A stretch of 64,000 bases of DNA from the NCBI RefSeq assembly GCF_018137945.1, contig NZ_CP073089.1:1116001-1180000 (forward strand), read 5' to 3'. This stretch comes from Brevibacterium sp. W7.2 (GTDB lineage Bacteria > Actinomycetota > Actinomycetes > Actinomycetales > Brevibacteriaceae). The notes under the pieces were generated by a model. It searched no databases. It was given only the letters and a program-made list of their open reading frames with translations, and had not been told where the DNA came from. This document shows, piece after piece, positions 1 through 64,000 of the stretch (the first letter of the stretch is position 1; every line of letters begins with the position of its first letter). A program made the position numbers and the translations under genes.

Positions 1-248
1 GTCGCCTCGTCGTCGAGCTCGTCGCGCTGGGTGAGCATTCCCAGCCGCAGGCCCCCGCGGTAGGTGACGCGCCCGGAGTCGGGGGTGATCGTGCCGGCGA
101 GCATCCCGAGCAGCGAGGATTTGCCGTCGCCGTTGCGCCCGACGATGCCGATCATGTCCCCGGTGTCGACGCCGAGGGTGACCGAATCGAAGACGATGCG
201 CGTGGGAAATTCGAGGTGCAGGGCTTCGGCCCCGAGAAGATGTGCCAT
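1..248 (-). CDS. ABC-F family ATP-binding protein, N-terminal fragment
   Basis: The first 82 codons of an ABC ATPase run off the left edge of the window. Translation from ATG at 248 gives MAHLLGAEALHLEF, then a Walker A loop GRNGDGKSS at about residues 38-46, followed by LAGTITPDSGRV and LGMLTQRDELDDE. A soluble ATPase with no membrane segment and a Q-loop segment of the form LGMLTQ right after the first Walker A region is typical of duplicated ABC-F proteins, which act on ribosomes rather than in transport. The second ATPase half lies outside the window, so the subfamily cannot be named. It is divergent from the nucleoside transporter operon. Confidence 0.75.
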   Translation of the reverse strand, partial: MAHLLGAEALHLEFPTRIVFDSVTLGVDTGDMIGIVGRNGDGKSSLLGMLAGTITPDSGRVTYRGGLRLGMLTQRDELDDEA

Positions 249-397
249 AACGCCCACCAGCCTAGAGCACCGGGGCATGCCCTACCGTGATCGGCCCGTG
301 AGGCGGCACAGCGGCCCCTGTCGGACGCACTGCAACTGTGACTGTTGATTGCGTTTTCATATCGGTGTCGCGGATTCGCGTGCTACGCGCGCGGGAG

Positions 398-420
398 ACG
401 TGGCTCACGTGCATTAGACT
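398..420 (+). promoter_or_regulatory. Candidate promoter and operator of the nucleoside operon
   Basis: A perfect dyad ACGTG-GCT-CACGT lies at 398-410, just before a -10-like TAGACT at 415-420. No good -35 hexamer is visible. A dyad in the -10/-35 spacer is a usual place for a repressor site. The predicted leader to the TTG start at 536 is about 110 nt. The rest of the 249-535 gap shows no convincing gene. Motif reading only. Confidence 0.35.
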
Positions 421-535
421 GGCCGAAAACTCATCGAAATGTGACCGATCGCCCAGTCGTCTCACAGATTCGCGATGAGTCGGCCGGCGGTCCACCGCCG
501 ACGCCAGTGTTGGTCCTTCGAGAAAAGAGTAGACC

Positions 536-1612
536 TTGAAAAAGCTCGCATCAGCGGTGTCGATGATCGCCGCATCCGCCCTCGTGCTCTCCGCCTGCGG
601 CTCCGGCGGCAGCGGCAGCGACTCCAGTGCCGGCGGGGACTACCTCGCCTGCATGGTCTCCGACTCCGGCGGCTGGGACGACCAGTCGTTCAACCAGTCG
701 GGCCGTGAGGGACTGACGAAGGCCAAGGACAGCCTCGGCATTCAGGAGAGCCTCGCCGAATCCCAGGGCGACGCGGACTTCACCCCGAACGTCGACAACA
801 TGGTCCAGCAGGGCTGCAACCTCACCTTCGGCGTCGGCTTCCTCCTCGAGGATGCGATCCAGACCGCCGCCGAGGCGAACCCCGACCTCAACTTCGCCCT
901 CATCGACTCGACGTTCTCCGACCCCGACGGCAACCCGGTCGAGATCGACAATGCCAAGCCGCTCGTCTTCAACACCGCCGAGGCCGCGTACCTCGCCGGC
1001 TACGTCTCGGCAGCGATGTCGAAGTCCGGCAAGGTCGGCACGTTCGGCGGCATCCAGATCCCGTCGGTCACCGTCTTCATGGACGGCTTCGCCGACGGCG
1101 TGCAGAAGTTCAACGACGACAACGGCAAGAACGTCGAACTCCTCGGCTGGAACAAGGACAGCCAGCAGGGATCGTTCTCCGGTGACTTCGAGAACCAGGG
1201 TCAGGGCCAGGAGCTGACGAAGCAGCTGATCTCCCAGGGCGCCGACGTCGTCATGCCCGTCGCCGGTCCCGTCGGCCTCGGTGCCGCGGCCGCAGCGAAG
1301 GAAGCCGGCGACGTCAAGCTCGTCTGGGTCGACACCGACGGCTACAACTCGACGGAATACGGTGACATCATCCTCACCTCGGTGGTCAAGGAGATCGCCA
1401 ACGCCGTCGAGGACACCGTCAAGCAGGGCGTCGACGGCAACTTCACCTCCGAACCCTACGTCGGCACGCTCGAGAACGAAGGTGTGGGACTGGCTCCCTA
1501 CCACGACTTCGACGGCGAGGTCCCCGAGGACGTCAAGACGAAGGTCGAGGAGCTGAAGAAGCAGATCATCGACGGCACCATCACGGTCGAGTCGGAGAAC
1601 TCGCCCAAATAA
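536..1612 (+). CDS. BMP-family nucleoside-binding lipoprotein
   Basis: Substrate-binding lipoprotein (358 aa) of a nucleoside ABC importer, BMP/PnrA family. The N-terminus has a Lys-rich start, a hydrophobic stretch and the lipobox LSAC at about residues 18-21, then a Gly/Ser linker, so it should be lipid-anchored outside the membrane. Family-typical segments follow: DSGGWDDQSFNQS near the start, then VGTFGGIQIPSVTVFMDGF and VDTDGYNS. The start is TTG at 536, supported by the purine-rich GAGAAAAGAG upstream and by the signal peptide beginning exactly there. It heads an operon with two-domain ATPase, two permeases and nucleoside-catabolic enzymes, which supports nucleosides as substrate. A strong terminator follows the gene. 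Confidence 0.88.
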   Translation: MKKLASAVSMIAASALVLSACGSGGSGSDSSAGGDYLACMVSDSGGWDDQSFNQSGREGLTKAKDSLGIQESLAESQGDADFTPNVDNMVQQGCNLTFGVGFLLEDAIQTAAEANPDLNFALIDSTFSDPDGNPVEIDNAKPLVFNTAEAAYLAGYVSAAMSKSGKVGTFGGIQIPSVTVFMDGFADGVQKFNDDNGKNVELLGWNKDSQQGSFSGDFENQGQGQELTKQLISQGADVVMPVAGPVGLGAAAAAKEAGDVKLVWVDTDGYNSTEYGDIILTSVVKEIANAVEDTVKQGVDGNFTSEPYVGTLENEGVGLAPYHDFDGEVPEDVKTKVEELKKQIIDGTITVESENSPK

Positions 1613-1623
1613 TCACCTGGGTT

Positions 1624-1660
1624 AAACTGCAGGGTCGAAATCTTTCGGCCCTGCAGTTTT
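1624..1660 (+). terminator. Strong intrinsic hairpin after the binding-protein gene
   Basis: A 17-bp stem with one mismatch (left arm beginning AAACTGCAGGG, right arm ending CCCTGCAGTTT), with a 2-3 nt loop and ending in TTTT. It lies between the lipoprotein and ATPase genes. It probably attenuates read-through, so the binding protein would be made in excess over the membrane components, a common arrangement in ABC importer operons. Confidence 0.8.
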
Positions 1661-1686
1661 CAAGTTTGTGAGGAGTGCTGCGAGCA

Positions 1687-3296
<1,610 letters not shown>

Positions 3297-3300
<4 letters not shown>

Positions 3301-4529
3301 CGACTGACATCTCACCGGCCGCGCCGTCCCCGGCCCCGCCGCCGACCGCCGAGGCGAAGCCCGGGCGGCAGCAGACCCTCATCCAGGAGATCCTCTCAGG
3401 ATCATGGCTGGTCACGGTGCTCGCCATCGTGCTCGCCCTCCTCGTCGGCGGAGTCCTCATCGCCTTCGCCAACGCCGAGGTCATCGCTGCGGCGAGGAAC
3501 TTCTTCTCCGCTCCCGGCGCGTTCTTCTCCACGGTCTTCTCGACCGTCGGAGACGCCTACTCCGCGCTCTTCCGCGGGGCGATCTTCGACTGGAACGCCC
3601 GCACCCCCGAGCGCGCGATCCGCCCGCTGACCGAATCGCTCGTCAACGGCACCCCGCTCATCCTCACCGGCCTCGGCATCGCCCTGGCCTTCCGCTCGGG
3701 ACTGTTCAACATCGGCGGTCAGGGCCAGGTCATCCTCGGCGCCACCGTCGCAGGCTTCCTCGGCTACGCGCTCAGCCTGCCGCCCATCGTCCACATGCTC
3801 ATCGCCGCGGTCGGCGGCATCATCGGCGGGGCGATCTGGGCGGGCATCGCCGGTGTGCTCAAGGCGCGGACCGGGGCGAACGAGGTGATCGTGACGATCA
3901 TGCTCAACTCGATCGCCGGCTACCTCCTCGGCTACCTGCTCAAGCAGTCGTGGTTCACGCACACGCAGTCGGCGAACCCGCAGTCGCGCACGATCGACGA
4001 ATCGGCGCAGATGTTCCTCCTCCTGCCGCTGCCCTTCCGCCTCAACTTCGGGTTCATCCTCGCGATCCTCGCGACGATCTTCGTGTGGTGGCTGCTCGAG
4101 CGCTCGACGATCGGCTTCGAGTTCAAGGCCGTCGGCGCGAACCCGCATGCCGCGCGCACCGCCGGCATCTCGGTGGCCAAGGTGACCGTCCTCGTCATGG
4201 TCATCGCCGGTGGCCTCGCGGGACTCGCCGGGGCCACACAGGTGCTCGGCACGGAGGACAAGCTCACCGGCGGGATCGCCGGGTCCATCGGCTTCGACGC
4301 GATCACCGTGGCGCTGCTGGGACGGTCGAAGCCGCTGGGGACGTTCTTCGCCGGGCTCCTCTTCGGCGCGTTCAAGGCCGGCGGCTACCTCATGCAGTCG
4401 CAGACCGGCACACCGATCGACATCGTCCTCGTCGTCCAGTCGGTCATCGTCCTCCTCATCGCCGCCCCGCCGCTCGTGAGGACGATCTTCCACCTGCCCG
4501 CACCGGTGCTCAAGCGGAAGGAGTCCTGA
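3297..4529 (+). CDS. Nucleoside ABC transporter permease 1
   Basis: Integral membrane permease (410 aa) of the BPD_transp_2 family. A Pro/Ala-rich cytoplasmic N-terminus of about 30 residues is followed by about nine to ten hydrophobic segments. The segment FRSGLFNIGGQGQVILGA (about residues 130-147) is the conserved motif of nucleoside and sugar permeases, and VGANPHAARTAGI is the cytoplasmic coupling loop that contacts the ATPase. It overlaps the ATPase gene by 4 bp and lies 1 bp before the second permease, so the two should form a heterodimeric channel. Confidence 0.87.
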
Positions 4530-4530
4530 T

Positions 4531-5817
4531 ATGAGCGCACAGACTCTTGACACCCCGACCGGTGCGCACACCAAGGTGGTCGCGCCGATCGCGTGGAAGT
4601 ACCCGATCGTCTACTCGGTGCTCGCACTCATCGCGCTGATCTTCTTCGGCCTCATCGGCCGGGCAGGGGATACGACCTTCCGGATCGCCACCGGCGGTGA
4701 CTTCTTCGCCATCCCCGACCTCGTCGTGTCGGCGAAGGCCACGGGCCTCGTGCTCGCGCTCATCCTCGTCGTCATGGCGGCTGTGAGCATCTGGTTCGCG
4801 ACCCGCAGGGACGACCTCGGCTCGTGGTTCCCCGTCACCTTCGGCATCGTCTTCGTGCTCTCGTTCCTCGCGTGGGCCGGCGGCGGCAGCGGCGGCGTCA
4901 TCCCGCTGACCACCCTGCTCGCCGGCGCCCTGGCGCTGTCGGTGCCGCTGATCTTCGGTGCGATGTGCGGTCTCATCGGAGAGCGCTCGGGCATCATCAA
5001 CATCGCGATCGAGGGTCAGCTGCTTGCCGGTGCGTTCCTCGCCGCGGTCGTCGCCTCGGTGGTGAAGAACCCCTACGCCGGGCTGCTTGCCGCCCCGATC
5101 GCCGGTGCCCTCGTCGCCGTGGTGCTGACCTTCTTCGCCGTGAAGTACTGGGTCAACCAGATCATCATCGGCGTCGTCCTCAACGTCCTTGTCGTCGGCC
5201 TGACGAACTTCCTCTACTCGACGGTGCTCACTGAGAACCCCGAGCTGTGGAACTCCCGGCAGAAGCTGCCCAACCTGCCGATCCCGCTGCTCTCGGACAT
5301 TCCGATCCTCGGGCGGGTGCTCTTCGATCAGAACATCCTCGTCTACATCATGTACGTCGTCGTCATCGCCCTGCAGATCTTCGTCTTCCGCTCGAAGTGG
5401 GGACTGCGGATGCGGGCGGTCGGCGAGCACCCGAAGGCCGCCGACACCGTCGGCATCAAGGTCAACTTCACGCGGGTGCGCAACACGATCATGGCCGGGG
5501 CGATCGCCGGCCTCGGCGGCGCGTTCTTCACCGTCGGCTCCGGACTCGCCTTCGGCAAGGAGATGTCGGCCGGACAGGGCTACATCGCGCTGGCCGCGAT
5601 GATCCTCGGCAAGTGGAACCCGAAGGGCGCGCTCTTCGCCGCCCTGCTCTTCGGCTTCTCGAAGAGCCTCGGCAACACGCTGCAGTCGATCGGCACGCCC
5701 GTGCCCAACGAACTGCTGCTCATGCTGCCCTACATCGTCACGATCCTCGCCGTCGCCGGATTCGTCGGACGGGTCCGCCCGCCGGCCGCCGAGGGCGTGC
5801 CCTACGTGAAGTCATGA
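4531..5817 (+). CDS. Nucleoside ABC transporter permease 2
   Basis: Second BPD_transp_2 permease (428 aa), partner of the preceding one. About ten hydrophobic segments are visible, with the family motif ERSGIINIAIEGQLLAGAF (about residues 151-169) and the coupling loop VGEHPKAADTVGI. The start is ATG at 4531 with AAGGAG about 8 nt upstream, inside the end of the previous gene. Spacing of 26 bp to the cytidine deaminase gene ties uptake to intracellular breakdown. Confidence 0.87.
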   Translation: MSAQTLDTPTGAHTKVVAPIAWKYPIVYSVLALIALIFFGLIGRAGDTTFRIATGGDFFAIPDLVVSAKATGLVLALILVVMAAVSIWFATRRDDLGSWFPVTFGIVFVLSFLAWAGGGSGGVIPLTTLLAGALALSVPLIFGAMCGLIGERSGIINIAIEGQLLAGAFLAAVVASVVKNPYAGLLAAPIAGALVAVVLTFFAVKYWVNQIIIGVVLNVLVVGLTNFLYSTVLTENPELWNSRQKLPNLPIPLLSDIPILGRVLFDQNILVYIMYVVVIALQIFVFRSKWGLRMRAVGEHPKAADTVGIKVNFTRVRNTIMAGAIAGLGGAFFTVGSGLAFGKEMSAGQGYIALAAMILGKWNPKGALFAALLFGFSKSLGNTLQSIGTPVPNELLLMLPYIVTILAVAGFVGRVRPPAAEGVPYVKS

Positions 5818-5843
5818 CAGTGTGACGGAGATCGGAGGATGCG

Positions 5844-6344
5844 ATGACGACAGCACACGCGTTCGGGGACGATCCCACCTGGTGTGAGCCGGTGGCGAAG
5901 GTGATCCCCGCCGAGGTGACCGAGGAGTCCTGGGAGCTGCTGCGCGCCTCCGCGGTCGCCGCCATGGGAAGGGCCTACGCCCCGTATTCGCGGTACCCCG
6001 TCGGGGCCGCGGCCCTCGTCGACGACGGTCGGATCGTGGCCGGCTGCAATGTCGAGAACAGTTCGTACGGGGTGACCCTGTGCGCCGAGTGCTCACTCGT
6101 CTCCGATCTGTTCATGAGCGGCGGCGGCCGGCTCGTCGCCTTCGACTGCGTCGACGGCCACGGCACCACGCTCGCCCCGTGCGGGCGCTGCCGCCAGCTG
6201 CTCTTCGAACACGGGGGAGCCGACCTCGTCCTCAACATGCCCTCGGGACGGAAGACGATGGCCGAGGTCCTGCCCGACGCCTTCGGTCCCGACGACCTCG
6301 GGGCAGGCAGCCTCGGCGAGGGCACTGGGCACCCGAAGCACTGA
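5844..6344 (+). CDS. cdd: Cytidine deaminase
   Basis: Deaminates cytidine and deoxycytidine to uridine and deoxyuridine. The zinc site is complete: CAE in GVTLCAECSL and PCGRCRQ, with substrate-binding CNVENSSYG upstream. At 166 aa it is longer than usual compact Cdd proteins (about 130 aa) because of an N-terminal extension of about 30 residues and a Gly-rich C-terminal tail. ATG at 5844 follows GGAGG by 5 nt. It lies within the nucleoside uptake operon, directly before deoA. Confidence 0.9.
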   Translation: MTTAHAFGDDPTWCEPVAKVIPAEVTEESWELLRASAVAAMGRAYAPYSRYPVGAAALVDDGRIVAGCNVENSSYGVTLCAECSLVSDLFMSGGGRLVAFDCVDGHGTTLAPCGRCRQLLFEHGGADLVLNMPSGRKTMAEVLPDAFGPDDLGAGSLGEGTGHPKH

Positions 6345-6378
6345 CCACTTCCCACCGACCACCGGAGGTTCACCAACT

Positions 6379-7668
6379 GTGACCGTAGAGTCATTCGACG
6401 CCGTCGACGTCATCGCCGCCAAGCGCGATGGCCGGGCGCTGTCCAAGGACCAGATCGACTGGGTCATCGACGCCTACACCCGCGGGGTCGTCGCCGACGA
6501 GCAGATGGCGGCGCTCGCGATGGCGATCTTCCTCAACGACATGGGGTCCGACGAGATCGCCGACTGGACGCAGGCGATGATCGCCTCGGGGGAGCGGATG
6601 GACTTCTCGTCGCTGACGCACACCACCTCGGACAAGCACTCGACGGGCGGTGTCGGGGACAAGATCACCCTGCCGCTCGCGCCTCTCGTTGCGGTCTTCG
6701 ACGTCGCCGTCCCGCAGCTGTCCGGGCGCGGCCTCGGACACACGGGCGGCACGCTCGACAAGCTCGAAGCGATCCCCGGCTGGCAGGCGAACCTGTCGAA
6801 CGAGGAGATCCTCACGCAGCTCGAGGACATCGGGGCCGTCATCTGCGCCGCCGGTTCCGGGCTCGCCCCGGCGGACAAGAAGCTCTACGCCCTGCGGGAC
6901 ACGACCGCCACCGTCGACTGCGTTCCGCTCATCGCCTCGTCGATCATGTCGAAGAAGATCGCCGAGGGCACCGCGGGCCTCGTCCTCGACGTCAAGGTCG
7001 GGTCCGGGGCGTTCATGAAGGACATCGGGAAGGCACGCCGGCTCGCCGAGACCATGGTCGGGCTCGGGAAGGCCGCCGGAGTGAAGACCTCGGCGCTGCT
7101 CACGGACATGTCGACGCCGCTCGGGCTCACCGTCGGCAATGCCCTCGAGGTGCGCGAGTCCGTCGAGGTCCTCGCCGGAGGCGGGCCCGCCGATGTCGTC
7201 GACCTCACCGTGGCTCTCGCCGAGGAGATGCTGCGGCTCGCGGGACGAACCGACGTCGACGTCCGGGCCGCGCTCACCGACGGTCGGGCGATGGACAAGT
7301 GGAAGGCGATGATCCGCGCCCAGAACGGGGATCCGGACGCCCCGCTGCCCGTTGCGTCCGACACCGAGGTCGTCTTCGCCCCCGAATCCGGGGTGCTGAC
7401 GAAGCTCGATGCGCTCTCCGTCGGGGTCGCCTCGTGGCGGCTCGGTGCTGGACGCGCACGCAAGGAGGACCCGGTGCAGGCGGTCGCCGGCATCGAACTC
7501 CATGCCAAGCCCGGTGACACCGTCGCCGCCGGCGACCCGCTGCTCACCCTGCACACCGACACGCCTGAGCGCTTCGAGCGCGCCCTCGAGTCCCTCGTCG
7601 GGGCCTACGAGATCGGCGGCGATGCCGCCGCCGTGCCGGACTCGATCGTCCTCGAGACGATCACGTAG
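6379..7668 (+). CDS. deoA: Thymidine phosphorylase
   Basis: Phosphorolysis of thymidine or deoxyuridine to the free base and deoxyribose-1-phosphate (429 aa). The phosphate-binding signature SDKHSTGGVGDK is at about residues 81-92, the Gly-rich loop SGRGLGHTGGTLDKLE follows, and the C-terminal domain carries HAKPGDTV. Starts with GTG at 6379, GGAGG 8 nt upstream, 34 bp after cdd. Product of cdd feeds this enzyme, and its deoxyribose-1-phosphate would be isomerised by a phosphopentomutase before DeoC. No separate deoB is present; the phospho-sugar mutase at 9.5 kb is a candidate. Confidence 0.93.
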   Translation: MTVESFDAVDVIAAKRDGRALSKDQIDWVIDAYTRGVVADEQMAALAMAIFLNDMGSDEIADWTQAMIASGERMDFSSLTHTTSDKHSTGGVGDKITLPLAPLVAVFDVAVPQLSGRGLGHTGGTLDKLEAIPGWQANLSNEEILTQLEDIGAVICAAGSGLAPADKKLYALRDTTATVDCVPLIASSIMSKKIAEGTAGLVLDVKVGSGAFMKDIGKARRLAETMVGLGKAAGVKTSALLTDMSTPLGLTVGNALEVRESVEVLAGGGPADVVDLTVALAEEMLRLAGRTDVDVRAALTDGRAMDKWKAMIRAQNGDPDAPLPVASDTEVVFAPESGVLTKLDALSVGVASWRLGAGRARKEDPVQAVAGIELHAKPGDTVAAGDPLLTLHTDTPERFERALESLVGAYEIGGDAAAVPDSIVLETIT

Positions 7669-7761
7669 GCTTGCGCCCGTCGCCGCTGGCTTGACCTGCC
7701 ACCGGCCCAGCCCTTGCACCACCGCACACAGCATTCCCGTACACATTCTTTGGAGGACACC

Positions 7762-8415
7762 ATGACCAGCCGCTCCGACGTCGCCGCCATGATCGACCAC
7801 ACCCTGCTCAAGCCGGAGGCGACGCGGGCCGACGTCGACGCGCTCGTCGCCGAGGCGAGAGACCTCGGCGTCCTCGCCGTGTGCGTCTCACCGTCGATGC
7901 TGCCGCTCACCGACACCGGTGACCTCGTCGTCGCGACCGTCGTGGGGTTCCCCAGCGGTCAGGTGAAGCCGGAGATCAAGGCCGCCGAGACCGAGCGGGC
8001 CGTCGCCGACGGCGCCGCTGAGGTCGACATGGTCATCAACATCGGGCAGGCGATCGCCGGGGACTTCGACGCCGTCGAGGCCGACATCCGCGGTGTCGTC
8101 GAGGCGAGCGGCGACGCGCTCGTCAAGGTGATCATCGAATCCGCGGCACTGACCGATGAGCAGATCGTCGAGGTCAGCCGGCGCGCCGAGGCGGCCGGAG
8201 CCGACTTCGTCAAGACCTCGACGGGTTTCCACCCGGCCGGTGGGGCCAGTGCGCACGCGGTGGCGCTGATGCGCAAGACCGTCGGCGACCGCCTCGGCGT
8301 CAAGGCCTCCGGCGGAATCCGCACCGTCGAGGCGGCCGAGGAGATGATCGCTGCCGGTGCCTCGCGCCTCGGCCTGTCCGGGTCCGCCGCGATCCTCGCG
8401 GGACTCTCCGACTGA
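7762..8415 (+). CDS. deoC: Deoxyribose-phosphate aldolase
   Basis: Cleaves 2-deoxyribose-5-phosphate to acetaldehyde and glyceraldehyde-3-phosphate (217 aa), the last step of deoxynucleoside catabolism. Class I aldolase with Schiff-base lysine in FVKTSTGF (about residues 151-158), KASGGIRT near the C-terminus and an N-terminal [14 protein letters not shown] at 7762 has TGGAGG 7 nt upstream; an upstream in-frame ATG at 7714 lacks this. Last gene of the operon. Confidence 0.93.
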
Positions 8416-8504
8416 TCGGCACGCCCAGGCGCTCGCGGACCGGCACGACCCAGCGCTCCGACTGACGCGCCGCAGCGCGTGAGGCGCGCCAGTGGATCGT
8501 CGGC

Positions 8505-8574
8505 CGCTCGTTCAGGCGTTAGTGCGGATGCGGGCGCGTGCACGCCCCTAGATCCGCACCCGCGCTTGATCGAG
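8505..8574. repeat. 70-bp palindromic repeat, copy A
   Basis: Matches a second copy at 9426-9495 at 63 of 70 positions, same orientation. Inner arms GTGCGGAT and ATCCGCAC enclose a G/C-rich core containing CGTGCACG. Outer arms are CGCTCG...CGCTTGATCGAG and pair imperfectly in this copy. The pair brackets the VapBC cassette. Coding in this 8416-8661 gap is not supported. Confidence 0.8.
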
Positions 8575-8661
8575 CGCTGGCGGATTCGGGTATATCCGAT
8601 GTTCTGCCGGTTCTGGCGCACTGTGCATGCAATCTGCATGCAAGACGCGTATGATCCTGTC

Positions 8662-8892
8662 ATGACTGCCATCCAGATCCGCGACGTACCGCCCGAGATT
8701 CGCGATCAGCTGGCCGCTCGTGCGCGCGAGAAGGGCCAGAGTCTGAGCTCGTACCTCCGCGACGTCATCATCCGGGAAGCACGGTTCGCCGACAATGCGC
8801 GTGTCATCGACGAGATCTCGACGTGGAAGGGGCAGCGGAGCTTCAGCGTCGACGATGTTCTCGATGTCATCGATACCGGTCGGTCGGCCTGA
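8662..8892 (+). CDS. VapB/FitA-type antitoxin (ribbon-helix-helix)
   Basis: Antitoxin (76 aa) of a type II toxin-antitoxin pair. The N-terminal TAIQIRDVPPEIRDQLAARA and GQSLSSYLRDVI form a ribbon-helix-helix DNA-binding fold, as in FitA/VapB proteins. The C-terminal half (STWKGQRSFSVDDVLDVID) would be the toxin-wrapping tail. The ATG at 8662 begins the RHH strand, although no strong Shine-Dalgarno is visible. The toxin starts 5 bp after its stop. As usual for such pairs, it probably represses its own promoter in the 8580-8661 region (AT-richer, with TATATCC and TATGAT). Confidence 0.85.
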   Translation: MTAIQIRDVPPEIRDQLAARAREKGQSLSSYLRDVIIREARFADNARVIDEISTWKGQRSFSVDDVLDVIDTGRSA

Positions 8893-8897
8893 CGATC

Positions 8898-9299
8898 ATG
8901 ATCGTTCCAGACGCCTCGGCGGTGGCGCTGATGTTCGCAGATCCGGAGACCGAACCCCGACGGACCTCGGCCATCGAGATTCTCCGCGGCGATCCCGCGT
9001 GGATGGTTCCCGAGCATTGGCGCACCGAGGTGCTCTCGGTGATGAGAGGACTGACGTTGGGAGGAAAACTCGACGCCGCTGACGCTGAACGCGCGGTTGA
9101 CTGGGTGGCTCGGCTGGTCGTGATGACCGCTCCCACCGGCCCGCACATCGCGAGGATGTGGGAACTCAGATCCAACTTGAGCACCTACGATGCCGGGTAC
9201 GTCGCCGTCGCTGAATCGCACGACCTGACGCTCGTGACCGCAGATGTTCGCATCGCACGCTCGGGAGTCGCCCGTTGTCCAGTCCAGACTATCGCCTGA
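8898..9299 (+). CDS. VapC-type PIN-domain toxin
   Basis: PIN-domain endoribonuclease (133 aa), toxin partner of the preceding RHH protein. Acidic metal-binding positions are visible: the Asp in VPDASAVAL (about residue 5), the Glu in HWRTEVLSV (about residue 42), the Asp in STYDAGYVAVAE (about residue 98) and the Asp in LVTADVRIA. VapC toxins cleave tRNA or rRNA; the target here is unknown. Start is ATG at 8898, 5 bp after the antitoxin, so the genes are cotranscribed. The cassette sits between two palindromic repeats, in an otherwise metabolic region. Confidence 0.87.
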   Translation: MIVPDASAVALMFADPETEPRRTSAIEILRGDPAWMVPEHWRTEVLSVMRGLTLGGKLDAADAERAVDWVARLVVMTAPTGPHIARMWELRSNLSTYDAGYVAVAESHDLTLVTADVRIARSGVARCPVQTIA

Positions 9300-9425
9300 G
9301 ATGGATGCCGAGCTGCGCAAGGGTTGCTCCGTCGACTCCATTGGGTGATTAGGACGCCTCGCTGGCATGCCACCTCGCCATTGCTCGACCATGAATGTCA
9401 CGGTGCAATACACCGAGACCAGTGA

Positions 9426-9495
9426 CGCTCGATCAAGCGGCAGTGCGGATGCGGGCGCGTGCACGGCCCTCGATCCGCACCAGCGCTTGATCGAG
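9426..9495. repeat. 70-bp palindromic repeat, copy B
   Basis: Second copy of the repeat at 8505-8574. Here the outer arms are a perfect CGATCAAGCG / CGCTTGATCG pair, and the inner arms GTGCGGAT / ATCCGCAC surround a CGTGCACG centre, so the strand could fold into a long hairpin. Rest of the 9300-9543 gap shows no gene. It lies between the convergent vapC and phospho-sugar mutase genes and may also work as a terminator. Confidence 0.8.
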
Positions 9496-9543
9496 GTGCG
9501 CCAGCGCTCTCATAGCCCCCGAGCCGAAGCCCCCGTGCCGACC

Positions 9544-11376
9544 TCAGAGTCCGAAGTAGGCCTTGAGCTCGGTCGTGATCGTCGCCAGCCTCTCCTGCAG
9601 CGACGGCCCCAGGGCGGGGGCGCCGACGACCTCGAGGTAGCACTTGAGCTTGGGCTCGGTGCCCGAAGGTCGGACGATGACCCGCGAGTTCGCCTCCGAG
9701 AGCAGGAGGATGCCGTCGGTCGGCGGCAGGCCGTCGTACCCGGTCGAGAGATCGTGAACCTCGGTGACGGGTGACCCGGCCAGCGCGGTCGGCGGAGCCT
9801 GCCGCAGCTTGTCCATCGCCGAGGCGATGAGGGAGACGTCGTCGAGGCGGAAGCTCAGCGGTGCCGTCGCGAAGACGCCGTCGCGGGTGCGGATGCGGTC
9901 GAGTTCGGCATCGATCGTTGACCCGTCTCTTTTGAGGCGTGACGCCAGCGCGGCGAAGGTCACGGCCGCGGAGATTCCGTCCTTGTCGCGGACGACGGTC
10001 GGGTCGACGCAGTAGCCGAGCGCCTCCTCGTAGCCGAAGACGAGGCCGGGCACCCGGGAGATCCACTTGAAGCCCGTGAGCGTCTGCACGGCGGGGAAGC
10101 CGTGGGCGCGCACAGCGGCGGCAAGACCGCGCGAGGAGACGATCGAGTTCGCGAAGACGGGCCCGGCGGTGTCGGAATCGTTCGCCGAGGCGGTCGCTCC
10201 ACCGGCGGTCGCGCCATCGGCGGTCCCTGACGCCGAGGCCGAGGCGGAGGCCGCGAGCCGGGAGGCGATGTCCTCGCCGAGGAGGAGCCCCACCTCGTCG
10301 CCGGTGAGCTGGCGGTACCCGGTGGGGGCGGCAGGATCGGGGATCGCCGCGGAGAACCGGTCCGCGTCGGGGTCGTTGGCGATGATGAGATCGGCGCCGA
10401 CCTCTCTGGCCAAGGCATACGCCTCGTCGAGCGCGCCGGCTTCCTCGGGATTGGGGAATGCGACGGTCGGGAAGTCCGGGTCCGGCTTCTGCTGAACGGC
10501 CACCGGGTGGAGATTCTCGAACCCGGTGAGCGCCAGTGCCGCCTCGGCGACGGTCGCCCCGACGCCGTGGAGCGAAGTGAGCACGATCGACAGGTCCGCG
10601 CTCGCGCGCACGCCCAGGGCCTCGATGCTCTCGAGGTAGGCCTCGATGATCGAGTCATCGAGGTGCTCCCAACCCGATTCGGCACGCGGCACCGATGCGA
10701 CGGACGGGACGGCGGCGATCCTCTCGGCGATGAGCGCATCGGCGGGGGGAACGATCTGCGCGCCCGCACCTGCACGAGCGGTGGCCGGGTCCGGTTCGAT
10801 CGCGAGCAGCGGCCGCTCCCCGAGGTAGACCTTGTAGCCGTTGTCGGCGGGCGGGTTGTGGCTGGCGGTGACCATGACGGCGGCATCGGCGCCGAGGTGG
10901 GTGAGCGCGAACGCCGTGAGCGGAGTCGGCAGCTGTTCGGGCAGCTGGATGGCGACCCCGCCGGCGGCGGTGACGACGGCCGCGGTGTCGCGGGCGAAGT
11001 CGGAGGACTTGTACCGGGCATCGCAGCCGATGACGACGCGGAAGCCCGGGCCGACGGTGTCGTTGAGGAACGCCGAGAGTCCGGCTGCGGCGCGGATGAC
11101 GACGGAGCGGTTCATCCGGTTGGGCCCGGCCGCGATCTCCCCGCGCAGGCCTGCGGTGCCGAAGACCAAGGGTCCGGAGAACCGATCTGCAAGGTCGGCG
11201 CGCGCGGCTGCGTCACCGGCCTCCGCCTCGGCGAGGATGGCCGTCAGCGACGTCGCCGTCTGCGCATCGGGGTCATCGGCGATCCACGCGCGGACGATGT
11301 CGGCGTCGAAGCCCGTCGTGAAGCGGTCGGCGACCCGGACCGGGCTGGTGTTCGATTCGCTCATCGATTCGCTCAC
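9544..11376 (-). CDS. Phospho-sugar mutase (PMM/PGM family)
   Basis: Alpha-D-phosphohexomutase superfamily enzyme of about 610 aa. Motifs: phosphoserine loop VTASHNPPADNGYK, metal-binding NDPDADR, sugar-binding FGYEEALGY and phosphate-binding RPSGTEPKLKCY. An insertion rich in Ala/Ser/Gly lies after the metal loop (about residues 365-390). It directly follows a purine nucleoside phosphorylase gene; the same pairing (pmmB-deoD) occurs in mycobacteria, so a phosphopentomutase-like role joining ribose-1-phosphate to metabolism is plausible. The start is uncertain: GTG at 11376 or ATG at 11364 (the first codons repeat SES), neither with an ideal Shine-Dalgarno. Confidence 0.85.
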   Translation of the reverse strand: MSESMSESNTSPVRVADRFTTGFDADIVRAWIADDPDAQTATSLTAILAEAEAGDAAARADLADRFSGPLVFGTAGLRGEIAAGPNRMNRSVVIRAAAGLSAFLNDTVGPGFRVVIGCDARYKSSDFARDTAAVVTAAGGVAIQLPEQLPTPLTAFALTHLGADAAVMVTASHNPPADNGYKVYLGERPLLAIEPDPATARAGAGAQIVPPADALIAERIAAVPSVASVPRAESGWEHLDDSIIEAYLESIEALGVRASADLSIVLTSLHGVGATVAEAALALTGFENLHPVAVQQKPDPDFPTVAFPNPEEAGALDEAYALAREVGADLIIANDPDADRFSAAIPDPAAPTGYRQLTGDEVGLLLGEDIASRLAASASASASGTADGATAGGATASANDSDTAGPVFANSIVSSRGLAAAVRAHGFPAVQTLTGFKWISRVPGLVFGYEEALGYCVDPTVVRDKDGISAAVTFAALASRLKRDGSTIDAELDRIRTRDGVFATAPLSFRLDDVSLIASAMDKLRQAPPTALAGSPVTEVHDLSTGYDGLPPTDGILLLSEANSRVIVRPSGTEPKLKCYLEVVGAPALGPSLQERLATITTELKAYFGL

Positions 11377-11381
11377 CGGCC

Positions 11382-12191
11382 TCAGAGCTTTCCGACGATG
11401 TCGGCGAGCAGCTGGGAGATCCGCGGGGCTGCGGCGGCTCCGGCCTCGATGACCTCGGCGTGGGAGAGCGGGGTCTCCTGGATGCCGGCGGCGAGGTTCG
11501 TCACGAGCGAGATGCCCATGAGCTCGAGCCCGGCCTGCCGGGCGGCGATGGCCTCGAGCGTCGTCGACATGCCGACGAGATCGGCGCCGAGGATGCCTGC
11601 CATCCGCACCTCGGCCGGGGTCTCGTAGTGGGGGCCGCGGAACTGGGCGTAGACGCCTTCGTCGAGTGTCGGGTCGATCTCCTTGGCGATGGCCCGCATC
11701 CGCGGCGAGTAGAGGTCGGTGAGGTCGACGAAGTTCGCACCTTCGATGGGGGAGGTGCCGGTGAGGTTGATGTGGTCGGAGATGAGGACCGGGGTGCCCG
11801 GGGCCCAATTGCGGTTGAGCCCACCGCAGCCGTTGGTGAGCACGAGGCTGGTGCAGCCGGCGGCGGCGGCGGTGCGCACCCCGTGGGCGACGGCGCGCAC
11901 GCCCTTGCCTTCGTAGTAGTGGGTGCGCGATCCGAGGACGAGGGCGTGCTTCCCGCTCGAGGCGATGCGCACGGTGCGCAGCGTGGGGACGTGGCCGGCG
12001 ACGGCCGGGGCGTGGAATCCGGGGACCTCGGCGGCGGGGACTTCGCTGATCGTCTCGCCCAGCAGCTCGGCCGCTCCGCCCCATCCCGATCCGAGGACGA
12101 GGGCGATGTCGTGGGACTCGATCCCAGCGGCGGAGTTGATGGTCGTGGCCGCTGCCTGCGCGGCGGCGGTAGGATCGCTTAAGTCAGTCAT
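11382..12191 (-). CDS. Purine nucleoside phosphorylase
   Basis: Trimeric-type (PNP/MTAP family) phosphorylase (269 aa) cleaving inosine or guanosine to base and ribose-1-phosphate. Family motifs: LVLGSGWGG at the phosphate site, SRTHYYEGKG, VLTNGCGGLN, FRGPHYETPAEVRM and VGMSTTLEAIAARQ. Stop lies 5 bp before the mutase GTG, so the two are coupled. Start is ATG at 12191; an upstream in-frame ATG at 12218 is less likely. It completes the purine side of the salvage set formed with cdd, deoA and deoC. Confidence 0.9.
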   Translation of the reverse strand: MTDLSDPTAAAQAAATTINSAAGIESHDIALVLGSGWGGAAELLGETISEVPAAEVPGFHAPAVAGHVPTLRTVRIASSGKHALVLGSRTHYYEGKGVRAVAHGVRTAAAAGCTSLVLTNGCGGLNRNWAPGTPVLISDHINLTGTSPIEGANFVDLTDLYSPRMRAIAKEIDPTLDEGVYAQFRGPHYETPAEVRMAGILGADLVGMSTTLEAIAARQAGLELMGISLVTNLAAGIQETPLSHAEVIEAGAAAAPRISQLLADIVGKL

Positions 12192-12237
12192 GACGCCAAG
12201 ATTATCAACATCTGACATGCCGCAAGGAGCGCTCACC

Positions 12238-13266
12238 ATGCCGATCAGACCACTTGCCGACGGCGACGATCTGCGACTGAACGAGGTGTTCTCCGACGCG
12301 GCGACTCCGGCCGGTCACATGGCCCGGTCCCTGTTCCGTCCGGCCGCGGAGTCCCCGCTGCTGCGGTCGGTCATCGCCGAGGTGGTCCCCGAGGTTCCCG
12401 TCGGCGCGGCGGCGATCGCGGAGTCCCCGCTCCACCCGTACCGGGCGTGGGTCAACGTCGAGGTCGCCGCCGAGGAGCGCGGCCACGGTCTCGGTCGTGA
12501 GCTCTTCGAGGCGGTGTCGGCGGAGACCGCAGGAACCCCGCTGGAGGGCCTTGACCTGCGGGCTCGGGTCGAGGCCGGCAGCGTGGGGGAGAAGTTCGCC
12601 GAGGCGCTCGGCTTCACCCCGCTGACGACGACGCGGGTCATCAAGGTTTCCGCCGGGGCCCTGCCGCCCAGCGGCGGCGGTCGCGCCGAGGACCTCGAGA
12701 TCGTCTCGACCGGGTCGGTCAAGCTGACGAAGGCGTTCCTCGAGTGGTACACCGCGGTCAACCGCGACGATGCGGTCGCGCCGCTGACGATCGGGCAGGT
12801 GAGCAGTGCGTTCCTCTCCGAGGCGGCCGGTGCCCATGGTGCGGCGATGCTCATGAGCGACTCCGCGGCGACTGGTTCCGGTGACGCAGGGTCGGGCAGC
12901 GGGCTGAGCGCCTTCGCTGTCTCCTACGCCAGGGAGGCCGACCCGGCTGCGGTCGGCGGGGCCCAGGATGCCGCGGCGAACCTGCACGGGACTGCGGAGG
13001 ACGAGCCGGCGACCGAACTCATCCTCGGCTCGATGTTCGAGACCCGTGAGGACGTCGCCGACGCCTCCCCTGAGCAGTTCGAGGCGGCCATCGCCGATGC
13101 CGAGCTGCTGCTGGCCAGGCTGTCAGTCGACGCCGATGTCGTCATCGAGGTCACCAGCGGCATGCCCGTGGTCTCAGCGCTCGCCGACCGGCTCCTCGCC
13201 GCGGGCCAGGCGAGCGAACTCTACCGCTACGAGACACTTTCGGGACCTCCCGCGGACACGCAGTGA
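12238..13266 (+). CDS. GNAT-family N-acetyltransferase
   Basis: A 342-aa protein with one recognisable GNAT core: VNVEVAAEERGHGLGRELFEAV (about residues 69-92) is the acetyl-CoA pyrophosphate-binding loop (Q/RxxGxG/A type). The second half resembles a degenerate GNAT repeat without a clear acetyl-CoA loop, so it may be a tandem GNAT. The substrate is unknown. ATG at 12238 has AAGGAG about 8 nt upstream and is divergent from the PNP gene, 46 bp away. Its last 40 bp overlap the 3' end of the convergent ATPase gene. Confidence 0.72.
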   Translation: MPIRPLADGDDLRLNEVFSDAATPAGHMARSLFRPAAESPLLRSVIAEVVPEVPVGAAAIAESPLHPYRAWVNVEVAAEERGHGLGRELFEAVSAETAGTPLEGLDLRARVEAGSVGEKFAEALGFTPLTTTRVIKVSAGALPPSGGGRAEDLEIVSTGSVKLTKAFLEWYTAVNRDDAVAPLTIGQVSSAFLSEAAGAHGAAMLMSDSAATGSGDAGSGSGLSAFAVSYAREADPAAVGGAQDAAANLHGTAEDEPATELILGSMFETREDVADASPEQFEAAIADAELLLARLSVDADVVIEVTSGMPVVSALADRLLAAGQASELYRYETLSGPPADTQ

Positions 13267-16200
13267 GTCGAGTCGACCCCGGAGTCGGTTGATTCGCCCC
13301 GCGTCGGTGACCCGACGACCCTGATCGCTCGTGCTCGGGAGTCGGTGACGAACCAGCCCGTCCCGGCGGTGCCGTCGAGTGGCGGCAGGCGGGTGAACCC
13401 GAGAGTCGCGAGGTCCTGAGCAGTGTGACTGCCGAGGATGAGCGTGGGTCCGAGCGTCTGGGCGCTCGCCAGCGGCGAGCCGTAGCCAGGAGTGAAACGC
13501 AGCGGCATCGTCACCACGTGGAGCCCACCGGCCGTGACGTCGAGCGTCGCAGGCTCCTCGCGATGCGCGTCGTCGTGGATCGTCAGGTCCGCCTGCTCGC
13601 ACCTGCTGAACGCCCGGGCCAGAGACGATTTCCCGCTCTGCGCCGACCCGCGCACAGTGAGCACGGAACCGTCACGTGCCGGGTCCCAGGACACGGGTTC
13701 CCCGAAGGCGTCGATGCCGAGCGGAATCGTTCCGTCCTCCCTCCGTCTCGGCGACGCTTCCCTCACGTCACCCGGTTCGTCGAGTCCCCGCCACCCCGGT
13801 GAGAAGGCCGACGAGCCTGCACCACCACGAGGGGGAAAGAGCTGGACGTCGGCGCCGTCGCCGCCGCACTCAGCGGTGCGCGGGCCGACGAGCACGGCAC
13901 GCAGACGCGGCCACGTTCCGAGGAACCGGTGGCGGGAGAGACCGACGCTGAGACCGTCCCCGCCGGCGCTCGGCGGGAAGATGAGGTGAGAGCGGAACTG
14001 GGAGGAGATGCGCAGCCCCGACCGGCACCCGGCAAGGAGGAGCGTGAGTCCGAGATCGCGGGAATGGGAGAGGAGGCCCTCCAACGCCGCCGCCGTGTGA
14101 TGGTCGAGGGAATCGACGAGCTCACCCCAGTTCCCGCACACGACGAGCGTCGACGGTCGCGCCCGCGCACTGCCGGCGGAACCCGAACTCGGTGGGCGAC
14201 CCAGATGGTCGAGGATCGCATGCAGGCGCCACCCGGCATGCATCCCGCAGGAGATCGCCGCCTGGTCGATGACCTCGGCGATCCGACCGAGCGCGACGAT
14301 GCGGTGGGTGACGGCTGCCGACGCCGCCAGCGTCACGAGCACGGCGGTGGGATCGTCGTCGGTGACGACGATGGTCGACCCGTCCTGCGCCGGATCATAG
14401 GACCAGTCGATCTGCCGCTGTGCGGCGGGGAGGTCGATGATCCCGGTGACAGGCTGCTGCGACGACGCGCTCGCCGCAGTACCCGGGACGTCATCAACCG
14501 TCGGCAGCGGCGGGGGCACGACGGACCGCGGCGCATCGACGGTGTGCGCGTGCGCCGCGGTGAGGAGATTGTCGATGCGGATTCCGGTGAGGGCGGAGCT
14601 CGTCTGCACGGCACGACCGGGTTGCCACGGTCGCAGTCGGGGACGCTGAGCGGTCGGTTCAGGCGGCTCGTCGGTGAGGGGAACGGCGACGCGGAAGCGA
14701 ACGAGCGCGGACCCCGCATCGAGGAGAGCGGCCCCGGGCCGGTCCGGCGGAAGACGCGCGGCATCGGCGACGCTGATGACATCGGAGGAGTCGGCGTCGT
14801 CGCGCACGCGCAGGCAGATCCGAATGCTGATGTTCGCCTTCATGTGCCCGGTGACGATGCCCAGCGGCCGTTGGGTCGCGAGGATGAGATGGACGCCCAG
14901 AGACCGGCCGAGGGCGGCAAGATGCTCGAGCAGGTCCGCGGCCCGGGGATGCGCGGTCATGAGGGCGTGGAACTCGTCGATGACGACGACGAGCCGTGGG
15001 GGAGGGACATCGAGGTCGAGGATGTCGGCGCACCCGCGGTCGGCGAGCAGCCGTTCGCGCCGCGTGATCTCCGCACGGACGGCGACGAGCGCCCGGAAGG
15101 CCGCAGCCGAGTCGAAGTCGTCGAGGACGCAGTCGGTGTGCGGCAGCCGTGACAGGGGTGCGAACGTCGCTCCGCCCTTGAAGTCGATGAGGACGAAGGT
15201 CAACCGCTCGGGTGGGTGATGCAGGGCCAGGGACAGCAGCCACGACTGGAGGAGCATCGACTTGCCGCTGCCGGTGGTGCCGGCCACGAGAGCGTGCGGG
15301 CCGTCGCCGAAGAGATCGATGCCGACCGCCCCGAGAGGTCCGCGGCCGACGGGGACGGCCCCCGAATGCGGCTGCCGCCAGCGGTTCGCGGTGCGTTCGG
15401 GGTCATCATCGCAGTGCTCGCCGAGGCCGTGGCAGGGGAACGAGTCGGCACCGGTCGCCGGCATCCCGGTGCGCACGAGCGTGAGAAACCGGGCCGGTGG
15501 CATCAGGGTCGCCGTGAACGCTCGGCCGGGCACCGGGCCCTCGAGCGCCGTCGACGTCGTCGTCCGCGCTTGCGCGAGATCGCCGAGGACGAGGGAGACA
15601 GTGCTCTTCGGCTTGGGTGCCCCGAGGCGGAGGGTGGTCACAGTGCCCTCGGTCCGCAGGTCGACGCTGATGCGCTCCGAGGGGTGGGTCGCCGCGGTGG
15701 CGGGCTCGTCCCGATCGAGCGCGCCGACGAGGTCCGGCAGCTCGCGCACTTCGGCCGACGGTGCCCACGCCCACCGGCGGTCGGCCAGCCAGGCGAGCAT
15801 CATCGGCAGCAGGTGAGCGCGTTCACCGGTGACGACCACCGCGGTCGATCGCGGGTCGATGCAGATGGGGACGTCGCTGACGACGGCATGGTCGTCGCAG
15901 CGATCGACGCGGTCGTCGATCTCGGGTGCCAGTGAGATGCGACTGAGGATCGCGCCGAACCCCAGACACAGGCCCGGGGAGGCGCGTGCCGTGCGCTGTC
16001 GCTGCGCGATGAGCCGGAGGGCTCTCGTCGAGGCGTCGTCGATCGCGTGTGCGCGCTCGATCCGGTGCGTCTCCACGTCCCGGGCATAACGGCGCTTCTC
16101 GACGAGGTGGGCGATGTAGCCCGACAGGGGCGCCGAGAGGCTGAAGAGGAGAAACCACCACATGCCGGTGAGCAGCGCGAGGGCGATGCCGATGCCGATG

Positions 16201-16820
16201 GGAATGAGGAACGCCCACCACTGCGGCGGACGGGCCGCGCGCGGTTCGTCGACCGCGTGCGGCGCGACATGGATCGTCTCGCTGCCGGCGGTGTTCAGTG
16301 TCCCACCGGTCGGTGCCTCAGGCAGCTGATCGCGGTCGAGCTCGGGGAGGAACACGGTGGATCCGACGAGGCTCTGCGTGCGCAGTCCCGCAGGAGCGAG
16401 GCGGAGTCTGACCGGAGCGCGCGAGAGGCAGGGGTCGGCGATGAGGAGGCCGTCGGAAGACGGTACACGAGCGATGAGGGTCTGGCGTGGGTCGATGGCG
16501 AGGGTGAATCCCGAATCGGGGCCGGCGAGCACCGACACCGTCGTGCTGCCGCAGCCGCGATCGAAGGCACCGGCGCCGAGGAGGGTGACCGGGTGGAGTC
16601 CGCGCCATTGGCCCCACGTTATCGACTCAACCCAGGCCGATGGATCATCGGGCGGTGGAGCGGAGCCCGGGTTGGAGGCGAGGAGATCGTCGACGGTGAC
16701 AGGCTCATCGATGACCGAGCGGAGCACATCGAGGACGGGCTGCTCGCCGTCGGCGTCGAGGACGTCCGTGCGCACGGCACCGCTGACTTCGACCCGCTGG
16801 ACGACTCCGCTGACCTTCAT
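13227..16820 (-). CDS. EssC/EccC-like FtsK/SpoIIIE-domain ATPase
   Basis: A membrane ATPase of about 1197 aa. Residues 95-145 look like a degenerate FHA-type domain (LIARVPSSDGLLIADPCLSR). Two adjacent membrane segments at about 200-236 are followed by EKRRYARDVE, as in EssC/EccC. ATPase domain 1 is intact: Walker A GTTGSGKS (about 514), VLIDFKGGATF, Walker B VVVIDE (about 611) and ILATQRP. A middle domain lacks a Walker A; a third has GSAQSGKSS (about 1058) but little else. EssC/EccC energise type VII secretion of WXG100 proteins, but no WXG100 or other T7SS gene is in this window. It follows the Tad operon on the same strand. ATG at 16820 is preferred; TTG at 16856 is possible. Confidence 0.8.
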   Translation of the reverse strand: MKVSGVVQRVEVSGAVRTDVLDADGEQPVLDVLRSVIDEPVTVDDLLASNPGSAPPPDDPSAWVESITWGQWRGLHPVTLLGAGAFDRGCGSTTVSVLAGPDSGFTLAIDPRQTLIARVPSSDGLLIADPCLSRAPVRLRLAPAGLRTQSLVGSTVFLPELDRDQLPEAPTGGTLNTAGSETIHVAPHAVDEPRAARPPQWWAFLIPIGIGIALALLTGMWWFLLFSLSAPLSGYIAHLVEKRRYARDVETHRIERAHAIDDASTRALRLIAQRQRTARASPGLCLGFGAILSRISLAPEIDDRVDRCDDHAVVSDVPICIDPRSTAVVVTGERAHLLPMMLAWLADRRWAWAPSAEVRELPDLVGALDRDEPATAATHPSERISVDLRTEGTVTTLRLGAPKPKSTVSLVLGDLAQARTTTSTALEGPVPGRAFTATLMPPARFLTLVRTGMPATGADSFPCHGLGEHCDDDPERTANRWRQPHSGAVPVGRGPLGAVGIDLFGDGPHALVAGTTGSGKSMLLQSWLLSLALHHPPERLTFVLIDFKGGATFAPLSRLPHTDCVLDDFDSAAAFRALVAVRAEITRRERLLADRGCADILDLDVPPPRLVVVIDEFHALMTAHPRAADLLEHLAALGRSLGVHLILATQRPLGIVTGHMKANISIRICLRVRDDADSSDVISVADAARLPPDRPGAALLDAGSALVRFRVAVPLTDEPPEPTAQRPRLRPWQPGRAVQTSSALTGIRIDNLLTAAHAHTVDAPRSVVPPPLPTVDDVPGTAASASSQQPVTGIIDLPAAQRQIDWSYDPAQDGSTIVVTDDDPTAVLVTLAASAAVTHRIVALGRIAEVIDQAAISCGMHAGWRLHAILDHLGRPPSSGSAGSARARPSTLVVCGNWGELVDSLDHHTAAALEGLLSHSRDLGLTLLLAGCRSGLRISSQFRSHLIFPPSAGGDGLSVGLSRHRFLGTWPRLRAVLVGPRTAECGGDGADVQLFPPRGGAGSSAFSPGWRGLDEPGDVREASPRRREDGTIPLGIDAFGEPVSWDPARDGSVLTVRGSAQSGKSSLARAFSRCEQADLTIHDDAHREEPATLDVTAGGLHVVTMPLRFTPGYGSPLASAQTLGPTLILGSHTAQDLATLGFTRLPPLDGTAGTGWFVTDSRARAIRVVGSPTRGESTDSGVDSTHCVSAGGPESVS

Positions 16821-16963
16821 CGCATCAGAGTCTGGTGAACCGGTGCCGGTCGGCAAGCCGTCATCCGCCCCCTGTGGACGAGCGCTGAGCGTTCACAGGC
16901 TCACAGCACGCGAGTCCATCCGCTGTCCACAGGTTCCGGCACACGAGTCCGCAGGCACGGTTG

Positions 16964-17419
16964 TCATGAGATCCGCAGTGACCCTCGCGCCAAGGCGGTG
17001 GCACTGAGTTCGATGAGTCCGGGAACGAAGGGGGAGAGCAGCGCCGGGGTGTAGTCGGCGCGCAGACGGATGACGACCGAGGCCTCGCCGTCGACGTCGG
17101 CGCGGATGCCGACGTTGTCGAGGCCCTCGGGCGAGGGGACGGCCGAGACGTAGCGCGCCGCCGCCCGCTGCGCCGCCGGCGGCGAGAACACGAGTCCGGG
17201 TTCTCCGTCCGGGGCGGGTTCGAACGAGTCGGAGGCCGCGAGGGCTGCCGAATCGGCCATCGCCTGGAGTTCGCGACGGGCCATGTGCAGGTCCGTGAGG
17301 GCGGCGATGAGGAACGCGAGGAGGAGCGCGATGATGACGAAGCCGATCGCCAGGGGAGTGATCGACCCCTCGTCGGCCGGGCGGTGACCGGGAGCGGTGG
17401 ACCTCGTCGTCAGGGACAT
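16964..17419 (-). CDS. TadG-like pilus-assembly protein
   Basis: A 151-aa protein with a short cytoplasmic N-terminus, the motif DEGSITPLAIGFVIIALLL (TadG-type, Gly/Ser before a membrane helix) at about residues 17-36, then HMARRELQAMADSAALAASDS, the typical Ala-rich helix after the TadE/TadG transmembrane segment. The remainder is an extracellular beta-rich region. It is much shorter than full TadG proteins with a VWA domain. Start ATG at 17419 leaves 7 bp after the upstream gene; ATG at 17455 would overlap it by 29 bp. Confidence 0.75.
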   Translation of the reverse strand: MSLTTRSTAPGHRPADEGSITPLAIGFVIIALLLAFLIAALTDLHMARRELQAMADSAALAASDSFEPAPDGEPGLVFSPPAAQRAAARYVSAVPSPEGLDNVGIRADVDGEASVVIRLRADYTPALLSPFVPGLIELSATALARGSLRIS

Positions 17420-17426
17420 CGTCGAC

Positions 17427-17945
17427 TCATCCGTTCCCGGTGGTCGCGACGACATCGGAATGCGAGGCCCGCATGGTGATGTGCGGGGAGTTCTCCGAAC
17501 CGAAGATCAGGGGGATCCCCGGCAGCGGAATCCGCGTTTCGACGTCAGCGGTGACGAGAGAGCCAGCGCGTCCACAGGGTCCTGAACATGAGTAGGTGAT
17601 GGTGATGGGAACATCCCGGAGCCCGAAGTCGGTGAAATGCATGGCGGCGACATCCTCGGCGCGCTGCTGCGAGGGGTTAGCGTCGCGGGCGGCGATCCGG
17701 GAGGCCGACACCGCCGCCGAGGTCGTCGCGTAGCCGGCCGCCTGCAGCTGGGAGAGCGCGAGCATGAGGTAGACGACGGGGATGAGGAGGATGACCGCGG
17801 CGAAGATGAACTCGATGACCGCAGTCCCGGCATCGGGGAGAGCGAACCGGACCTCCGCCTCGGTGTCCTGGGCGACGGATGGGTGGGCAGGGCCGACGGA
17901 TGGGTCGGCAGGCCCGACGGAGGGGAGGACAGCGGGTTCAGTCAC
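17427..17945 (-). CDS. TadE-like pseudopilin
   Basis: A 172-aa TadE-family protein. The cytoplasmic N-terminus contains a short direct repeat (SVGPADP / SVGPAHP), followed by DAGTAVIEFIFAAVILLIPVVYL, where the Glu at +5 of the processed helix is the pseudopilin hallmark. A single external domain with two Cys (TYSCSGPCG) could form a disulfide. GTG at 17945 overlaps the upstream stop. Probably a minor pilin that initiates or caps the Flp fibre. Confidence 0.8.
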   Translation of the reverse strand: MTEPAVLPSVGPADPSVGPAHPSVAQDTEAEVRFALPDAGTAVIEFIFAAVILLIPVVYLMLALSQLQAAGYATTSAAVSASRIAARDANPSQQRAEDVAAMHFTDFGLRDVPITITYSCSGPCGRAGSLVTADVETRIPLPGIPLIFGSENSPHITMRASHSDVVATTGNG

Positions 17946-18462
17946 GGTCGATGTCCTCGACGATCGAGCGTCCCCGCAGGTCCCACACCTCGGCGGGTCC
18001 CCAGAGTCCGAGCACGGGCAGCGGAGTGCGGACCCGGACTTCGACGATCTCGACGTTCCCGTTGCTCTCGGTGTCGACGGAGATCGCCTCGGCGTACCGT
18101 TCGCCGAGTGAGGCCGTGATGAGCTGCGCGGTCAGCCGCCTGCCGTCGCCGGCCGTCTGATCGGCGAGTCCCGCCTGCCGGGCACCGGCGATGGCCGAGT
18201 CGATGACGGTGTTGCGGACGTGGATGACCAGACCGATCTGCAGGGCGCCGGCGAGAACGAGGGCGAGCAGAGACGCGACGAGGGCGAACTCGGCGATCGC
18301 GGAACCGGTGTCCGTGCCGCCGACCGCACCGTTCTCAGAGCGCGCGCCCGCATCGGCCGTGTCACCGTCGACCGCACCGCTGCCGGCCGCGCCGCCACCG
18401 GCCGCGCCTCCTGTCGGCGGGGAGGCAGCAGCAGGGGCATCGCCGCGCTGTGCTCGGCTCAC
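17938..18462 (-). CDS. TadE-like pseudopilin with Gly/Ala-rich leader
   Basis: A 174-aa TadE-family protein. About 50 residues of Gly/Ala-rich, low-complexity leader precede DTGSAIAEFALVASLLALVLAGAL (Glu at +5 after the presumed prepilin cleavage site) and a globular external domain. GTG at 18462 overlaps the stop of the small pilin gene by 4 bp. Pairs with the next gene as two TadE/TadF-type minor pilins, as usual in actinobacterial tad loci. Confidence 0.8.
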   Translation of the reverse strand: MSRAQRGDAPAAASPPTGGAAGGGAAGSGAVDGDTADAGARSENGAVGGTDTGSAIAEFALVASLLALVLAGALQIGLVIHVRNTVIDSAIAGARQAGLADQTAGDGRRLTAQLITASLGERYAEAISVDTESNGNVEIVEVRVRTPLPVLGLWGPAEVWDLRGRSIVEDIDRD

Positions 18463-18716
18463 CCGGCACCTCGGACCTTGTTCATCGCGTCCTCGAACAT
18501 CGAGGTGAAGGCTTCGCCGGCGAGCGCCCAGAGGGCGACGACGAGTCCCGCGGTCATCAGTGTGATGAGCACCCAGCCGGGCACATCGCCGCGATCGGGA
18601 CGGTCGCCGCGGTGCCCGTCGTCACCGGCGCCGTGCCGGGCAGCCGGTGGGGAGGTGTCGTCGCCGATCCACCCGAGGGTGAGCAGGGTGAGGTGTGTCA
18701 TGAACCGGTGGAACAT
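18459..18716 (-). CDS. Small pilin-like membrane peptide of the Tad locus
   Basis: An 85-aa protein in the position of the Flp pilin gene, between tadC and the TadE genes. It has a hydrophilic, charged middle (GDDGHRGDRPDRGDVPG) and one C-terminal hydrophobic helix WVLITLMTAGLVVALWALAG, ending EAFTSMFEDAMNKVRGAG. The usual Flp motif with Glu-Tyr after the cleavage Gly is not present, so processing by a TadV-type peptidase is doubtful and its pilin role is inferred from position and shape. ATG at 18716 is chosen because AAGGAG lies 7 nt upstream. Confidence 0.65.
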   Translation of the reverse strand: MFHRFMTHLTLLTLGWIGDDTSPPAARHGAGDDGHRGDRPDRGDVPGWVLITLMTAGLVVALWALAGEAFTSMFEDAMNKVRGAG

Positions 18717-18825
18717 CATGTCTCCTTCTTCGTTGCGACGGTCGATGGCTGGGGAGGTCGGGTGGGGGAGCAATGGCGTCGGGGCGGATGAGGACAGGGG
18801 AGCGGAAAGCGGCTGGGCGTCTCGG

Positions 18826-19755
18826 TCAGGGGCTGAGGTCGAGGACGGCGAGGGAGGGGAAGACGGCGAAGATCACGGTGACGGGCAGGACGAAGACGAC
18901 AACGGGCACGAGCATGCCGATCTCCTTGCGTCCGGAGAGCTCGAGGAGGCGCCGCCGCGACTGCTCGCGGACGTCGGCGGCCTGGGAGCGCAGCACCTCG
19001 GCGAGTGGGGTGCCGCGGGTCATCGAAACGGCGAGTCCGTCGACGAACTGGACGATCTCCGGGATCGCGATGCGCGTGGCCATCTGGTCGAGGGCCTCGA
19101 CGAGGGGAGTGCCGGTCCGGGTCGCCGACAGCGCGGTGCGCAGTTCGTCGACGAGGTCGCCCGAACAGGTCCGGCACACCCGTTCGAGTGCTTCGACGAT
19201 CCCCTCACCTGCGGTGATCGAGAGGGCGAGGAGTTCTGCGACGGTGGGGAACTCGGCGAGGATGCGGGATTCGTGGCGGGCGATCGCCTGGCTGAGACGC
19301 CAGTCGTTGACGATGTGGCCGGCGACCCCGCCGCTGACGACGAGGACGATGACGACGATGGGGGAGAACCCGCGCTGCGCGCTGATGAGACCGGCGAGGC
19401 CGCCGCCGGCGATCATGCCGACGAGGATGCTGAGGATCTGATTCGTCCGGAACCGCTCGATCGTCGCTCTCCCGCCGAGGCGGCCGATGCGCAGGCTGAG
19501 GGTCGCATCGGTGGTGATGCGCGAGGTCACCCATGTCGTCGCCGTCAGGGCAGCCTGCCGGAGTGCCCCGAGGAGGCCCTCCTTCCGGGGTGTCGGCGGG
19601 GCGTAGACGTCGACGAGCGCCTCCTGATCGCGCAGGTACGGTGCGATGCGCGACGACAGGGTCGGGCGCCGCAGCGGAGGCAGGGCGAGGACGAAGACGG
19701 TGAGGGCGACGCCGTTGAATGCGCCGAGGAGCAGGAGAGTGAGCGGGTCGGTCAT
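18826..19755 (-). CDS. tadC: Tad pilus inner-membrane platform protein TadC
   Basis: A 309-aa T2SSF-domain protein. An N-terminal membrane segment, a cytoplasmic linker, two central helices (LVGMIAGGGLAGLI and VVIVLVVSGGVAGHIV), the T2SSF body with ALSITAGEGIVEALERV, and C-terminal membrane helices (PVVVFVLPVTVIFAVFPSL) match TadC. The GEGxxEAL element contacts the ATPase in this family. Start overlaps the tadB stop by a few bases. A 109-bp gap separates it from the small pilin gene. Confidence 0.87.
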   Translation of the reverse strand: MTDPLTLLLLGAFNGVALTVFVLALPPLRRPTLSSRIAPYLRDQEALVDVYAPPTPRKEGLLGALRQAALTATTWVTSRITTDATLSLRIGRLGGRATIERFRTNQILSILVGMIAGGGLAGLISAQRGFSPIVVIVLVVSGGVAGHIVNDWRLSQAIARHESRILAEFPTVAELLALSITAGEGIVEALERVCRTCSGDLVDELRTALSATRTGTPLVEALDQMATRIAIPEIVQFVDGLAVSMTRGTPLAEVLRSQAADVREQSRRRLLELSGRKEIGMLVPVVVFVLPVTVIFAVFPSLAVLDLSP

Positions 19756-20681
19756 CAGGCCTCACCCGCCTCGGCGCTGCGGTGGAACGGGGACCGGGCC
19801 AGGGAGGAGCCCTCGATGACGCGCGGTTCCTGCGGAAGTCGGCCGATCCGCTTCATCGCCTGGTAGGCGAGGAGGGAGACGACGAAGCCCGCGGCCAGGA
19901 GGATGAGACCGGCCTGTGAGTTGTAGGCCGCAGCGGTCTCGGGGCGGGTCGAGAGGAACGCGAGGACGACCCAGGGGGCGGCGACGGCCAAGCGGGCACC
20001 GTTGACGGTCCACTGCTGGCGGGCGGAGAGTTCGTTGCGGGTGCGGGCGTCGTCGCGGACGAACTGGGCCAGAGCCCGCAGCATCGTGCCCAGGTCGCTG
20101 CCGCCGACCTGCCGGGTCACGCTCAGGGCCGCGACGATGCGGTCGGCGACAGGATCGGCGCTGACCTGGCGGAAGCGTTCGAGGGCGATCGCGAAGGAGC
20201 CGCTTGCGCGATACTCCTCGGCGAAGACCTCGAAGAGCGGCCGCAGCGGCTCGGGTCCGCGGTGGGCGAGCGAGCTCAGCGCTTCGGGCAGTGAGAGTCC
20301 CGCCCGCACACCGGAATTGAGATGGTCGAGGGTCTCGGGCCAGAGTTCGCGACGCAGCACCTGCTTCGAGCGCGCACGGTGCTGGAGGTACCGGTAGGGC
20401 AGCCACGAGGCGAAGAGACCGAAGCACAGGGCGATCGCCCACGAGCGGGTGAGCACGGTGGCGACGACGGTGACGGTGAGGAAGACGGCGATCGTCAGCA
20501 GGAGCAGGTGGAGGGGGCGCAGGCGCGGGAATCCCGCACCCGTGAGCATGTCGTCGAGTTCGCGGATCCACCGCCGCTGCTGCCGGCGCCTCGCCGTCTG
20601 CTCCCACAGGGACATCCAGATGAGCAGCAGTCCCGCGCCGAGGCAGGCTCCCACGAGCAGGCTCAGCTGCGAGTAGCTCAT
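19755..20681 (-). CDS. tadB: Tad pilus inner-membrane platform protein TadB
   Basis: A 308-aa T2SSF-domain protein that with TadC forms the assembly platform. N-terminal helix, then RRQQRRWIRELDDMLTGAGFPRLRP, two central membrane helices, the T2SSF body LDHLNSGVRAGLSLPEALSSLAHRGPEPL and C-terminal helices near WVVLAFLSTRPE and LILLAAGFVVSLL. ATG at 20681 overlaps the tadA stop (ATGA), so translation is coupled. Confidence 0.87.
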   Translation of the reverse strand: MSYSQLSLLVGACLGAGLLLIWMSLWEQTARRRQQRRWIRELDDMLTGAGFPRLRPLHLLLLTIAVFLTVTVVATVLTRSWAIALCFGLFASWLPYRYLQHRARSKQVLRRELWPETLDHLNSGVRAGLSLPEALSSLAHRGPEPLRPLFEVFAEEYRASGSFAIALERFRQVSADPVADRIVAALSVTRQVGGSDLGTMLRALAQFVRDDARTRNELSARQQWTVNGARLAVAAPWVVLAFLSTRPETAAAYNSQAGLILLAAGFVVSLLAYQAMKRIGRLPQEPRVIEGSSLARSPFHRSAEAGEA

Positions 20682-21901
20682 GCCGCTTCCAAGATCTGGT
20701 GGAGGTCCTTGCCGATCGCGGAGAAGCGCTCGCCGAGGTGGCCGAACCCCTGTCCGCGCACCAGCGTCCCGTGCGGGGAATGGAAGAGGGTGTCGAGTTC
20801 GATGACGTCGCCTTCGACTCCGCCGGGCACCGCGCAGATCTCATTGACGTGGCGGACCCCGCTGTTGTCGCGTCGCAGGTGGACGACGACGTCGATGCTC
20901 ACCGCCACCGTCGGGACGACGAACGACGACGAGATGTTCGCCCCGGCGAGCAGCGGAAGGGTCGAGATCTTCGTGATCGCCGCACGCGCGGAGTTCGCAT
21001 GGATCGTGCCCATGCCGGGCAGCCCCGAATTCAGGGCGACGAGGAGGTCGAGGCTCTCGGCTTCCCGGACCTCCCCGACGATGATCCTCGTCGGACGCAT
21101 CCGCAGGGCCTCTTTGACGAGTGCGCGGAGGGTCACAGCGCCGGTGCCTTCGAGCGAGGGCTGGCGGCACTGCATCGGAACCCAGTCGCGGCTGGGGAGG
21201 TTGAGTTCGAAGACCTCCTCGCAGCTGACGATGCGTTCGCGGGCGGGGATCGACCCGGCCAGAGCGTTGAGCATCGTCGTCTTTCCCGCCTGGGTGGCGC
21301 CGGAGACGAGGATGTTCGCACCGCAGCTCACGGCGGCGTCGAGGAAGCGGGCCGCCGGGGGAGTGAGCGAGCCCTGGGCGACGAGGGCGGCGAGGTTGCG
21401 GGGCCGCTGGATGAACTTGCGGATGTTCACTGCCGGGGAGGAGCGCGTGATGTCGGGGAGGACGACGTGGAGCCGGGAGCCGTCGGGAAGCATGGCGTCG
21501 ACGAAGGGCTGTGAGAGGTCGACCCGGCGACCCGAGGTGCGCAGCATCCGCTCGATGAGGTCGTCGAGTTCGCCGCTGGTCAGCTTCGTCGTCGTGAGCT
21601 GGTGGACACCGTCGACGGCGATGAACACCTCGCTCGGCGAGTTGATCCAGATCTCCTCGACGCGGGGGTCCTCGAAGTAGTCCTGAAGGGCGCCGTAGCC
21701 GGAGAGCTGATTGTCGATGAATCGGAACGTCGCCTCTTTGTCCGTCAGCGGCGGAAGGTCCGCGGTGAGACTGCGCTCGTCGTATTCGGAGATCACCGAG
21801 CGGATGACTTCGCGGGAGCGCTGGACATCGGTGCGGGGATCCACGTCGAGGTCTCGGATCCTCTTGTGGACCTCGCTCGTGATGACCTCGGTGGCTTCCA
21901 C
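20678..21901 (-). CDS. tadA: Tad pilus assembly ATPase TadA/CpaF
   Basis: Secretion ATPase (407 aa) powering Flp pilus assembly. An N-terminal domain with PLTDKEATFRFIDNQLSGYGAL and EEIWINSPSEVFIAVDG is followed by the RecA-like core: Walker A SGATQAGKTT (about 205-214), Asp box CEEVFELN, Walker B RIIVGEVRE and His box MGTIHANSARAA. GTG at 21901 is chosen since GAGGG lies 7 nt upstream and the protein then begins at the conserved N-terminus; the frame stays open further up through AT-rich DNA. No TadZ, RcpC or prepilin peptidase gene lies upstream; prfB does. Confidence 0.88.
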   Translation of the reverse strand: MEATEVITSEVHKRIRDLDVDPRTDVQRSREVIRSVISEYDERSLTADLPPLTDKEATFRFIDNQLSGYGALQDYFEDPRVEEIWINSPSEVFIAVDGVHQLTTTKLTSGELDDLIERMLRTSGRRVDLSQPFVDAMLPDGSRLHVVLPDITRSSPAVNIRKFIQRPRNLAALVAQGSLTPPAARFLDAAVSCGANILVSGATQAGKTTMLNALAGSIPARERIVSCEEVFELNLPSRDWVPMQCRQPSLEGTGAVTLRALVKEALRMRPTRIIVGEVREAESLDLLVALNSGLPGMGTIHANSARAAITKISTLPLLAGANISSSFVVPTVAVSIDVVVHLRRDNSGVRHVNEICAVPGGVEGDVIELDTLFHSPHGTLVRGQGFGHLGERFSAIGKDLHQILEAA

Positions 21902-21984
21902 GGTGAATCCCTCGGTGGCGATCGGCGAGTCCGTCGGTGTGAGCGGCGGGCAATAGGTTGTCAATGTATCCGCGAAATTCCCAT

Positions 21985-22083
21985 TTATCCAGACTTTCTC
22001 ACAATCTGTGGATAACTTCTGGTGACATCGGATAAATGTCATAGATGTAGTTAAGGAGGCGATTCGGTGAGGTTTTATCCGGC
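21985..22083. promoter_or_regulatory. Cluster of DnaA-box-like sites between tadA and prfB
   Basis: Within about 100 bp there is one perfect TTATCCACA (minus strand, 22007-22015) and three relaxed matches beginning TTATCC: 21985-21993, the minus-strand match around 22028-22036 and 22075-22083. The stretch is clearly AT-richer than its surroundings and must also hold the tadA promoter. It is not near dnaA or dnaN here, so a chromosomal origin is unlikely. Confidence 0.35.
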
Positions 22084-22087
22084 CTGA
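22053..22087 (+). promoter_or_regulatory. Possible six-codon leader ORF upstream of prfB
   Basis: AAGGAGG at 22053-22059 is followed 7 nt later by GTG at 22067 and then five codons and TGA (peptide MRFYPA, stop 22085-22087). Shine-Dalgarno and spacing are ideal although nothing longer is encoded. The stop is UGA, the codon read by RF2, whose gene begins 73 bp later. Function is speculative. Confidence 0.25.
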
Positions 22088-22160
22088 TCCGTCCGCCGTC
22101 CGCGTCCGTCCGCTCGGCGGTTCCGAGGGGCTGTGCCCCATGGACTAGAATCGAGGCATT

Positions 22161-23279
22161 ATGGCCACGACTGATCACGCTTCCGAAATCGCCAACCTCC
22201 GCAGCACCTATCAGGCGATCCTCGACGTCTCCGACCTGCCGACTCTGCGTGACGAGGTCGCCGAGCTCACCGAGGAAGCATCGGCCCCGACGTTCTGGGA
22301 CGACCCCGATTCGGCGCAGAAGACCTCGGCGAAGCTTTCGCACAAGCAGGGCACGCTCGAGAAGCTCGAGAAGTTCGGGGAGCGCATCGACGACGCCGAA
22401 CTCCTCATCGAGATGTCCGAGGCCGAAGGCGACTCGGATTCGCTCGTCGAAGCCGAACGCGACATCGCCAAGCTCAAGGATCAGCTCGGCGAGCTCGAGA
22501 TCTCGACCCTGCTCTCCGGCGAATACGATGAGCGCTCGGCGGTCGTCACCGTCCGCTCCGGTGCCGGCGGCGACGACGCGACGGACTGGGCGCAGATGCT
22601 CATCCGCATGTACATCCGCTGGGCCGAGGGCCGCGGCTACAACGTTCAGGAACTCGACACCTCCTACGCCGAAGGCGCCGGCATCAAGTCCGCGACGATC
22701 CAGGTCAACGCCCCCTACGCCTACGGCACGCTGTCGGTCGAGGCCGGCACGCATCGCCTCGTGCGCATCAGCCCCTTCGACAACCAGGGCCGCCGCCAGA
22801 CTTCCTTCGCCGCCGTCGAGGTCGTCCCGCTCATCGAGTCGACCGACCACATCGAGGTCGACGAGAACGACCTGCGCATCGACGTCTACCGGTCCTCGGG
22901 GCCCGGCGGCCAGTCCGTCAACACGACCGACTCCGCTGTGCGCATCACGCACCTTCCGACCGGCGTCGTCGTGAGCATGCAGAACGAGAAGTCGCAGATC
23001 CAGAACAAGGAGGCCGCGATGCGCGTCCTCCAGTCGCGGCTCCTCGAGCGCAAGCGCCAGGAGGAGGCCGCGCAGAAGAAGGAGCTCGCCGGCGACATCA
23101 AGGCGAGCTGGGGCGATCAGATGCGCTCGTACGTCACGCACCCCTACCAGATGGTCAAGGATCTGCGCACCGGGTACGAGGTCAACAATCCCCAAGCCGT
23201 GTTCGACGGCGACCTCGACGGACTCATCGAAGCGGGCATCCGCTGGCGCAAGCAGCAGGAGAACGCCGAGGAGGAGTGA
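22161..23279 (+). CDS. prfB: Peptide chain release factor 2
   Basis: Release factor (372 aa) recognising UAA and UGA. The stop-codon-reading tripeptide SPF occurs in [14 protein letters not shown] (about residue 208) and the peptidyl-hydrolysis motif GGQ in [17 protein letters not shown] (about 250). The frame is continuous: no in-frame stop or programmed frameshift as in many bacterial prfB genes. ATG at 22161 has GAGG 4 nt upstream, and TAGAAT (22149-22154) could be a -10 for a very short leader. First gene of the conserved prfB-ftsEX-smpB cluster. Confidence 0.94.
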
Positions 23280-23468
23280 CCTCTCCGACCCACCCCCTCG
23301 GCGCACCGACCCCACGGCACCACCGCCTCGGCGCGGGTGAACGCATCGTGGTGGGACTGTGAACTTCATCAGATGCGCAACACACGCCCCGCCGCCTCCG
23401 CGCACATCACGGAACTGTTACGTACAGTGGAAGCGGCCGAGCCATCCGCGACACGATTGAAGACCCTC

Positions 23469-24158
23469 TTGATCACATTCGACTCCGTTTCGAAGTCCTA
23501 CGACACCCGCACCCGGGCGGCCCTCGACTCCATCTCGTTCGAGGCTGACCGCGGGGAATTCGTGTTCCTCGTCGGAGCCTCGGGATCGGGCAAGTCGACG
23601 GTCATCCGCCTCATCCTCCGCGAAGAGGTGCCGACGAAGGGGCGGATCTCCGTGGCGGGGAAGTCCGTGGTGAAGATGCCCTCCTGGCGGGTCCCCTACC
23701 TGCGCCGCGGCATCGGCACGGTGTTCCAGGACTTCCGGCTGCTGCCGAACAAGACGGTCTTCGCCAACGTCGCCTTCGCCCTCCAGGTCATCGGCAAGTC
23801 ACGGGCGTCGATGTCGACGCTCGTGCCCGACGTCCTCGAGACCGTGGGCCTGGCCGGCAAGGAGAAGCGCTACCCGTACGAGCTCTCCGGCGGTGAGCAG
23901 CAGCGCGTCGCGATCGCCCGCGCCGTCGTCAACAAGCCCGGGATCCTCCTCGCCGACGAGCCGACGGGCAACCTCGACCCCGTGACCAGCGCTGACATCA
24001 TGTCGGTGCTCGAGAAGATCAACCGCAACGGCACGACCGTGCTCATGGCCACCCACGACGGGGAGATCGTCAACCGGATGGCCAAGCGGGTCATCGAACT
24101 CAAAGAGGGCCGCATCGTCCGCGACGTCGAGCACGGCACGTACGGAGTCGCCTCATGA
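23469..24158 (+). CDS. ftsE: Cell division ATP-binding protein FtsE
   Basis: ATPase of the FtsEX complex, which activates cell-wall hydrolases at the septum. At 229 aa (from TTG 23469, giving [11 protein letters not shown]) it equals mycobacterial FtsE in length. Walker [11 protein letters not shown]-loop VFQDFRLL, signature [14 protein letters not shown] and Walker [12 protein letters not shown] are all intact. The frame is open upstream to 23337, but the residues before the TTG do not resemble the family. Overlaps ftsX by 4 bp (ATGA). Confidence 0.92.
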
Positions 24159-25069
24159 GGGCCGGCTTCATCCTCTCCGAGGTCGGATCGGGCCTGAAGA
24201 AGAACTTCTCGATGGTCCTCTCCGTCGTCCTCGTCACCTTCGTCTCCCTCCTCTTCGTCGGCGCCGCGATCCTCCTGCAGATGCAGGTCGGGCAGATGAA
24301 GGACTACTGGTACGACCGCGTCCAGGTCTCGATCTTCCTCTGCCCGCCGGACTCCGAGGCGACGAACTGCGTCGACGGCGAGGTCACCGACACGCAGAAG
24401 AAGAACATCGAGGACGCGCTCGCCAGCTCCGATCTCTCCCCGTACGTCGACACCGTCTACTTCGAGGACAAGGCCGAGGCCTACCAGCGCTTCCAGGACC
24501 AGTTCGCCGGCACGAGCCTCGAGGGCACCGTGCCCGAGGAGGACATGAACGAGTCCTTCCGGGTCAAGCTCAAGGACGCCGAGCAGTACCAGATCATCAA
24601 CGAGTACTTCTCCTCGACCCAGGGCGTCGAAGAGGTCGTCGACCAGAATCAGCTCCTCGACCGCCTCTTCGGGGTCCTCAACGTCGCCACCGTCGTTGCG
24701 ATCGCGATCGCCGGCATCATGCTGCTGTGCGCGATGCTGCTCATCGCCACGACGATCCGCCTCTCCGCGTTCGCCAGACGCCGGGAGACGGGGATCATGC
24801 GCCTCGTCGGCGCCTCGAACTCCTTCATCCAGCTCCCGTTCCTCCTCGAAGGGGTCATCGCCGCAGCGATCGGCGCGGGACTCGCTGCCGGCTCCCTGGG
24901 CCTGCTCGTCCACTTCGGGGTGAGCGGCTGGCTGCAGGACCAGGCGACCGGCTTCAGTCTGATCTCCGGCGTCGACGTCCTCATCGTCGCCCCGATCCTC
25001 CTCGTCATCGGCATCGTCATGGCCGGTGCCTCGTCGCTCATCACACTCAACAAGTACACGAAGGTCTGA
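24155..25069 (+). CDS. ftsX: Cell division membrane protein FtsX
   Basis: Permease-like subunit (304 aa). Cytoplasmic N-terminus, first membrane helix [22 protein letters not shown], then an extracellular domain of about 125 residues containing two Cys ([12 protein letters not shown]) that could pair, and three C-terminal helices with the cytoplasmic [20 protein letters not shown] loop. FtsX relays ATP hydrolysis by FtsE to a periplasmic or wall hydrolase partner, encoded 1 bp downstream. Confidence 0.92.
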
Positions 25070-25070
25070 G

Positions 25071-26300
25071 ATGAAACGCAGGCTTCCCCTTCTCGTCACG
25101 GCTGCTGTGCTCGCCGTCGTCATGCCGGTCACCTCGGCGACGGCCAACCCGCGCGACGACAAGAACAAGGTCGACGAACGCGTCAAGGAGCTCCAGCAGG
25201 AGTTCGAGGGCCTCGACGAGGACCTCGCCCGGGTCATCGCCGAACGCGACGAAGCCCAGGAGGCCCTGCCCGCCGCGGAGGAGGCGTCCCAGAAAGCCGA
25301 CGACGCCCTCGCCGAGGCGGTGCAGAAGGATGAGGACCTCGCCGCCCGTCTGACCTCGGCGGAGAACGCGCAGTCCGACCTCAAGGACGAGATCCAGCAG
25401 GGCACGGACGAGATCGAGCAGAACCGCACGGCCGCGGCGCGGATCGGCCGGCAGGCGTACCAGAACTCCGGCATCACCTCCGACCTCGCGATGCTGCTGC
25501 AGATGGCCGAGGGCACGAGCGCCGACGGCGGCATCGGCCGCGTCGACTCCGCGGTGCGCTCCCAGCAGCGCACGATCGATGACCTCTCGGAGCAGCGTGC
25601 GCTCAACGAGAACAACGAGGAGCGCCTCTCCGGGGTCACCGATGAGATCTCCGATCTCAAGGATGAGGCCGCCGAGGCGGTCATCGCGAAGGAGGCCGCC
25701 CAGGCCGACGCGAAGAAGAAGGCCGACGACCTCAACAACCTCATCTCCGCCAAGGACGACGCCGAGCAGACGATCTCGGACAACAAGGACAAGACCGAGC
25801 AGCAGCTCGCCGATGAGAAGGCGGAGCAGGATCGGCTCGCGAAGGAGGTCCGCGAGTGGGAGAAGGAGCAGGAGGCGAAGGGCAACTTCGTCTACGGCGA
25901 CGGTGTCCTCGCCAATCCCGCCGAGGGCTTCCCGATCACCTCGCAGTTCGGCTACCGCATCCACCCGATCACGGGCAACCGGAAGCTGCACACCGGCACC
26001 GACTTCGGTGTGCCCTGCGGAACGTCGATCCGGGCGGCCGGTGACGGAGTCGTCGTCAGCGCCGGCTGGGCCGGCGGCTACGGCAACCGCGTCGTCATCT
26101 CCCACGGCAAGATCGGCGGCAAGTCGATCGCCTCGACGTACAACCACAACACGAGCCTGAGCGTGAAGGCCGGGCAGAAGGTGAAGAAGGGCGACGTCAT
26201 CTCCCAGTCGGGCACGACCGGCGCCTCGACCGGCTGCCACCTCCACTTCGAGATCATGGAGAACGGCGGCTACGTCAACGCGATGCCGTTCATCTCGTAA
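25071..26300 (+). CDS. FtsEX-linked M23 (LytM) peptidase with coiled coil
   Basis: Exported wall hydrolase or activator (409 aa). A cleavable signal peptide ends near SATA-NPRDD (about residue 25), then a long coiled coil rich in Glu/Lys/Ala/Asp (about 28-260), then an M23 domain with HTGTDFGVPCGT (zinc His and Asp), YNHNTSLSVKAGQKVKKGD and the HLHFEI motif. Domain order is that of EnvC/PcsB-type partners, whose coiled coil contacts the FtsX loop. Placement directly after ftsX supports this role. The metal ligands look complete, so it may be catalytically active rather than a degenerate activator. Confidence 0.88.
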   Translation: MKRRLPLLVTAAVLAVVMPVTSATANPRDDKNKVDERVKELQQEFEGLDEDLARVIAERDEAQEALPAAEEASQKADDALAEAVQKDEDLAARLTSAENAQSDLKDEIQQGTDEIEQNRTAAARIGRQAYQNSGITSDLAMLLQMAEGTSADGGIGRVDSAVRSQQRTIDDLSEQRALNENNEERLSGVTDEISDLKDEAAEAVIAKEAAQADAKKKADDLNNLISAKDDAEQTISDNKDKTEQQLADEKAEQDRLAKEVREWEKEQEAKGNFVYGDGVLANPAEGFPITSQFGYRIHPITGNRKLHTGTDFGVPCGTSIRAAGDGVVVSAGWAGGYGNRVVISHGKIGGKSIASTYNHNTSLSVKAGQKVKKGDVISQSGTTGASTGCHLHFEIMENGGYVNAMPFIS

Positions 26301-26379
26301 TCCGCACCTTCGGGCAGTCAGGGCGAGTGCGCCGGAACTGCAGATGGGATAGACTGGTGGGTCTGCGTGTGCAGGTCGG

Positions 26380-26399
26380 CGGCGGTCGTCGGACCGCCG
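26380..26399 (+). other. Hairpin in the smpB leader
   Basis: An 8-bp perfect stem CGGCGGTC / GACCGCCG with a GTCG loop in the 163-bp gap before smpB. TAGACT at about 26350 could be a -10 for smpB, putting the hairpin in its leader. No T-tract, so not a typical terminator. Confidence 0.3.
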
Positions 26400-26463
26400 G
26401 TGGAGCACGTCGGACACGAGCATTGCACGAGAGCATCGGACAAGAGGAGAGAGGAGGCCGGTC

Positions 26464-26934
26464 ATGCCGAAGGACACCGGGAAGAAGGTCATCGCGAGGA
26501 ACCGCAAGGCACGCCACGACTACCACATCGAGGACACGTGGGAGGCTGGCCTCGTCCTCACCGGCACCGAGGTGAAGTCGCTGCGTGAGGGCAGGGCGTC
26601 GCTGACGGACGGGTTCGCGCTCATCTTCCAGAACGAAGCGTGGCTGGAGAACGTCTACATCCCCGAGTACCTCCAGGGCACGTGGACGAACCATGCCGCC
26701 AGGCGTCGGCGCAAGCTGCTGCTCCACCGCGAGGAGATCCTCAAGATCTCGCAGAAGGTCAAGGAATCGGGGCGCACCCTCATCCCGCTCGAACTCTACT
26801 TCGAAGGGTCGCGGGTCAAGGTCAAGATCGCTCTGGCCCGCGGCAAGCGCGACTGGGACAAGCGGCAGTCGCTGCGCGAAGCCCAGGACAAGCGCGAGGC
26901 CGAGCGGGCGATGAAGTCCAAGCAGTACCTCTGA
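26464..26934 (+). CDS. smpB: SsrA-binding protein
   Basis: Partner of tmRNA in trans-translation (156 aa). Characteristic segments: [61 protein letters not shown] and the basic C-terminal helix with [22 protein letters not shown] at 26464 follows GAGGAGAGAGGAGG. Its tmRNA is encoded 130 bp downstream. Confidence 0.95.
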
Positions 26935-27064
26935 GTCCTTCACCGGACCCACCCGGGAATGCAATTGGCCCGGTCGGTGTTGAGAGAGTATGCTGGTGTT
27001 CCTGCCCGGCGGCAGAGCCTGTTCGTCCAGGTGATGTCGGTGAGCAGGATTGGCAACAGAATAT

Positions 27065-27439
27065 GGGGATGATCGGTTTCGACGTTGGACACTGCGTCGG
27101 GAGAAGCGGGCCGAGAATGCAGAGTCATCTCGTTAATGTCCTCTGCAAAACAATAGGTGCTAAATCTGAAAACCGCACCGATTTCGCCCTCGCTGCCTGA
27201 TAGAGCGCGAGCTGCGAATCCGTCAGCCTAGAGTTGCCTCTGCTCTAGATCCTGGCGTCGCTTAAGAGGCCACTGCTTCAGATGCACGTTGGGGGCATCT
27301 GAGGGACTCTTACCCAACTCCGTTCGTTGGTCTACGTGTTCGTGCGATGACCAGAACCTAAGAAACTGCCTCACGAACTGCGCCCGGAGAAGTCCTGACA
27401 ATCTGCCGACGGACGCGGGTTCGATTCCCGCCATCTCCA
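27065..27439 (+). ncRNA. ssrA: tmRNA
   Basis: The 5' end GGGGATGATCGGTTTCGAC and the 3' end GGTTCGATTCCCGCCATCTCCA form the tRNA-like domain; GGGGATG pairs with CATCTCC. CCA does not appear to be encoded. The resume codon is GCT at 27159, preceded by CAATAGGT. The tag reads AKSENRTDFALAA and ends with tandem TGA TAG at 27198-27203. The ALAA terminus marks proteins for ClpXP-type proteases. Ends are approximate to a few bases. Confidence 0.95.
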
Positions 27440-27448
27440 CTCATGTCA

Positions 27449-27488
27449 CGGCCCCGGCAGCTCGGTTGAATCCGAGCTGCCGGGGCCG
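27449..27488 (+). terminator. ssrA terminator hairpin
   Basis: A perfect 17-bp G/C-rich stem (left arm starting CGGCCCCGGC, right arm ending GCCGGGGCCG) with a 6-nt TTGAAT loop, 9 nt after tmRNA. The tail TTGTCG is only weakly T-rich. It may also serve the convergent ThDP enzyme gene. Confidence 0.8.
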
Positions 27489-27563
27489 TTGTCGTCCCAT
27501 CAGGCGCCGCGGACAGGATGTGTTCGCCGAGCCGGGCAACGGAGGTCGGCCGACCCCGGTCCG

Positions 27564-29216
27564 TCACGAGTTCACGCGGATGATCTCCTCCTGGTACGGC
27601 GCGACGACGGTGCCCGAGACGCGGAGGTCGAGGACGAGGAACTGTCGCTGCTCGACCGGTGCGGCCGCCCACTCGGCGACGACGTCGAGGTCGGCGAGCG
27701 AGCGCACGACGACACCCTGGGCGCCGGCCGCGGTCGCCAGCGCCGCGAAGTCGATCTCGTCGATGAGCATCGGGGGAGTGGCGAGGCCCTTGCGCCCGTA
27801 GAGGTGCACCTCGGCGCTGTAGGCGGCGTCGTTGAAGACGACGGCCATGCCCCGGCCGCCGGCTGAGCGGATCGCCGTGTCGAGGTCCGACAGCGCCATC
27901 ACCCCACCGCCGTCGCCGGTGGTGAGCACGATCGTCGCCTCCGGGTTCGCCCGGGCGGCGCCGGCAACACTGTGCCAGCCGAGCCCGATCGACTGGAAGG
28001 CCGTGCCGACCATGGCGATCCGCTCCGGTGCCGAAGGCTCCCAGAACATGTTCGCCCACGCGATGAAGTGCCCGCCGTCGGAGACGACGACCCGATCGGC
28101 AGGCATGAGCTCGCCGAGGCGGGCGGCAGCGGCCCGAGGATCGAGGCGGCCGTCGGAGCCGAACTCCCCACCCCGGTCATAGACCCGATCAGCGGCGGTG
28201 TCGACCCGGCCCCGCCACGTTTCCGTCGGGCCGGTCAGTCCCCGCACCCGCTCCGTCAGCGCCTCCGCCGTCAGCCGCGCGTCACCGCGGATGAATCCGC
28301 CGACGCGGGCGTGCGTCGCCCGGTCGTCGACGTCGACCTGCCACACCGAGGTGGTCGGGCCGAAGAGCTCCCCGAACCGCATCGTGAACTGATTGAGCGA
28401 GGCGCCGATGACGACGGCGACGTCGGCCTCGCGGACGCGGGCCATCGCCGCAGGCGCCCCGAAGCCCCCGGCGACGCCGAGGTCGTGCTCGGCGGCGGGA
28501 AAGATGTTGCGTCCCAGCGCCGTCGTCACGGTCAGCGCACCGGCTGCCTCGGCGAGGTCCCCGAGGGCGGCACCGGCGCCGGAGAGCCACGCGCCCCGAC
28601 CGGCGAGCAGGAGCGGGCGCTGCGCTGAGGCCAGGGCCGCTGCGAGACGGTCGAGGGCGGCACCGGCGGACTCACCGCCGGGCGCGAGCGGACTCGGCCT
28701 TCCCGGACCCGGCACCTCGGGGATCTCACCGATCTCGAGCGTCGCGACGTCATAGGGGATCGCGAGGACGACGGGCACCCGGTAGGTCAGAGCATGCTCG
28801 ATGGCCGTCACCGTCGCGGCAGCGGCATCGACCCGCCCGACCGTGTACGTGCGCACCCCGACCGCTGACGCCATCGCGATCTGATCGACATCCCATGGGC
28901 GGGGACCCGAGGTCGGCTCGTCGCCGACGACGAGGACGAGCGGAACGCGGGCCTGCGCGGCTTCGGCCAGCGCGGTCAGCGTGTTGGTGAACCCGGCACC
29001 GTACGTCGTCGTCGCCGCAGCGAGGCGACCCGAGGTGCGGAAGTGGGCATCGGCGGCGACGACGGCGCCGGCTTCGTGCCGGACCGCGGTGTAGGTCGCC
29101 GAGGTGGAGGTGAGGAGGGCATCGAGGAAGTGGGCGTTGCCGTTGCCCATGAGTCCGAAGACGTCGTCGATGTGCCGGGAGAGCGTGTGCGCGACGTGCG
29201 CCGAGGTGTGCGCCAA
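27564..29216 (-). CDS. Thiamine-diphosphate-dependent enzyme (acetolactate synthase/decarboxylase superfamily)
   Basis: A 550-aa ThDP enzyme with three domains: pyrimidine-binding N-domain with DDVFGLMGNGN and catalytic-type Glu in RHEAGAVVAADAHFRTSG; central Rossmann-like domain (LLLAGRGAWLSGAGAAL); C-terminal diphosphate-binding domain with GDGGGVMALSDLDTAIRSAGGRG and VFNDAAYS. Substrate cannot be told: residues are not clearly those of acetolactate synthase, and no small subunit is near. TTG at 29216 is preferred because GAAAGG lies 7 nt upstream. An in-frame ATG at 29252 lies inside a dyad that looks like an operator and lacks a Shine-Dalgarno. Confidence 0.8.
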   Translation of the reverse strand: MAHTSAHVAHTLSRHIDDVFGLMGNGNAHFLDALLTSTSATYTAVRHEAGAVVAADAHFRTSGRLAAATTTYGAGFTNTLTALAEAAQARVPLVLVVGDEPTSGPRPWDVDQIAMASAVGVRTYTVGRVDAAAATVTAIEHALTYRVPVVLAIPYDVATLEIGEIPEVPGPGRPSPLAPGGESAGAALDRLAAALASAQRPLLLAGRGAWLSGAGAALGDLAEAAGALTVTTALGRNIFPAAEHDLGVAGGFGAPAAMARVREADVAVVIGASLNQFTMRFGELFGPTTSVWQVDVDDRATHARVGGFIRGDARLTAEALTERVRGLTGPTETWRGRVDTAADRVYDRGGEFGSDGRLDPRAAAARLGELMPADRVVVSDGGHFIAWANMFWEPSAPERIAMVGTAFQSIGLGWHSVAGAARANPEATIVLTTGDGGGVMALSDLDTAIRSAGGRGMAVVFNDAAYSAEVHLYGRKGLATPPMLIDEIDFAALATAAGAQGVVVRSLADLDVVAEWAAAPVEQRQFLVLDLRVSGTVVAPYQEEIIRVNS

Positions 29217-29234
29217 GAGAGGGCCTTTCGAGAG

Positions 29235-29254
29235 ATATGGAGAGTGGTCCATAT
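29235..29254. promoter_or_regulatory. Dyad operator candidate before the ThDP enzyme gene
   Basis: Inverted repeat ATATGGA-GAGTGG-TCCATAT (7-bp arms, 6-nt spacer) ends about 18 bp upstream of the TTG start. The centre-to-centre geometry fits a dimeric repressor, and a second, weaker dyad GCACC-GATCA-GGTGC lies at 29406-29420. Confidence 0.45.
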
Positions 29255-29256
29255 AT

Positions 29257-29954
29257 GTCTCGCGTGAGGCTTCGCGCTCCTTTTTCGAGCACCGGCCCCC
29301 GGGACGCTGATTGAGGCGCAGCGCCGGGAACCTGACAGGTACGAATATAGGGCGAAGCAGTCGTCTGCGCCAAGTCCGGGGAGGCGAACCGAGGTGAATG
29401 AATGTGCACCGATCAGGTGCGCAATTAACAAGTGAATTCTCGTTGAACGGCATCATGAAATCGCACTGATAAAGTCTGTGATAGATATTTCAATTACCGT
29501 ATAGAACTCCTGATCAATCCACCTGAAAGGCGCTTTGATCGTCGACAAGGCGGTGCGCTCAGCGGGAATCGGCTGTGCGCCGCCGCACCTCCAGGTGCCT
29601 TGTCGAAATATCCTCGACTGTCATTCGCGCGGCGATCTTCAGGCGTGTCGAGGCCGTGCGGACGGTGCGCCGACGAGCCTGTGTCGGATGGTCAGTGGCC
29701 TTGTGATCAGGCATGGTATCCGTTCAGCTGTTCTGACAAATGAATTGTTTGACAACATTGCCATTGCAGGTGTGATTCACGCAATGAAACAGTCATTGAT
29801 TGTTACGAAACGATAACGAGAGTTTCTCGCTAACTGAAATGAATGTTAATCTCATTGTGACAGGTATGCGTTATCGAGAACGCAGTGCCCGCACCCACCC
29901 TCTCATTCCAACACCCTTTATTGGCAATATCCTCTGCCGGAAAGCGACACATCG
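29257..29954. other. AT-rich divergent intergenic region upstream of the SipW-type operon
   Basis: About 700 bp without a supported gene and with clearly lower GC than the window, especially 29430-29560 and 29700-29880. It must carry promoters for the ThDP gene and the fibre operon. A TTGACA at 29749-29754 and two facing copies of CGATAACG / CGTTATCG (around 29811 and 29870) are visible. A 93-codon TTG-started frame at 29535-29816 has a GAAAGG 4 nt upstream but unusual codon use, so it is not called. Confidence 0.5.
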
Positions 29955-30542
29955 ATGAATGTCAACAAGAAAGCCGTCCTCGCCGGCGGAGCCGCCGCGG
30001 TCCTCCTCATCGGAGGCGGCCTCACCTTCGCACGCTGGTACGACGAAGCATCCCTGGGCAACGAGGCGGCCAACGTCCAGTCCGGTGAGCTCAACTTCTC
30101 CATCGACAACCTCTCCTGCCAGTGGGCCAACGGCGGCGACAACGTCGTCCCCGGTGACCTCGTCGTGCCCGGCGACACCATGGAGTGCACCGGCAGCTCG
30201 CAGGTCGTGACGAACATCAAGGGCAAGAACCTGCGGGCCACCCTCACCGCAGTGCCCACCGGAGCCCTCGCGCAGCTCGTCGACGACGACTTCGCCGTGC
30301 TCAAGGCGACCGTCAACGGCAGCAGCGACCCGATCGTGCTCACCGCCGCCAACGACGGCGACACCTTCGACGTCGGCTTCTCCATCTACTTCAAGGAGTT
30401 CAAGGACTCCGTGGACAACTCCCTCAACCGGGACAACCCCGGCACCGACACCGCACAGTGGTGGGGCGAGGAGAACCAGAACACGGACTACTCCTTCAAC
30501 ACCGGCGACATCAAGCTGCAGCTGGTGCAGAACGACCGCTGA
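29955..30542 (+). CDS. TasA/camelysin-like exported protein with alternate-type signal peptide
   Basis: A 195-aa exported protein, first gene of the operon. The N-terminus MNVNKKAVLAGGAAAVLLIGG continues into GLTFARWYDEASLG, the (A/S)AR(W/F)(Y/F)(D/E)E pattern shared with the next two proteins. This is the SipW-dependent/alternate-type signal sequence, where the hydrophobic segment is followed by an aromatic-acidic site rather than AxA. The mature part (about 165 aa) is beta-rich and acidic with two Cys (LSCQW and MECTG). TasA and CalY fibre proteins of Firmicutes share this layout. ATG at 29955 has GGAAAG about 10 nt upstream. Fibre formation is inferred, not shown. Confidence 0.78.
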   Translation: MNVNKKAVLAGGAAAVLLIGGGLTFARWYDEASLGNEAANVQSGELNFSIDNLSCQWANGGDNVVPGDLVVPGDTMECTGSSQVVTNIKGKNLRATLTAVPTGALAQLVDDDFAVLKATVNGSSDPIVLTAANDGDTFDVGFSIYFKEFKDSVDNSLNRDNPGTDTAQWWGEENQNTDYSFNTGDIKLQLVQNDR

Positions 30543-30611
30543 CGGACAGTCCTCCGGCTCGCAGCGGCCGGAGGACGACGTTGTCGTCGGTGACCGGATG
30601 AGAGCTGTCGG

Positions 30612-31175
30612 ATGAGAGTGCGCGTGATCGTGGCCCTTGCGGCCGCCTTGGTGCTGCTCTCGAGCGGGCTCGGCACGAGTGCCAGGTGGTATGAGGAGCT
30701 GCGCTTCGCCGACGATCCGATCACGGTGAACTCCGGCGAACTCGGCATCGCCTCGAGCGACGTCTCCTATCGGATCCTCGGCAGGTACCCGACCGACACC
30801 CGCTTCGAGGGACTGACCGCGTGCACCGCTCCGCAGGGCTTCGCGCACTGCGCCGAGGCGAGTGCTGCCCAGGTCCGGGACTTCCGCTTCATGCGGGGGG
30901 ACCGGCTGACCGTGGAATCCCGATTCGACGTCACGGCGACCGGGACGAATCTGCGGTATGCGATCACGGTGACGCCGCTGCCGCAGACCCCTTCACCAGG
31001 GTGGACGAGTGAGGACACGGTCACACCGGGCGGTGTGCTCACCGGTGCGCAGACCGTGACAGTCGAGCGCACACTCGAGTTCTCCGGACCCGTCGGCGCC
31101 GGAGACTGGGCTGGGGCCTTCGGCGACGTCACGGTTCCCGACATCGCTGTGCAAGCCATTCAGGAGGACCGTTGA
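30612..31175 (+). CDS. Second exported protein with alternate-type signal peptide
   Basis: A 187-aa paralogue-like protein. The N-terminal MRVRVIVALAAALVLLSSGLG is followed by TSARWYEELRFADDPITVNSGEL, which aligns with FARWYDEASLGNEAANVQSGEL of the first protein, including the NSGEL/QSGEL motif. Mature region beta-rich with two Cys (TACTAPQGFAHC). It overlaps the next gene (TTGA). A 69-bp gap separates it from the first gene, with no obvious terminator. Confidence 0.75.
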   Translation: MRVRVIVALAAALVLLSSGLGTSARWYEELRFADDPITVNSGELGIASSDVSYRILGRYPTDTRFEGLTACTAPQGFAHCAEASAAQVRDFRFMRGDRLTVESRFDVTATGTNLRYAITVTPLPQTPSPGWTSEDTVTPGGVLTGAQTVTVERTLEFSGPVGAGDWAGAFGDVTVPDIAVQAIQEDR

Positions 31176-32326
31176 GATCGCAGATGTCGGACAGACAGCG
31201 CCCGAGGGCCCGCGTGCTCGCCGCCGTGTGCGTGCTCGCTCTCGTCGCCGCGGTCGTCGCCGTCGCGCTCGTGCCCAGCGGTGCCACGTTCGCGCGGTTC
31301 TTCGACGAGGCCGGTGACTCCTCGGGATCGACCCTGTCCTCCCAGCAGATTGCGGCGACGACCGCGGGTATCATCACGCCTGACTACGGCGACTGGAACT
31401 GGTTCGACCGACAGACCAACGAGACCTCGCTGACGGTGACGAACTCGTCACCGACGTCGATGGTCGCCACCGTCGCCATCGGATCCGTGGCGCTCACGGG
31501 AGCGAACACCGGTCAGGCGTCGGGGAAAGCGCGGGCGTACGTCATCGACCGAAACGGCGCGAAGCAGCAGATCGCCTCGAGCGTGACGACGACACGGTCG
31601 ACGACCCAGTTCCCCGAGGCGAACCTCAGCTGGACGCTCGCGCCGGGAGCCAGCCAGAAGATCGTCGTCGGCGTCGAATCGAACTCGACTCAGCTCCTCT
31701 ATCAGCGTCTCGTCGGAGCCGCAGGGGCGAAGTTCGACTTCCGCTTCGCTGTGAACTGGCGCGTCGACGGACTCTCGAGCGCAGAGACCGCCGAGCTCTA
31801 TCCCCACGGTGCCCTCGGCCCGAATCCCGGCGACCGGGCGGCATGCCCGGCCGGAGCCACCGCAGCGCAGGAGTGCCGTGGCGTCGCCGCGACGGTGAAG
31901 CGACCCGTGGTCACGGTGGCGACCGGATCGAACACCACAGGTGCCTGCAGTGTGACCGACAACTTCGATCTCTCCCACACGTTTTCGGTGAACACGTCGA
32001 CGCTGGCGGCCTACAGCGGACTGGCGAAGACGGCCCGGGAGCTGCAGGGCTCGAACCCGGGCAACTACGGGTCCTACGCGCCGATTCCCGATGTGGGGTC
32101 CGGATTCACCGGCACCAGCGTCGAGGTCGTCCGCCAGCCTTTCGAACTCGGAGCGGGCTACGACCTGAAGTTCACCTTCGTCATCCGCGGAACCGGGGGA
32201 GCCGGGAGCCATGTGCCCGGCCCGAACGGCGAACGAGCCACCCAGTCGCCGGTGTACATCCTGTCGATGAAGCGTGAGCCCTTTAGCCTCTTCCCCACCT
32301 GCAGCGTCAGTCTGGCGTCGCTATGA
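31172..32326 (+). CDS. Third, larger exported protein with alternate-type signal peptide
   Basis: A 384-aa protein with Arg-rich N-terminus, one hydrophobic segment (VLAAVCVLALVAAVVAVAL) and the site GATFARFFDEAGDSSGS, matching the F/S-AR-aromatic-acidic pattern of its two neighbours. The mature part is Ser/Thr/Gly-rich, low in charge, with four Cys, and looks like an extracellular beta-rich adhesin. TTG at 31172 is chosen because GGAGG lies 4-5 nt upstream and the codon overlaps the previous stop; ATG at 31184 is the alternative. Stop and next start overlap (ATGA). Confidence 0.72.
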   Translation: MRSQMSDRQRPRARVLAAVCVLALVAAVVAVALVPSGATFARFFDEAGDSSGSTLSSQQIAATTAGIITPDYGDWNWFDRQTNETSLTVTNSSPTSMVATVAIGSVALTGANTGQASGKARAYVIDRNGAKQQIASSVTTTRSTTQFPEANLSWTLAPGASQKIVVGVESNSTQLLYQRLVGAAGAKFDFRFAVNWRVDGLSSAETAELYPHGALGPNPGDRAACPAGATAAQECRGVAATVKRPVVTVATGSNTTGACSVTDNFDLSHTFSVNTSTLAAYSGLAKTARELQGSNPGNYGSYAPIPDVGSGFTGTSVEVVRQPFELGAGYDLKFTFVIRGTGGAGSHVPGPNGERATQSPVYILSMKREPFSLFPTCSVSLASL

Positions 32327-33270
32327 GAGGAGTTCAGCACATCAGCGATGTCCTTTCCGCCGCGAGGGCGCTGCGCAGGACGGTGACCGTGCTCATCTCG
32401 CTGGCCGTCGCCGGGGCGCTCGCCCTGGTCCCCGCCCCCGCCTCGGCGGTTGCCTGTCCGTCTTCGATCGATGACGCGATCCGGGTGTCCGAGACCGACG
32501 GGGGCGAGGAGACCGCGCCCGGCGATCTCGCTCGGGCCTTCCCCGATGTGCCCGAGCTGCTCGCCCCCGGTGCGGGTGCCGACGATGCGCTGGCGATCCG
32601 CTCGATCGCCGAGGTGCCGGTGACCGCGACGCTCCGGGTCGCACCGGAGACGACGCCGGTGGAGAACCCCGACCGCGACCTCCAGGTGACGATCACGTGG
32701 GCTGGTCGCACCGTCGCCGAGGGAACCTACCGCGACATCGTCGGAACGAGCATTGAGCTCGGCTCCCTCGCGCCCGGCGCCCGCGAGACCCTTGCCGTCG
32801 ACGTCGCACTGCCGGCTGTCGAGGAGCGGGACAACGACACGCAGAAGCGCACGTGGCCGCTGCGTTTCACCCTCGGGGTCGGCGCCGGTGGCGAATGCGT
32901 AGCCACGGCCGACGAAGACGCGCAGGCCGACGTCCGCGCGGATGCAGCGTCGTCGGCGGATTCCGATGCCGGTGCCGATGACACGGCAGGCGATGACGAT
33001 ACGGCCGATGCCGACGACACCGCCGGTGCCGCAGCCGACGCCGACGGAACCGACGCTTCCGCGGCCGCCGGGGGAACCACCTCGTCGCAGGCGGCTACGG
33101 CCAGTGACGCCTCGGCGACGAGCACGGGCGACGGGGGAGGGGCGCTGCCGCGAACCGGTCTCGAGAGCGCAGGACTCGTCGCGCTCGCGGGCATCGCGAT
33201 CGGACTCGGTGCAGTCCTCATCGCCGGCGCCCGCCGACGCCGCGCGGAGAAGGGAGAGACGACGACATGA
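32323..33270 (+). CDS. LPXTG-type cell-wall-anchored protein
   Basis: A 315-aa surface protein. A signal peptide (about residues 1-42, ending APASA-VACP) is followed by a beta-rich domain of about 150 residues, then an Asp/Ala/Thr-rich low-complexity stalk (about 195-265) and a sorting signal LPRTG with a hydrophobic helix and RRRRAEKG tail. LPRTG fits a sortase substrate; no sortase gene is in the window. Unlike its three upstream neighbours it has an ordinary AxA signal site. Translationally coupled on both sides (ATGA), so it may anchor the assembled fibre to the wall. Confidence 0.8.
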   Translation: MRGVQHISDVLSAARALRRTVTVLISLAVAGALALVPAPASAVACPSSIDDAIRVSETDGGEETAPGDLARAFPDVPELLAPGAGADDALAIRSIAEVPVTATLRVAPETTPVENPDRDLQVTITWAGRTVAEGTYRDIVGTSIELGSLAPGARETLAVDVALPAVEERDNDTQKRTWPLRFTLGVGAGGECVATADEDAQADVRADAASSADSDAGADDTAGDDDTADADDTAGAAADADGTDASAAAGGTTSSQAATASDASATSTGDGGGALPRTGLESAGLVALAGIAIGLGAVLIAGARRRRAEKGETTT

Positions 33271-33902
33271 CCGTGAAACCGACCGAGGTCGCTCACGCGG
33301 ACGGAAGTGCCGACCGCCTCGGCGCCGCCCCCGTCAACCCGGACGCCGACCCGGTGGAGAGGCGGCCCCGACCCAAGCGCCGCCTGCGGACCGTCATCTC
33401 CTGGCTGTGCGGGGTGCTGCTGACCGCGATCATCGGGGTGCTCCTTGCCTCCGTCGTCGTGCCGCTCGCCATGGGTTGGGTGCCGCTCACGGTGCTCACC
33501 GGGTCGATGGAGCCGACGATCCCGCCGGGGTCGCAGGTCGTCGTCAAACCCCTGCGGCCGGAGCAGACCCAGGGGCTCACGAAGGGGCAGATCATCACGT
33601 ACCTGCGCAAACCGGGCACGGACGACATGATCACCCACCGGATCATCGACGTCGCCGAGGTGGACGGTGAGACCGTCTACCGCACGCAGGGAGATGCGAA
33701 CAATGCTCCCGACCCCGACCCGGTGCGCAGTGTGCAGGTGCGCGGCGTCGTCCGCTACCACGTCCCGCTCGTCGGCTATGTCGCGCAGCTGACGACTCCC
33801 GACCAGAAGCGCACGGGTATCTGGATCGTCGCCGGTCTCCTCATCGCCTACGCGGTGTGGGAGGTCTGCCGGCCGAAGCGGAAGGGCTCCGGCCGGCACT
33901 GA
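33267..33902 (+). CDS. ER-type signal peptidase I (SipW-like)
   Basis: Signal peptidase (211 aa) of the S26B, SipW/ER class. The catalytic Ser is in LTGSMEPTIPPGS (about residue 76); the general base position reads MITHRIIDV, with His in place of the usual bacterial Lys, which defines the ER-type group. One N-terminal and one C-terminal membrane helix (GIWIVAGLLIAYAVWEV) flank the extracytoplasmic domain. Last gene of the coupled operon. By analogy with SipW, which matures TasA and TapA, it should process the three proteins with the shared alternate-type signal sites. Confidence 0.88.
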   Translation: MTVKPTEVAHADGSADRLGAAPVNPDADPVERRPRPKRRLRTVISWLCGVLLTAIIGVLLASVVVPLAMGWVPLTVLTGSMEPTIPPGSQVVVKPLRPEQTQGLTKGQIITYLRKPGTDDMITHRIIDVAEVDGETVYRTQGDANNAPDPDPVRSVQVRGVVRYHVPLVGYVAQLTTPDQKRTGIWIVAGLLIAYAVWEVCRPKRKGSGRH

Positions 33903-33918
33903 GCACCGGCTCAGCCCC

Positions 33919-35418
33919 TTACCGGCTCAGACGCTCCCGCCATGCGGCCATGATCTCCGGCGACGTCGGCTTCGAGACGAGTGAGCCGACGAGGTAGCCG
34001 AGCAGAGAGGCGAGCAGGCCGAAGTAGATCGCCTCGTTGGCGTAGATGTCGACGGTGATCATGATGACGATCGTCGTCACGGAGCCGAGGATCATTCCGG
34101 CCATGACGCCGACGATGGTGCCGCGGCGGAAGACGAGTCCGCCGAGGATCGGCACGAAGAGTCCGGCCACGAGCAGGTTGTAGGCGACGGTGAGGGCTTC
34201 GACGACGCTCGGCATGATGAGCGCGAGCGCCAGGGTGACGATGCCGAGTCCGATGAGGTAGATGCGCGAATCGCGCACCTCGTCACCGGTCTCGCGGACG
34301 AGCGACTGGGCGATCGTGCGCGTCGTTCCGGCAGAGGCCGCCGCATCGGCACCGCCCGTCCCCTCCGCGGTCTGCGCGACCGGCACGATCTGCCGCTTCG
34401 CGAGCAGCGGCTCGACGATGTCCTGTCGGCACACGGTCGACGCGGCCAGCAGCGACCCCGATGCCGTCGACATCATCGCCGCGAGGGCCGCGGCGAGGAC
34501 GAAGCCGGCGACGACCGGGGACATCGAGGCATCGACGACGGCGACGAAGACATCGTCGGGCACCGCGATGCCGGGCACGATGCGCAGTGCGGCCATGCCG
34601 ATGAGCGCACCGGCGACGGCGTAGAGCAGGCAGTACACGCCTGCCGACAGCCCGCCCCAGCGGGCGACGGCCGGTGTGCGGGCGGTGAACACGCGCTGCC
34701 AGATGTCCTGGCCGATGAGGAGACCGAGCGTGTAGATGAGGATGTAGCCGAGGATCGCCTGCCAGCCGATGCCCACCGGGGACGTCTGCTCGGGCGGGAG
34801 CACGGAGAACAGCTCGCCGAGGCCGCCGGCCCGCTGCAGGACGAGCGGAAGCATGATGAGGAAGATGCCGACGGTCTGGATGAGGAACTGGACGAAGTCG
34901 GTGAGCGTGATCGACCACATGCCGCCGAGCATCGAGTACGTGATGACGATGCCGCCGCCGATGATGACCGACCAGAACCTGTCGAGGTCGAAGAGCGCGT
35001 GGAAGATCGTCGCGTACGCCACCGTCGACGTCGTCGAGATCATCAGCCCGTACGCGGTCATGATCGCCCCCGACACGAGCCGTGAGCCCTTGCCGTAGCG
35101 CAGTTCGAGCATCTGCGAGACCGTGTAGATCTCGAGCTTCTGGATCTTCGGGGCGAAGAGCAGCGAGAGCAGGATGATACCGAGGCCGATGCTGAAGACG
35201 AGCCACATCCCCGACAGGCCCGCGGTGTAGCCGAGGCCCACCCCGCCGATCGTCGAGGCCCCGCCGAGGACGACGGCGGACATCGTGCCCGTGTAGAGCA
35301 GTCCGCCCAGCCGGCGGCCGGCGACGAGGAAATCGTCCTGGTTCTTCGCCTTGAATCGGCCCCAGATGCCGAAGCCGACCATTGCGGCCAGGTAGACGAT
35401 GACTACGAGTGAGTCCAC
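33919..35418 (-). CDS. Sodium:solute symporter family transporter
   Basis: SSS-family permease (499 aa) with about 13 membrane segments. N-terminal GIWGRFKAKNQDDFLVAGRRLGG and TIGGVGLGYTAGLSGMW match the conserved sodium-site and core region. A hydrophilic loop of about 35 residues (GTGGADAAASAGTTR) lies in the second half. GTG at 35418 has AAGGAG about 7 nt upstream, 42 bp after the ThDP enzyme gene. From its neighbours it probably imports a guanidino compound or amino acid; the family itself does not fix the substrate. Confidence 0.85.
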   Translation of the reverse strand: MDSLVVIVYLAAMVGFGIWGRFKAKNQDDFLVAGRRLGGLLYTGTMSAVVLGGASTIGGVGLGYTAGLSGMWLVFSIGLGIILLSLLFAPKIQKLEIYTVSQMLELRYGKGSRLVSGAIMTAYGLMISTTSTVAYATIFHALFDLDRFWSVIIGGGIVITYSMLGGMWSITLTDFVQFLIQTVGIFLIMLPLVLQRAGGLGELFSVLPPEQTSPVGIGWQAILGYILIYTLGLLIGQDIWQRVFTARTPAVARWGGLSAGVYCLLYAVAGALIGMAALRIVPGIAVPDDVFVAVVDASMSPVVAGFVLAAALAAMMSTASGSLLAASTVCRQDIVEPLLAKRQIVPVAQTAEGTGGADAAASAGTTRTIAQSLVRETGDEVRDSRIYLIGLGIVTLALALIMPSVVEALTVAYNLLVAGLFVPILGGLVFRRGTIVGVMAGMILGSVTTIVIMITVDIYANEAIYFGLLASLLGYLVGSLVSKPTSPEIMAAWRERLSR

Positions 35419-35460
35419 GGTGACTCCTTCTTTCCGTGTGGGTTCTTCGGTGCCGCAGGC

Positions 35461-37122
35461 TCAGGTGCCGACGGTGATGTGGATGATCGTGGGAACGGTG
35501 CGGGACAGTGCCGCGGCGACGGCGTCGGGCAGCTCGGCCGGCATCTGCGACTCGGCCATCGTCACCCCGACCCCGCCCATCGACTCCCCGAGCTTCGCGA
35601 AGTCGGGGCGGGCGAGTTCGACGGCGAAGGGCATCATGTCCCGGTCGACCATCTGGGCCTCGATCTCGGCGTACCCGCCGTTGTCGACGATGACGAAGGG
35701 GATCCCGAGGCCGAGTTCGGTCGCCGTCATGATCTCCTGGATGGAGAACATCGCCGCCCCGTCGCCGAGGAGGCAGACGACCGGTCGGTCCGGAGCGGCG
35801 AGCTTCGCCCCGATCGCGGCGGGAATCCCGTACCCGAGGGTGGCGAAGCCCGGCATGTAGAGGAGCTGGTCGGGGGTGTGCGCTTCGAGCGCGTGGACCG
35901 TCCCGTCGTAGGTGACCTGGGACGAGTCCCCGGCGATGACGACATCGGATCCTGCGCCGTCGGCGACGAGGCGGGTCACCCGTGCCCCGATCGACTCGGC
36001 ATCGAAATCATCGGCCCCGGATTCTCTGAGCGCAGCCGTGCGCTCGGCCCCGGATTCCCCCGCCGAGGCGGTCCCCGACTCGGTCTCGGGAGCGTCGTCG
36101 AGCGTGGTGATGAGAGCCGAGAGGAACTCCCCGGCGTCGGCGCACACGAGGATGTCCCCGCGGAGGTTCTTCCCCAACTGGTCGGGGTCGATGTCACAGC
36201 GGATGACGACCTGCTCAGCCCGGTCGTCGCGGACCCCGGGAGCCGTCTGCGCGCCGATCACCCCGCCCCACAGGTCGGAGTCGGCGAGTTCGGAGCCGAC
36301 GACGATGAGCACATCGGCGGCAGCCGACTCGGCCTGGACGCTCGGGAAGCGGACATTCGATCCGAGCGAGAGCGGATGGTCCTCGGCGACGATGCCCTTC
36401 CCGTTGGCGGTCGTGACGACGGGAGCGTCGATCGCCTCGGCGAGGTCCTGGACCTCAGCGGCAGCCGAGCGCGCACCCCCGCCGGCGACGATGAGGGGAC
36501 GGGCGGCGGTGCGGATCGCGTCGACGGCACGGGTGACGGCCTGGCGGTCGAGTTCGGGTCGCCTCGCCGGGATCGGCGCGGGCACACTGCCGTGCCAGTC
36601 GCCCTCGAGCACGTCGAGGGGGACCTCGATGTGGACGGGACCGGGACGGGATGACGCGAACAGCGCGAACGCCTCGGCGACGGCCTGGGCCGCACCTTCG
36701 GCGGTGCGGGTGCGCTGGGAGGACACGAGCAGGTGCGACAGCGCCCCGGAGGAGTCCTTCGTCTCGTGGAGCATTCCGATGTCGGCGCGTTCGAGCCCGG
36801 TGGGCACACCGGGGGAGAGGATGAGCATCGGGCGGGACTCCGCATACGCCGTCGCCGCCGCGGTGACGACGTTCGTCAGCCCCGGTCCCGAGGTCGTGAT
36901 GACGACCCCGGGCTTGCCCGAGAGCAGGAAGTAGCCGTCGGCCCCGTAGCCGGCGCCCTGCTCGTGGCGGGGCGTGACCGCGCGGATCCCGAACTCCGGC
37001 AAGTGCCGGTAGAACTCGAGGTTGTGGGTGCCGGGGATCCCGAAGATCGTGTCGACATCGTGGGCGGCGAGTGCGGCGACGACGGCTCTGCCGCCGTTGC
37101 GGAAGCGATCGGCCTCAGGCAC
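35461..37122 (-). CDS. ThDP-dependent enzyme linked to ureohydrolase
   Basis: A 553-aa ThDP enzyme with [19 protein letters not shown], catalytic-type Glu in [14 protein letters not shown], central domain [12 protein letters not shown] and the diphosphate-binding motif [23 protein letters not shown] with VDNGGY. An Ala/Glu/Ser-rich insertion (about 345-375) separates the middle and C-terminal domains. Close linkage to a ureohydrolase (8-bp overlap) suggests a decarboxylase acting on 2-keto-5-guanidinovalerate, as AruI in the arginine transaminase pathway; this is inference. GTG at 37122 has GGAGGAG 6 nt upstream. Confidence 0.78.
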
Positions 37123-38125
37123 TGTGGACTCCTCCGCTCGGACCCGAGGGCTCGGTCATCCCGTTGGCGTCGGCCGCCCACAGGGAGAGGATCTCGTAGC
37201 CGGCATGGGCGGCGGCGATGCCGGTGATCTCCGCATGGTCGTAGGCGGGAGCGACCTCGACGATCTCCGCCCCGACGACGTTGAGCCCCTGCAGGCCGCG
37301 GATCGTGTTGAGCAGCTCACGGCTCGTCATGCCGCCGGCCTCGGGGGTGCCGGTGCCGGGGGCGGCCGCCGGGTCGAGGACGTCGATGTCGATCGAGAGG
37401 TAGACGGGGGCGTCGCCGAGGCGGCGTCGGATGCGGGCGACGACGTCCTGGACCGAGGTGAACTGGTAGTCGTCGCTGCGGATGATCTGGAAGCCGAGCA
37501 CGTCGTCGTCCTCGAGGTCCTTCTTGCCGTAGAGGGGCCCGCGGATGCCGACGTGCATCGAGGCGGTGAGGTCGATGAGTCCCTCTTCGCTGGCGCGGCG
37601 GAACGGGGTGCCGTGCGTGTAGGGGGCGCCGAAGTACGTGTCCCACGTGTCGAGGTGGGCATCGAAGTGGAGGACGGCGATCCTGCCGTGGGTCTTGTGC
37701 AGCGAGCGCAGATTGGGCAGGGCCAGGGTGTGGTCGCCGCCGAGGGTGAGGACCTTCGCGCCGTCGGCGCGCAGGGCGTCGGCGTTCTCCTCGACCGTGG
37801 CGATCGCCTCTTCGATGTCGAAGGGGTTGACGCCGAGGTCACCGCAGTCGGCGACCTGCTGCCACGTGAACGGGTGGACGCCGGTGGCCTGGTTGTAGGG
37901 GCGCAGCAGCTTCGAGGACTGGCGGATATGGGCCGGTCCGAACCGGGCGCCGGGCCGGTAGCTGACTCCGGCGTCGAAGGGGATGCCGACGACCTTGACG
38001 TCGATCTTCTCGCCCGGCCGCTGGGCTTCGACCTCGTCGAGGCGCGGCAGGAGTCCGAAGGTCGGGGGTCCGGCGAAGCGCGGGGTCTGGCTGTAGTCGG
38101 CGGGGCCGAGGGGCTGAGACGGCAT
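37115..38125 (-). CDS. Agmatinase/guanidinobutyrase-like ureohydrolase
   Basis: Manganese-dependent ureohydrolase (336 aa) releasing urea from a guanidino compound. Metal-ligand motifs are complete: [19 protein letters not shown] and [19 protein letters not shown]. The family includes agmatinase, guanidinobutyrase and guanidinopropionase, which cannot be told apart reliably by these motifs. ATG at 38125 has AGGAGAG 4-5 nt upstream. First gene of a three-gene operon with a ThDP enzyme and an SSS transporter, divergent from pucR-type regulator. Context favours 4-guanidinobutyrate or a related compound over agmatine. Confidence 0.87.
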
Positions 38126-38275
38126 TGACTCTCCTTGCAGCGGGCACGACGCCGGGGAGACCGGCGCGGTTCGGGACTGATGTGCCATCAGCCTAGGACG
38201 TGTCATCCCGGTCACAGATATCCAGCTTGGACAGAAGCGACACCTCGGATGTCCACAGTGGATAGACTGGGCGTC
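38126..38275. promoter_or_regulatory. Divergent promoter region of ureohydrolase operon and PucR regulator
   Basis: A 150-bp gap. A short palindrome TCCAC-A-GTGGA (38251-38261) immediately precedes TAGACT (38264-38269), a -10-like element close to the regulator ATG, so the PucR transcript may be nearly leaderless. TTGGACA at about 38227 could be shared. Confidence 0.4.
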
Positions 38276-39685
38276 ATGGTCACCTTGGGACAGCTGTGGG
38301 CGCGGCGCGAACTCGCCCTCGAGATCGCCGTCGACCCGGTCGGAGCCCGGTCCCGGGAGGTCACGATCGTCCACTCCTCCGAGCTGCCGGAGGTCGACGA
38401 ATGGCTGGCCGGGGGAGAGGTGCTCCTGACGATCGGCGTCGGCCAGGATCTCACCGCGGACTCCGCCGGCGACTACATCGCGAGACTCAAGCGAGTGGGC
38501 GTCCATGCCCTCGGCATCGGCCTGGGGCGCGACCTGCCGTCGGTGGAGCTGCCGCCCTCGCTCGTCGACCACGCCCGCGCTCACGACCTCGCGCTCTTCG
38601 GCGTGCCCGAACCCGTGCCGTTCGTCGCCGTCGTCGACGCGTTCACGCGGATGCGGGAGGAGGAGTCGAACCGTGAAGTCAGCCGGGCCGGGAGCGCGGG
38701 CCGGCGGTTCGCCACGGCGCTCGCGCGGCAGGGTCCGGCCGCGCTCGTCGCCGAGCTCTCCGCCGCCCTGGGCTCCGAGGTCCATTTCGTCTCCCCCACC
38801 GGCAGGGGGCTGACCGGGCAGAACGCGCCGGCCGATGTCCGTGCCGAACTCATCGCCGAGGCGGTCGGGACGTCACTGGCCCCGCGGTTGCTCCGTGCCG
38901 CCGGCGGTCGCTACGAGGCGGTGCCGATCGGCGACGACCGGGTCAGCGGGTGGATCCTCGCAGGGCGGGACGCGGCGGTGGCTTCGCGCACCCGGGGACT
39001 GCTGCTCGCGACCGCCGCCGCGCTCCTCGGCCTCTCGGTGATCGACCAGCCGCTGCGCCGCGGGGAGTCGACGCTGTTCTCGACGACCCTGTCGGCATCC
39101 GAGGCGCGCGCCGAATGGGTGCTGCGCACCGGCACCCCGGCGCTCTCGCGTGCCGAGTTCACGATCGTCGGCGGGGTCCGCGGGGACGTCGCCGAGCAGC
39201 TCTTCGGCGATCTCGGGGGCGGCACGCTCACCGCCCGGGCCGGGTCCATGATCGGCGTCCTCCACTCCGGCGATCCCCTCGTCGCCCGGGTCGCCGAGGT
39301 GACCGGGGTCGACCGGCTGTTCGTCAAGTCGCTGCCGCTGACGCAGGTCCATCACACGTGGACGGTGTGGCGGACCCAGAACGACACGGTGAACTCCGAT
39401 GTCAGGGCCCTGCTGTCGGTGATCGACGAGGCGGCGGCGGTGCGCTTCGTCGATGAGGTCCTCGGTGCTCTGCTGGCCTCGCAGGACGGTCAGGACCTGC
39501 TGGTCACCCTGCGGTCGTTCATCGCCTCCGGCGGGGTCCGTGATGCCGTGGCCGCCGAACTCGGGATCCACCGGCACACGGTGCGGGCGCGGCTGCAGCG
39601 GATCGAACGGCTCCTCGGCCGCGACCTCTCCCGTCCCGACACGGTCCATGCCGTCGCGATCGCCCTCGAACTCGCGGAACTGTGA
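38276..39685 (+). CDS. PucR-family transcriptional regulator
   Basis: A 469-aa regulator with an N-terminal PucR (purine catabolism-type) domain ([19 protein letters not shown] to about residue 130), a middle GGDEF-like/ligand segment and a C-terminal HTH of the PucR/CdaR type, [32 protein letters not shown]. Divergent from the ureohydrolase operon, which is its likely target. Members of this family usually sense a pathway metabolite. ATG at 38276 begins the conserved domain; ATG at 38249 is possible but overlaps the promoter palindrome. Confidence 0.85.
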
Positions 39686-39696
39686 GCCCATAGCGT

Positions 39697-39754
39697 CGGT
39701 AGCTCGCGGCGCCGCGATCCCGCTATACCGGTAGGTCGCCGCGCCGCGATCCCG
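39697..39754. repeat. Two 26-bp direct repeats
   Basis: Units at 39697-39722 and 39729-39754 differ at two positions only (pattern CGGTAG, then TCGC, then GCGCCGCGATCCCG). They fill most of the 89-bp gap between the convergent regulator and aminotransferase genes. Confidence 0.75.
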
Positions 39755-39774
39755 TGACGCTGGACCTGCAGCGC

Positions 39775-40884
39775 TCAGGCGAAGTGCGCGGCGCGGAAGT
39801 CCGCGGTGATCTCGAGGACCCGGTCGAGACCGGCGCGGTCGCCGATGCTGATGCGCACCCCGTCGCCGAGGTTGCGCACGGCCACCGCACGGGCGACGCT
39901 GGCCTCTTCGAAGGCGTCGGAGAGCTCGCCGAGCGGCAGCCAGACGAAGTTGCCCTGCGCCTCCGGCACGTCCCAGCCCTGGCCCCGCAGCTCGGCGGCG
40001 AACCAGTCCCTGAGCTCGGCGATCTCGGCTGCGCGGGCCATCACCTCGTCCCAGTGCTGCAGCGAGGTGAGGGCCGCCGCCTGGCTGAGGTCGGTGACGC
40101 CGAACGGGATGACGGCCTTGAGCAGACCGGCGATGATGCCGGGTGCGGCGACAGCGTATCCGACCCGCAGCCCGGCGAGGCCGTGGGCCTTGGAGAAGGT
40201 GCGCAGCAGGACGACGTTGGGGAAGTCGGCGACGAGGCCGAGCCCGTCGACGACGCCCTCGGCGGTCGCGAACTCCCAGTACGCCTCGTCGAGGGCGACG
40301 AGCACGCGATCGGGAACCTGGGCGAGGAACTCCCGGACCTCGGTCTCGCGCAGGGCGGGCCCGGTCGGATTGTTCGGGGAGCAGAGGATGATGAGCGTCG
40401 TCGCCTCGGTGATCGCCTCCGCCATCGCCGCGAGGTCGTGGGTGCCGTCGGGTCGCAGCGGCACCTCGACGCGGGTGGCTCCGGCGAGCCCCGTCGTCTG
40501 CGGGTACATCTCGAACGACGGCCACGGGTAGATCGCCTCGGTCGTCGCATCGGAGGTGATCTGCGTGAGGGCCACGAGGAGTTCGCTGGCACCGGTGGTG
40601 ACGATGAGGTTGTCGACGCCCACGCCGAGGCGGTCGGCCAGGCCCGTGCGCAGTGCGGTGGCCGCGTCGTCGGGGTAGGAGGCGGGGGAGGACACGTGCT
40701 CGGCGATGGTCTGACTGACGGCCGGCAGCGGCGGGAGGTGATTCTCGTTCGAGGAGAGCTTGAGCGGTGCGAGCCCCGGGACCTCCTGCGGCTGGCGGCC
40801 GGGAATGTAGGGCGGGAAGGTCTCGAGGGCTGCTCGCAGATGCGGGAGGCGGGCAGGCTCGACGGAGGGCTCGGGAGTCGTCAT
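39775..40884 (-). CDS. Histidinol-phosphate aminotransferase family protein
   Basis: PLP-dependent class I/II aminotransferase (369 aa) of the HisC branch. PLP-lysine in TFSKAHGLAGLRVGYA, cofactor-binding SPNNPTGP, DEAYWEF, and YPDDAATALRTGLAD near the N-terminus. Actinobacteria often carry several HisC-like enzymes, including Pat-type aromatic aminotransferases, and no other his gene is present, so the exact substrate is open. ATG at 40884; no clear Shine-Dalgarno. Confidence 0.8.
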   Translation of the reverse strand: MTTPEPSVEPARLPHLRAALETFPPYIPGRQPQEVPGLAPLKLSSNENHLPPLPAVSQTIAEHVSSPASYPDDAATALRTGLADRLGVGVDNLIVTTGASELLVALTQITSDATTEAIYPWPSFEMYPQTTGLAGATRVEVPLRPDGTHDLAAMAEAITEATTLIILCSPNNPTGPALRETEVREFLAQVPDRVLVALDEAYWEFATAEGVVDGLGLVADFPNVVLLRTFSKAHGLAGLRVGYAVAAPGIIAGLLKAVIPFGVTDLSQAAALTSLQHWDEVMARAAEIAELRDWFAAELRGQGWDVPEAQGNFVWLPLGELSDAFEEASVARAVAVRNLGDGVRISIGDRAGLDRVLEITADFRAAHFA

Positions 40885-40904
40885 GGACTCATGATGGCAC
40901 ACGC

Positions 40905-41711
40905 TCACCACGGCTTGTCGGGCGTCGTCCGTCCTCCGCTGCCGAACGGTCCCTGCTGCTGCTGTTCGCGGTTCGAATCCTCACCGCGCTGCCGCAGTTC
41001 GTCGCGCTTCTGCTCCTCCTCGGTCTGCTGGCCCGAGTCGCTGTTCTCCGACTGGTCCTCGCTGTCCTGGTCGTTCTGACCCTGATCGCCCTGGTCGGTC
41101 TGACCGTCCGAGCTGTCACCCTCGTTCTGCTGGTCATCGCCCTGCGAGTCCTGCGAATCGTCGCCGCCGGAGCTCTGATCCTGCGACTGGCCGCCGTCCT
41201 TCTTGTCCTGGACGCGTTCGGTGGCCTCGTCGCTCTTCTGCTGCGATTCGCTGTTGTCGGGGCGGCATTCGGCGGGCGCGTCGGCGAGCGTCTGCAGGGC
41301 CTGGTCGTAGAGTTCGCCGGACTTCTTCTCGTCCTGGTCGACGACCTGGTCGGCGAGCTTCTCGTAGACGTAGGACAGGTTGATGCGCACCGCGCACTCG
41401 TCGCGCGGCGGCGTGAGGTCGAGCGCGGTCTCGAGATCCTCCTGCGCCGGTTCGAAGCTGCCGACCGCGGCCTTCGCGGTGCCGCGGTTGAAGTAGCCGA
41501 TGTGACGCTCGAGCGGACTGAGGGCGAGGAACGTCGTCGCGGCCCGCTCCGCCCCGGGAAAGTCGTTCGAGTCGTACCGGACCTGGGAGGAGGCCCCGAA
41601 GTAGACGATGGTCGCGATATAGGCGAAGACGAGGGTGAGCACGGTGCCGATGAGGAGATTGACCTTCGTCACCAGGCGCCGTCGCGTCCACAGACCCGTG
41701 ATCCTGTTCAT
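40905..41711 (-). CDS. TPR-like membrane-anchored protein of the MoxR/VWA operon
   Basis: A 268-aa protein with one N-terminal membrane helix (LLIGTVLTLVFAYIATIVYF), a helical TPR-like region (about 50-160; ERHIGYFNRGTAKAAVGSFEPAQEDLETAL) and a long Gln/Asp/Ser/Glu-rich disordered tail (about 165-268). Sits in the place of BatE-type TPR proteins at the end of MoxR-DUF58-VWA operons, and overlaps the VWA gene by 4 bp. The specific role is unknown. Confidence 0.7.
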   Translation of the reverse strand: MNRITGLWTRRRLVTKVNLLIGTVLTLVFAYIATIVYFGASSQVRYDSNDFPGAERAATTFLALSPLERHIGYFNRGTAKAAVGSFEPAQEDLETALDLTPPRDECAVRINLSYVYEKLADQVVDQDEKKSGELYDQALQTLADAPAECRPDNSESQQKSDEATERVQDKKDGGQSQDQSSGGDDSQDSQGDDQQNEGDSSDGQTDQGDQGQNDQDSEDQSENSDSGQQTEEEQKRDELRQRGEDSNREQQQQGPFGSGGRTTPDKPW

Positions 41712-42919
41712 GACCGTCCTCCGTTCGCCGGCTCAGGCTGAGTGCGGGCAGGTGCGCCTCCGGCACCGGGATTGCCGGGACCCGCGCCGCCAGGACCCGC
41801 GCCACCGGGACCGCCCCAGCCGGTGCCGCCGGGTCCCGGACCACCCGGGTGCGGCGGTGCTGCGTGCGCCCGGCGACCGCCTCGGCGCGGGGGCATGACC
41901 GAGCGGACGCGGATGAGCTCGCGGACACCGAAGACCATCTCGACGGCGATCCACGCGAAGACGAGGATGAGCGGCACCCAGAAGTATTCGTCGACGGTGA
42001 GGCGGCCGTCCTTCTGCACGAGCCGCTGATCGTAGGTCGGAGCGGTGTAGGCCGAGGCCAGCGGTGTCGAGGCGTCGCGCAGGTGGTAGGGCAGGCCGAG
42101 GTCGGAGGCGATCTGCTGGAGGTTGCCCTCGTCGATCCGCGAGATCCCCGGATTGCCCTGGGCGTCGCGGATGTACTCCTCGGTGCCGCCCTGGTCGCCG
42201 CCCTGACCCGTGCCGTCGTGACCGCTGCCGCCGGGCCCGTAGCCGAAGGGCTGGGTCTCCTTCATCCGTCCGCCCTGGCTCGTGCCGTAGCCGAACACGG
42301 CGCCGCTGTCGATGCGGGAGGCGAAGGACGACCACGAATCGGGGCTGCCCTGCGCCGTCTGCTCGCCGTCGCCGAAGTAGAAGACGAGCGTCTGGTTGTC
42401 GGGACGGTCCTCGGCGTTCGCGCTCATCCGCTCCTCGAGCTCGTCGCCGGCCTCCGTGATCGACGACCCGTTCGAGTTCTGCGACATCTCGGGGGAGAGG
42501 ACGTCGACGGCGGAGGCGAACGCGGCATGGTCGGTGGTCAGCGGCATCGCCGTCGAGGCCGTCGAGGCGAAGGTGATGATGCTCAGGCGCGCACCGGGCA
42601 GCTGCTCGGCGAGTTCGAGCATGTCCTCTTTGACGCCGTCGAGGCGGGTGCCGTCGCCGTCGTAGTCCTCCGCTGCCATCGACGTCGTCGTGTCGACGAG
42701 GAAGTAGGCGTCGGCGGCGGCCTCGTACTCCTCGGTCGTCGACTCGACGGGGAAGCCGGGCCGGGCGAGGGCGAGTCCGAGGAGGGCGACGACGCCGATG
42801 CGCGCGCCCCACTTCCACCGCGGACCGTCCCCGCGCACGAGCGGGATGATGCACAGGGCCAGGAGGATCGCGACGACGACGCCGACGCCGATCCAGCCGA
42901 AGAGCGGGTCGAAGATCAT
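41708..42919 (-). CDS. VWA-domain membrane protein, second of pair
   Basis: A 403-aa protein: two N-terminal membrane helices, a von Willebrand factor A domain with the MIDAS motif in FLVDTTTSMAAED (DxTxS form), a Gly-rich insertion (about 225-250), a C-terminal membrane helix (VPLILVFAWIAVEMVF) and a cytoplasmic-side tail of GPGGxG/GGAGPG repeats. Such BatA/BatB-like proteins work with MoxR ATPases, probably as metal-dependent binding partners. Start overlaps the upstream VWA stop (ATGA). Confidence 0.8.
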   Translation of the reverse strand: MIFDPLFGWIGVGVVVAILLALCIIPLVRGDGPRWKWGARIGVVALLGLALARPGFPVESTTEEYEAAADAYFLVDTTTSMAAEDYDGDGTRLDGVKEDMLELAEQLPGARLSIITFASTASTAMPLTTDHAAFASAVDVLSPEMSQNSNGSSITEAGDELEERMSANAEDRPDNQTLVFYFGDGEQTAQGSPDSWSSFASRIDSGAVFGYGTSQGGRMKETQPFGYGPGGSGHDGTGQGGDQGGTEEYIRDAQGNPGISRIDEGNLQQIASDLGLPYHLRDASTPLASAYTAPTYDQRLVQKDGRLTVDEYFWVPLILVFAWIAVEMVFGVRELIRVRSVMPPRRGGRRAHAAPPHPGGPGPGGTGWGGPGGAGPGGAGPGNPGAGGAPARTQPEPANGGRS

Positions 42920-43890
42920 GAGCGCACCCTCCATGCGAGGACGAAGACGCCGATGAGCCCGAACACGGCGATCGCCAGCGGCACGGCGGGCATGTCGTGG
43001 ACGATCGTGTACGAGCGTCCCGGCGTGTTCTCCGCCTCCTGGCTCTGGATCTCCGAGACGATCCTGTCGATCGTCGTCGCCGAGCCCATCTCGAACTGCT
43101 CGCCGCCGGTCCGGTCGGAGACCGAGCGCAGCTCCTGGGTCTGGGTCGTCGCGAGGATCGAGGGCGGGGAGAGGCTGTAGACGCGAACGCCGGCGTCGAT
43201 GGCGATCGTCGTCGCCTCGTCGAGTTCGAAGAGGGGTTCGCCGGCGAGCATGTTGTCGGTGGCGAAGACGATCGAGCGGGAGCGGTCCTCGTCCTTGCGG
43301 TCGAAGTTGTCGATGCAGGACACGAGGCCGTCGCCGATGAGCGAGGATCCGCCGATGTTCGGCGGCGAGGTCGACCACGAGTAGTCGGTGCCCTCCGATC
43401 CCCAGGTCCGGAAGCCCTCTTCGGCCTCCTCGAGGTAGTTCTGCACCATGTCGTAGTCGTCGGTGAGCGGGAACGCCGAGACCGCGGTCGCGTTGAACAC
43501 CGTCATCCCGATGCGCTCGCCATCGAAGCGGTCGACGAGCTGCTGGTAGGCGGCGAGCAGATCCGCGTCATAGCCGAGCATCGACCCGGACACGTCGAGG
43601 CAGAGCATGACGTCGCGCAGCTTCTTCTCGGGGTTGACCGTCTCGACCCACGCCGGACGCGCCACCCCGGCCAGCGCGCCGAGTCCGGTGATGGCGATGA
43701 CCCCGAGGAACGCGGCCGTGGTGAGGAACTTCCGGCGCATCGCCCGGCGGAAGCCGGGCAGCTGCGTCATCCGGCCGCTGTGGGCGACGGCGAGGGAGGA
43801 CTCGGTGCGCCGTGGACGGCGGAAGACGAAGACGGCGATGCCGGCGAGGACGAGGAGGCCCAGCGCCAGCCACCAGAGCATCAGGACCAT
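42916..43890 (-). CDS. VWA-domain membrane protein, first of pair
   Basis: A 324-aa BatA-like protein. N-terminal helix MLWWLALGLLVLAGIAVFVF, second helix near FLGVIAITGLGALAGVA, VWA domain with canonical MIDAS DVSGS in LCLDVSGSMLGYD, and a C-terminal helix (VPLAIAVFGLIGVFVL). ATG at 43890 overlaps the end of the upstream 150-aa gene. It pairs with the following VWA protein. Confidence 0.82.
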   Translation of the reverse strand: MVLMLWWLALGLLVLAGIAVFVFRRPRRTESSLAVAHSGRMTQLPGFRRAMRRKFLTTAAFLGVIAITGLGALAGVARPAWVETVNPEKKLRDVMLCLDVSGSMLGYDADLLAAYQQLVDRFDGERIGMTVFNATAVSAFPLTDDYDMVQNYLEEAEEGFRTWGSEGTDYSWSTSPPNIGGSSLIGDGLVSCIDNFDRKDEDRSRSIVFATDNMLAGEPLFELDEATTIAIDAGVRVYSLSPPSILATTQTQELRSVSDRTGGEQFEMGSATTIDRIVSEIQSQEAENTPGRSYTIVHDMPAVPLAIAVFGLIGVFVLAWRVRS

Positions 43891-44333
43891 CGCGCCACCA
43901 GCTTCCTCGCCTCGGCGATCTGCGGGCTGAGGTCCGTCGCCTCGTCCTCGGCGAACTCGGCTTCGTAGAGGCCCCAGAGGGAATCGGCGAGGTCGTCGAG
44001 CCCGGCGACCGCGGCGTCACGGTAGGTGAGGTGCTCGGCTTTGACGCCCCACGCGTCGCGGGCGAACTCGCGGACGATCTTCGCCAGCTCCTTCGCGCCC
44101 TCCCGCACATCCGTCCTGCCCGCGGCGAGGTCGGATTCGACGGCGGAGATCCGCGACATGTACGTGCTGCGCACGGGGATGGGGATCCGCGACGGCTTCT
44201 GGACTCCGGCACCGGAGGCCGCGCGCAGCAGCGGGGCGGAGAAGTTGATGAGCGCCGCGAGCAGCACGACGGCGGCGGCGACGTACCACCACACCGAGAT
44301 CTGCAGCGGACCGATGAGTTCAGCGGGACCCAC
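43881..44333 (-). CDS. Small membrane protein of the MoxR operon
   Basis: A 150-aa protein with a single N-terminal helix (VWWYVAAAVVLLAALINF) and a helical cytoplasmic region (ISRISAVESDL to RKLVARWS). It sits in the position of DUF4381-type proteins in Bat operons. GTG at 44333 has GGAGG about 7 nt upstream and overlaps the DUF58 gene by 14 bp. No enzymatic motif is seen. Confidence 0.65.
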   Translation of the reverse strand: MGPAELIGPLQISVWWYVAAAVVLLAALINFSAPLLRAASGAGVQKPSRIPIPVRSTYMSRISAVESDLAAGRTDVREGAKELAKIVREFARDAWGVKAEHLTYRDAAVAGLDDLADSLWGLYEAEFAEDEATDLSPQIAEARKLVARWS

Positions 44334-45204
44334 GACGATGCCTCCAGAGCAGTGCGTGCAGATTGCCGAGGGCCTGCTCGGGGTCGGCGACCTCGGTGTG
44401 GGAGATGCCGAGCTTCGTGAGCAGGTCGAGACGCTGGCGCCGGCGGGCCGCCTCGGCGGCGACGAACTCCCCGCGCACCTTCGGATCGGACATCACCGAG
44501 ATCGGCAGCCCCACCTCGGCGCGGGCGACGTCATAGGGCGCCGAGGCGGTCGCGAGCTCCGCGAGATCGGCGTCGGTGATCGTGATCCACAGCATCTCGT
44601 GCTGGGCGCGCAGGCGCTTGATCGTCGCCTCCTCCTCAGGTCCGAGCGGGGCCTGGTCGGAGATGACGACGACGAGCATGCGATGGGTGATGTGGTCGGC
44701 GATCCACTTGAGCTGGGTGTTGATCGACCCGTCGACCGCGGTGCCGGACTCGGCGAGGATCTGCTGGAGGAGATTCTCGAGGTGGGCCTCGCTGCCCTTG
44801 CGAGGCGAGGCGATGGTCTGCTCGGCGTTGCCGTGGATGAGCATGACGTCGTCGCCGTGGCGCACCGCGAGGTAGCCGGTCATCCCCGCCATGAGGATCG
44901 CGAGGTGCCGTTTGTCCGCGCCCGCCGAGGTGATCGCGTCGAAACCGCGCGAGGAGTCGACGACGAGGGCGAGGATGTGGCGGCGGTGGGCGACGTAGCG
45001 CTTGACGAGCGGATCGGCGTGGCGGGCGGTGGCCTTCCAGTCGATGTCGCGGATCTCATCGCCGGGGATGTAGTCGCGCAGGTCGTCGAAGTCGAGGCTG
45101 TGGCCGTGGAAGACCGACGAGTAGTCGCCGTCGAGGAGTCTGCGCGTGCGCCGGTGGGCGTGGATGGTCATCCGCGCCTTGATCCGATTGAGCAGAGCCG
45201 TCAT
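44320..45204 (-). CDS. DUF58 family protein
   Basis: A 294-aa cytoplasmic DUF58 protein. The signature LDFDDLRDYIPGDEIRDIDWKATARH is complete and a degenerate VWA-like fold follows (LALVVDSSRGFD). DUF58 proteins accompany MoxR ATPases almost everywhere; the biochemical role is unknown. It lies 12 bp after moxR. Confidence 0.87.
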   Translation of the reverse strand: MTALLNRIKARMTIHAHRRTRRLLDGDYSSVFHGHSLDFDDLRDYIPGDEIRDIDWKATARHADPLVKRYVAHRRHILALVVDSSRGFDAITSAGADKRHLAILMAGMTGYLAVRHGDDVMLIHGNAEQTIASPRKGSEAHLENLLQQILAESGTAVDGSINTQLKWIADHITHRMLVVVISDQAPLGPEEEATIKRLRAQHEMLWITITDADLAELATASAPYDVARAEVGLPISVMSDPKVRGEFVAAEAARRRQRLDLLTKLGISHTEVADPEQALGNLHALLWRHRRGSR

Positions 45205-45216
45205 GTCGTCACCGGG

Positions 45217-46212
45217 TCACGGGGTCGGCACGGCCATGAGGAGGGCATCGACGACCTGGGCGCTCGTGATGTTCTCCGCCGCGGCTTCGAAGTTGAGCTG
45301 GATGCGATGGGCGAGGACGCGGTGGGCGAGGTCCTTGATGTCCTCGGGGATGACGTAGTTGCGGCCCCGGATCATCGCGAGCGCCCGGCCGGCGTTGGTG
45401 AACGCGATCGAGGCGCGGGGGCTCGCACCGTACTCGATGTAGGGGGCGAGCCGGCCGAGGTACTTCTGCGTGTTCCGCGTCGCGTGGACGAGTTCGACGA
45501 GGTAACGGGTGATCGACGGGTCGATGTAGATGGTGCGGGCGTAGCGCTGCATCGTCATCACGTCCTCGAGCGTGCAGCTCGCTGCGGGCACCGAGTCCTT
45601 GTCGAAGACTCCGGAGTCGAGCCGGGAGAGGATCTCGACCTCCTCGTTGGGGCTGGGATGGGTGAGGAGGTCCTTGATCATGAACCGGTCGAGCTGCGCT
45701 TCGGGCAGCTGGTACGTGCCCTCCTGCTCGATGGGGTTCTGCGTGGCCATGACGAGGAAGGGCTTGGGCAGGTCGAAGCGCTGCCCGCCGATCGTCGTCT
45801 GCCGCTCCTGCATCGCCTCGAGCATCGCCGACTGTGTCTTCGCCGAGGACCGGTTGATCTCATCGAGGAGGACGATGTTGGCGTGCACCGGTCCGAGCAC
45901 CGTGTTGAACGAGCCTTCGCGGGCGTTGTAGATCTGCGAGCCGATGATGTCGGCCGGCAGCAGGTCGGGGGTGCACTGGATGCGGGAGAACTTCCCGTCC
46001 ACGGCGTTGGCCAGAGCCGCCGCCGCGGTCGTCTTCGCGAGACCGGGGACGCTCTCGAGGAGGAGGTGCCCGCCGGAGAGGAGACCGATGAGGAGGGATT
46101 CGCGCAGTCGCTGCTGGCCGACGACGAAGTGGTCAAGATAGGACTCGAGTCCGCTGAGGAGGGATTTGGCGTGCGCGATCTCCTGCGTGTTGGCCGTTGC
46201 CGTTGCCGTCAT
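45217..46212 (-). CDS. MoxR-family AAA+ ATPase
   Basis: AAA+ chaperone-like ATPase (331 aa). Walker A-type ESVPGLAKTT (about residues 53-62), Walker B VLLDEINR, sensor and arginine-finger regions (ATQNPIEQEGTYQLPEAQLDRF), all typical of MoxR. First gene of a six-gene operon: moxR, DUF58, small membrane protein, two VWA proteins, TPR protein. Likely helps assemble or activate metal-dependent or envelope complexes through VWA partners. Confidence 0.9.
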   Translation of the reverse strand: MTATATANTQEIAHAKSLLSGLESYLDHFVVGQQRLRESLLIGLLSGGHLLLESVPGLAKTTAAAALANAVDGKFSRIQCTPDLLPADIIGSQIYNAREGSFNTVLGPVHANIVLLDEINRSSAKTQSAMLEAMQERQTTIGGQRFDLPKPFLVMATQNPIEQEGTYQLPEAQLDRFMIKDLLTHPSPNEEVEILSRLDSGVFDKDSVPAASCTLEDVMTMQRYARTIYIDPSITRYLVELVHATRNTQKYLGRLAPYIEYGASPRASIAFTNAGRALAMIRGRNYVIPEDIKDLAHRVLAHRIQLNFEAAAENITSAQVVDALLMAVPTP

Positions 46213-46316
46213 GCGTCTTCAGGCCCTCTCGGTGTCGTCGTGGTGCGGCGGCCGGTGCTGTGATGGCCGTCTCCACAAGGATATGGGCCGACCCTGACAT
46301 GTGACTGGGTGAATCC

Positions 46317-46345
46317 GTGTCAGTACCGACACATAGTGTGGACAC
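46317..46345. promoter_or_regulatory. Overlapping dyads upstream of the moxR operon
   Basis: GTGTC-AGTACC-GACAC (46317-46332) overlaps ACAC-ATA-GTGT (46329-46339), followed by GGACACG. About 105 bp before moxR. Operator candidate; the regulator is unknown. Confidence 0.35.
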
Positions 46346-46484
46346 GTGGGAACAGAGGAATCGCCGAGGCGGTCGCCCGGTTGGCAGGGTCCGTCGGCTC
46401 GGTGGTCGGCTACCACGGAAAGGGGTGGTCAGAGGGGTGGAACCGATCACGTCGCGGTCGAATCCGACACGCCGAACGACATGC

Positions 46485-46509
46485 CCACAGGGAGGAATTT
46501 TTCCTGTGG
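46485..46509. other. Short hairpin in the moxR/nrdH intergenic region
   Basis: CCACAGG at 46485-46491 and CCTGTGG at 46503-46509 form a 7-bp stem around an A/T-containing loop. The 46213-46830 gap otherwise shows the moxR dyads and the nrd regulatory sites, and no supported gene. Confidence 0.35.
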
Positions 46510-46676
46510 ACGACGGTGGATAACCTCGGGCCGGCGCGGTCGGGATCTCGGCGGAATCCGCGGTGTCGCCCGTGTCCGCGCAGGTGACCGAACTACACAG
46601 GTGTCGTTCACACCCTGTGGACGACTGTGGAGGGCTGAGAACACACCTTGTGGATGGTGTAAATGACACTGGTGTA

Positions 46677-46723
46677 ACACTGGATATAGGGGTAGGGTTT
46701 TACCCGAACACAACATCTAGTGG
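46677..46723 (+). promoter_or_regulatory. Paired NrdR boxes upstream of nrdHIEF
   Basis: Two 16-bp sites, ACACTGGATATAGGGG (46677-46692) and ACACAACATCTAGTGG (46708-46723), resemble the NrdR consensus (ACAC, A/T-rich centre, GTG-like end). Their starts are exactly 31 bp apart, three helical turns, the known spacing of NrdR box pairs. They lie about 110 bp before nrdH, so NrdR should repress the operon when dNTP/ATP levels are high. Confidence 0.75.
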
Positions 46724-46830
46724 TCACAGCCGGTCCCCTTCACCGTGATCCCTCCCACGTCGGGAGGCCGCGGAAACGGCGTGGCCGACCGTGGGAAACC
46801 CAAGCCGCAGCACAGAATCGAGGAGTCATC

Positions 46831-47079
46831 ATGATCACCGTGTACACCAAGCCCGCTTGTGTCCAGTGCAACGCCACCTACCGCGCGCTCGATGCCAAGG
46901 GCCTGAAGTACACCTCGGTCGATCTCAGCGTCGATGAGAACGCCCTCGACGTCGTCAAGGCCATGGGCTACATGCAGGCTCCGGTCGTCGTCACCGACAA
47001 CGACCACTGGTCGGGATTCCGTCCGGACAAGATCGCCGCCCTGGCCGGCCAGCAGACGACGGCGACCGTCGTGGCCTGA
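46831..47079 (+). CDS. nrdH: Glutaredoxin-like NrdH-redoxin
   Basis: An 82-aa redoxin that donates electrons to class Ib ribonucleotide reductase. Redox motif CVQC in [16 protein letters not shown], and the family-typical WSGFRPDKI near the C-terminus. ATG at 46831 follows GAGGAG. nrdI begins 1 bp after the stop. Confidence 0.95.
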
Positions 47080-47080
47080 G

Positions 47081-47494
47081 ATGCTCCTGGTCTACTACTC
47101 CAGCAGCTCCGAGTACACCCACCGCTTCGTCGGAAAACTCGATCATCCCGCCCGCCGTCTGCCCCTGCTGACGAAGGACGAGACGCTGCTGGTCGATGAG
47201 CCGTTCGTGCTCGTCACCCCCACCTACGGGGCCGGTCCCAACCGCGGGGCCGTCCCCAAGCAGGTGGTCAAGTTCCTCAATATCGAATCGAATCGCCGGC
47301 ACCTCGTCGGCGTGATCGGCGCCGGAAACACGAACTTCGGCGCAGAATACTGCCGCGCGGCGCACAAGATCGCCGTGAAATGCCAAGTGCCCGTGCTCTA
47401 TCGGGTCGAACTCCTCGGGACCCCCGAGGACGTCGCAGCTGTGAATCAAGGATTGGACAAACTGTGCGTGAGCTCGCTGAAGACCGCAATGTAG
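47081..47494 (+). CDS. nrdI: Flavodoxin-like NrdI
   Basis: FMN protein (137 aa) supplying oxidant for assembly of the Mn(III)2-tyrosyl cofactor of NrdF. FMN-binding loop [16 protein letters not shown], then TPTYGAG and [13 protein letters not shown]. The gene overlaps the 5' end of nrdE by 31 bp. Confidence 0.93.
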
Positions 47495-49626
47495 AGGACA
47501 TCATCCGCGAAGAGACGGATCTCGACTACCATGCGCTCAACGCCATGCTGAACCTCTATGACGTGGATGGGCGGATCCAGTTCGAGCGCGACAAGCAGGC
47601 CGCTCGCCAGTACTTCCTCCAGCACGTCAACAACAACACCGTCTTCTTCCACGACCTCAAGGAGAAGCTCGACTACCTCGTCGAGAAGGACTACTACGAG
47701 CCCGAGGTCCTCGAGCAGTACTCGTTCGAGTTCATCGAAGCCCTGTCGAAGCGCGCGTATGCGCAGAAGTTCCGCTTCCAGACGTTCCTCGGCGCGTTCA
47801 AGTTCTACACCTCGTACACGCTCAAGACCTTCGACGGCAAGCGCTACCTCGAGCGCTTCGAGGACCGCGTCGTCATGGTCGCGCTCTTCCTCGCCCGCGG
47901 GGACGAGACGCTCGCCGAACAGCTCGTCGACGAGATCATCACCGGCCGCTTCCAGCCGGCGACCCCGACGTTCCTCAACGCCGGGAAGAAGCAGCGCGGC
48001 GAACTCGTCTCGTGCTTCCTCCTGCGCATCGAGGACAACATGGAGTCGATCGGCCGCTCGATCAACTCCGCCCTGCAGCTGTCCAAGCGCGGCGGCGGCG
48101 TGGCCTTCAGCCTGACGAACATCCGCGAGTCCGGTGCGCCGATCAAGAAGATCGAGAACCAGTCCTCGGGCGTCATCCCCGTGATGAAGCTCCTCGAGGA
48201 CTCCTTCTCCTACGCCAACCAGCTCGGTGCGCGTCAGGGCGCCGGTGCCGTCTACATCCACGCGCACCACCCCGACATCTACAGCTTCCTCGACACGAAG
48301 CGGGAGAACGCGGACGAGAAGATCCGCATCAAGACCCTCTCGCTCGGCGTCGTCATCCCCGACATCACGTTCGAACTCGCGAAGCGCAACGAGGACATGT
48401 ACCTCTTCAGCCCCTACGACGTCGAACGCGTCTATGGGGTGCCGTTCTCCGACATCGACGTCACCGACAAGTACGAGGAGATGGTCGACAACGCGTCGAT
48501 CCGGAAGAAGAAGATCAACGCGCGTGAGTTCTTCCAGACGCTCGCGGAGATCCAGTTCGAGTCCGGCTACCCGTACATCATGTTCGAGGACACGGTGAAC
48601 CGGGCGAACCCGATCGACGGCAAGATCATCATGTCCAACCTCTGCTCGGAGATCCTCCAGGTCTCCGAACCGAGCCAGTACGACGAGGACCTGGGCTACG
48701 ACGTCGTCGGCAAGGACATCTCGTGCAACCTCGGCTCGCTCAACATCGCCCTGACGATGGACTCCGACGACTTCGGCCGGACCGTCGAGACCGCGATCCG
48801 CGGCCTCACCGCCGTCGCCGAGACCTCCGATATCCAGTCGGTGCCGTCGATCGCCCGCGGCAACGACATGTCGCATGCAATCGGGCTGGGGCAGATGAAC
48901 CTCCACGGCTACCTCGCCCGTGAGCACGTCTACTACGGATCGGACGAGGGGCTCGACTTCACGAACATGTACTTCTACACCGTCGCCTACCACTGCGTGC
49001 GGGCGTCGATGGAGATCGCGAAGGAGCGCGGACGCACGTTCGCCGGCTTCGAGCGCTCGAAGTACGCGACGGGCGAGTACTTCGACAAGTACACCGAGGA
49101 GGTCTGGCAGCCGCGCACCGCGCGGGTCGCCGAGCTCTTCGCCGAGGCGGGCGTCCACATTCCCACGCAGGACGACTGGCGCGAGCTCAAGGCCGCGGTC
49201 GCCGAGCACGGGATCTACAACCAGAACCTCCAGGCCGTGCCCCCGACGGGATCGATCTCCTACATCAACAACTCGACCTCGTCGATCCACCCGGTGGCCT
49301 CGAAGATCGAGATCCGCAAGGAGGGCAAGATCGGGCGGGTGTACTACCCGGCGCCCTTCATGGACAACGACAACCTCGAGTACTACCAGGACGCGTACGA
49401 GATCGGCTACGAGAAGATCATCGACACGTATGCCGAGGCGACGAAGCACGTCGATCAGGGCCTGTCGCTGACGCTGTTCTTCATGGACACGGCGACGACG
49501 CGCGACATCAACAAGGCGCAGATCTACGCGTGGCGCAAGGGGATCAAGACGATCTACTACATCCGCCTCCGCCAGCTCGCGCTGCAGGGCACCGAGGTCG
49601 ACGGCTGCGTCTCCTGCATGCTGTGA
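47464..49626 (+). CDS. nrdE: Class Ib ribonucleotide reductase large subunit
   Basis: Catalytic subunit (720 aa) reducing ribonucleoside diphosphates. [13 protein letters not shown] at the N-terminus; active-site region LVSCFLL, NLCSEIL and [12 protein letters not shown]-terminal redox pair CVSCML, reduced by NrdH. It lacks the N-terminal ATP-cone of class Ia, as expected. GTG at 47464 gives the usual start shortly before the conserved region, with AAGGA 11 nt upstream. Confidence 0.94.
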
Positions 49627-50688
<1,062 letters not shown>

Positions 50689-50705
50689 GTCTCTGATCAT
50701 CACCG

Positions 50706-50743
50706 GCGGCCCGTGGCGAGCGACTCTGCTCGCGGCGGGCCGC
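50706..50743 (+). terminator. Terminator hairpin after nrdF
   Basis: Two stacked stems: GCGGCCCG / CGGGCCGC outside and GCGAGC / GCTCGC inside with GACTCT loop. Lies 17 bp after the nrdF stop. No strong T-tract, as is common in high-GC actinobacteria. Confidence 0.65.
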
Positions 50744-50850
50744 TGCCGCATTCACACGAGGGAGTGCGTCGCTGCGCGGACCGCGCCGGGCACCGTCGAC
50801 AGGGCGTCCCGGCTACGGCGTGCCGACGTTGCCCGGCGGAATCCGAGACG

Positions 50851-50867
50851 ATACCCTCAGAGGGTAT
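50851..50867 (+). promoter_or_regulatory. CsoR-type copper operator
   Basis: Perfect dyad ATACCCT-CAG-AGGGTAT, 28 bp before the start of the Met-rich membrane protein. CsoR repressors of copper genes bind sites of this ATACCC/GGGTAT type. No csoR gene lies in the window. Confidence 0.65.
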
Positions 50868-50894
50868 TCAGGCAATCGGCGGGAGGAGGGCGCG

Positions 50895-51446
50895 ATGCAG
50901 GATCGTCGACGCACCCGACCTCAGCTCGCCGGAGCGATCCTCAACCTCGTCGCCGCGGTCGCCGCTGTCATCGGCATCGTCGTGCTCCCCATCAGCATGG
51001 GGATGAGCATGGAACCCAGTGCCTCGATGGGCATGTCGCATGCATCCCCGATGGGCGCTTCGTCGACGAACGGGGATGGCACTGAGTCACCTGCGGCGAT
51101 GGGCCACAGCGCGGACTCGATGGCGATGGACGCCATGCCTGCCCACGGTGAACCGCCCGCGGGCGAGGCCCCCGACAGTGACCCCGGCGTGGCGGCCGAT
51201 GACGACGCCGCCTCCGGCCAGTGCACCGGTTCGGGATGCGGTGACAGTGTGATGGTCTGCGCACTCGCGACGATGTGCATCGTCGGCGTCGTCCTGCTCA
51301 TCATCGCCCTGCGGATGCTGCGGCGCACCGCGATTCTGCTTCCCCGCGCCGGCCTGTGGCACTGCGCCACCCCCTTCGTACCGAACCCGGCACCTGGGCA
51401 CGCCCGCGCGCCGAGTATCACCGACCTCTGCATCAGTCGCACGTAG
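50895..51446 (+). CDS. Met-rich membrane protein, probably copper-related
   Basis: A 183-aa protein of no recognised family. First hydrophobic helix (AGAILNLVAAVAAVIGIVVLPI), then an extracytoplasmic loop rich in Met/Ser/His (MGMSMEP, MGMSHASPMGAS, MGHSADSMAMDAMPAH), two Cys-containing stretches (GQCTGSGCGDSVMVCALATMC) and a second helix (IVGVVLLIIALRML). Met clusters and Cys pairs suit Cu(I) binding. ATG at 50895 follows GGGAGGAGGG. A CsoR-like operator lies upstream and a multicopper oxidase downstream, both supporting a copper role. Confidence 0.65.
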   Translation: MQDRRRTRPQLAGAILNLVAAVAAVIGIVVLPISMGMSMEPSASMGMSHASPMGASSTNGDGTESPAAMGHSADSMAMDAMPAHGEPPAGEAPDSDPGVAADDDAASGQCTGSGCGDSVMVCALATMCIVGVVLLIIALRMLRRTAILLPRAGLWHCATPFVPNPAPGHARAPSITDLCISRT

Positions 51447-51682
51447 GCCGGCGTCCCCGCATCGAGGCTTCTCGATGCATCAGCCGACCGATGAACTCGG
51501 CCCATTCGCGCCAGTCCCCGACCAGCCGAAACCGTGATCGCACACGACTGCGACCACGGCTGACCTGAGCGCGCGCAACCTGCGCCCCGCTGGGCACCAC
51601 GGACCTGAGCGCCCTCAGACGCTCTTTCCTGGAACGAAGGCATGCGCGGAATGGGCTTGCGAACGAAAGCAGAGCACACACC

Positions 51683-53380
51683 GTGAACCACTCATCAGAG
51701 AACACCACCGAACGCCGCTTCGACGGACTGCCGACCAGTCCATCGCTCACGGAAGCGACCCCGACAACCCCCGAGCACGTCCACCCCGCACGCCCGTCAC
51801 GCCGTCCCGGCCGCCGCAGCTTCCTCGTCGGATCGCTGAGCGTGCTCGCCCTGGCCGCATGCACCCCGCGGGGAGAAGGAGCCTTCCTCATGCCCGACTC
51901 CCAACGCGTCGCCGACGTCGAGGACGACCGTGAGACGACGGGAAAGACAGTGGAGGTCGCCCTCACGGCGGCCGCCTCGGCGCTCAAGCTCGGCACGACC
52001 ACCGCACAGACGTGGAGCTACGGGGAGATCCCCGCCCCGGTCATCCGGATGAGCCGGGGAGACCGGCTCAAAGCCACACTCACCAACGACCTCACCGAGG
52101 ACACGACGATCCACTGGCACGGTCTCGCGCTGCGCAACGACATGGACGGCGTGCCGATGCTCACCCAGGACCCCGTCGCCCCCGGTCAGTCGTTCACCTA
52201 CGACTTCATCGCCCCCGACCCGGGCACGTACTGGTTCCACCCGCACGTCGGCGCGCAGATCGACCGCGGCCTCTATGGCGCGCTCATCGTCGACGACCCC
52301 GACGAACAGCTCGAGTACGACGACGAGTGGGTGATCATCCTCGACGACTGGCTCGACGGAGTGACCGCGACTCCCGCCGAGGTGCTCACCGAACTCCGGC
52401 AGGGCATGGGCGGTTCGAGCTCCAGTTCGGGCGACATGGGCGGCATGGACCACGGGAACATGGGCGGCTCAGACTCAGGCGACATAAGCGGCATGGGCGG
52501 GATGGACCACAGCGGCATGGGCGGGCCGATGCGGATGGGCAACATGCTCATGGGCGCCGCCTCGGACGTCCTCGGCGGCGACGCCGGCGACGTCTACTAC
52601 CCCACGTACCTCATCAACGGTCGGCCCGCCGACGACCCAGCGACCTTCGAGGCCAAGCCGGGCGCGAAGGTGAGGCTGCGGATCATCAACGCCGGTGGCG
52701 ACACCGCGTTCCGCCTCGCCCTGACCGGGCACTCGCTCACGGTCACCCACACCGACGGCTTCCCCGTCGACGGGAAGGCCGCCGAGACGCAGTCGCTCCT
52801 CCTCGGCATGGGGGAGCGCTATGACGCAGTCGTGACGCTGGGCGACGGCGTGTTCGCTCTTGTCGCCGAGGCGGAGGGCAAGCAGGAGCGCGTCCACGCC
52901 GTCGTCCGCACGGGGTCCGGCGAGGCGCCGCCGACCGACGGGAACGTCGCGGAACTTGCGGCCGCACCTCTGTCCGCCGAGGCGCTGAAAGCCCGCAGCG
53001 ATGTCGCCCTGCCGGCCAAGTCCGCCGACCGGGAGCTCACCCTACGGCTGACCGGGTCGATGGCCGCCTACGACTGGGCGTTCGACGAGACGCCGTATGA
53101 CCACGAGAAGCCGATGGACACTGCGCAGGCGGTCGCCGAGGGGGAGCGGGTGCGCCTCTCCTTCGTCAACGAGACGGACATGTGGCATCCCCTCCACCTC
53201 CACGGGCACACGTTCCAGCTCACCGGCGGGGGACCGCGCAAGGACACGGCGATCGTCCTGCCGGGAAAGACGCTGACCGTGGAGTTCGATGCGAACAATC
53301 CGGGCCGGTGGCTCACGCACTGCCACAACATCTACCACGGTGAGGCCGGGATGATGAGCGTCATCGCCTACGAGGAGTGA
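51683..53380 (+). CDS. Tat-exported multicopper oxidase
   Basis: A 565-aa three-domain multicopper oxidase. The N-terminus carries a twin-arginine signal RPGRRSFLVGSLSVLALAAC with lipobox LAAC, so it is exported folded and may be lipid-anchored. Copper ligands are complete: TIHWHG, WFHPHVG, HPLHLHGHTF and HCHNIYHGEAGMM. A Met/Gly/His-rich insertion (about residues 245-295; MGGMDHGNMGG, MGGMDHSGMGGPMRMGNM) is like the Cu(I)-binding loop of CueO-type enzymes, suggesting oxidation of toxic Cu(I). Start GTG at 51683. The 236 bp upstream show nothing else. Confidence 0.88.
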   Translation: MNHSSENTTERRFDGLPTSPSLTEATPTTPEHVHPARPSRRPGRRSFLVGSLSVLALAACTPRGEGAFLMPDSQRVADVEDDRETTGKTVEVALTAAASALKLGTTTAQTWSYGEIPAPVIRMSRGDRLKATLTNDLTEDTTIHWHGLALRNDMDGVPMLTQDPVAPGQSFTYDFIAPDPGTYWFHPHVGAQIDRGLYGALIVDDPDEQLEYDDEWVIILDDWLDGVTATPAEVLTELRQGMGGSSSSSGDMGGMDHGNMGGSDSGDISGMGGMDHSGMGGPMRMGNMLMGAASDVLGGDAGDVYYPTYLINGRPADDPATFEAKPGAKVRLRIINAGGDTAFRLALTGHSLTVTHTDGFPVDGKAAETQSLLLGMGERYDAVVTLGDGVFALVAEAEGKQERVHAVVRTGSGEAPPTDGNVAELAAAPLSAEALKARSDVALPAKSADRELTLRLTGSMAAYDWAFDETPYDHEKPMDTAQAVAEGERVRLSFVNETDMWHPLHLHGHTFQLTGGGPRKDTAIVLPGKTLTVEFDANNPGRWLTHCHNIYHGEAGMMSVIAYEE

Positions 53381-53497
53381 GTGCTGAGTGGGGGCGGTCG
53401 TCCTTGACATGCGCACCCACACGATTACCATCACGAGTACCCGCCGTCGCTGCGTTCTGCGGCGGCGCGGCCGTGGCCCCGCACCGAGGAGGAGATC

Positions 53498-53701
53498 GTG
53501 AGTACGGATCCGTCGCTGAGCGAAGTGCCCGAAGCCGATCGGGAGGAGCAGTCCGAGGACATCGAGTCCACCGAGGTCCTCACCGGTGAGGATGCCGAAC
53601 CGACGGGGTCGGCACCTGCTGTCGTCGAGGCCGATATCGCCGATGTGGCCGAGCAGTCGATCGACGTCGGCTTCGACGACGAGGACCACCCGCAGTCCTG
53701 A
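53498..53701 (+). CDS. Small acidic protein of unknown function
   Basis: A 67-aa, strongly acidic protein (many Glu/Asp, no Cys or aromatic residues except Phe near the end), without signal peptide or membrane helix. GTG at 53498 has GAGGAG 5 nt upstream, the main evidence that it is expressed. I recognise no family. It is convergent with the FUSC-type gene. Confidence 0.5.
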   Translation: MSTDPSLSEVPEADREEQSEDIESTEVLTGEDAEPTGSAPAVVEADIADVAEQSIDVGFDDEDHPQS

Positions 53702-53740
53702 GCTGCTGACCGCAGGCAGGTGGCGCGCATCTGCCTGCGG

Positions 53741-54865
53741 TCACCCGCCTCGGCGGGCTGTGCTGCGGACCTCGCGCGCAGTGGCGACATCGTCGACGAT
53801 GACGGCGATGTGGCGCACGCTCGTGATGAGTGCGCCGTAGAGCGGCCACGCTGTCTTCGGCAGGTCGTCGCCATCGGCGATCCCGACCGACAGCGCGTCG
53901 AGGCGATCATGGATCGAGTCCACGCCGATGTCCGGGTCGGCGATCGCGGTGCCGGCCGCACGGACGATGTCCGCCCATTCGGTGCGGAACCGATCATCCC
54001 ATCTGCTGTCGTCATAGGTGGCCGCCTCCAAGGTGCGGGTGAGGTGGCGCAGGTGGGAGACGCCTTCGTCGAGGCGCCGGAGGATGTTCTCGGGACTGAG
54101 CTCCTCCTCGACGGCGTCTGCGTCGCGACTGCGGAGCACCGCACGGCGCAGGGATCGCAGCCGCGGACGCGGGTTGGCCTGGCGACTCTCGTTGGCCAGG
54201 TTGACCGTCTGCCACGCTGCGTCGAGATCTCTGCTCATCGCTTCGGTCTCGACGAACCAGACGTGCGCGCGGTCGGTGTCCCACGAGGTCGAGAACTCGT
54301 CGCTCATGTTCGTCAGCACCTCGCCGATCCGGCGGTTGATGCCGTCGATGTGGATAGCCGCCTGCTCATCGCGCAGCGGTGGGACGATGAGTAGATTGAC
54401 GGCCACGCCCACCCCGACGCCCAGTGCAAGCTCGATGAGGCGTTCGTCGAGGAACGGCTGCTGACTGCCGAACCCGCTGCCGAGGACGAAGATCGCCGTC
54501 GTCGCAATCGCGATGCCCTCATCCCTGATCCACGGGACGCGGGCGAGGACGACCCCGGCGAGCATTGCGAAGCCGAAGGTCCAGAGGCTCACGCCGAGGA
54601 AGTGGCCGACGACGAAGGACAGGGCGACACCGGCGACGGAGGCGACCATGGTCTGCGCCCCACGGGCGAGTGTCCGATGGATCGTGGCATGGACGGTGAG
54701 CAGAGCCGCCCACGGGGCGAGGAACGGCATCTGCGAGTCGAGCACCCACACCGACAGCCACCAGCCGAGGGTCGCAGCGATCACCGTCTTGGCGATCTGG
54801 AGCATATCGGTGACGACCTCGGGCCGACGGAAGAACTCGATGATGCCGCTGGGAGGTGAGGTCAT
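53741..54865 (-). CDS. FUSC/aromatic acid exporter-like membrane protein
   Basis: A 374-aa membrane protein. Residues 1-170 hold about six short hydrophobic segments (IAKTVIAATLGWWLSVWVL, MVASVAGVALSFVVGHFLGV, ELALGVGVGVAVNLLIVPPL), followed by a helical cytoplasmic half, the layout of FUSC/ArAE-like proteins linked to export of organic acids. ATG at 54865 begins just before the first helix; the frame continues upstream through a tandem repeat and is not expected to be translated. The substrate is unknown. Confidence 0.75.
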   Translation of the reverse strand: MTSPPSGIIEFFRRPEVVTDMLQIAKTVIAATLGWWLSVWVLDSQMPFLAPWAALLTVHATIHRTLARGAQTMVASVAGVALSFVVGHFLGVSLWTFGFAMLAGVVLARVPWIRDEGIAIATTAIFVLGSGFGSQQPFLDERLIELALGVGVGVAVNLLIVPPLRDEQAAIHIDGINRRIGEVLTNMSDEFSTSWDTDRAHVWFVETEAMSRDLDAAWQTVNLANESRQANPRPRLRSLRRAVLRSRDADAVEEELSPENILRRLDEGVSHLRHLTRTLEAATYDDSRWDDRFRTEWADIVRAAGTAIADPDIGVDSIHDRLDALSVGIADGDDLPKTAWPLYGALITSVRHIAVIVDDVATAREVRSTARRGG

Positions 54866-54928
54866 AAACGGAGGCCGCCTCGCTTTCGCGCAGTGTTCGG
54901 GGTCGGCGCAGCGCAGGCCAGCACTGCT

Positions 54929-54992
54929 GGTCAGCACCGCGGTCTGCTGCACGGTCAGCACCGCGGTCTGCTGCACGGTCAGCACCGCGGTC
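54929..54992. repeat. 24-bp tandem repeat, 2.7 copies
   Basis: Units of GGTCAGCACCGCGG plus TCTGCTGCAC at 54929-54952 and 54953-54976 are identical, with a 16-bp third copy at 54977-54992. Lies upstream of the FUSC-type gene. 55085-55098 holds GTAACTTAC (4-1-4 dyad) and TATAAT, promoter-like elements. Confidence 0.85.
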
Positions 54993-55117
54993 AGCGGTAC
55001 GGGCCGGGGCCGGCTGCGGTCCACCTCGGCGGGCTTCCGGCACCGTGCGAAAGCCCGCCGTGAGGATGCGCCGAAAACAAGGTAACTTACTTATAATCGG
55101 GAACGCAAGCAGACAGA

Positions 55118-55164
55118 AGCGCCCGGCTTGCACCCCTCGCTGGGAGGAGTGCAAGCCGGGCGCT
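55118..55164 (-). terminator. Terminator hairpin after the 54-aa gene
   Basis: Perfect 16-bp stem AGCGCCCGGCTTGCAC / GTGCAAGCCGGGCGCT with a 15-nt loop. On the minus strand the stem is followed by TTCTGTCT. Fits termination of the small minus-strand gene. Confidence 0.75.
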
Positions 55165-55241
55165 CAGGTGAAGCCCGTCGGGTCAGTGCTGCGTCAAACC
55201 CGGCAGCACAGACCCTGTCGCGGGCTCACCGGGGACATCTC

Positions 55242-55406
55242 TCAGGCGGCCAGCGGCGTGGTCTCACGCAGCGACGACCCCGTGAAGAGCACGGTGCGAC
55301 CGGTCGAGTCACTGATCGTGACCTCTCCGTCCGCGGTGCTGATCTCCGGGTCGATGAGGCCGGCGTGCTCGACGGCACGCTGCACCCACTGTGGGAACTC
55401 AGTCAT
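55242..55406 (-). CDS. Small conserved-looking protein (54 aa)
   Basis: A 54-residue soluble protein beginning TEFPQWVQRAVEHAGL and containing DGEVTISDSTGRTVLFTGSSL, a mixed alpha/beta pattern without Cys or signal. AAGGA lies 9 nt before ATG 55406, and a strong hairpin follows the stop, so it looks like a monocistronic gene. No family is recognised. The gap 55407-55804 shows only a hairpin at 55499-55540 and no gene. Confidence 0.6.
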   Translation of the reverse strand: MTEFPQWVQRAVEHAGLIDPEISTADGEVTISDSTGRTVLFTGSSLRETTPLAA

Positions 55407-55804
55407 GGGTTCCATTCCTTTCTCTCGTCGGCGAACGGACATGCGTCGACGCATGCCGTTTCGCCAGGTGGTCTGCGGTGGCGACGGGGGAGTCGCCTGA
55501 CCTCACAGGACGTCGACGACGAAGTGGCCTGTGGGAGGTCGCCGTGATCTGGGTCAGTCCCTCACGGTGGGGGAGATGCGCTGAGACAAGACACGATGTC
55601 AGTCGGCTGGAGCGGATCCGGCGGCCGTCTTGAGCGGCCTGCCGTCGCTGCCCGATCGGTCGATGCACTCCGATGAACTGGGCCGATGACGTCAGCGCAA
55701 GAGATAACCATAACGCGGCGCGGGCGGCGAAGTCAAAACGGCGGCGGCGCCGGGCCGAAGCGGCGGCAGAACGGGCGCCCGTGGAGCCCGCACGACCGCT
55801 CCCA

Positions 55805-56995
55805 TCACTGCGTGCGGTGGCGCTTGCGCAGCCGGAACCAGAGCAGGCCCGCGAGCCCGAGGATGATGACGCCCCCGCCGAGGAGGCCGAGCGGCAGCAG
55901 GTCGACGCCCCCGGTCGCCGAGGCCGAGGAATCGCTCGCCGCGCCGGCGTCGTCCGCCTGGCTGTCGGAGCTGTCTCCCGCATCGCTGCCGCTGCCCGAG
56001 GCGGTGGCCGTCGGCGTCGGGGCGGCAGCGGCGCCGACGGGAACCGTCGCCACGGTCTCCGGAGACGTCTGCGCGAAGTCCCATTCGAGGAGGTCGACGG
56101 CGGCCTGACGCGAATTGTTCTCCGCTCCGAGGAGTGCTGAGACGACGCGCTTGCCGTCGCGTTCGGCGACGGCGATGTAGGAGCCCTTCGCCGTCGTCGT
56201 GTACCCGTTCTTCAGCCCGAGCCCGCCCTCGACGTTGCCGACGATCTGCGTGTGGTTCTGGATCTCGTAGCCCTTGAACTTCTCCTTCGTCTCCGGGTTC
56301 GTGCCTCCCGGGAACGAGTACGTCGTCGTCCCGATGATCTCCATGAGCGTCGGATTCTCCGTCACCGCGTACGCGAGCTTCGCCATGTCGGCGACGGTCG
56401 TGTACTGGTTCGGGTCGTCGAGGCCGGAGGTGTTCATCGCATTCGTGTTCGTCATGCCGAGCGACTTCGCCTTCGCGTTCATCAGGGCGACGGCCTTCTC
56501 CTGGCCCCCAGCGGCACGGCCGAGGGCGTTCGCGGCATCGTTGGCGCTCGACATGAGCATCGCGTGGAAGAGCGTGTCGACGGTGTAGTCGTTCTTCTGC
56601 ATGAGACCGACCTTCGTCCCGTCGATCTCCATGTCCTCGAACTCCGCTTCGACCTTCTGCTCGGGGTCATCGAGGACGTCGATGAGCGCGAGCGCGGTGA
56701 GCAGCTTGATCGTCGAGGCCGGCGCGTGCTTGACGTCGATGTTCTCCGCGACCTGGAGCTCACCGGTGTCGAGGTCGCCGACGAGCCATGATGTGCCGAT
56801 CGGCTGGGGCGGCTGCGCGCCATCGCCGAGGTTGTCCGGGCTCACGTAGATCTTCTCGGTCGGCTCGGGTGCGGCCTGGGCAGTGCCGGGGAAGAGGACG
56901 AGCGAGGCGACGACGAGGAGGAGCGCGAGTGCGGCCGCGGCCGCGGTGCGCAGGTGAGCCAGCGCCGAGGAAGGAGACGAGGACGGAGAACGCAT
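55805..56995 (-). CDS. D-alanyl-D-alanine carboxypeptidase (PBP5 type)
   Basis: Penicillin-binding carboxypeptidase of about 396 aa trimming peptidoglycan pentapeptides. Signal peptide (LALLLVVASLVLFPGTAQA), then SxxK as ASTIK (about residue 92), SxN as SSAND and KTG-box as LKNGYTTTAKGSY. A Gly/Ser/Ala-rich linker precedes a C-terminal membrane helix (LLPLGLLGGGVIILGLAGLLWF) and basic tail, anchoring it at both the export and C-terminal side. ATG at 56995 lies 7 nt after TACACT, so a leaderless transcript is possible; GTG at 57001 is the alternative. Confidence 0.87.
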   Translation of the reverse strand: MRSPSSSPSSALAHLRTAAAAALALLLVVASLVLFPGTAQAAPEPTEKIYVSPDNLGDGAQPPQPIGTSWLVGDLDTGELQVAENIDVKHAPASTIKLLTALALIDVLDDPEQKVEAEFEDMEIDGTKVGLMQKNDYTVDTLFHAMLMSSANDAANALGRAAGGQEKAVALMNAKAKSLGMTNTNAMNTSGLDDPNQYTTVADMAKLAYAVTENPTLMEIIGTTTYSFPGGTNPETKEKFKGYEIQNHTQIVGNVEGGLGLKNGYTTTAKGSYIAVAERDGKRVVSALLGAENNSRQAAVDLLEWDFAQTSPETVATVPVGAAAAPTPTATASGSGSDAGDSSDSQADDAGAASDSSASATGGVDLLPLGLLGGGVIILGLAGLLWFRLRKRHRTQ

Positions 56996-57070
56996 GCGCA
57001 CCAGTGTACGGATCCCGGGCGTCGCGGATCCTCAGACTCCGTGACCGGGAGGAGAACTCCGGGACGACGA

Positions 57071-57104
57071 AGGCGGCCGCACACGGTGAAGTGCACGGCC
57101 GCCT
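57071..57104 (-). terminator. Terminator hairpin after sdhB
   Basis: AGGCGGCCG / CGGCCGCCT 9-bp stem with about 16-nt loop, 37 bp after the sdhB stop on the minus strand and before dacA-type gene start. No clear T-tract. Confidence 0.6.
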
Positions 57105-57140
57105 CGGCGCTGCTGGGGTCAGGTCGACCTCAGCGCGGAC

Positions 57141-57932
57141 TCAGAATGCGCGCTGGAGGATCGCCTGCTTGACCTCGGCGATCGCCTTGGTGATCTCGAT
57201 GCCGCGGGGGCAGGCATCGGTGCAGTTGAACGTCGTGCGGCAGCGCCACACGCCTTCCTTGTCGTTGAGGATCTCAAGCCGCATGTCCCCGCCCTCGTCA
57301 CGCGAGTCGAAGATGAAGCGGTGCGCGTTGACGATGGCCGCGGGACCGAAGTACTGCCCGTCGGTCCAGAACACGGGGCACGACGAGGTGCACGAGGCGC
57401 AGAGGATGCACTTCGTCGTGTCGTCGAAGGCCTCGCGCTGTTCGGAGGACTGCAGGCGCTCACGGGTGGGCTCGTGTCCGCTCGTGATGAGGAACGGCAT
57501 GATCTCCCGGTACGACTGGAAGAAGGGCTCCATGTCGACGATGAGGTCCTTCTCCAGCGGCAGGCCCTTGATCGCCTCGACGGTGATCGGCTTGGACGTG
57601 TCGAGGTCCTTGAGCAGGGTCTTGCAGGCCAGGCGGTTGCGGCCGTTGATGCGCATCGCATCGGAGCCGCAGACGCCGTGGGCGCACGAGCGACGGAAGG
57701 TCAGCGAACCGTCGATGTCCCACTTGATCTTGTGGAGGGCATCGAGCACGCGGTCCGTGCCGTACATCGTGACGTTGTACTCCTCCCAGTGCGGTGCCTC
57801 GTCCGTCTCCGGGTCGAAGCGCGCGATGCGGAAGGTGCAGTCGAAGGACGGGATCTCCCCGCCCTCACCGCTCAGGTGCGAGGGCAGGTCGACCTTCGAT
57901 GCCGGCTCCGGGGTTTCGGTATCGGTGCTCAT
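57141..57932 (-). CDS. sdhB: Succinate dehydrogenase iron-sulfur subunit
   Basis: Subunit (263 aa) carrying three Fe-S clusters between SdhA and the quinone site. [2Fe-2S] ligands in RRSCAHGVCGSDAM, [4Fe-4S] in CILCASCTSSCP and [3Fe-4S] region in FNCTDACPRGIEI. ATG at 57932 overlaps the sdhA stop (ATGA). Last gene of sdhCDAB. Confidence 0.95.
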   Translation of the reverse strand: MSTDTETPEPASKVDLPSHLSGEGGEIPSFDCTFRIARFDPETDEAPHWEEYNVTMYGTDRVLDALHKIKWDIDGSLTFRRSCAHGVCGSDAMRINGRNRLACKTLLKDLDTSKPITVEAIKGLPLEKDLIVDMEPFFQSYREIMPFLITSGHEPTRERLQSSEQREAFDDTTKCILCASCTSSCPVFWTDGQYFGPAAIVNAHRFIFDSRDEGGDMRLEILNDKEGVWRCRTTFNCTDACPRGIEITKAIAEVKQAILQRAF

Positions 57933-59692
57933 CAGTACTTACGCTCCATCGGCTGGTAACGGGTGACGACGACGGGCTTGGTCTCCAGGCGCATGCCCGG
58001 GACTCCCTCGGCCTCCGAATCCGGGTCGAGGTAGGTCATCGTGTGGTGCATGAAGCCCTCGTCGTCGCGGTTCGGGAAGTCCTCGCGGAAGTGTCCGCCG
58101 CGGGACTCCTTGCGGTGGATGGCCGCGACGGTGATGACCTCGGCGAGTTCGAGCAGGAAGCCGAGCTCGACGGCCTCGAGGAGGTCGAGGTTGTAGCGCT
58201 TGCCGCGGTCCTGGATGCCGACGTTGTCGTAGCGCTCACGCAGCTTCTCGATCTCCGCGAGAGCCGCACGCAGCGTCTCGTCGGTGCGGAACACCTGAAC
58301 GTTGGCGTCCATGATCTCCTGCAGGTCCTTGCGGATCGCGCCGATGCGCTCGGGCCCGTCGGAGTTGCGCAGGCGCTCGAGGACGGCGACCGTGTCGGCC
58401 TGCGAGTCCTCGGGCAGCTCGATGACCTCGGCGCGGTTGGCGTATTCGGCGGCGGCGATGCCCGCGCGCTTGCCGAAGACGTTGATGTCGAGCAGCGAGT
58501 TCGTGCCGAGGCGGTTCGAGCCGTGGACGGACACGCACGCGCACTCACCGGCCGCGAAGAGGCCGGGGATGACGGTGTCGTTGTCGGCGAGCACCTCGGA
58601 CTCGATGTTCGTCGGGATGCCGCCCATCGCGTAGTGCGCGGTCGGGAACACCGGCACCGGCTCCGTGTAGGGCTCGACACCGAGGTAGGTGCGGGCGAAC
58701 TCGGTGATGTCGGGCAGCTTCTCGTCGATGTGCTTGGGCTCGAGGTGGGTGAGATCGAGGAGGACGTAGTCCTTGTTCGGTCCCGCACCGCGGCCTTCGC
58801 GGACCTCGTTGGCCATCGACCGGGCGACGATGTCACGCGGGGCGAGGTCCTTGATCGTCGGGGCGTAGCGCTCCATGAAGCGCTCACCCTCGGAGTTGCG
58901 CAGGATCGCGCCCTCGCCGCGGGCCGCCTCGGAGAGGAGGATGCCGAGTCCGGCGAGGCCCGTGGGATGGAACTGGAAGAACTCCATGTCCTCGAGCGGG
59001 ATGCCGCGGTTGTACGTCACGGCCATACCGTCGCCGGTCAGGGTGTGGGCGTTCGACGTGGTCTTGAAGACCTTGCCGACGCCGCCGGTCGCGAAGACGA
59101 CCGACTTCGCCTGGAAGACGTGGATCTCGCCGGTGGCGAGTTCGTAGGCGACGACGCCGGCGGGGCGGCGCTCACCGTCGACCTCGGTCATGACGAGGTC
59201 GAGGACGTAGAACTCGTTGTAGAACTCGACGCCGTGCTTGACGCAGTTCTGGTAGAGGGTCTGGAGGATCATGTGGCCGGTGCGGTCGGCCGCGTAGCAC
59301 GAGCGGCGCACCGGCGCCTTGCCGTGGTCGCGGGTGTGACCGCCGAAGCGGCGCTGGTCGATCTTGCCCTCGGGCGTGCGGTTGAACGGCAGCCCCATCT
59401 TCTCGAGATCGAGGACGGCGTCGATGGCTTCCTTCGCCATCACCTCGGCGGCATCCTGGTCGACGAGGTAGTCACCGCCCTTGACGGTGTCGAAGGTGTG
59501 CCATTCCCAGTTGTCCTCTTCCACATTGGCCAGTGCCGCGCACATGCCGCCCTGGGCGGCGCCGGTGTGGGAACGCGTGGGGTAGAGCTTGGTCAGGACC
59601 GCGGTGCGTGCCCGCTGGCCCGACTCGATGGCGGCGCGCATGCCAGCGCCACCGGCGCCGACGATGACGACGTCGTAGTGATGAACCTGCAT
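57932..59692 (-). CDS. sdhA: Succinate dehydrogenase flavoprotein subunit
   Basis: Catalytic subunit (586 aa) with covalent FAD. Dinucleotide-binding VIVGAGGAGMRAAIESG, FAD-histidine in RSHTGAAQGGM, active-site HTRDHGKAPVRRSCYAADRTGH and C-terminal HGSNRLGTNSLLDINVFG. ATG at 59692 follows AAAGGAG. Gene order C-D-A-B on the minus strand. Confidence 0.95.
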   Translation of the reverse strand: MQVHHYDVVIVGAGGAGMRAAIESGQRARTAVLTKLYPTRSHTGAAQGGMCAALANVEEDNWEWHTFDTVKGGDYLVDQDAAEVMAKEAIDAVLDLEKMGLPFNRTPEGKIDQRRFGGHTRDHGKAPVRRSCYAADRTGHMILQTLYQNCVKHGVEFYNEFYVLDLVMTEVDGERRPAGVVAYELATGEIHVFQAKSVVFATGGVGKVFKTTSNAHTLTGDGMAVTYNRGIPLEDMEFFQFHPTGLAGLGILLSEAARGEGAILRNSEGERFMERYAPTIKDLAPRDIVARSMANEVREGRGAGPNKDYVLLDLTHLEPKHIDEKLPDITEFARTYLGVEPYTEPVPVFPTAHYAMGGIPTNIESEVLADNDTVIPGLFAAGECACVSVHGSNRLGTNSLLDINVFGKRAGIAAAEYANRAEVIELPEDSQADTVAVLERLRNSDGPERIGAIRKDLQEIMDANVQVFRTDETLRAALAEIEKLRERYDNVGIQDRGKRYNLDLLEAVELGFLLELAEVITVAAIHRKESRGGHFREDFPNRDDEGFMHHTMTYLDPDSEAEGVPGMRLETKPVVVTRYQPMERKY

Positions 59693-59701
59693 GTTTCTCC
59701 T

Positions 59702-60151
59702 TTAGGCCTGGCAGAACGACGCGAGCAGAGCGGGGTCGGCTCCGGCCGGGCAGGGATCGAAGGTGAAGATGACGAGCGTGCCGAGCACGAGGACGACGGC
59801 CGAGGCGATGTAGAGGATGAGCTGGAGCGCCATGCTCGTGCGCGGCTTCTCGGCGTAGTCCATGATGATCGTGCGCAGGCCGTTGGTGCCGTGCAGCATC
59901 GCCAGCCACAGCATGAGGAGGTCCCAGATCTGCCAGAACGGGCTGGCCCACTTGCCGGCGACGAAGCCGAAGTCGATCTGCTGGACGCCTTCGCCGGCCC
60001 ACAGGTTGACGAAGAGGTGACCGAAGATGAGGACGACGAGGATGACGCCCGAGATGCGCATGAACAGCCACGCGAACATCTCGAACTTCGAGCTCGTGGA
60101 CTTGTTGCGCGAGTACCCGGTGCGCGGAGCCGGAATCGATGTTGTGCTCAT
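59702..60151 (-). CDS. sdhD: Succinate dehydrogenase membrane anchor subunit D
   Basis: A 149-aa protein with three membrane helices (WLFMRISGVILVVLIFGHLFV, LLMLWLAMLHGTNGLRTIIM, LILYIASAVVLVLGTLVIF). His in GHLFVN and LHGTNGLR are probable heme or quinone contacts. Pairs with the 125-aa SdhC just upstream, 1 bp apart. Confidence 0.88.
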   Translation of the reverse strand: MSTTSIPAPRTGYSRNKSTSSKFEMFAWLFMRISGVILVVLIFGHLFVNLWAGEGVQQIDFGFVAGKWASPFWQIWDLLMLWLAMLHGTNGLRTIIMDYAEKPRTSMALQLILYIASAVVLVLGTLVIFTFDPCPAGADPALLASFCQA

Positions 60152-60152
60152 G

Positions 60153-60530
60153 TCAGCCTCCGAACGTGTGCATCAGCTGGCGAGGGACGAACGCGATCAT
60201 GATGATCAGCCAGAGGATCATGACACCCCAGAACAGCTTCCGCTGGTTCTTCGGGCCGCCCTTGGAGAAGTCGATCAGGATGACCCGCAGGCCATTGAAC
60301 GCATGGAAGGCGATCGCGGCGACGAGTGCGATCTCCCCGAAGGCCATGACCGGAGTCTTGTAGGTTCCGATGACGGCGTTGTACGCCTCGGGGGAAACGC
60401 GAACGAGTGCAGTGTCAAGCACGTGAACCAACAGGAAGAAGAAGATCCCGACCCCTGTCACGCGATGCGCGACCCAGGACCACATTCCTTCTCCACCTCG
60501 GTACAGAGTGCTCGTAGACGCTTGGGCCAC
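60153..60530 (-). CDS. sdhC: Succinate dehydrogenase cytochrome b556 subunit C
   Basis: A 125-aa protein with three helices and the SdhC signature SWVAHRVTGVGIFFFLLVHVLD, plus AFHAFNGLRVILIDF. Heme-ligand His candidates are in LVHVLD and FHAFNG. GTG at 60530 has GGAGG 7 nt upstream; longer upstream frame lacks such a signal. Confidence 0.88.
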   Translation of the reverse strand: MAQASTSTLYRGGEGMWSWVAHRVTGVGIFFFLLVHVLDTALVRVSPEAYNAVIGTYKTPVMAFGEIALVAAIAFHAFNGLRVILIDFSKGGPKNQRKLFWGVMILWLIIMIAFVPRQLMHTFGG

Positions 60531-60687
60531 GGAGCATCCTCCATCTTGGATGAATCGACGATGTACATCATGAAAGTACGCCGAAGACCGCCCAGTTGCC
60601 AGTCGGCTCCCCATTGAGCGGGCTGGATCACATTGTCACCCTGGCAGTTCTCTCACAATCGGTCACACCGCGTCTCACGGCGAACAA

Positions 60688-60711
60688 TTACCGCACAAAC
60701 GTGTGCGGTAA
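60688..60711. promoter_or_regulatory. 24-nt perfect dyad between sdhC and manC
   Basis: TTACCGCACA-AACG-TGTGCGGTAA, with 10-bp perfect arms, in the 338-bp gap between divergent sdhC and the guanylyltransferase gene. No T-tract, so operator is more likely than terminator. TCACA direct repeats lie just upstream (60653-60667). Regulator unknown. Confidence 0.6.
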
Positions 60712-60868
60712 ATCGCGGGCGCGGACCGGGGGTGCGAAATCCGTTGTCGCCGAGGCGGTGACCCGGTCTGACGCGGGTGTTCCGTTGACGATGTGTTCTG
60801 GTTCTCCTCACCCCGACACGGCGGACAACATCGGTGATGTCATGCCCGAACTTTGAGACACTGAGGGG

Positions 60869-61978
60869 GTGAACACGCACTTCCACGCCATCATCCCCGC
60901 GGGCGGATCGGGCACCCGACTCTGGCCGCTCTCCCGCAAGGCGTCCCCGAAATTCCTCCATGATGTCCTCGGCACCGGTCGCAGCCTCCTCCAGTCGACC
61001 TGGGACCGAGTGGCCCCGCTCGTCGGCGACGACAAGGTCTGGGTGGTCACCGGTGAGAGCCACGCCGAGCAGGTCGCCGAGCAGCTTCCCCAGCTGTGCC
61101 CGAGCCGCATCGTCGCAGAGCCCTCCCCGAAGGACTCGGCCGCCGCGATCGGTCTCGCGACCCTCCTCATCCACAGAACCGACCCCGAGGCGATCGTCGG
61201 GTCCTTCTCCGCCGACCACTCGATCACGAACGTCGACGAATTCCGTTCCGTCATCGAACAGGCGTGCGTCGCCGCGGAATCCGGCGACATCGTCACCGTC
61301 GGCATCATGCCGCGCAACCCCGCGACCGCATACGGCTACATCAAGACCGGCAGCCTCCTCGGCATCGCCGGTGCCCCGACCGCCCGCCGCGCCCTTGCGT
61401 TCGCGGAGAAGCCGGCGGCGAGCACGGCCCGCCGCTACGTCGACTCGGGCCGCTACCGGTGGAACGCCGGGATGTTCATCGCCAAGGCCTCAGCACTCCT
61501 CGAGATCCTCGCCGAGGAGGATCCCACGCTCTTCGCCGGCCTGTCCCGGATCGCCGAGGCGTGGGGGACCGATGCCCAGGAGTCCGTCCTCGCCGAGGTG
61601 TGGCCGGGGCTCGAGAAGCGCGCGATCGACTACGTCGTCGCCGAACCCGCCGCCGAGGCCGGTCGGGTCATCGTCATCCCCGGCGACTTCGGGTGGGACG
61701 ACGTCGGGGACTTCGACTCCGTAGCCCGGCTCCGCCAGCCCGTGCCCGGGGAGCCGCGCGGGGTCATCTCGATCGGCGGCTCGTGCGACCTCCTCGAGGT
61801 CGACGCCTCGGGGGTCGTCTTCTCCGAGCAGCCCCGCACGGTCGCGATCGTCGGCCTCGAGGACCTCGTCGTCGTCGACACCGAGGACGTCCTCCTCATC
61901 ACCTCCCGCTCCCACGCGCAGGACGTCAAGAAGGCCGTCTCCCTGGCCGGCGAGCGGGGACTCGACGACCTGCTCTGA
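60869..61978 (+). CDS. manC: Mannose-1-phosphate guanylyltransferase
   Basis: Forms GDP-mannose from mannose-1-phosphate and GTP (369 aa). Nucleotide-binding signature PAGGSGTRLWPLSRKASPKFL at residues 9-29, then FAEKP and YRWNAGMFIAKA typical of the family. It has no C-terminal isomerase domain. GDP-mannose feeds glycolipid and glycoprotein mannosylation in actinobacteria. GTG at 60869 directly follows GAGGGG, and GACACT 7-12 nt upstream could act as a -10 for a leaderless transcript. Confidence 0.88.
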   Translation: MNTHFHAIIPAGGSGTRLWPLSRKASPKFLHDVLGTGRSLLQSTWDRVAPLVGDDKVWVVTGESHAEQVAEQLPQLCPSRIVAEPSPKDSAAAIGLATLLIHRTDPEAIVGSFSADHSITNVDEFRSVIEQACVAAESGDIVTVGIMPRNPATAYGYIKTGSLLGIAGAPTARRALAFAEKPAASTARRYVDSGRYRWNAGMFIAKASALLEILAEEDPTLFAGLSRIAEAWGTDAQESVLAEVWPGLEKRAIDYVVAEPAAEAGRVIVIPGDFGWDDVGDFDSVARLRQPVPGEPRGVISIGGSCDLLEVDASGVVFSEQPRTVAIVGLEDLVVVDTEDVLLITSRSHAQDVKKAVSLAGERGLDDLL

Positions 61979-62121
61979 GGAGGGGGTGTCGGTCGGAGGG
62001 GTCTCGGGCAGTCAGCCGGGTCTCTGGTGGTCAGCGCAGTCGCGGCCGGTCTGAGGAGTCTCGGGCGGTCTGAGGAGCCTCATTTGCGCCGAAAGGGCGC
62101 CTCGCAGCCAGGCATGCGCGG

Positions 62122-62187
62122 TCCGGCTCACCCTGTTATCGAGAGCTCTGGTCAGAAACAGAGCCCTCGAAAACAAGGTGAGCCGGA
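62122..62187. repeat. 66-nt inverted repeat, likely bidirectional terminator
   Basis: Arms 62122-62150 and 62159-62187 match at 26 of 29 positions (outer parts TCCGGCTCACC / GGTGAGCCGGA), with an 8-nt GTCAGAAA loop. It lies between convergent manC and flavohemoglobin genes. The 61979-62245 gap also has imperfect repeats of GGTCTGAGGAG around 62049-62083. Confidence 0.7.
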
Positions 62188-62245
62188 AGGCACTCGCAGG
62201 ACTCTCAGGAGGGGCAACCTCCCCATACGCGGCGCCGCGTGGCCC

Positions 62246-63454
62246 CTACGCCGGGCTCTGGGTCCAGAGGTCGGGGCCGAAGACCTCGTAGTGGATCCGC
62301 TCGGCGGGCACGCCCTTGGCGATGAACTCGGCGCGGGCGGCCTGCATGAACGGCAGCGGACCGCACATGAACACCTCCGCCTCGGCGGGCACGGCGAGTC
62401 CGCTGAGATCCATGAAACCGCTGCGGGCCGGATGGAGGGTCGGAGCCTCGGTCGCGCCCTCCTCGTACCAGTTGATCGCCTGCGCGTCGGCCATCGCGAG
62501 CACCTGCCGGCGCAGGCCGGCGTAGAGCGCATGATGGGCATGCGACCGATCGGCGTGGTAGAGGCGGACGGTCCGGTGCGGCTGCCGCCGGGAGAGGTCC
62601 TCCATGATCGCGGCGATTGGGGTGATCCCGATGCCGGCGGAGACGAGGACGAGCGGGGCGTCCGACTCCTCGAGGACGACGTCGCCGGCGGGCTGGGAGA
62701 CCTTGAGCACGCTGCCCGGCTGCGCGTTGTCGAACAGCCACCCCGAGACGACGCCGTCCGGGGCACCGCCGACGCCGCGCACCCGCTTGATCGTCACCCG
62801 CAGCGTGTCGCCGCGCGGGCCGGAGGAGATCGTGTACTGGCGCGGCTGCGTCGATCCGTCGGGCAGTTCGACGAGGATCGCCACATACTGCCCGGTGAGG
62901 TGGGCCGGGACCGCGCCGGACACGGGGGCGAGGAGGAGGGAGAAGACCTCGTCGGACTCGTCGAAGCGCTCGACGACCCGGAAGTTCCGCCACGGGTGCT
63001 CGGGCTCGGTGCCGCCGAGGGCGTAGAGCCGGGCCTCCTCGGCGATGAGCGCGGTCGCGAACAGCCAGTAGACCTCGTCCCAGGCGGCGGCGACCTCCTC
63101 GGTGACGGCATCGCCGAGGACGGTTCTCACCGCGCCGAGGAGGTAGTGGCCGACGATGAGGTACTCGGAGGCGCGGACGCCGAGGGACACGTGCTTGTGC
63201 GCGATCCGCCGCAGGACGGGCGTGAAGTCCGTGGCGTCGGGATCGATGAGCTGGACGGCGAACGCGACCACCGAGGAGGCCAGCGCCTTCGGCTGCTCGC
63301 CGATCGCCTGGTTGGCGAAGTTGAAGATGCCGAGCAGCTCCGGGTGCGCCTCGAACATCGTCGGATAGAACACCGAGGTGATCTCGTCGGCGTGCTCGGC
63401 GACGACGCCGGCGGTCGCAACGACGACCTCGTGGGAGCGGGGGCTGAGTTCCAT
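62246..63454 (-). CDS. hmp: Flavohemoglobin (nitric oxide dioxygenase)
   Basis: A 402-aa three-domain enzyme oxidising NO to nitrate. Globin domain (1-140) with NFANQ and proximal-His region RRIAHKHVSLGV; FAD domain with RQYTISSGP; NAD domain with SAGIGITPIAAIM and MCGPLPFMQ. ATG at 63454 is chosen, with GAAGGA about 5 nt upstream; ATG at 63460 would abut that site. Divergent from a truncated regulator with repeats and a dyad between them, suggesting NO- or redox-responsive control. Confidence 0.92.
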   Translation of the reverse strand: MELSPRSHEVVVATAGVVAEHADEITSVFYPTMFEAHPELLGIFNFANQAIGEQPKALASSVVAFAVQLIDPDATDFTPVLRRIAHKHVSLGVRASEYLIVGHYLLGAVRTVLGDAVTEEVAAAWDEVYWLFATALIAEEARLYALGGTEPEHPWRNFRVVERFDESDEVFSLLLAPVSGAVPAHLTGQYVAILVELPDGSTQPRQYTISSGPRGDTLRVTIKRVRGVGGAPDGVVSGWLFDNAQPGSVLKVSQPAGDVVLEESDAPLVLVSAGIGITPIAAIMEDLSRRQPHRTVRLYHADRSHAHHALYAGLRRQVLAMADAQAINWYEEGATEAPTLHPARSGFMDLSGLAVPAEAEVFMCGPLPFMQAARAEFIAKGVPAERIHYEVFGPDLWTQSPA

Positions 63455-63648
63455 GGTCATCCTTCTCGGTCAGTGCGGGGGCGTTGGGTGGGCGCCCGGG
63501 TGACGTGGGGAGATGCTGGTTGACGGGAGCGGAGGCGTGGGGTTCCGGGGCTCCCGGGAGCGGCCGCGGCGGACGGTTCCGCCGGTGTCGGTCGCTCCGA
63601 TGGTTCCAGAGTGCCGGTGCGCCGAGGCGGCCCGCGCAGGTTTCGACC

Positions 63649-63696
63649 GTGTTTATTCGTCCACGCGTGCCGGTGTTCATTCGTCCGCACGTGACG
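63649..63696. repeat. Two tandem 24-bp repeats upstream of hmp
   Basis: Units 63649-63672 and 63673-63696 match at 20 of 24 positions (shared ATTCGTCC core). Placed about 200 bp before the hmp start and 110 bp before the regulator, they may be an operator array. Confidence 0.6.
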
Positions 63697-63741
63697 GTGC
63701 GGAGTGCGCGGGCAGCGTCACCTGCGAGGCTGGCCACACTT

Positions 63742-63758
63742 TTCTACACGACGTAGAA
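63742..63758 (+). promoter_or_regulatory. Dyad overlapping the promoter of the regulator gene
   Basis: TTCTAC-ACGAC-GTAGAA (6-bp arms), with TAGAAT (63754-63759) as a likely -10. It is 43 bp before the regulator start, so autorepression is plausible. Confidence 0.6.
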
Positions 63759-63801
63759 TCACAGGTGCAGTGCACGACTCTCCGACTCCGAGGATGTCCC
63801 C

Positions 63802-64000
63802 ATGCCGCGCAGAACGACCGATTACCGCGGTCTCACCGAACTCAGTCGCGTCCGCCTGCTCGGAGCCGTCCAGCAGGGGCCCGACCGCACGCTCAAGGAC
63901 CTCGCCGAGGCGGTCGGCCTCCATATCAACACGGCCAGGGACCACCTCGGCGTCCTCATCGACGAAGGGCTCGTCAGCGCACGGCCGCAACCGTCGGGAA
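63802..64000 (+). CDS. ArsR-like HTH transcriptional regulator, N-terminal fragment
   Basis: First 66 codons of a winged-helix regulator cut by the window end. TELSRVRLLGAVQQG, then LKDLAEAVGLHINTARDHLGVLIDEGLV, the recognition region of ArsR-type proteins found in actinobacteria. ATG at 63802 with GAGGA 7 nt upstream. Divergent from flavohemoglobin. The effector domain is not visible. Confidence 0.75.
   Translation, partial: MPRRTTDYRGLTELSRVRLLGAVQQGPDRTLKDLAEAVGLHINTARDHLGVLIDEGLVSARPQPSG

Follow-up and report, generated by a model that had tools for sequence, protein, structure and literature searches.

The window, the whole 64-kb stretch of Brevibacterium DNA that was analysed, contains five consecutive genes on the forward strand. 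These are g1 (29955-30542; P1, 195 aa), g2 (30612-31175; P2, 187 aa), g3 (31172-32326; P3, 384 aa), g4 (32323-33270; P4, 315 aa) and g5 (33267-33902; P5, 211 aa). The start codon of g3 is TTG, and the next in-frame ATG lies at 31184. By their coordinates, g2/g3, g3/g4 and g4/g5 each overlap by 4 bp. Thus, the five-gene SipW-type set described in the initial annotation, the last four genes of which were said to overlap by a few bases, is real. A search for sigma-70-like promoters and terminators found none. The identities to the B. casei proteins were 78% for P1, the most conserved of the five, 48% for P2, 59% for P3, 50% for P4 and 66% for SipW, and those of three flanking proteins were 85-88%. 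Fast evolution of P3 alone is not supported since, by these identities, the whole operon has diverged more than its flanks.

P1, P2 and P3 each possess one hydrophobic segment, which is followed by FA/RWYDEA, SA/RWYEEL and FA/RFFDEA, respectively (the slash marks the predicted cleavage position). Their mature parts are predicted to begin at about 30033 (P1), 30684 (P2) and 31295 (P3), all on the forward strand. A site shared by the three proteins had been noted with the consensus (A/S)AR; the site is present in all of them, and the correct form is F/S-A-R. The pattern AR[FWY][FWY][DE]E, which was derived from the P1-P3 genes themselves, had just three matches when the window was translated in all six frames, one each in g1, g2 and g3. 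With 100 triplet-shuffled windows, no match was obtained with the hydrophobic filter and one without it. An earlier, narrower pattern caught only one of the three sites (none in 20 shuffles), and was widened for this reason.

P5 scored 92.7 bits against TIGR02228, above the cut-off of 51.85. In the alignment, S80 (33504-33506), H124 (33636-33638) and D143 (33693-33695) were located on the forward strand. The motifs GSM, THR and GDAN of P5 form the ER-type arrangement; another signal peptidase frame of the genome has SM...KR, the Ser/Lys arrangement. Against the Bacillus-specific model NF046067, P5 scored 96 bits, under the cut-off of 190. The description of the fifth protein as an ER-type signal peptidase is therefore borne out by its residues and its family.

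P1 scored 69.7 bits against NCBIfam TIGR04089 (exp_by_SipW_III), above the curated cut-off of 60, and is likely to be the main fibre subunit. P2 scored 50.9 bits (E 1.9e-13) against the same model, under the cut-off; it is aligned in alignment A7 and is, as judged from its sequence, a second alternate-signal protein, TIGR04089-like. All 30 subunit relatives matched TIGR04089, 22 matched TIGR04088 (E up to 0.1), and eight matched PF12389, the camelysin/TasA family (E up to 1; best 1.3e-6). Among ten further alternate-signal proteins from such loci, PF12389 matched eight, six of them above the cut-off. No PF12389 match was found for P1-P4, P1-P3 having been checked at E<=1. The three candidate substrates, which accompany the SipW-type peptidase and the sorting-signal anchor as first proposed, are thus linked to the camelysin/TasA family through relatives only.

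AlphaFold models of mature P1 and P3 (three sequences each) had mean pLDDT values of 49.5 and 37.4, too poor to interpret, so that no fold is assignable to either protein, including the jelly-roll or Ig-like fold of a TasA-type subunit in the case of P1. With this P1 model, Foldseek against the PDB gave no match at E<=0.001. The best row, a PapG pilin domain (E 0.075), was set aside as a fold relative in view of the poor query model. The VIA comparison with the same model (mean pLDDT 49.5) gave a best Z of 5.6. The 50 matches listed by each of Foldseek and VIA included no TasA chain, which with such a model counts neither for nor against a TasA-like fold. A PDB sequence search with the subunit profile returned 13 rows (best E 0.11) and no relative, and one with the P3 profile returned no match. 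Viral contigs were scanned twice by sequence pattern, first with P1 plus its two orthologues and then with six class relatives, and no match was obtained either.

P3 had no family match in NCBIfam or Pfam. It is present in three of 60 family genomes, and its slot in related loci is occupied by other sequences. The B. casei P3 carries QARFTSE, a weaker site. An hhalign comparison of P3-A and P3-B gave 3.7% at E 0.011, where shuffles reached at most 0.9%; this is no more than suggestive, and P3-C gave no signal. Six weak P3 matches (E 0.002-0.008) were observed in class genomes, where four candidates per genome were scored.

P4 is composed of an ordinary AxA signal, a beta-domain (32452-32904), an Asp/Ala-rich stalk and a sorting signal, in which the LPRTG motif (33145-33159) precedes a hydrophobic stretch and an RRRR tail, all on the forward strand. 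The earlier reading of the AxA signal, the stalk and the LPRTG signal was confirmed in the sequence. The sorting signal scored 14.0 against TIGR01167 (cut-off 15.9) and 15.5 bits against PF00746 (cut-off 20), under the cut-off in both cases; the LPXTG motif, hydrophobic stretch and basic tail were all identified by reading the sequence. Of the five proteins, only P4 carries such a signal. For the beta-domain, no Pfam or NCBIfam model was found in the scans. In this genome, the anchor domain occurs twice only, both times in SipW clusters. The genome has two sortases, at 3.36 and 3.81 Mb; the operon lies at 1.15 Mb, and neither sortase is in the cluster.

The anchor family was compared with the TIGR04089 subunit family by hhalign. 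The probability was 94% (E 1.2e-7, 99 columns), against 0.1% for the best of 15 column shuffles and 0.2-1.2% for three unrelated alignments. When the clade of the window was left out, it was 96% (E 3.5e-9), and an anchor HMM built without this clade detected the P4 of the window at E 5e-8. Taken alone, the anchor clade of the window scored 0.9% with the subunits, within the range of its shuffles (up to 1.0%), and so gave no signal. The predicted homology of P4 to the subunits runs via its family, and not via the clade of the window alone. When 1767 ORFs were searched with the anchor HMM at E<=0.01, 16 of the 23 non-anchor matches were alternate-signal proteins.

The distance from the SipW site to the first conserved strand was 17-19 residues in all 30 subunits, and this narrow spacing suggests a constrained N-terminal strand. 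In 35 anchors (P4 included), the corresponding spacing was 0-8 residues (median 2) by a simple AxA rule, which is crude and leaves some cleavage sites ambiguous. The distance of 4 in the L010 and L100 anchors, which belong to a second locus type, is doubtful because a long stretch parts the signal from the domain. The SipW-site pattern was found in none of the 35 anchors and in 22 of the 30 subunits; since it misses eight true subunits, its silence on the anchors is not absolute. At the level of sequence profiles, the families of anchor beta-domains and subunits are homologous, except that the anchors are without the N-terminal segment. The AxA signal of P4 had been taken as a second export route. 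The ordinary signal is indeed there, but the difference goes further, in that the anchor belongs to a subunit-related family without the SipW-exposed segment.

In 10 Brevibacterium genomes, all 13 TIGR04089/SipW loci contain the set of three alternate-signal proteins, SipW and an LPRTG anchor, and four different gene orders occur. A search for the same five-gene order had been suggested as a check; the parts recur at 13/13 loci, the exact order in three. Between the same flanking genes, the operon was absent at 16 of 27 other loci, and the remaining 11 were undecided. A SipW-like frame lies within the same 8-13 kb as the TIGR04089 gene at 20/20 other class loci and at the 13/13 Brevibacterium loci, L086 being counted in both sets. 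Across 394 class genomes, the anchor domain was located at 29 places, and at 27 of these a SipW-like frame lay no more than 1.5 kb away (20 of 22 without the seven seed places). A recognisable sorting motif was missing at seven of 26 anchor places, five of which end in a membrane segment and a charged tail. TIGR04089 clusters do not all carry the anchor, because none was recognised at E<=1e-4 in six of the 20 other class loci (L080, L083, L084, L088, L089 and L091). In L083 and L084, the sole anchor-HMM match is an alternate-signal protein. An LPRTG protein is present in L091, though no anchor was recognised there.

We propose, with about an even chance of being right, that the operon encodes a TasA-like donor-strand fibre, the wall-anchored end of which is formed by a subunit relative that acts as acceptor only. 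In B. subtilis, the N-terminal strand of TasA serves as donor, and TapA is donor-only (PMC9674648, PMC10151520). P5 would cut P1, P2 and P3 after FA or SA and expose an aromatic-acidic N-terminus. The 17-19 residues before the first conserved strand (19 in both P1 and P2; in P1 a probable donor segment at about 30033-30089) would then serve as the donor strand for the groove of the next subunit. Since P1 and P2 carry both the segment and the domain, they are proposed to polymerise. P4, exported by its ordinary signal, would be linked to peptidoglycan by a sortase. Because it is without the donor segment, it would accept a donor strand and give none, and may thus form the end at which the fibre is fixed to the wall. 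P3 combines a SipW site with a different, lineage-specific body and probably serves as an end piece that only donates a strand, perhaps a TapA-like initiator or a tip. More tentatively, and with somewhat less than even confidence, we suggest that, in a group of actinobacteria, the anchor evolved from a subunit by losing the donor segment and the SipW site and gaining an ordinary signal and a sortase or membrane tail. By these losses it would accept strands only, and the choice of signal would encode polarity.

The most serious alternative, which we consider rather unlikely, is that P1-P3 are processed by SipW without polymerisation, each being secreted or staying near the membrane on its own, and that P4, a wall protein from the same regulon, makes no contact with them. 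The mature folds were not modellable, the fibre itself is what we infer, and P3 has no known family, all of which would suit this explanation. Against it stand the homology of the anchor family to the subunits, its coupling to SipW loci and the narrow 17-19 residue spacing, and the SipW systems studied in Bacillus and Clostridium perfringens form filaments. The fibre might also be reversed, with P3 as a TapA-like donor-only initiator at the cell surface and P4 as a wall receptor for free fibres or those of neighbouring cells, or as a cap. B. subtilis TapA has been described as a membrane-associated protein from which the filament starts, and P4, without a donor segment, could equally terminate any fibre end. 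Nevertheless, the wall-sorting signal sits on P4, which is found in 13/13 Brevibacterium loci, whereas the P3 slot is variable; the reversed arrangement is improbable. A classical sortase-assembled pilus, in which subunits are covalently joined via LPRTG, would fit the LPRTG protein in the operon and the two sortases of the genome, but the sortases are distant, the cluster has no pilus sortase, P4 alone carries a sorting signal, and P1 is a TIGR04089 member, which makes it highly improbable. Even less credible is a role of P1 and P2 as secreted metallopeptidases. The Pfam name of PF12389, camelysin metallo-endopeptidase, would suggest it, and their relatives match this family, but the HExxH zinc motif is absent from both sequences and neither matched a peptidase family.

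The gene set resembles tapA-sipW-tasA of Bacillus subtilis, which makes TasA fibres by donor-strand assembly, in having the SipW peptidase in the operon, substrates with a SipW-type signal and, through relatives, a link to the camelysin/TasA family; an N-terminal segment is placed where TasA has the donor strand. It differs in that P1 and P2 are TIGR04089-like, without a PF12389 match, and in that the family-less P3 stands in TapA's place. Sortase is not mentioned in the available parts of the B. subtilis accounts (PMC9674648, PMC10151520). Similarly, sipW-tasA/calY/capP of Bacillus cereus combines SipW with two TasA-like subunits and one further, wall-associated protein (PMC13082335). There, SipW also processes CapP, which a disordered C-domain keeps at the wall, and the authors term the system sortase-independent, whereas the wall protein studied here has an ordinary signal and an LPRTG signal. 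The available parts of these Bacillus accounts mention no subunit-related anchor with a sorting signal. In sipW-bsaA of Clostridium perfringens, the export of a polymerising protein is also SipW-dependent, and the operon has accessory secreted proteins; in contrast, a nearby sortase gene is dispensable, BsaA is without LPXTG according to the authors, and a relative of the anchor is unmentioned in the parts available (PMC7395162). NCBIfam TIGR04089 and TIGR04088 (exported by SipW) are models of the substrates, of which P1 passes TIGR04089, while the anchor domain had no model in our scans. The operon is partly of a known kind (P1, TIGR04089; P5, TIGR02228), and what is new in it is the anchor. 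For such a wall-linked, shortened relative of the subunit, no earlier account was found in the literature.

As far as the available parts of the literature on the Bacillus systems indicate, the attachment of TasA-like fibres to the cell and the termination of their growth seem unsettled. The operon offers a specific candidate for the part by which such a fibre is attached. If our reading is true, SipW cleavage would produce the donors and the housekeeping route the terminal acceptor, which would suggest why one operon holds substrates of two signal peptidases.

The five genes that encode P1-P5 lie at window positions 29955-33902 (+), and the gene coordinates in the initial annotation were borne out. 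Each neighbouring pair among the last four genes overlaps by 4 bp. As had been proposed, the alternate-signal proteins P1, P2 and P3 carry an aromatic-acidic site after one hydrophobic segment. When the six-frame translation of the window was searched for AR[FWY][FWY][DE]E, a pattern derived from the P1-P3 genes themselves, exactly three matches were detected, which correspond to these genes. In 100 triplet-shuffled windows, one match appeared without a hydrophobic filter and none with the filter. The wall anchor P4 possesses an ordinary AxA-type signal peptide and the expected sorting signal, LPRTG followed by a hydrophobic stretch and RRRR. The signal peptidase P5 was confirmed to have a Ser/His/Asp arrangement, which we take to mark it as ER-type. 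The genome also has a signal peptidase frame with a Ser/Lys arrangement. A tmRNA gene (RF00023, 160 bits) at 27065-27442 (+) precedes the operon by about 2.5 kb.

Pfam and NCBIfam scans were performed for the products. In NCBIfam, P1 falls within TIGR04089 (69.7 bits; cut-off, 60) and P5 within TIGR02228 (92.7 bits; cut-off, 51.85). These placements support the core idea of the initial annotation, a SipW-type peptidase together with its cognate exported proteins, and this is thus an already described kind of system. P2 scored 50.9 bits against TIGR04089, under its cut-off of 60. No family was found for P3 in the two scans, and P4 gave only sub-cut-off matches, to sorting-signal and surface-protein models. 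Since eight of 10 further alternate-signal proteins from the class loci match PF12389 (six over its cut-off), the clusters are tied to the camelysin/TasA family through these relatives.

The operon is flanked in the window by what we take, by eye, to be a TPP-enzyme gene on one side and a sodium-solute-symporter-like gene on the other. Of the 57 genus genomes, 49 have the symporter, and the operon was found at three of the best 30 symporter loci. At 16 of the other 27, the symporter gene is followed, without the operon, by the TPP-enzyme gene within a few hundred bases; at the remaining 11, the contig ends or no TPP-enzyme gene was seen within 1.5 kb. Judged from these arrangements, the operon is a discrete cassette.

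P3 relatives were detected in three of 60 family genomes, including that of the window, and all three have the identical five-gene order. The nearest named records by P3 are Brevibacterium sp. XM4083 (94%) and B. casei CIP 102111 (59%). TIGR04089 occurs in 10/57 genomes of the genus and in 21/246 genomes drawn from the class. We compared 8-13 kb around every TIGR04089 locus of both sets: 13 loci from 10 Brevibacterium genomes (three, the window's included, have two loci each) and 20 from other class genomes, with one locus (L086) counted in both. A SipW-like frame was present in every region, in some cases 2-4 kb from the TIGR04089 gene. Each of the 13 Brevibacterium loci combines three alternate-signal proteins with an LPRTG anchor, in the orders P1-P2-P3-anchor-SipW (three loci), P1-P2-P3-SipW-anchor (three), SipW-P1-P2-P3-anchor (four) and large protein-P1-SipW-two more-anchor (three). 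In hhalign comparisons, the P3-slot sequences of different locus types showed no convincing relation between types. A P3-B-like protein from another genus of the order (L088, 6246-7310) shares WEVLVRP...GSW and a similar C-terminus, as judged by eye and from one alignment. At one of the 13 Brevibacterium loci, from a draft genome, P2-like and P3-like parts lie within one reading frame (L094, 3476-5320), by sequence error or fusion. Several class loci, among them L074-L078, L082 and L087, have a second, divergent SipW-like frame near a camelysin-like gene, so that a single cluster may there be served by two peptidases.

The window's genome possesses a second SipW cluster (L010, 866-6613; G000:C1, about 2,311,865-2,317,612), in which a large protein is followed by a TIGR04089 protein, SipW, two further alternate-signal proteins and an LPRTG anchor. 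This large protein matches DUF7507 over the cut-off and VWA slightly under it. The two additional proteins have the sites ALWKN and ALWSD, unlike those of the operon substrates, and the two SipW proteins of the genome are 36% identical.

A domain of about 120-150 residues is common to the anchors of these loci. Scans of 11 anchors yielded no Pfam or NCBIfam model for it, only sorting-motif and chance or stalk matches. An anchor HMM built without the window clade recovered P4 from 1767 reading frames at E 5e-8. In 394 whole class genomes, the domain was found in at least 29 places in at least 25 genomes, counts that are lower bounds with 10 candidates scored per genome; seven places belong to sequences that make up the query. 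Of the 29 places, 27 have a SipW-like frame in the fetched 1.5-kb flanks (20 of 22 with the seeds set aside). The exceptions are L132, the second locus of the window's genome, whose SipW is slightly beyond the fetched stretch, and L127, which is no anchor. At the three weakest places, L126-L128, the match is itself a camelysin-family protein (PF12389 over cut-off). Among the remaining 26, LPxTG, LAxTG or LSRTG stands near the C-terminus in 19 (one by eye), a terminal membrane segment with a charged tail in five, and neither in two. Beta-domain anchors with a membrane tail replacing the sorting signal were observed at L079, L081, L085, L114 and L131. The window's genome has the domain twice, both times in SipW clusters.

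When 15 anchor-family rows were compared by hhalign with 30 rows of the mature TIGR04089 family, the probability was 94% (E 1.2e-7, 99 columns), and the best of 15 column shuffles reached 0.1%. Leaving out the window clade gave 96% (E 3.5e-9). For three unrelated alignments (SipW and two P3 types), the values were 0.2-1.2%. Anchor clades A and B matched each other at 92% (E 6e-7). The window clade alone gave no signal against the subunits (0.9%; shuffles up to 1.0%). Thus, the link of P4 to the subunits runs via its family. When every reading frame of 32 loci was searched with the anchor HMM, alternate-signal proteins made up 16 of 23 non-anchor matches at E<=0.01, and three of the other seven were further anchor-like proteins; these frames are mutually related, so the tabulated probability is not to be taken literally. 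These profile comparisons indicate that the anchor and TIGR04089 subunit families are related.

In the anchor-subunit alignment, the residue that begins the first strand of the anchor pairs with P1 L46. From the alanine of the SipW site (in a few subunits, a serine) to this position, the spacing was 17 residues in 25 of 30 subunits, 18 in one and 19 in four, including window P1 and P2. A simple AxA rule put it at 0-8 in 35 anchors (median, 2); the rule is crude, since L010 and L100 have a long signal-to-domain stretch and a few further anchors are ambiguous. The SipW-site pattern matched none of the 35 anchors and 22 of the 30 subunits. The TasA donor strand is described as residues 28-38, which complete the next subunit (PMC9674648), and TapA as donating a strand while unable to accept one (PMC10151520). 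Judged from the anchor-subunit alignment, the segment absent from the anchors thus appears to match the TasA donor strand in position.

Cleavage by P5 would free the N-termini of P1, P2 and P3. P1 and P2 would both donate and accept strands, and P3 may be a donor only. P4 would only accept a strand, and one of the genome's two sortases, both distant from the operon, would attach it to the wall. With P1-P3 as donors and P4 as acceptor only, we infer that the two export routes in one operon reflect fibre polarity. Among the open-licence papers listed on SipW/TasA and Brevibacterium, no title or abstract opening describes an anchored system of this kind. The B. cereus system is sortase-independent according to its authors, and for that of C. 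perfringens a nearby sortase gene is described as not required. The operon system is real and partly of a known kind; its new, testable part is an anchor that, by its sequence, belongs to a family whose members are shortened relatives of the fibre subunit and are sorted to the wall.
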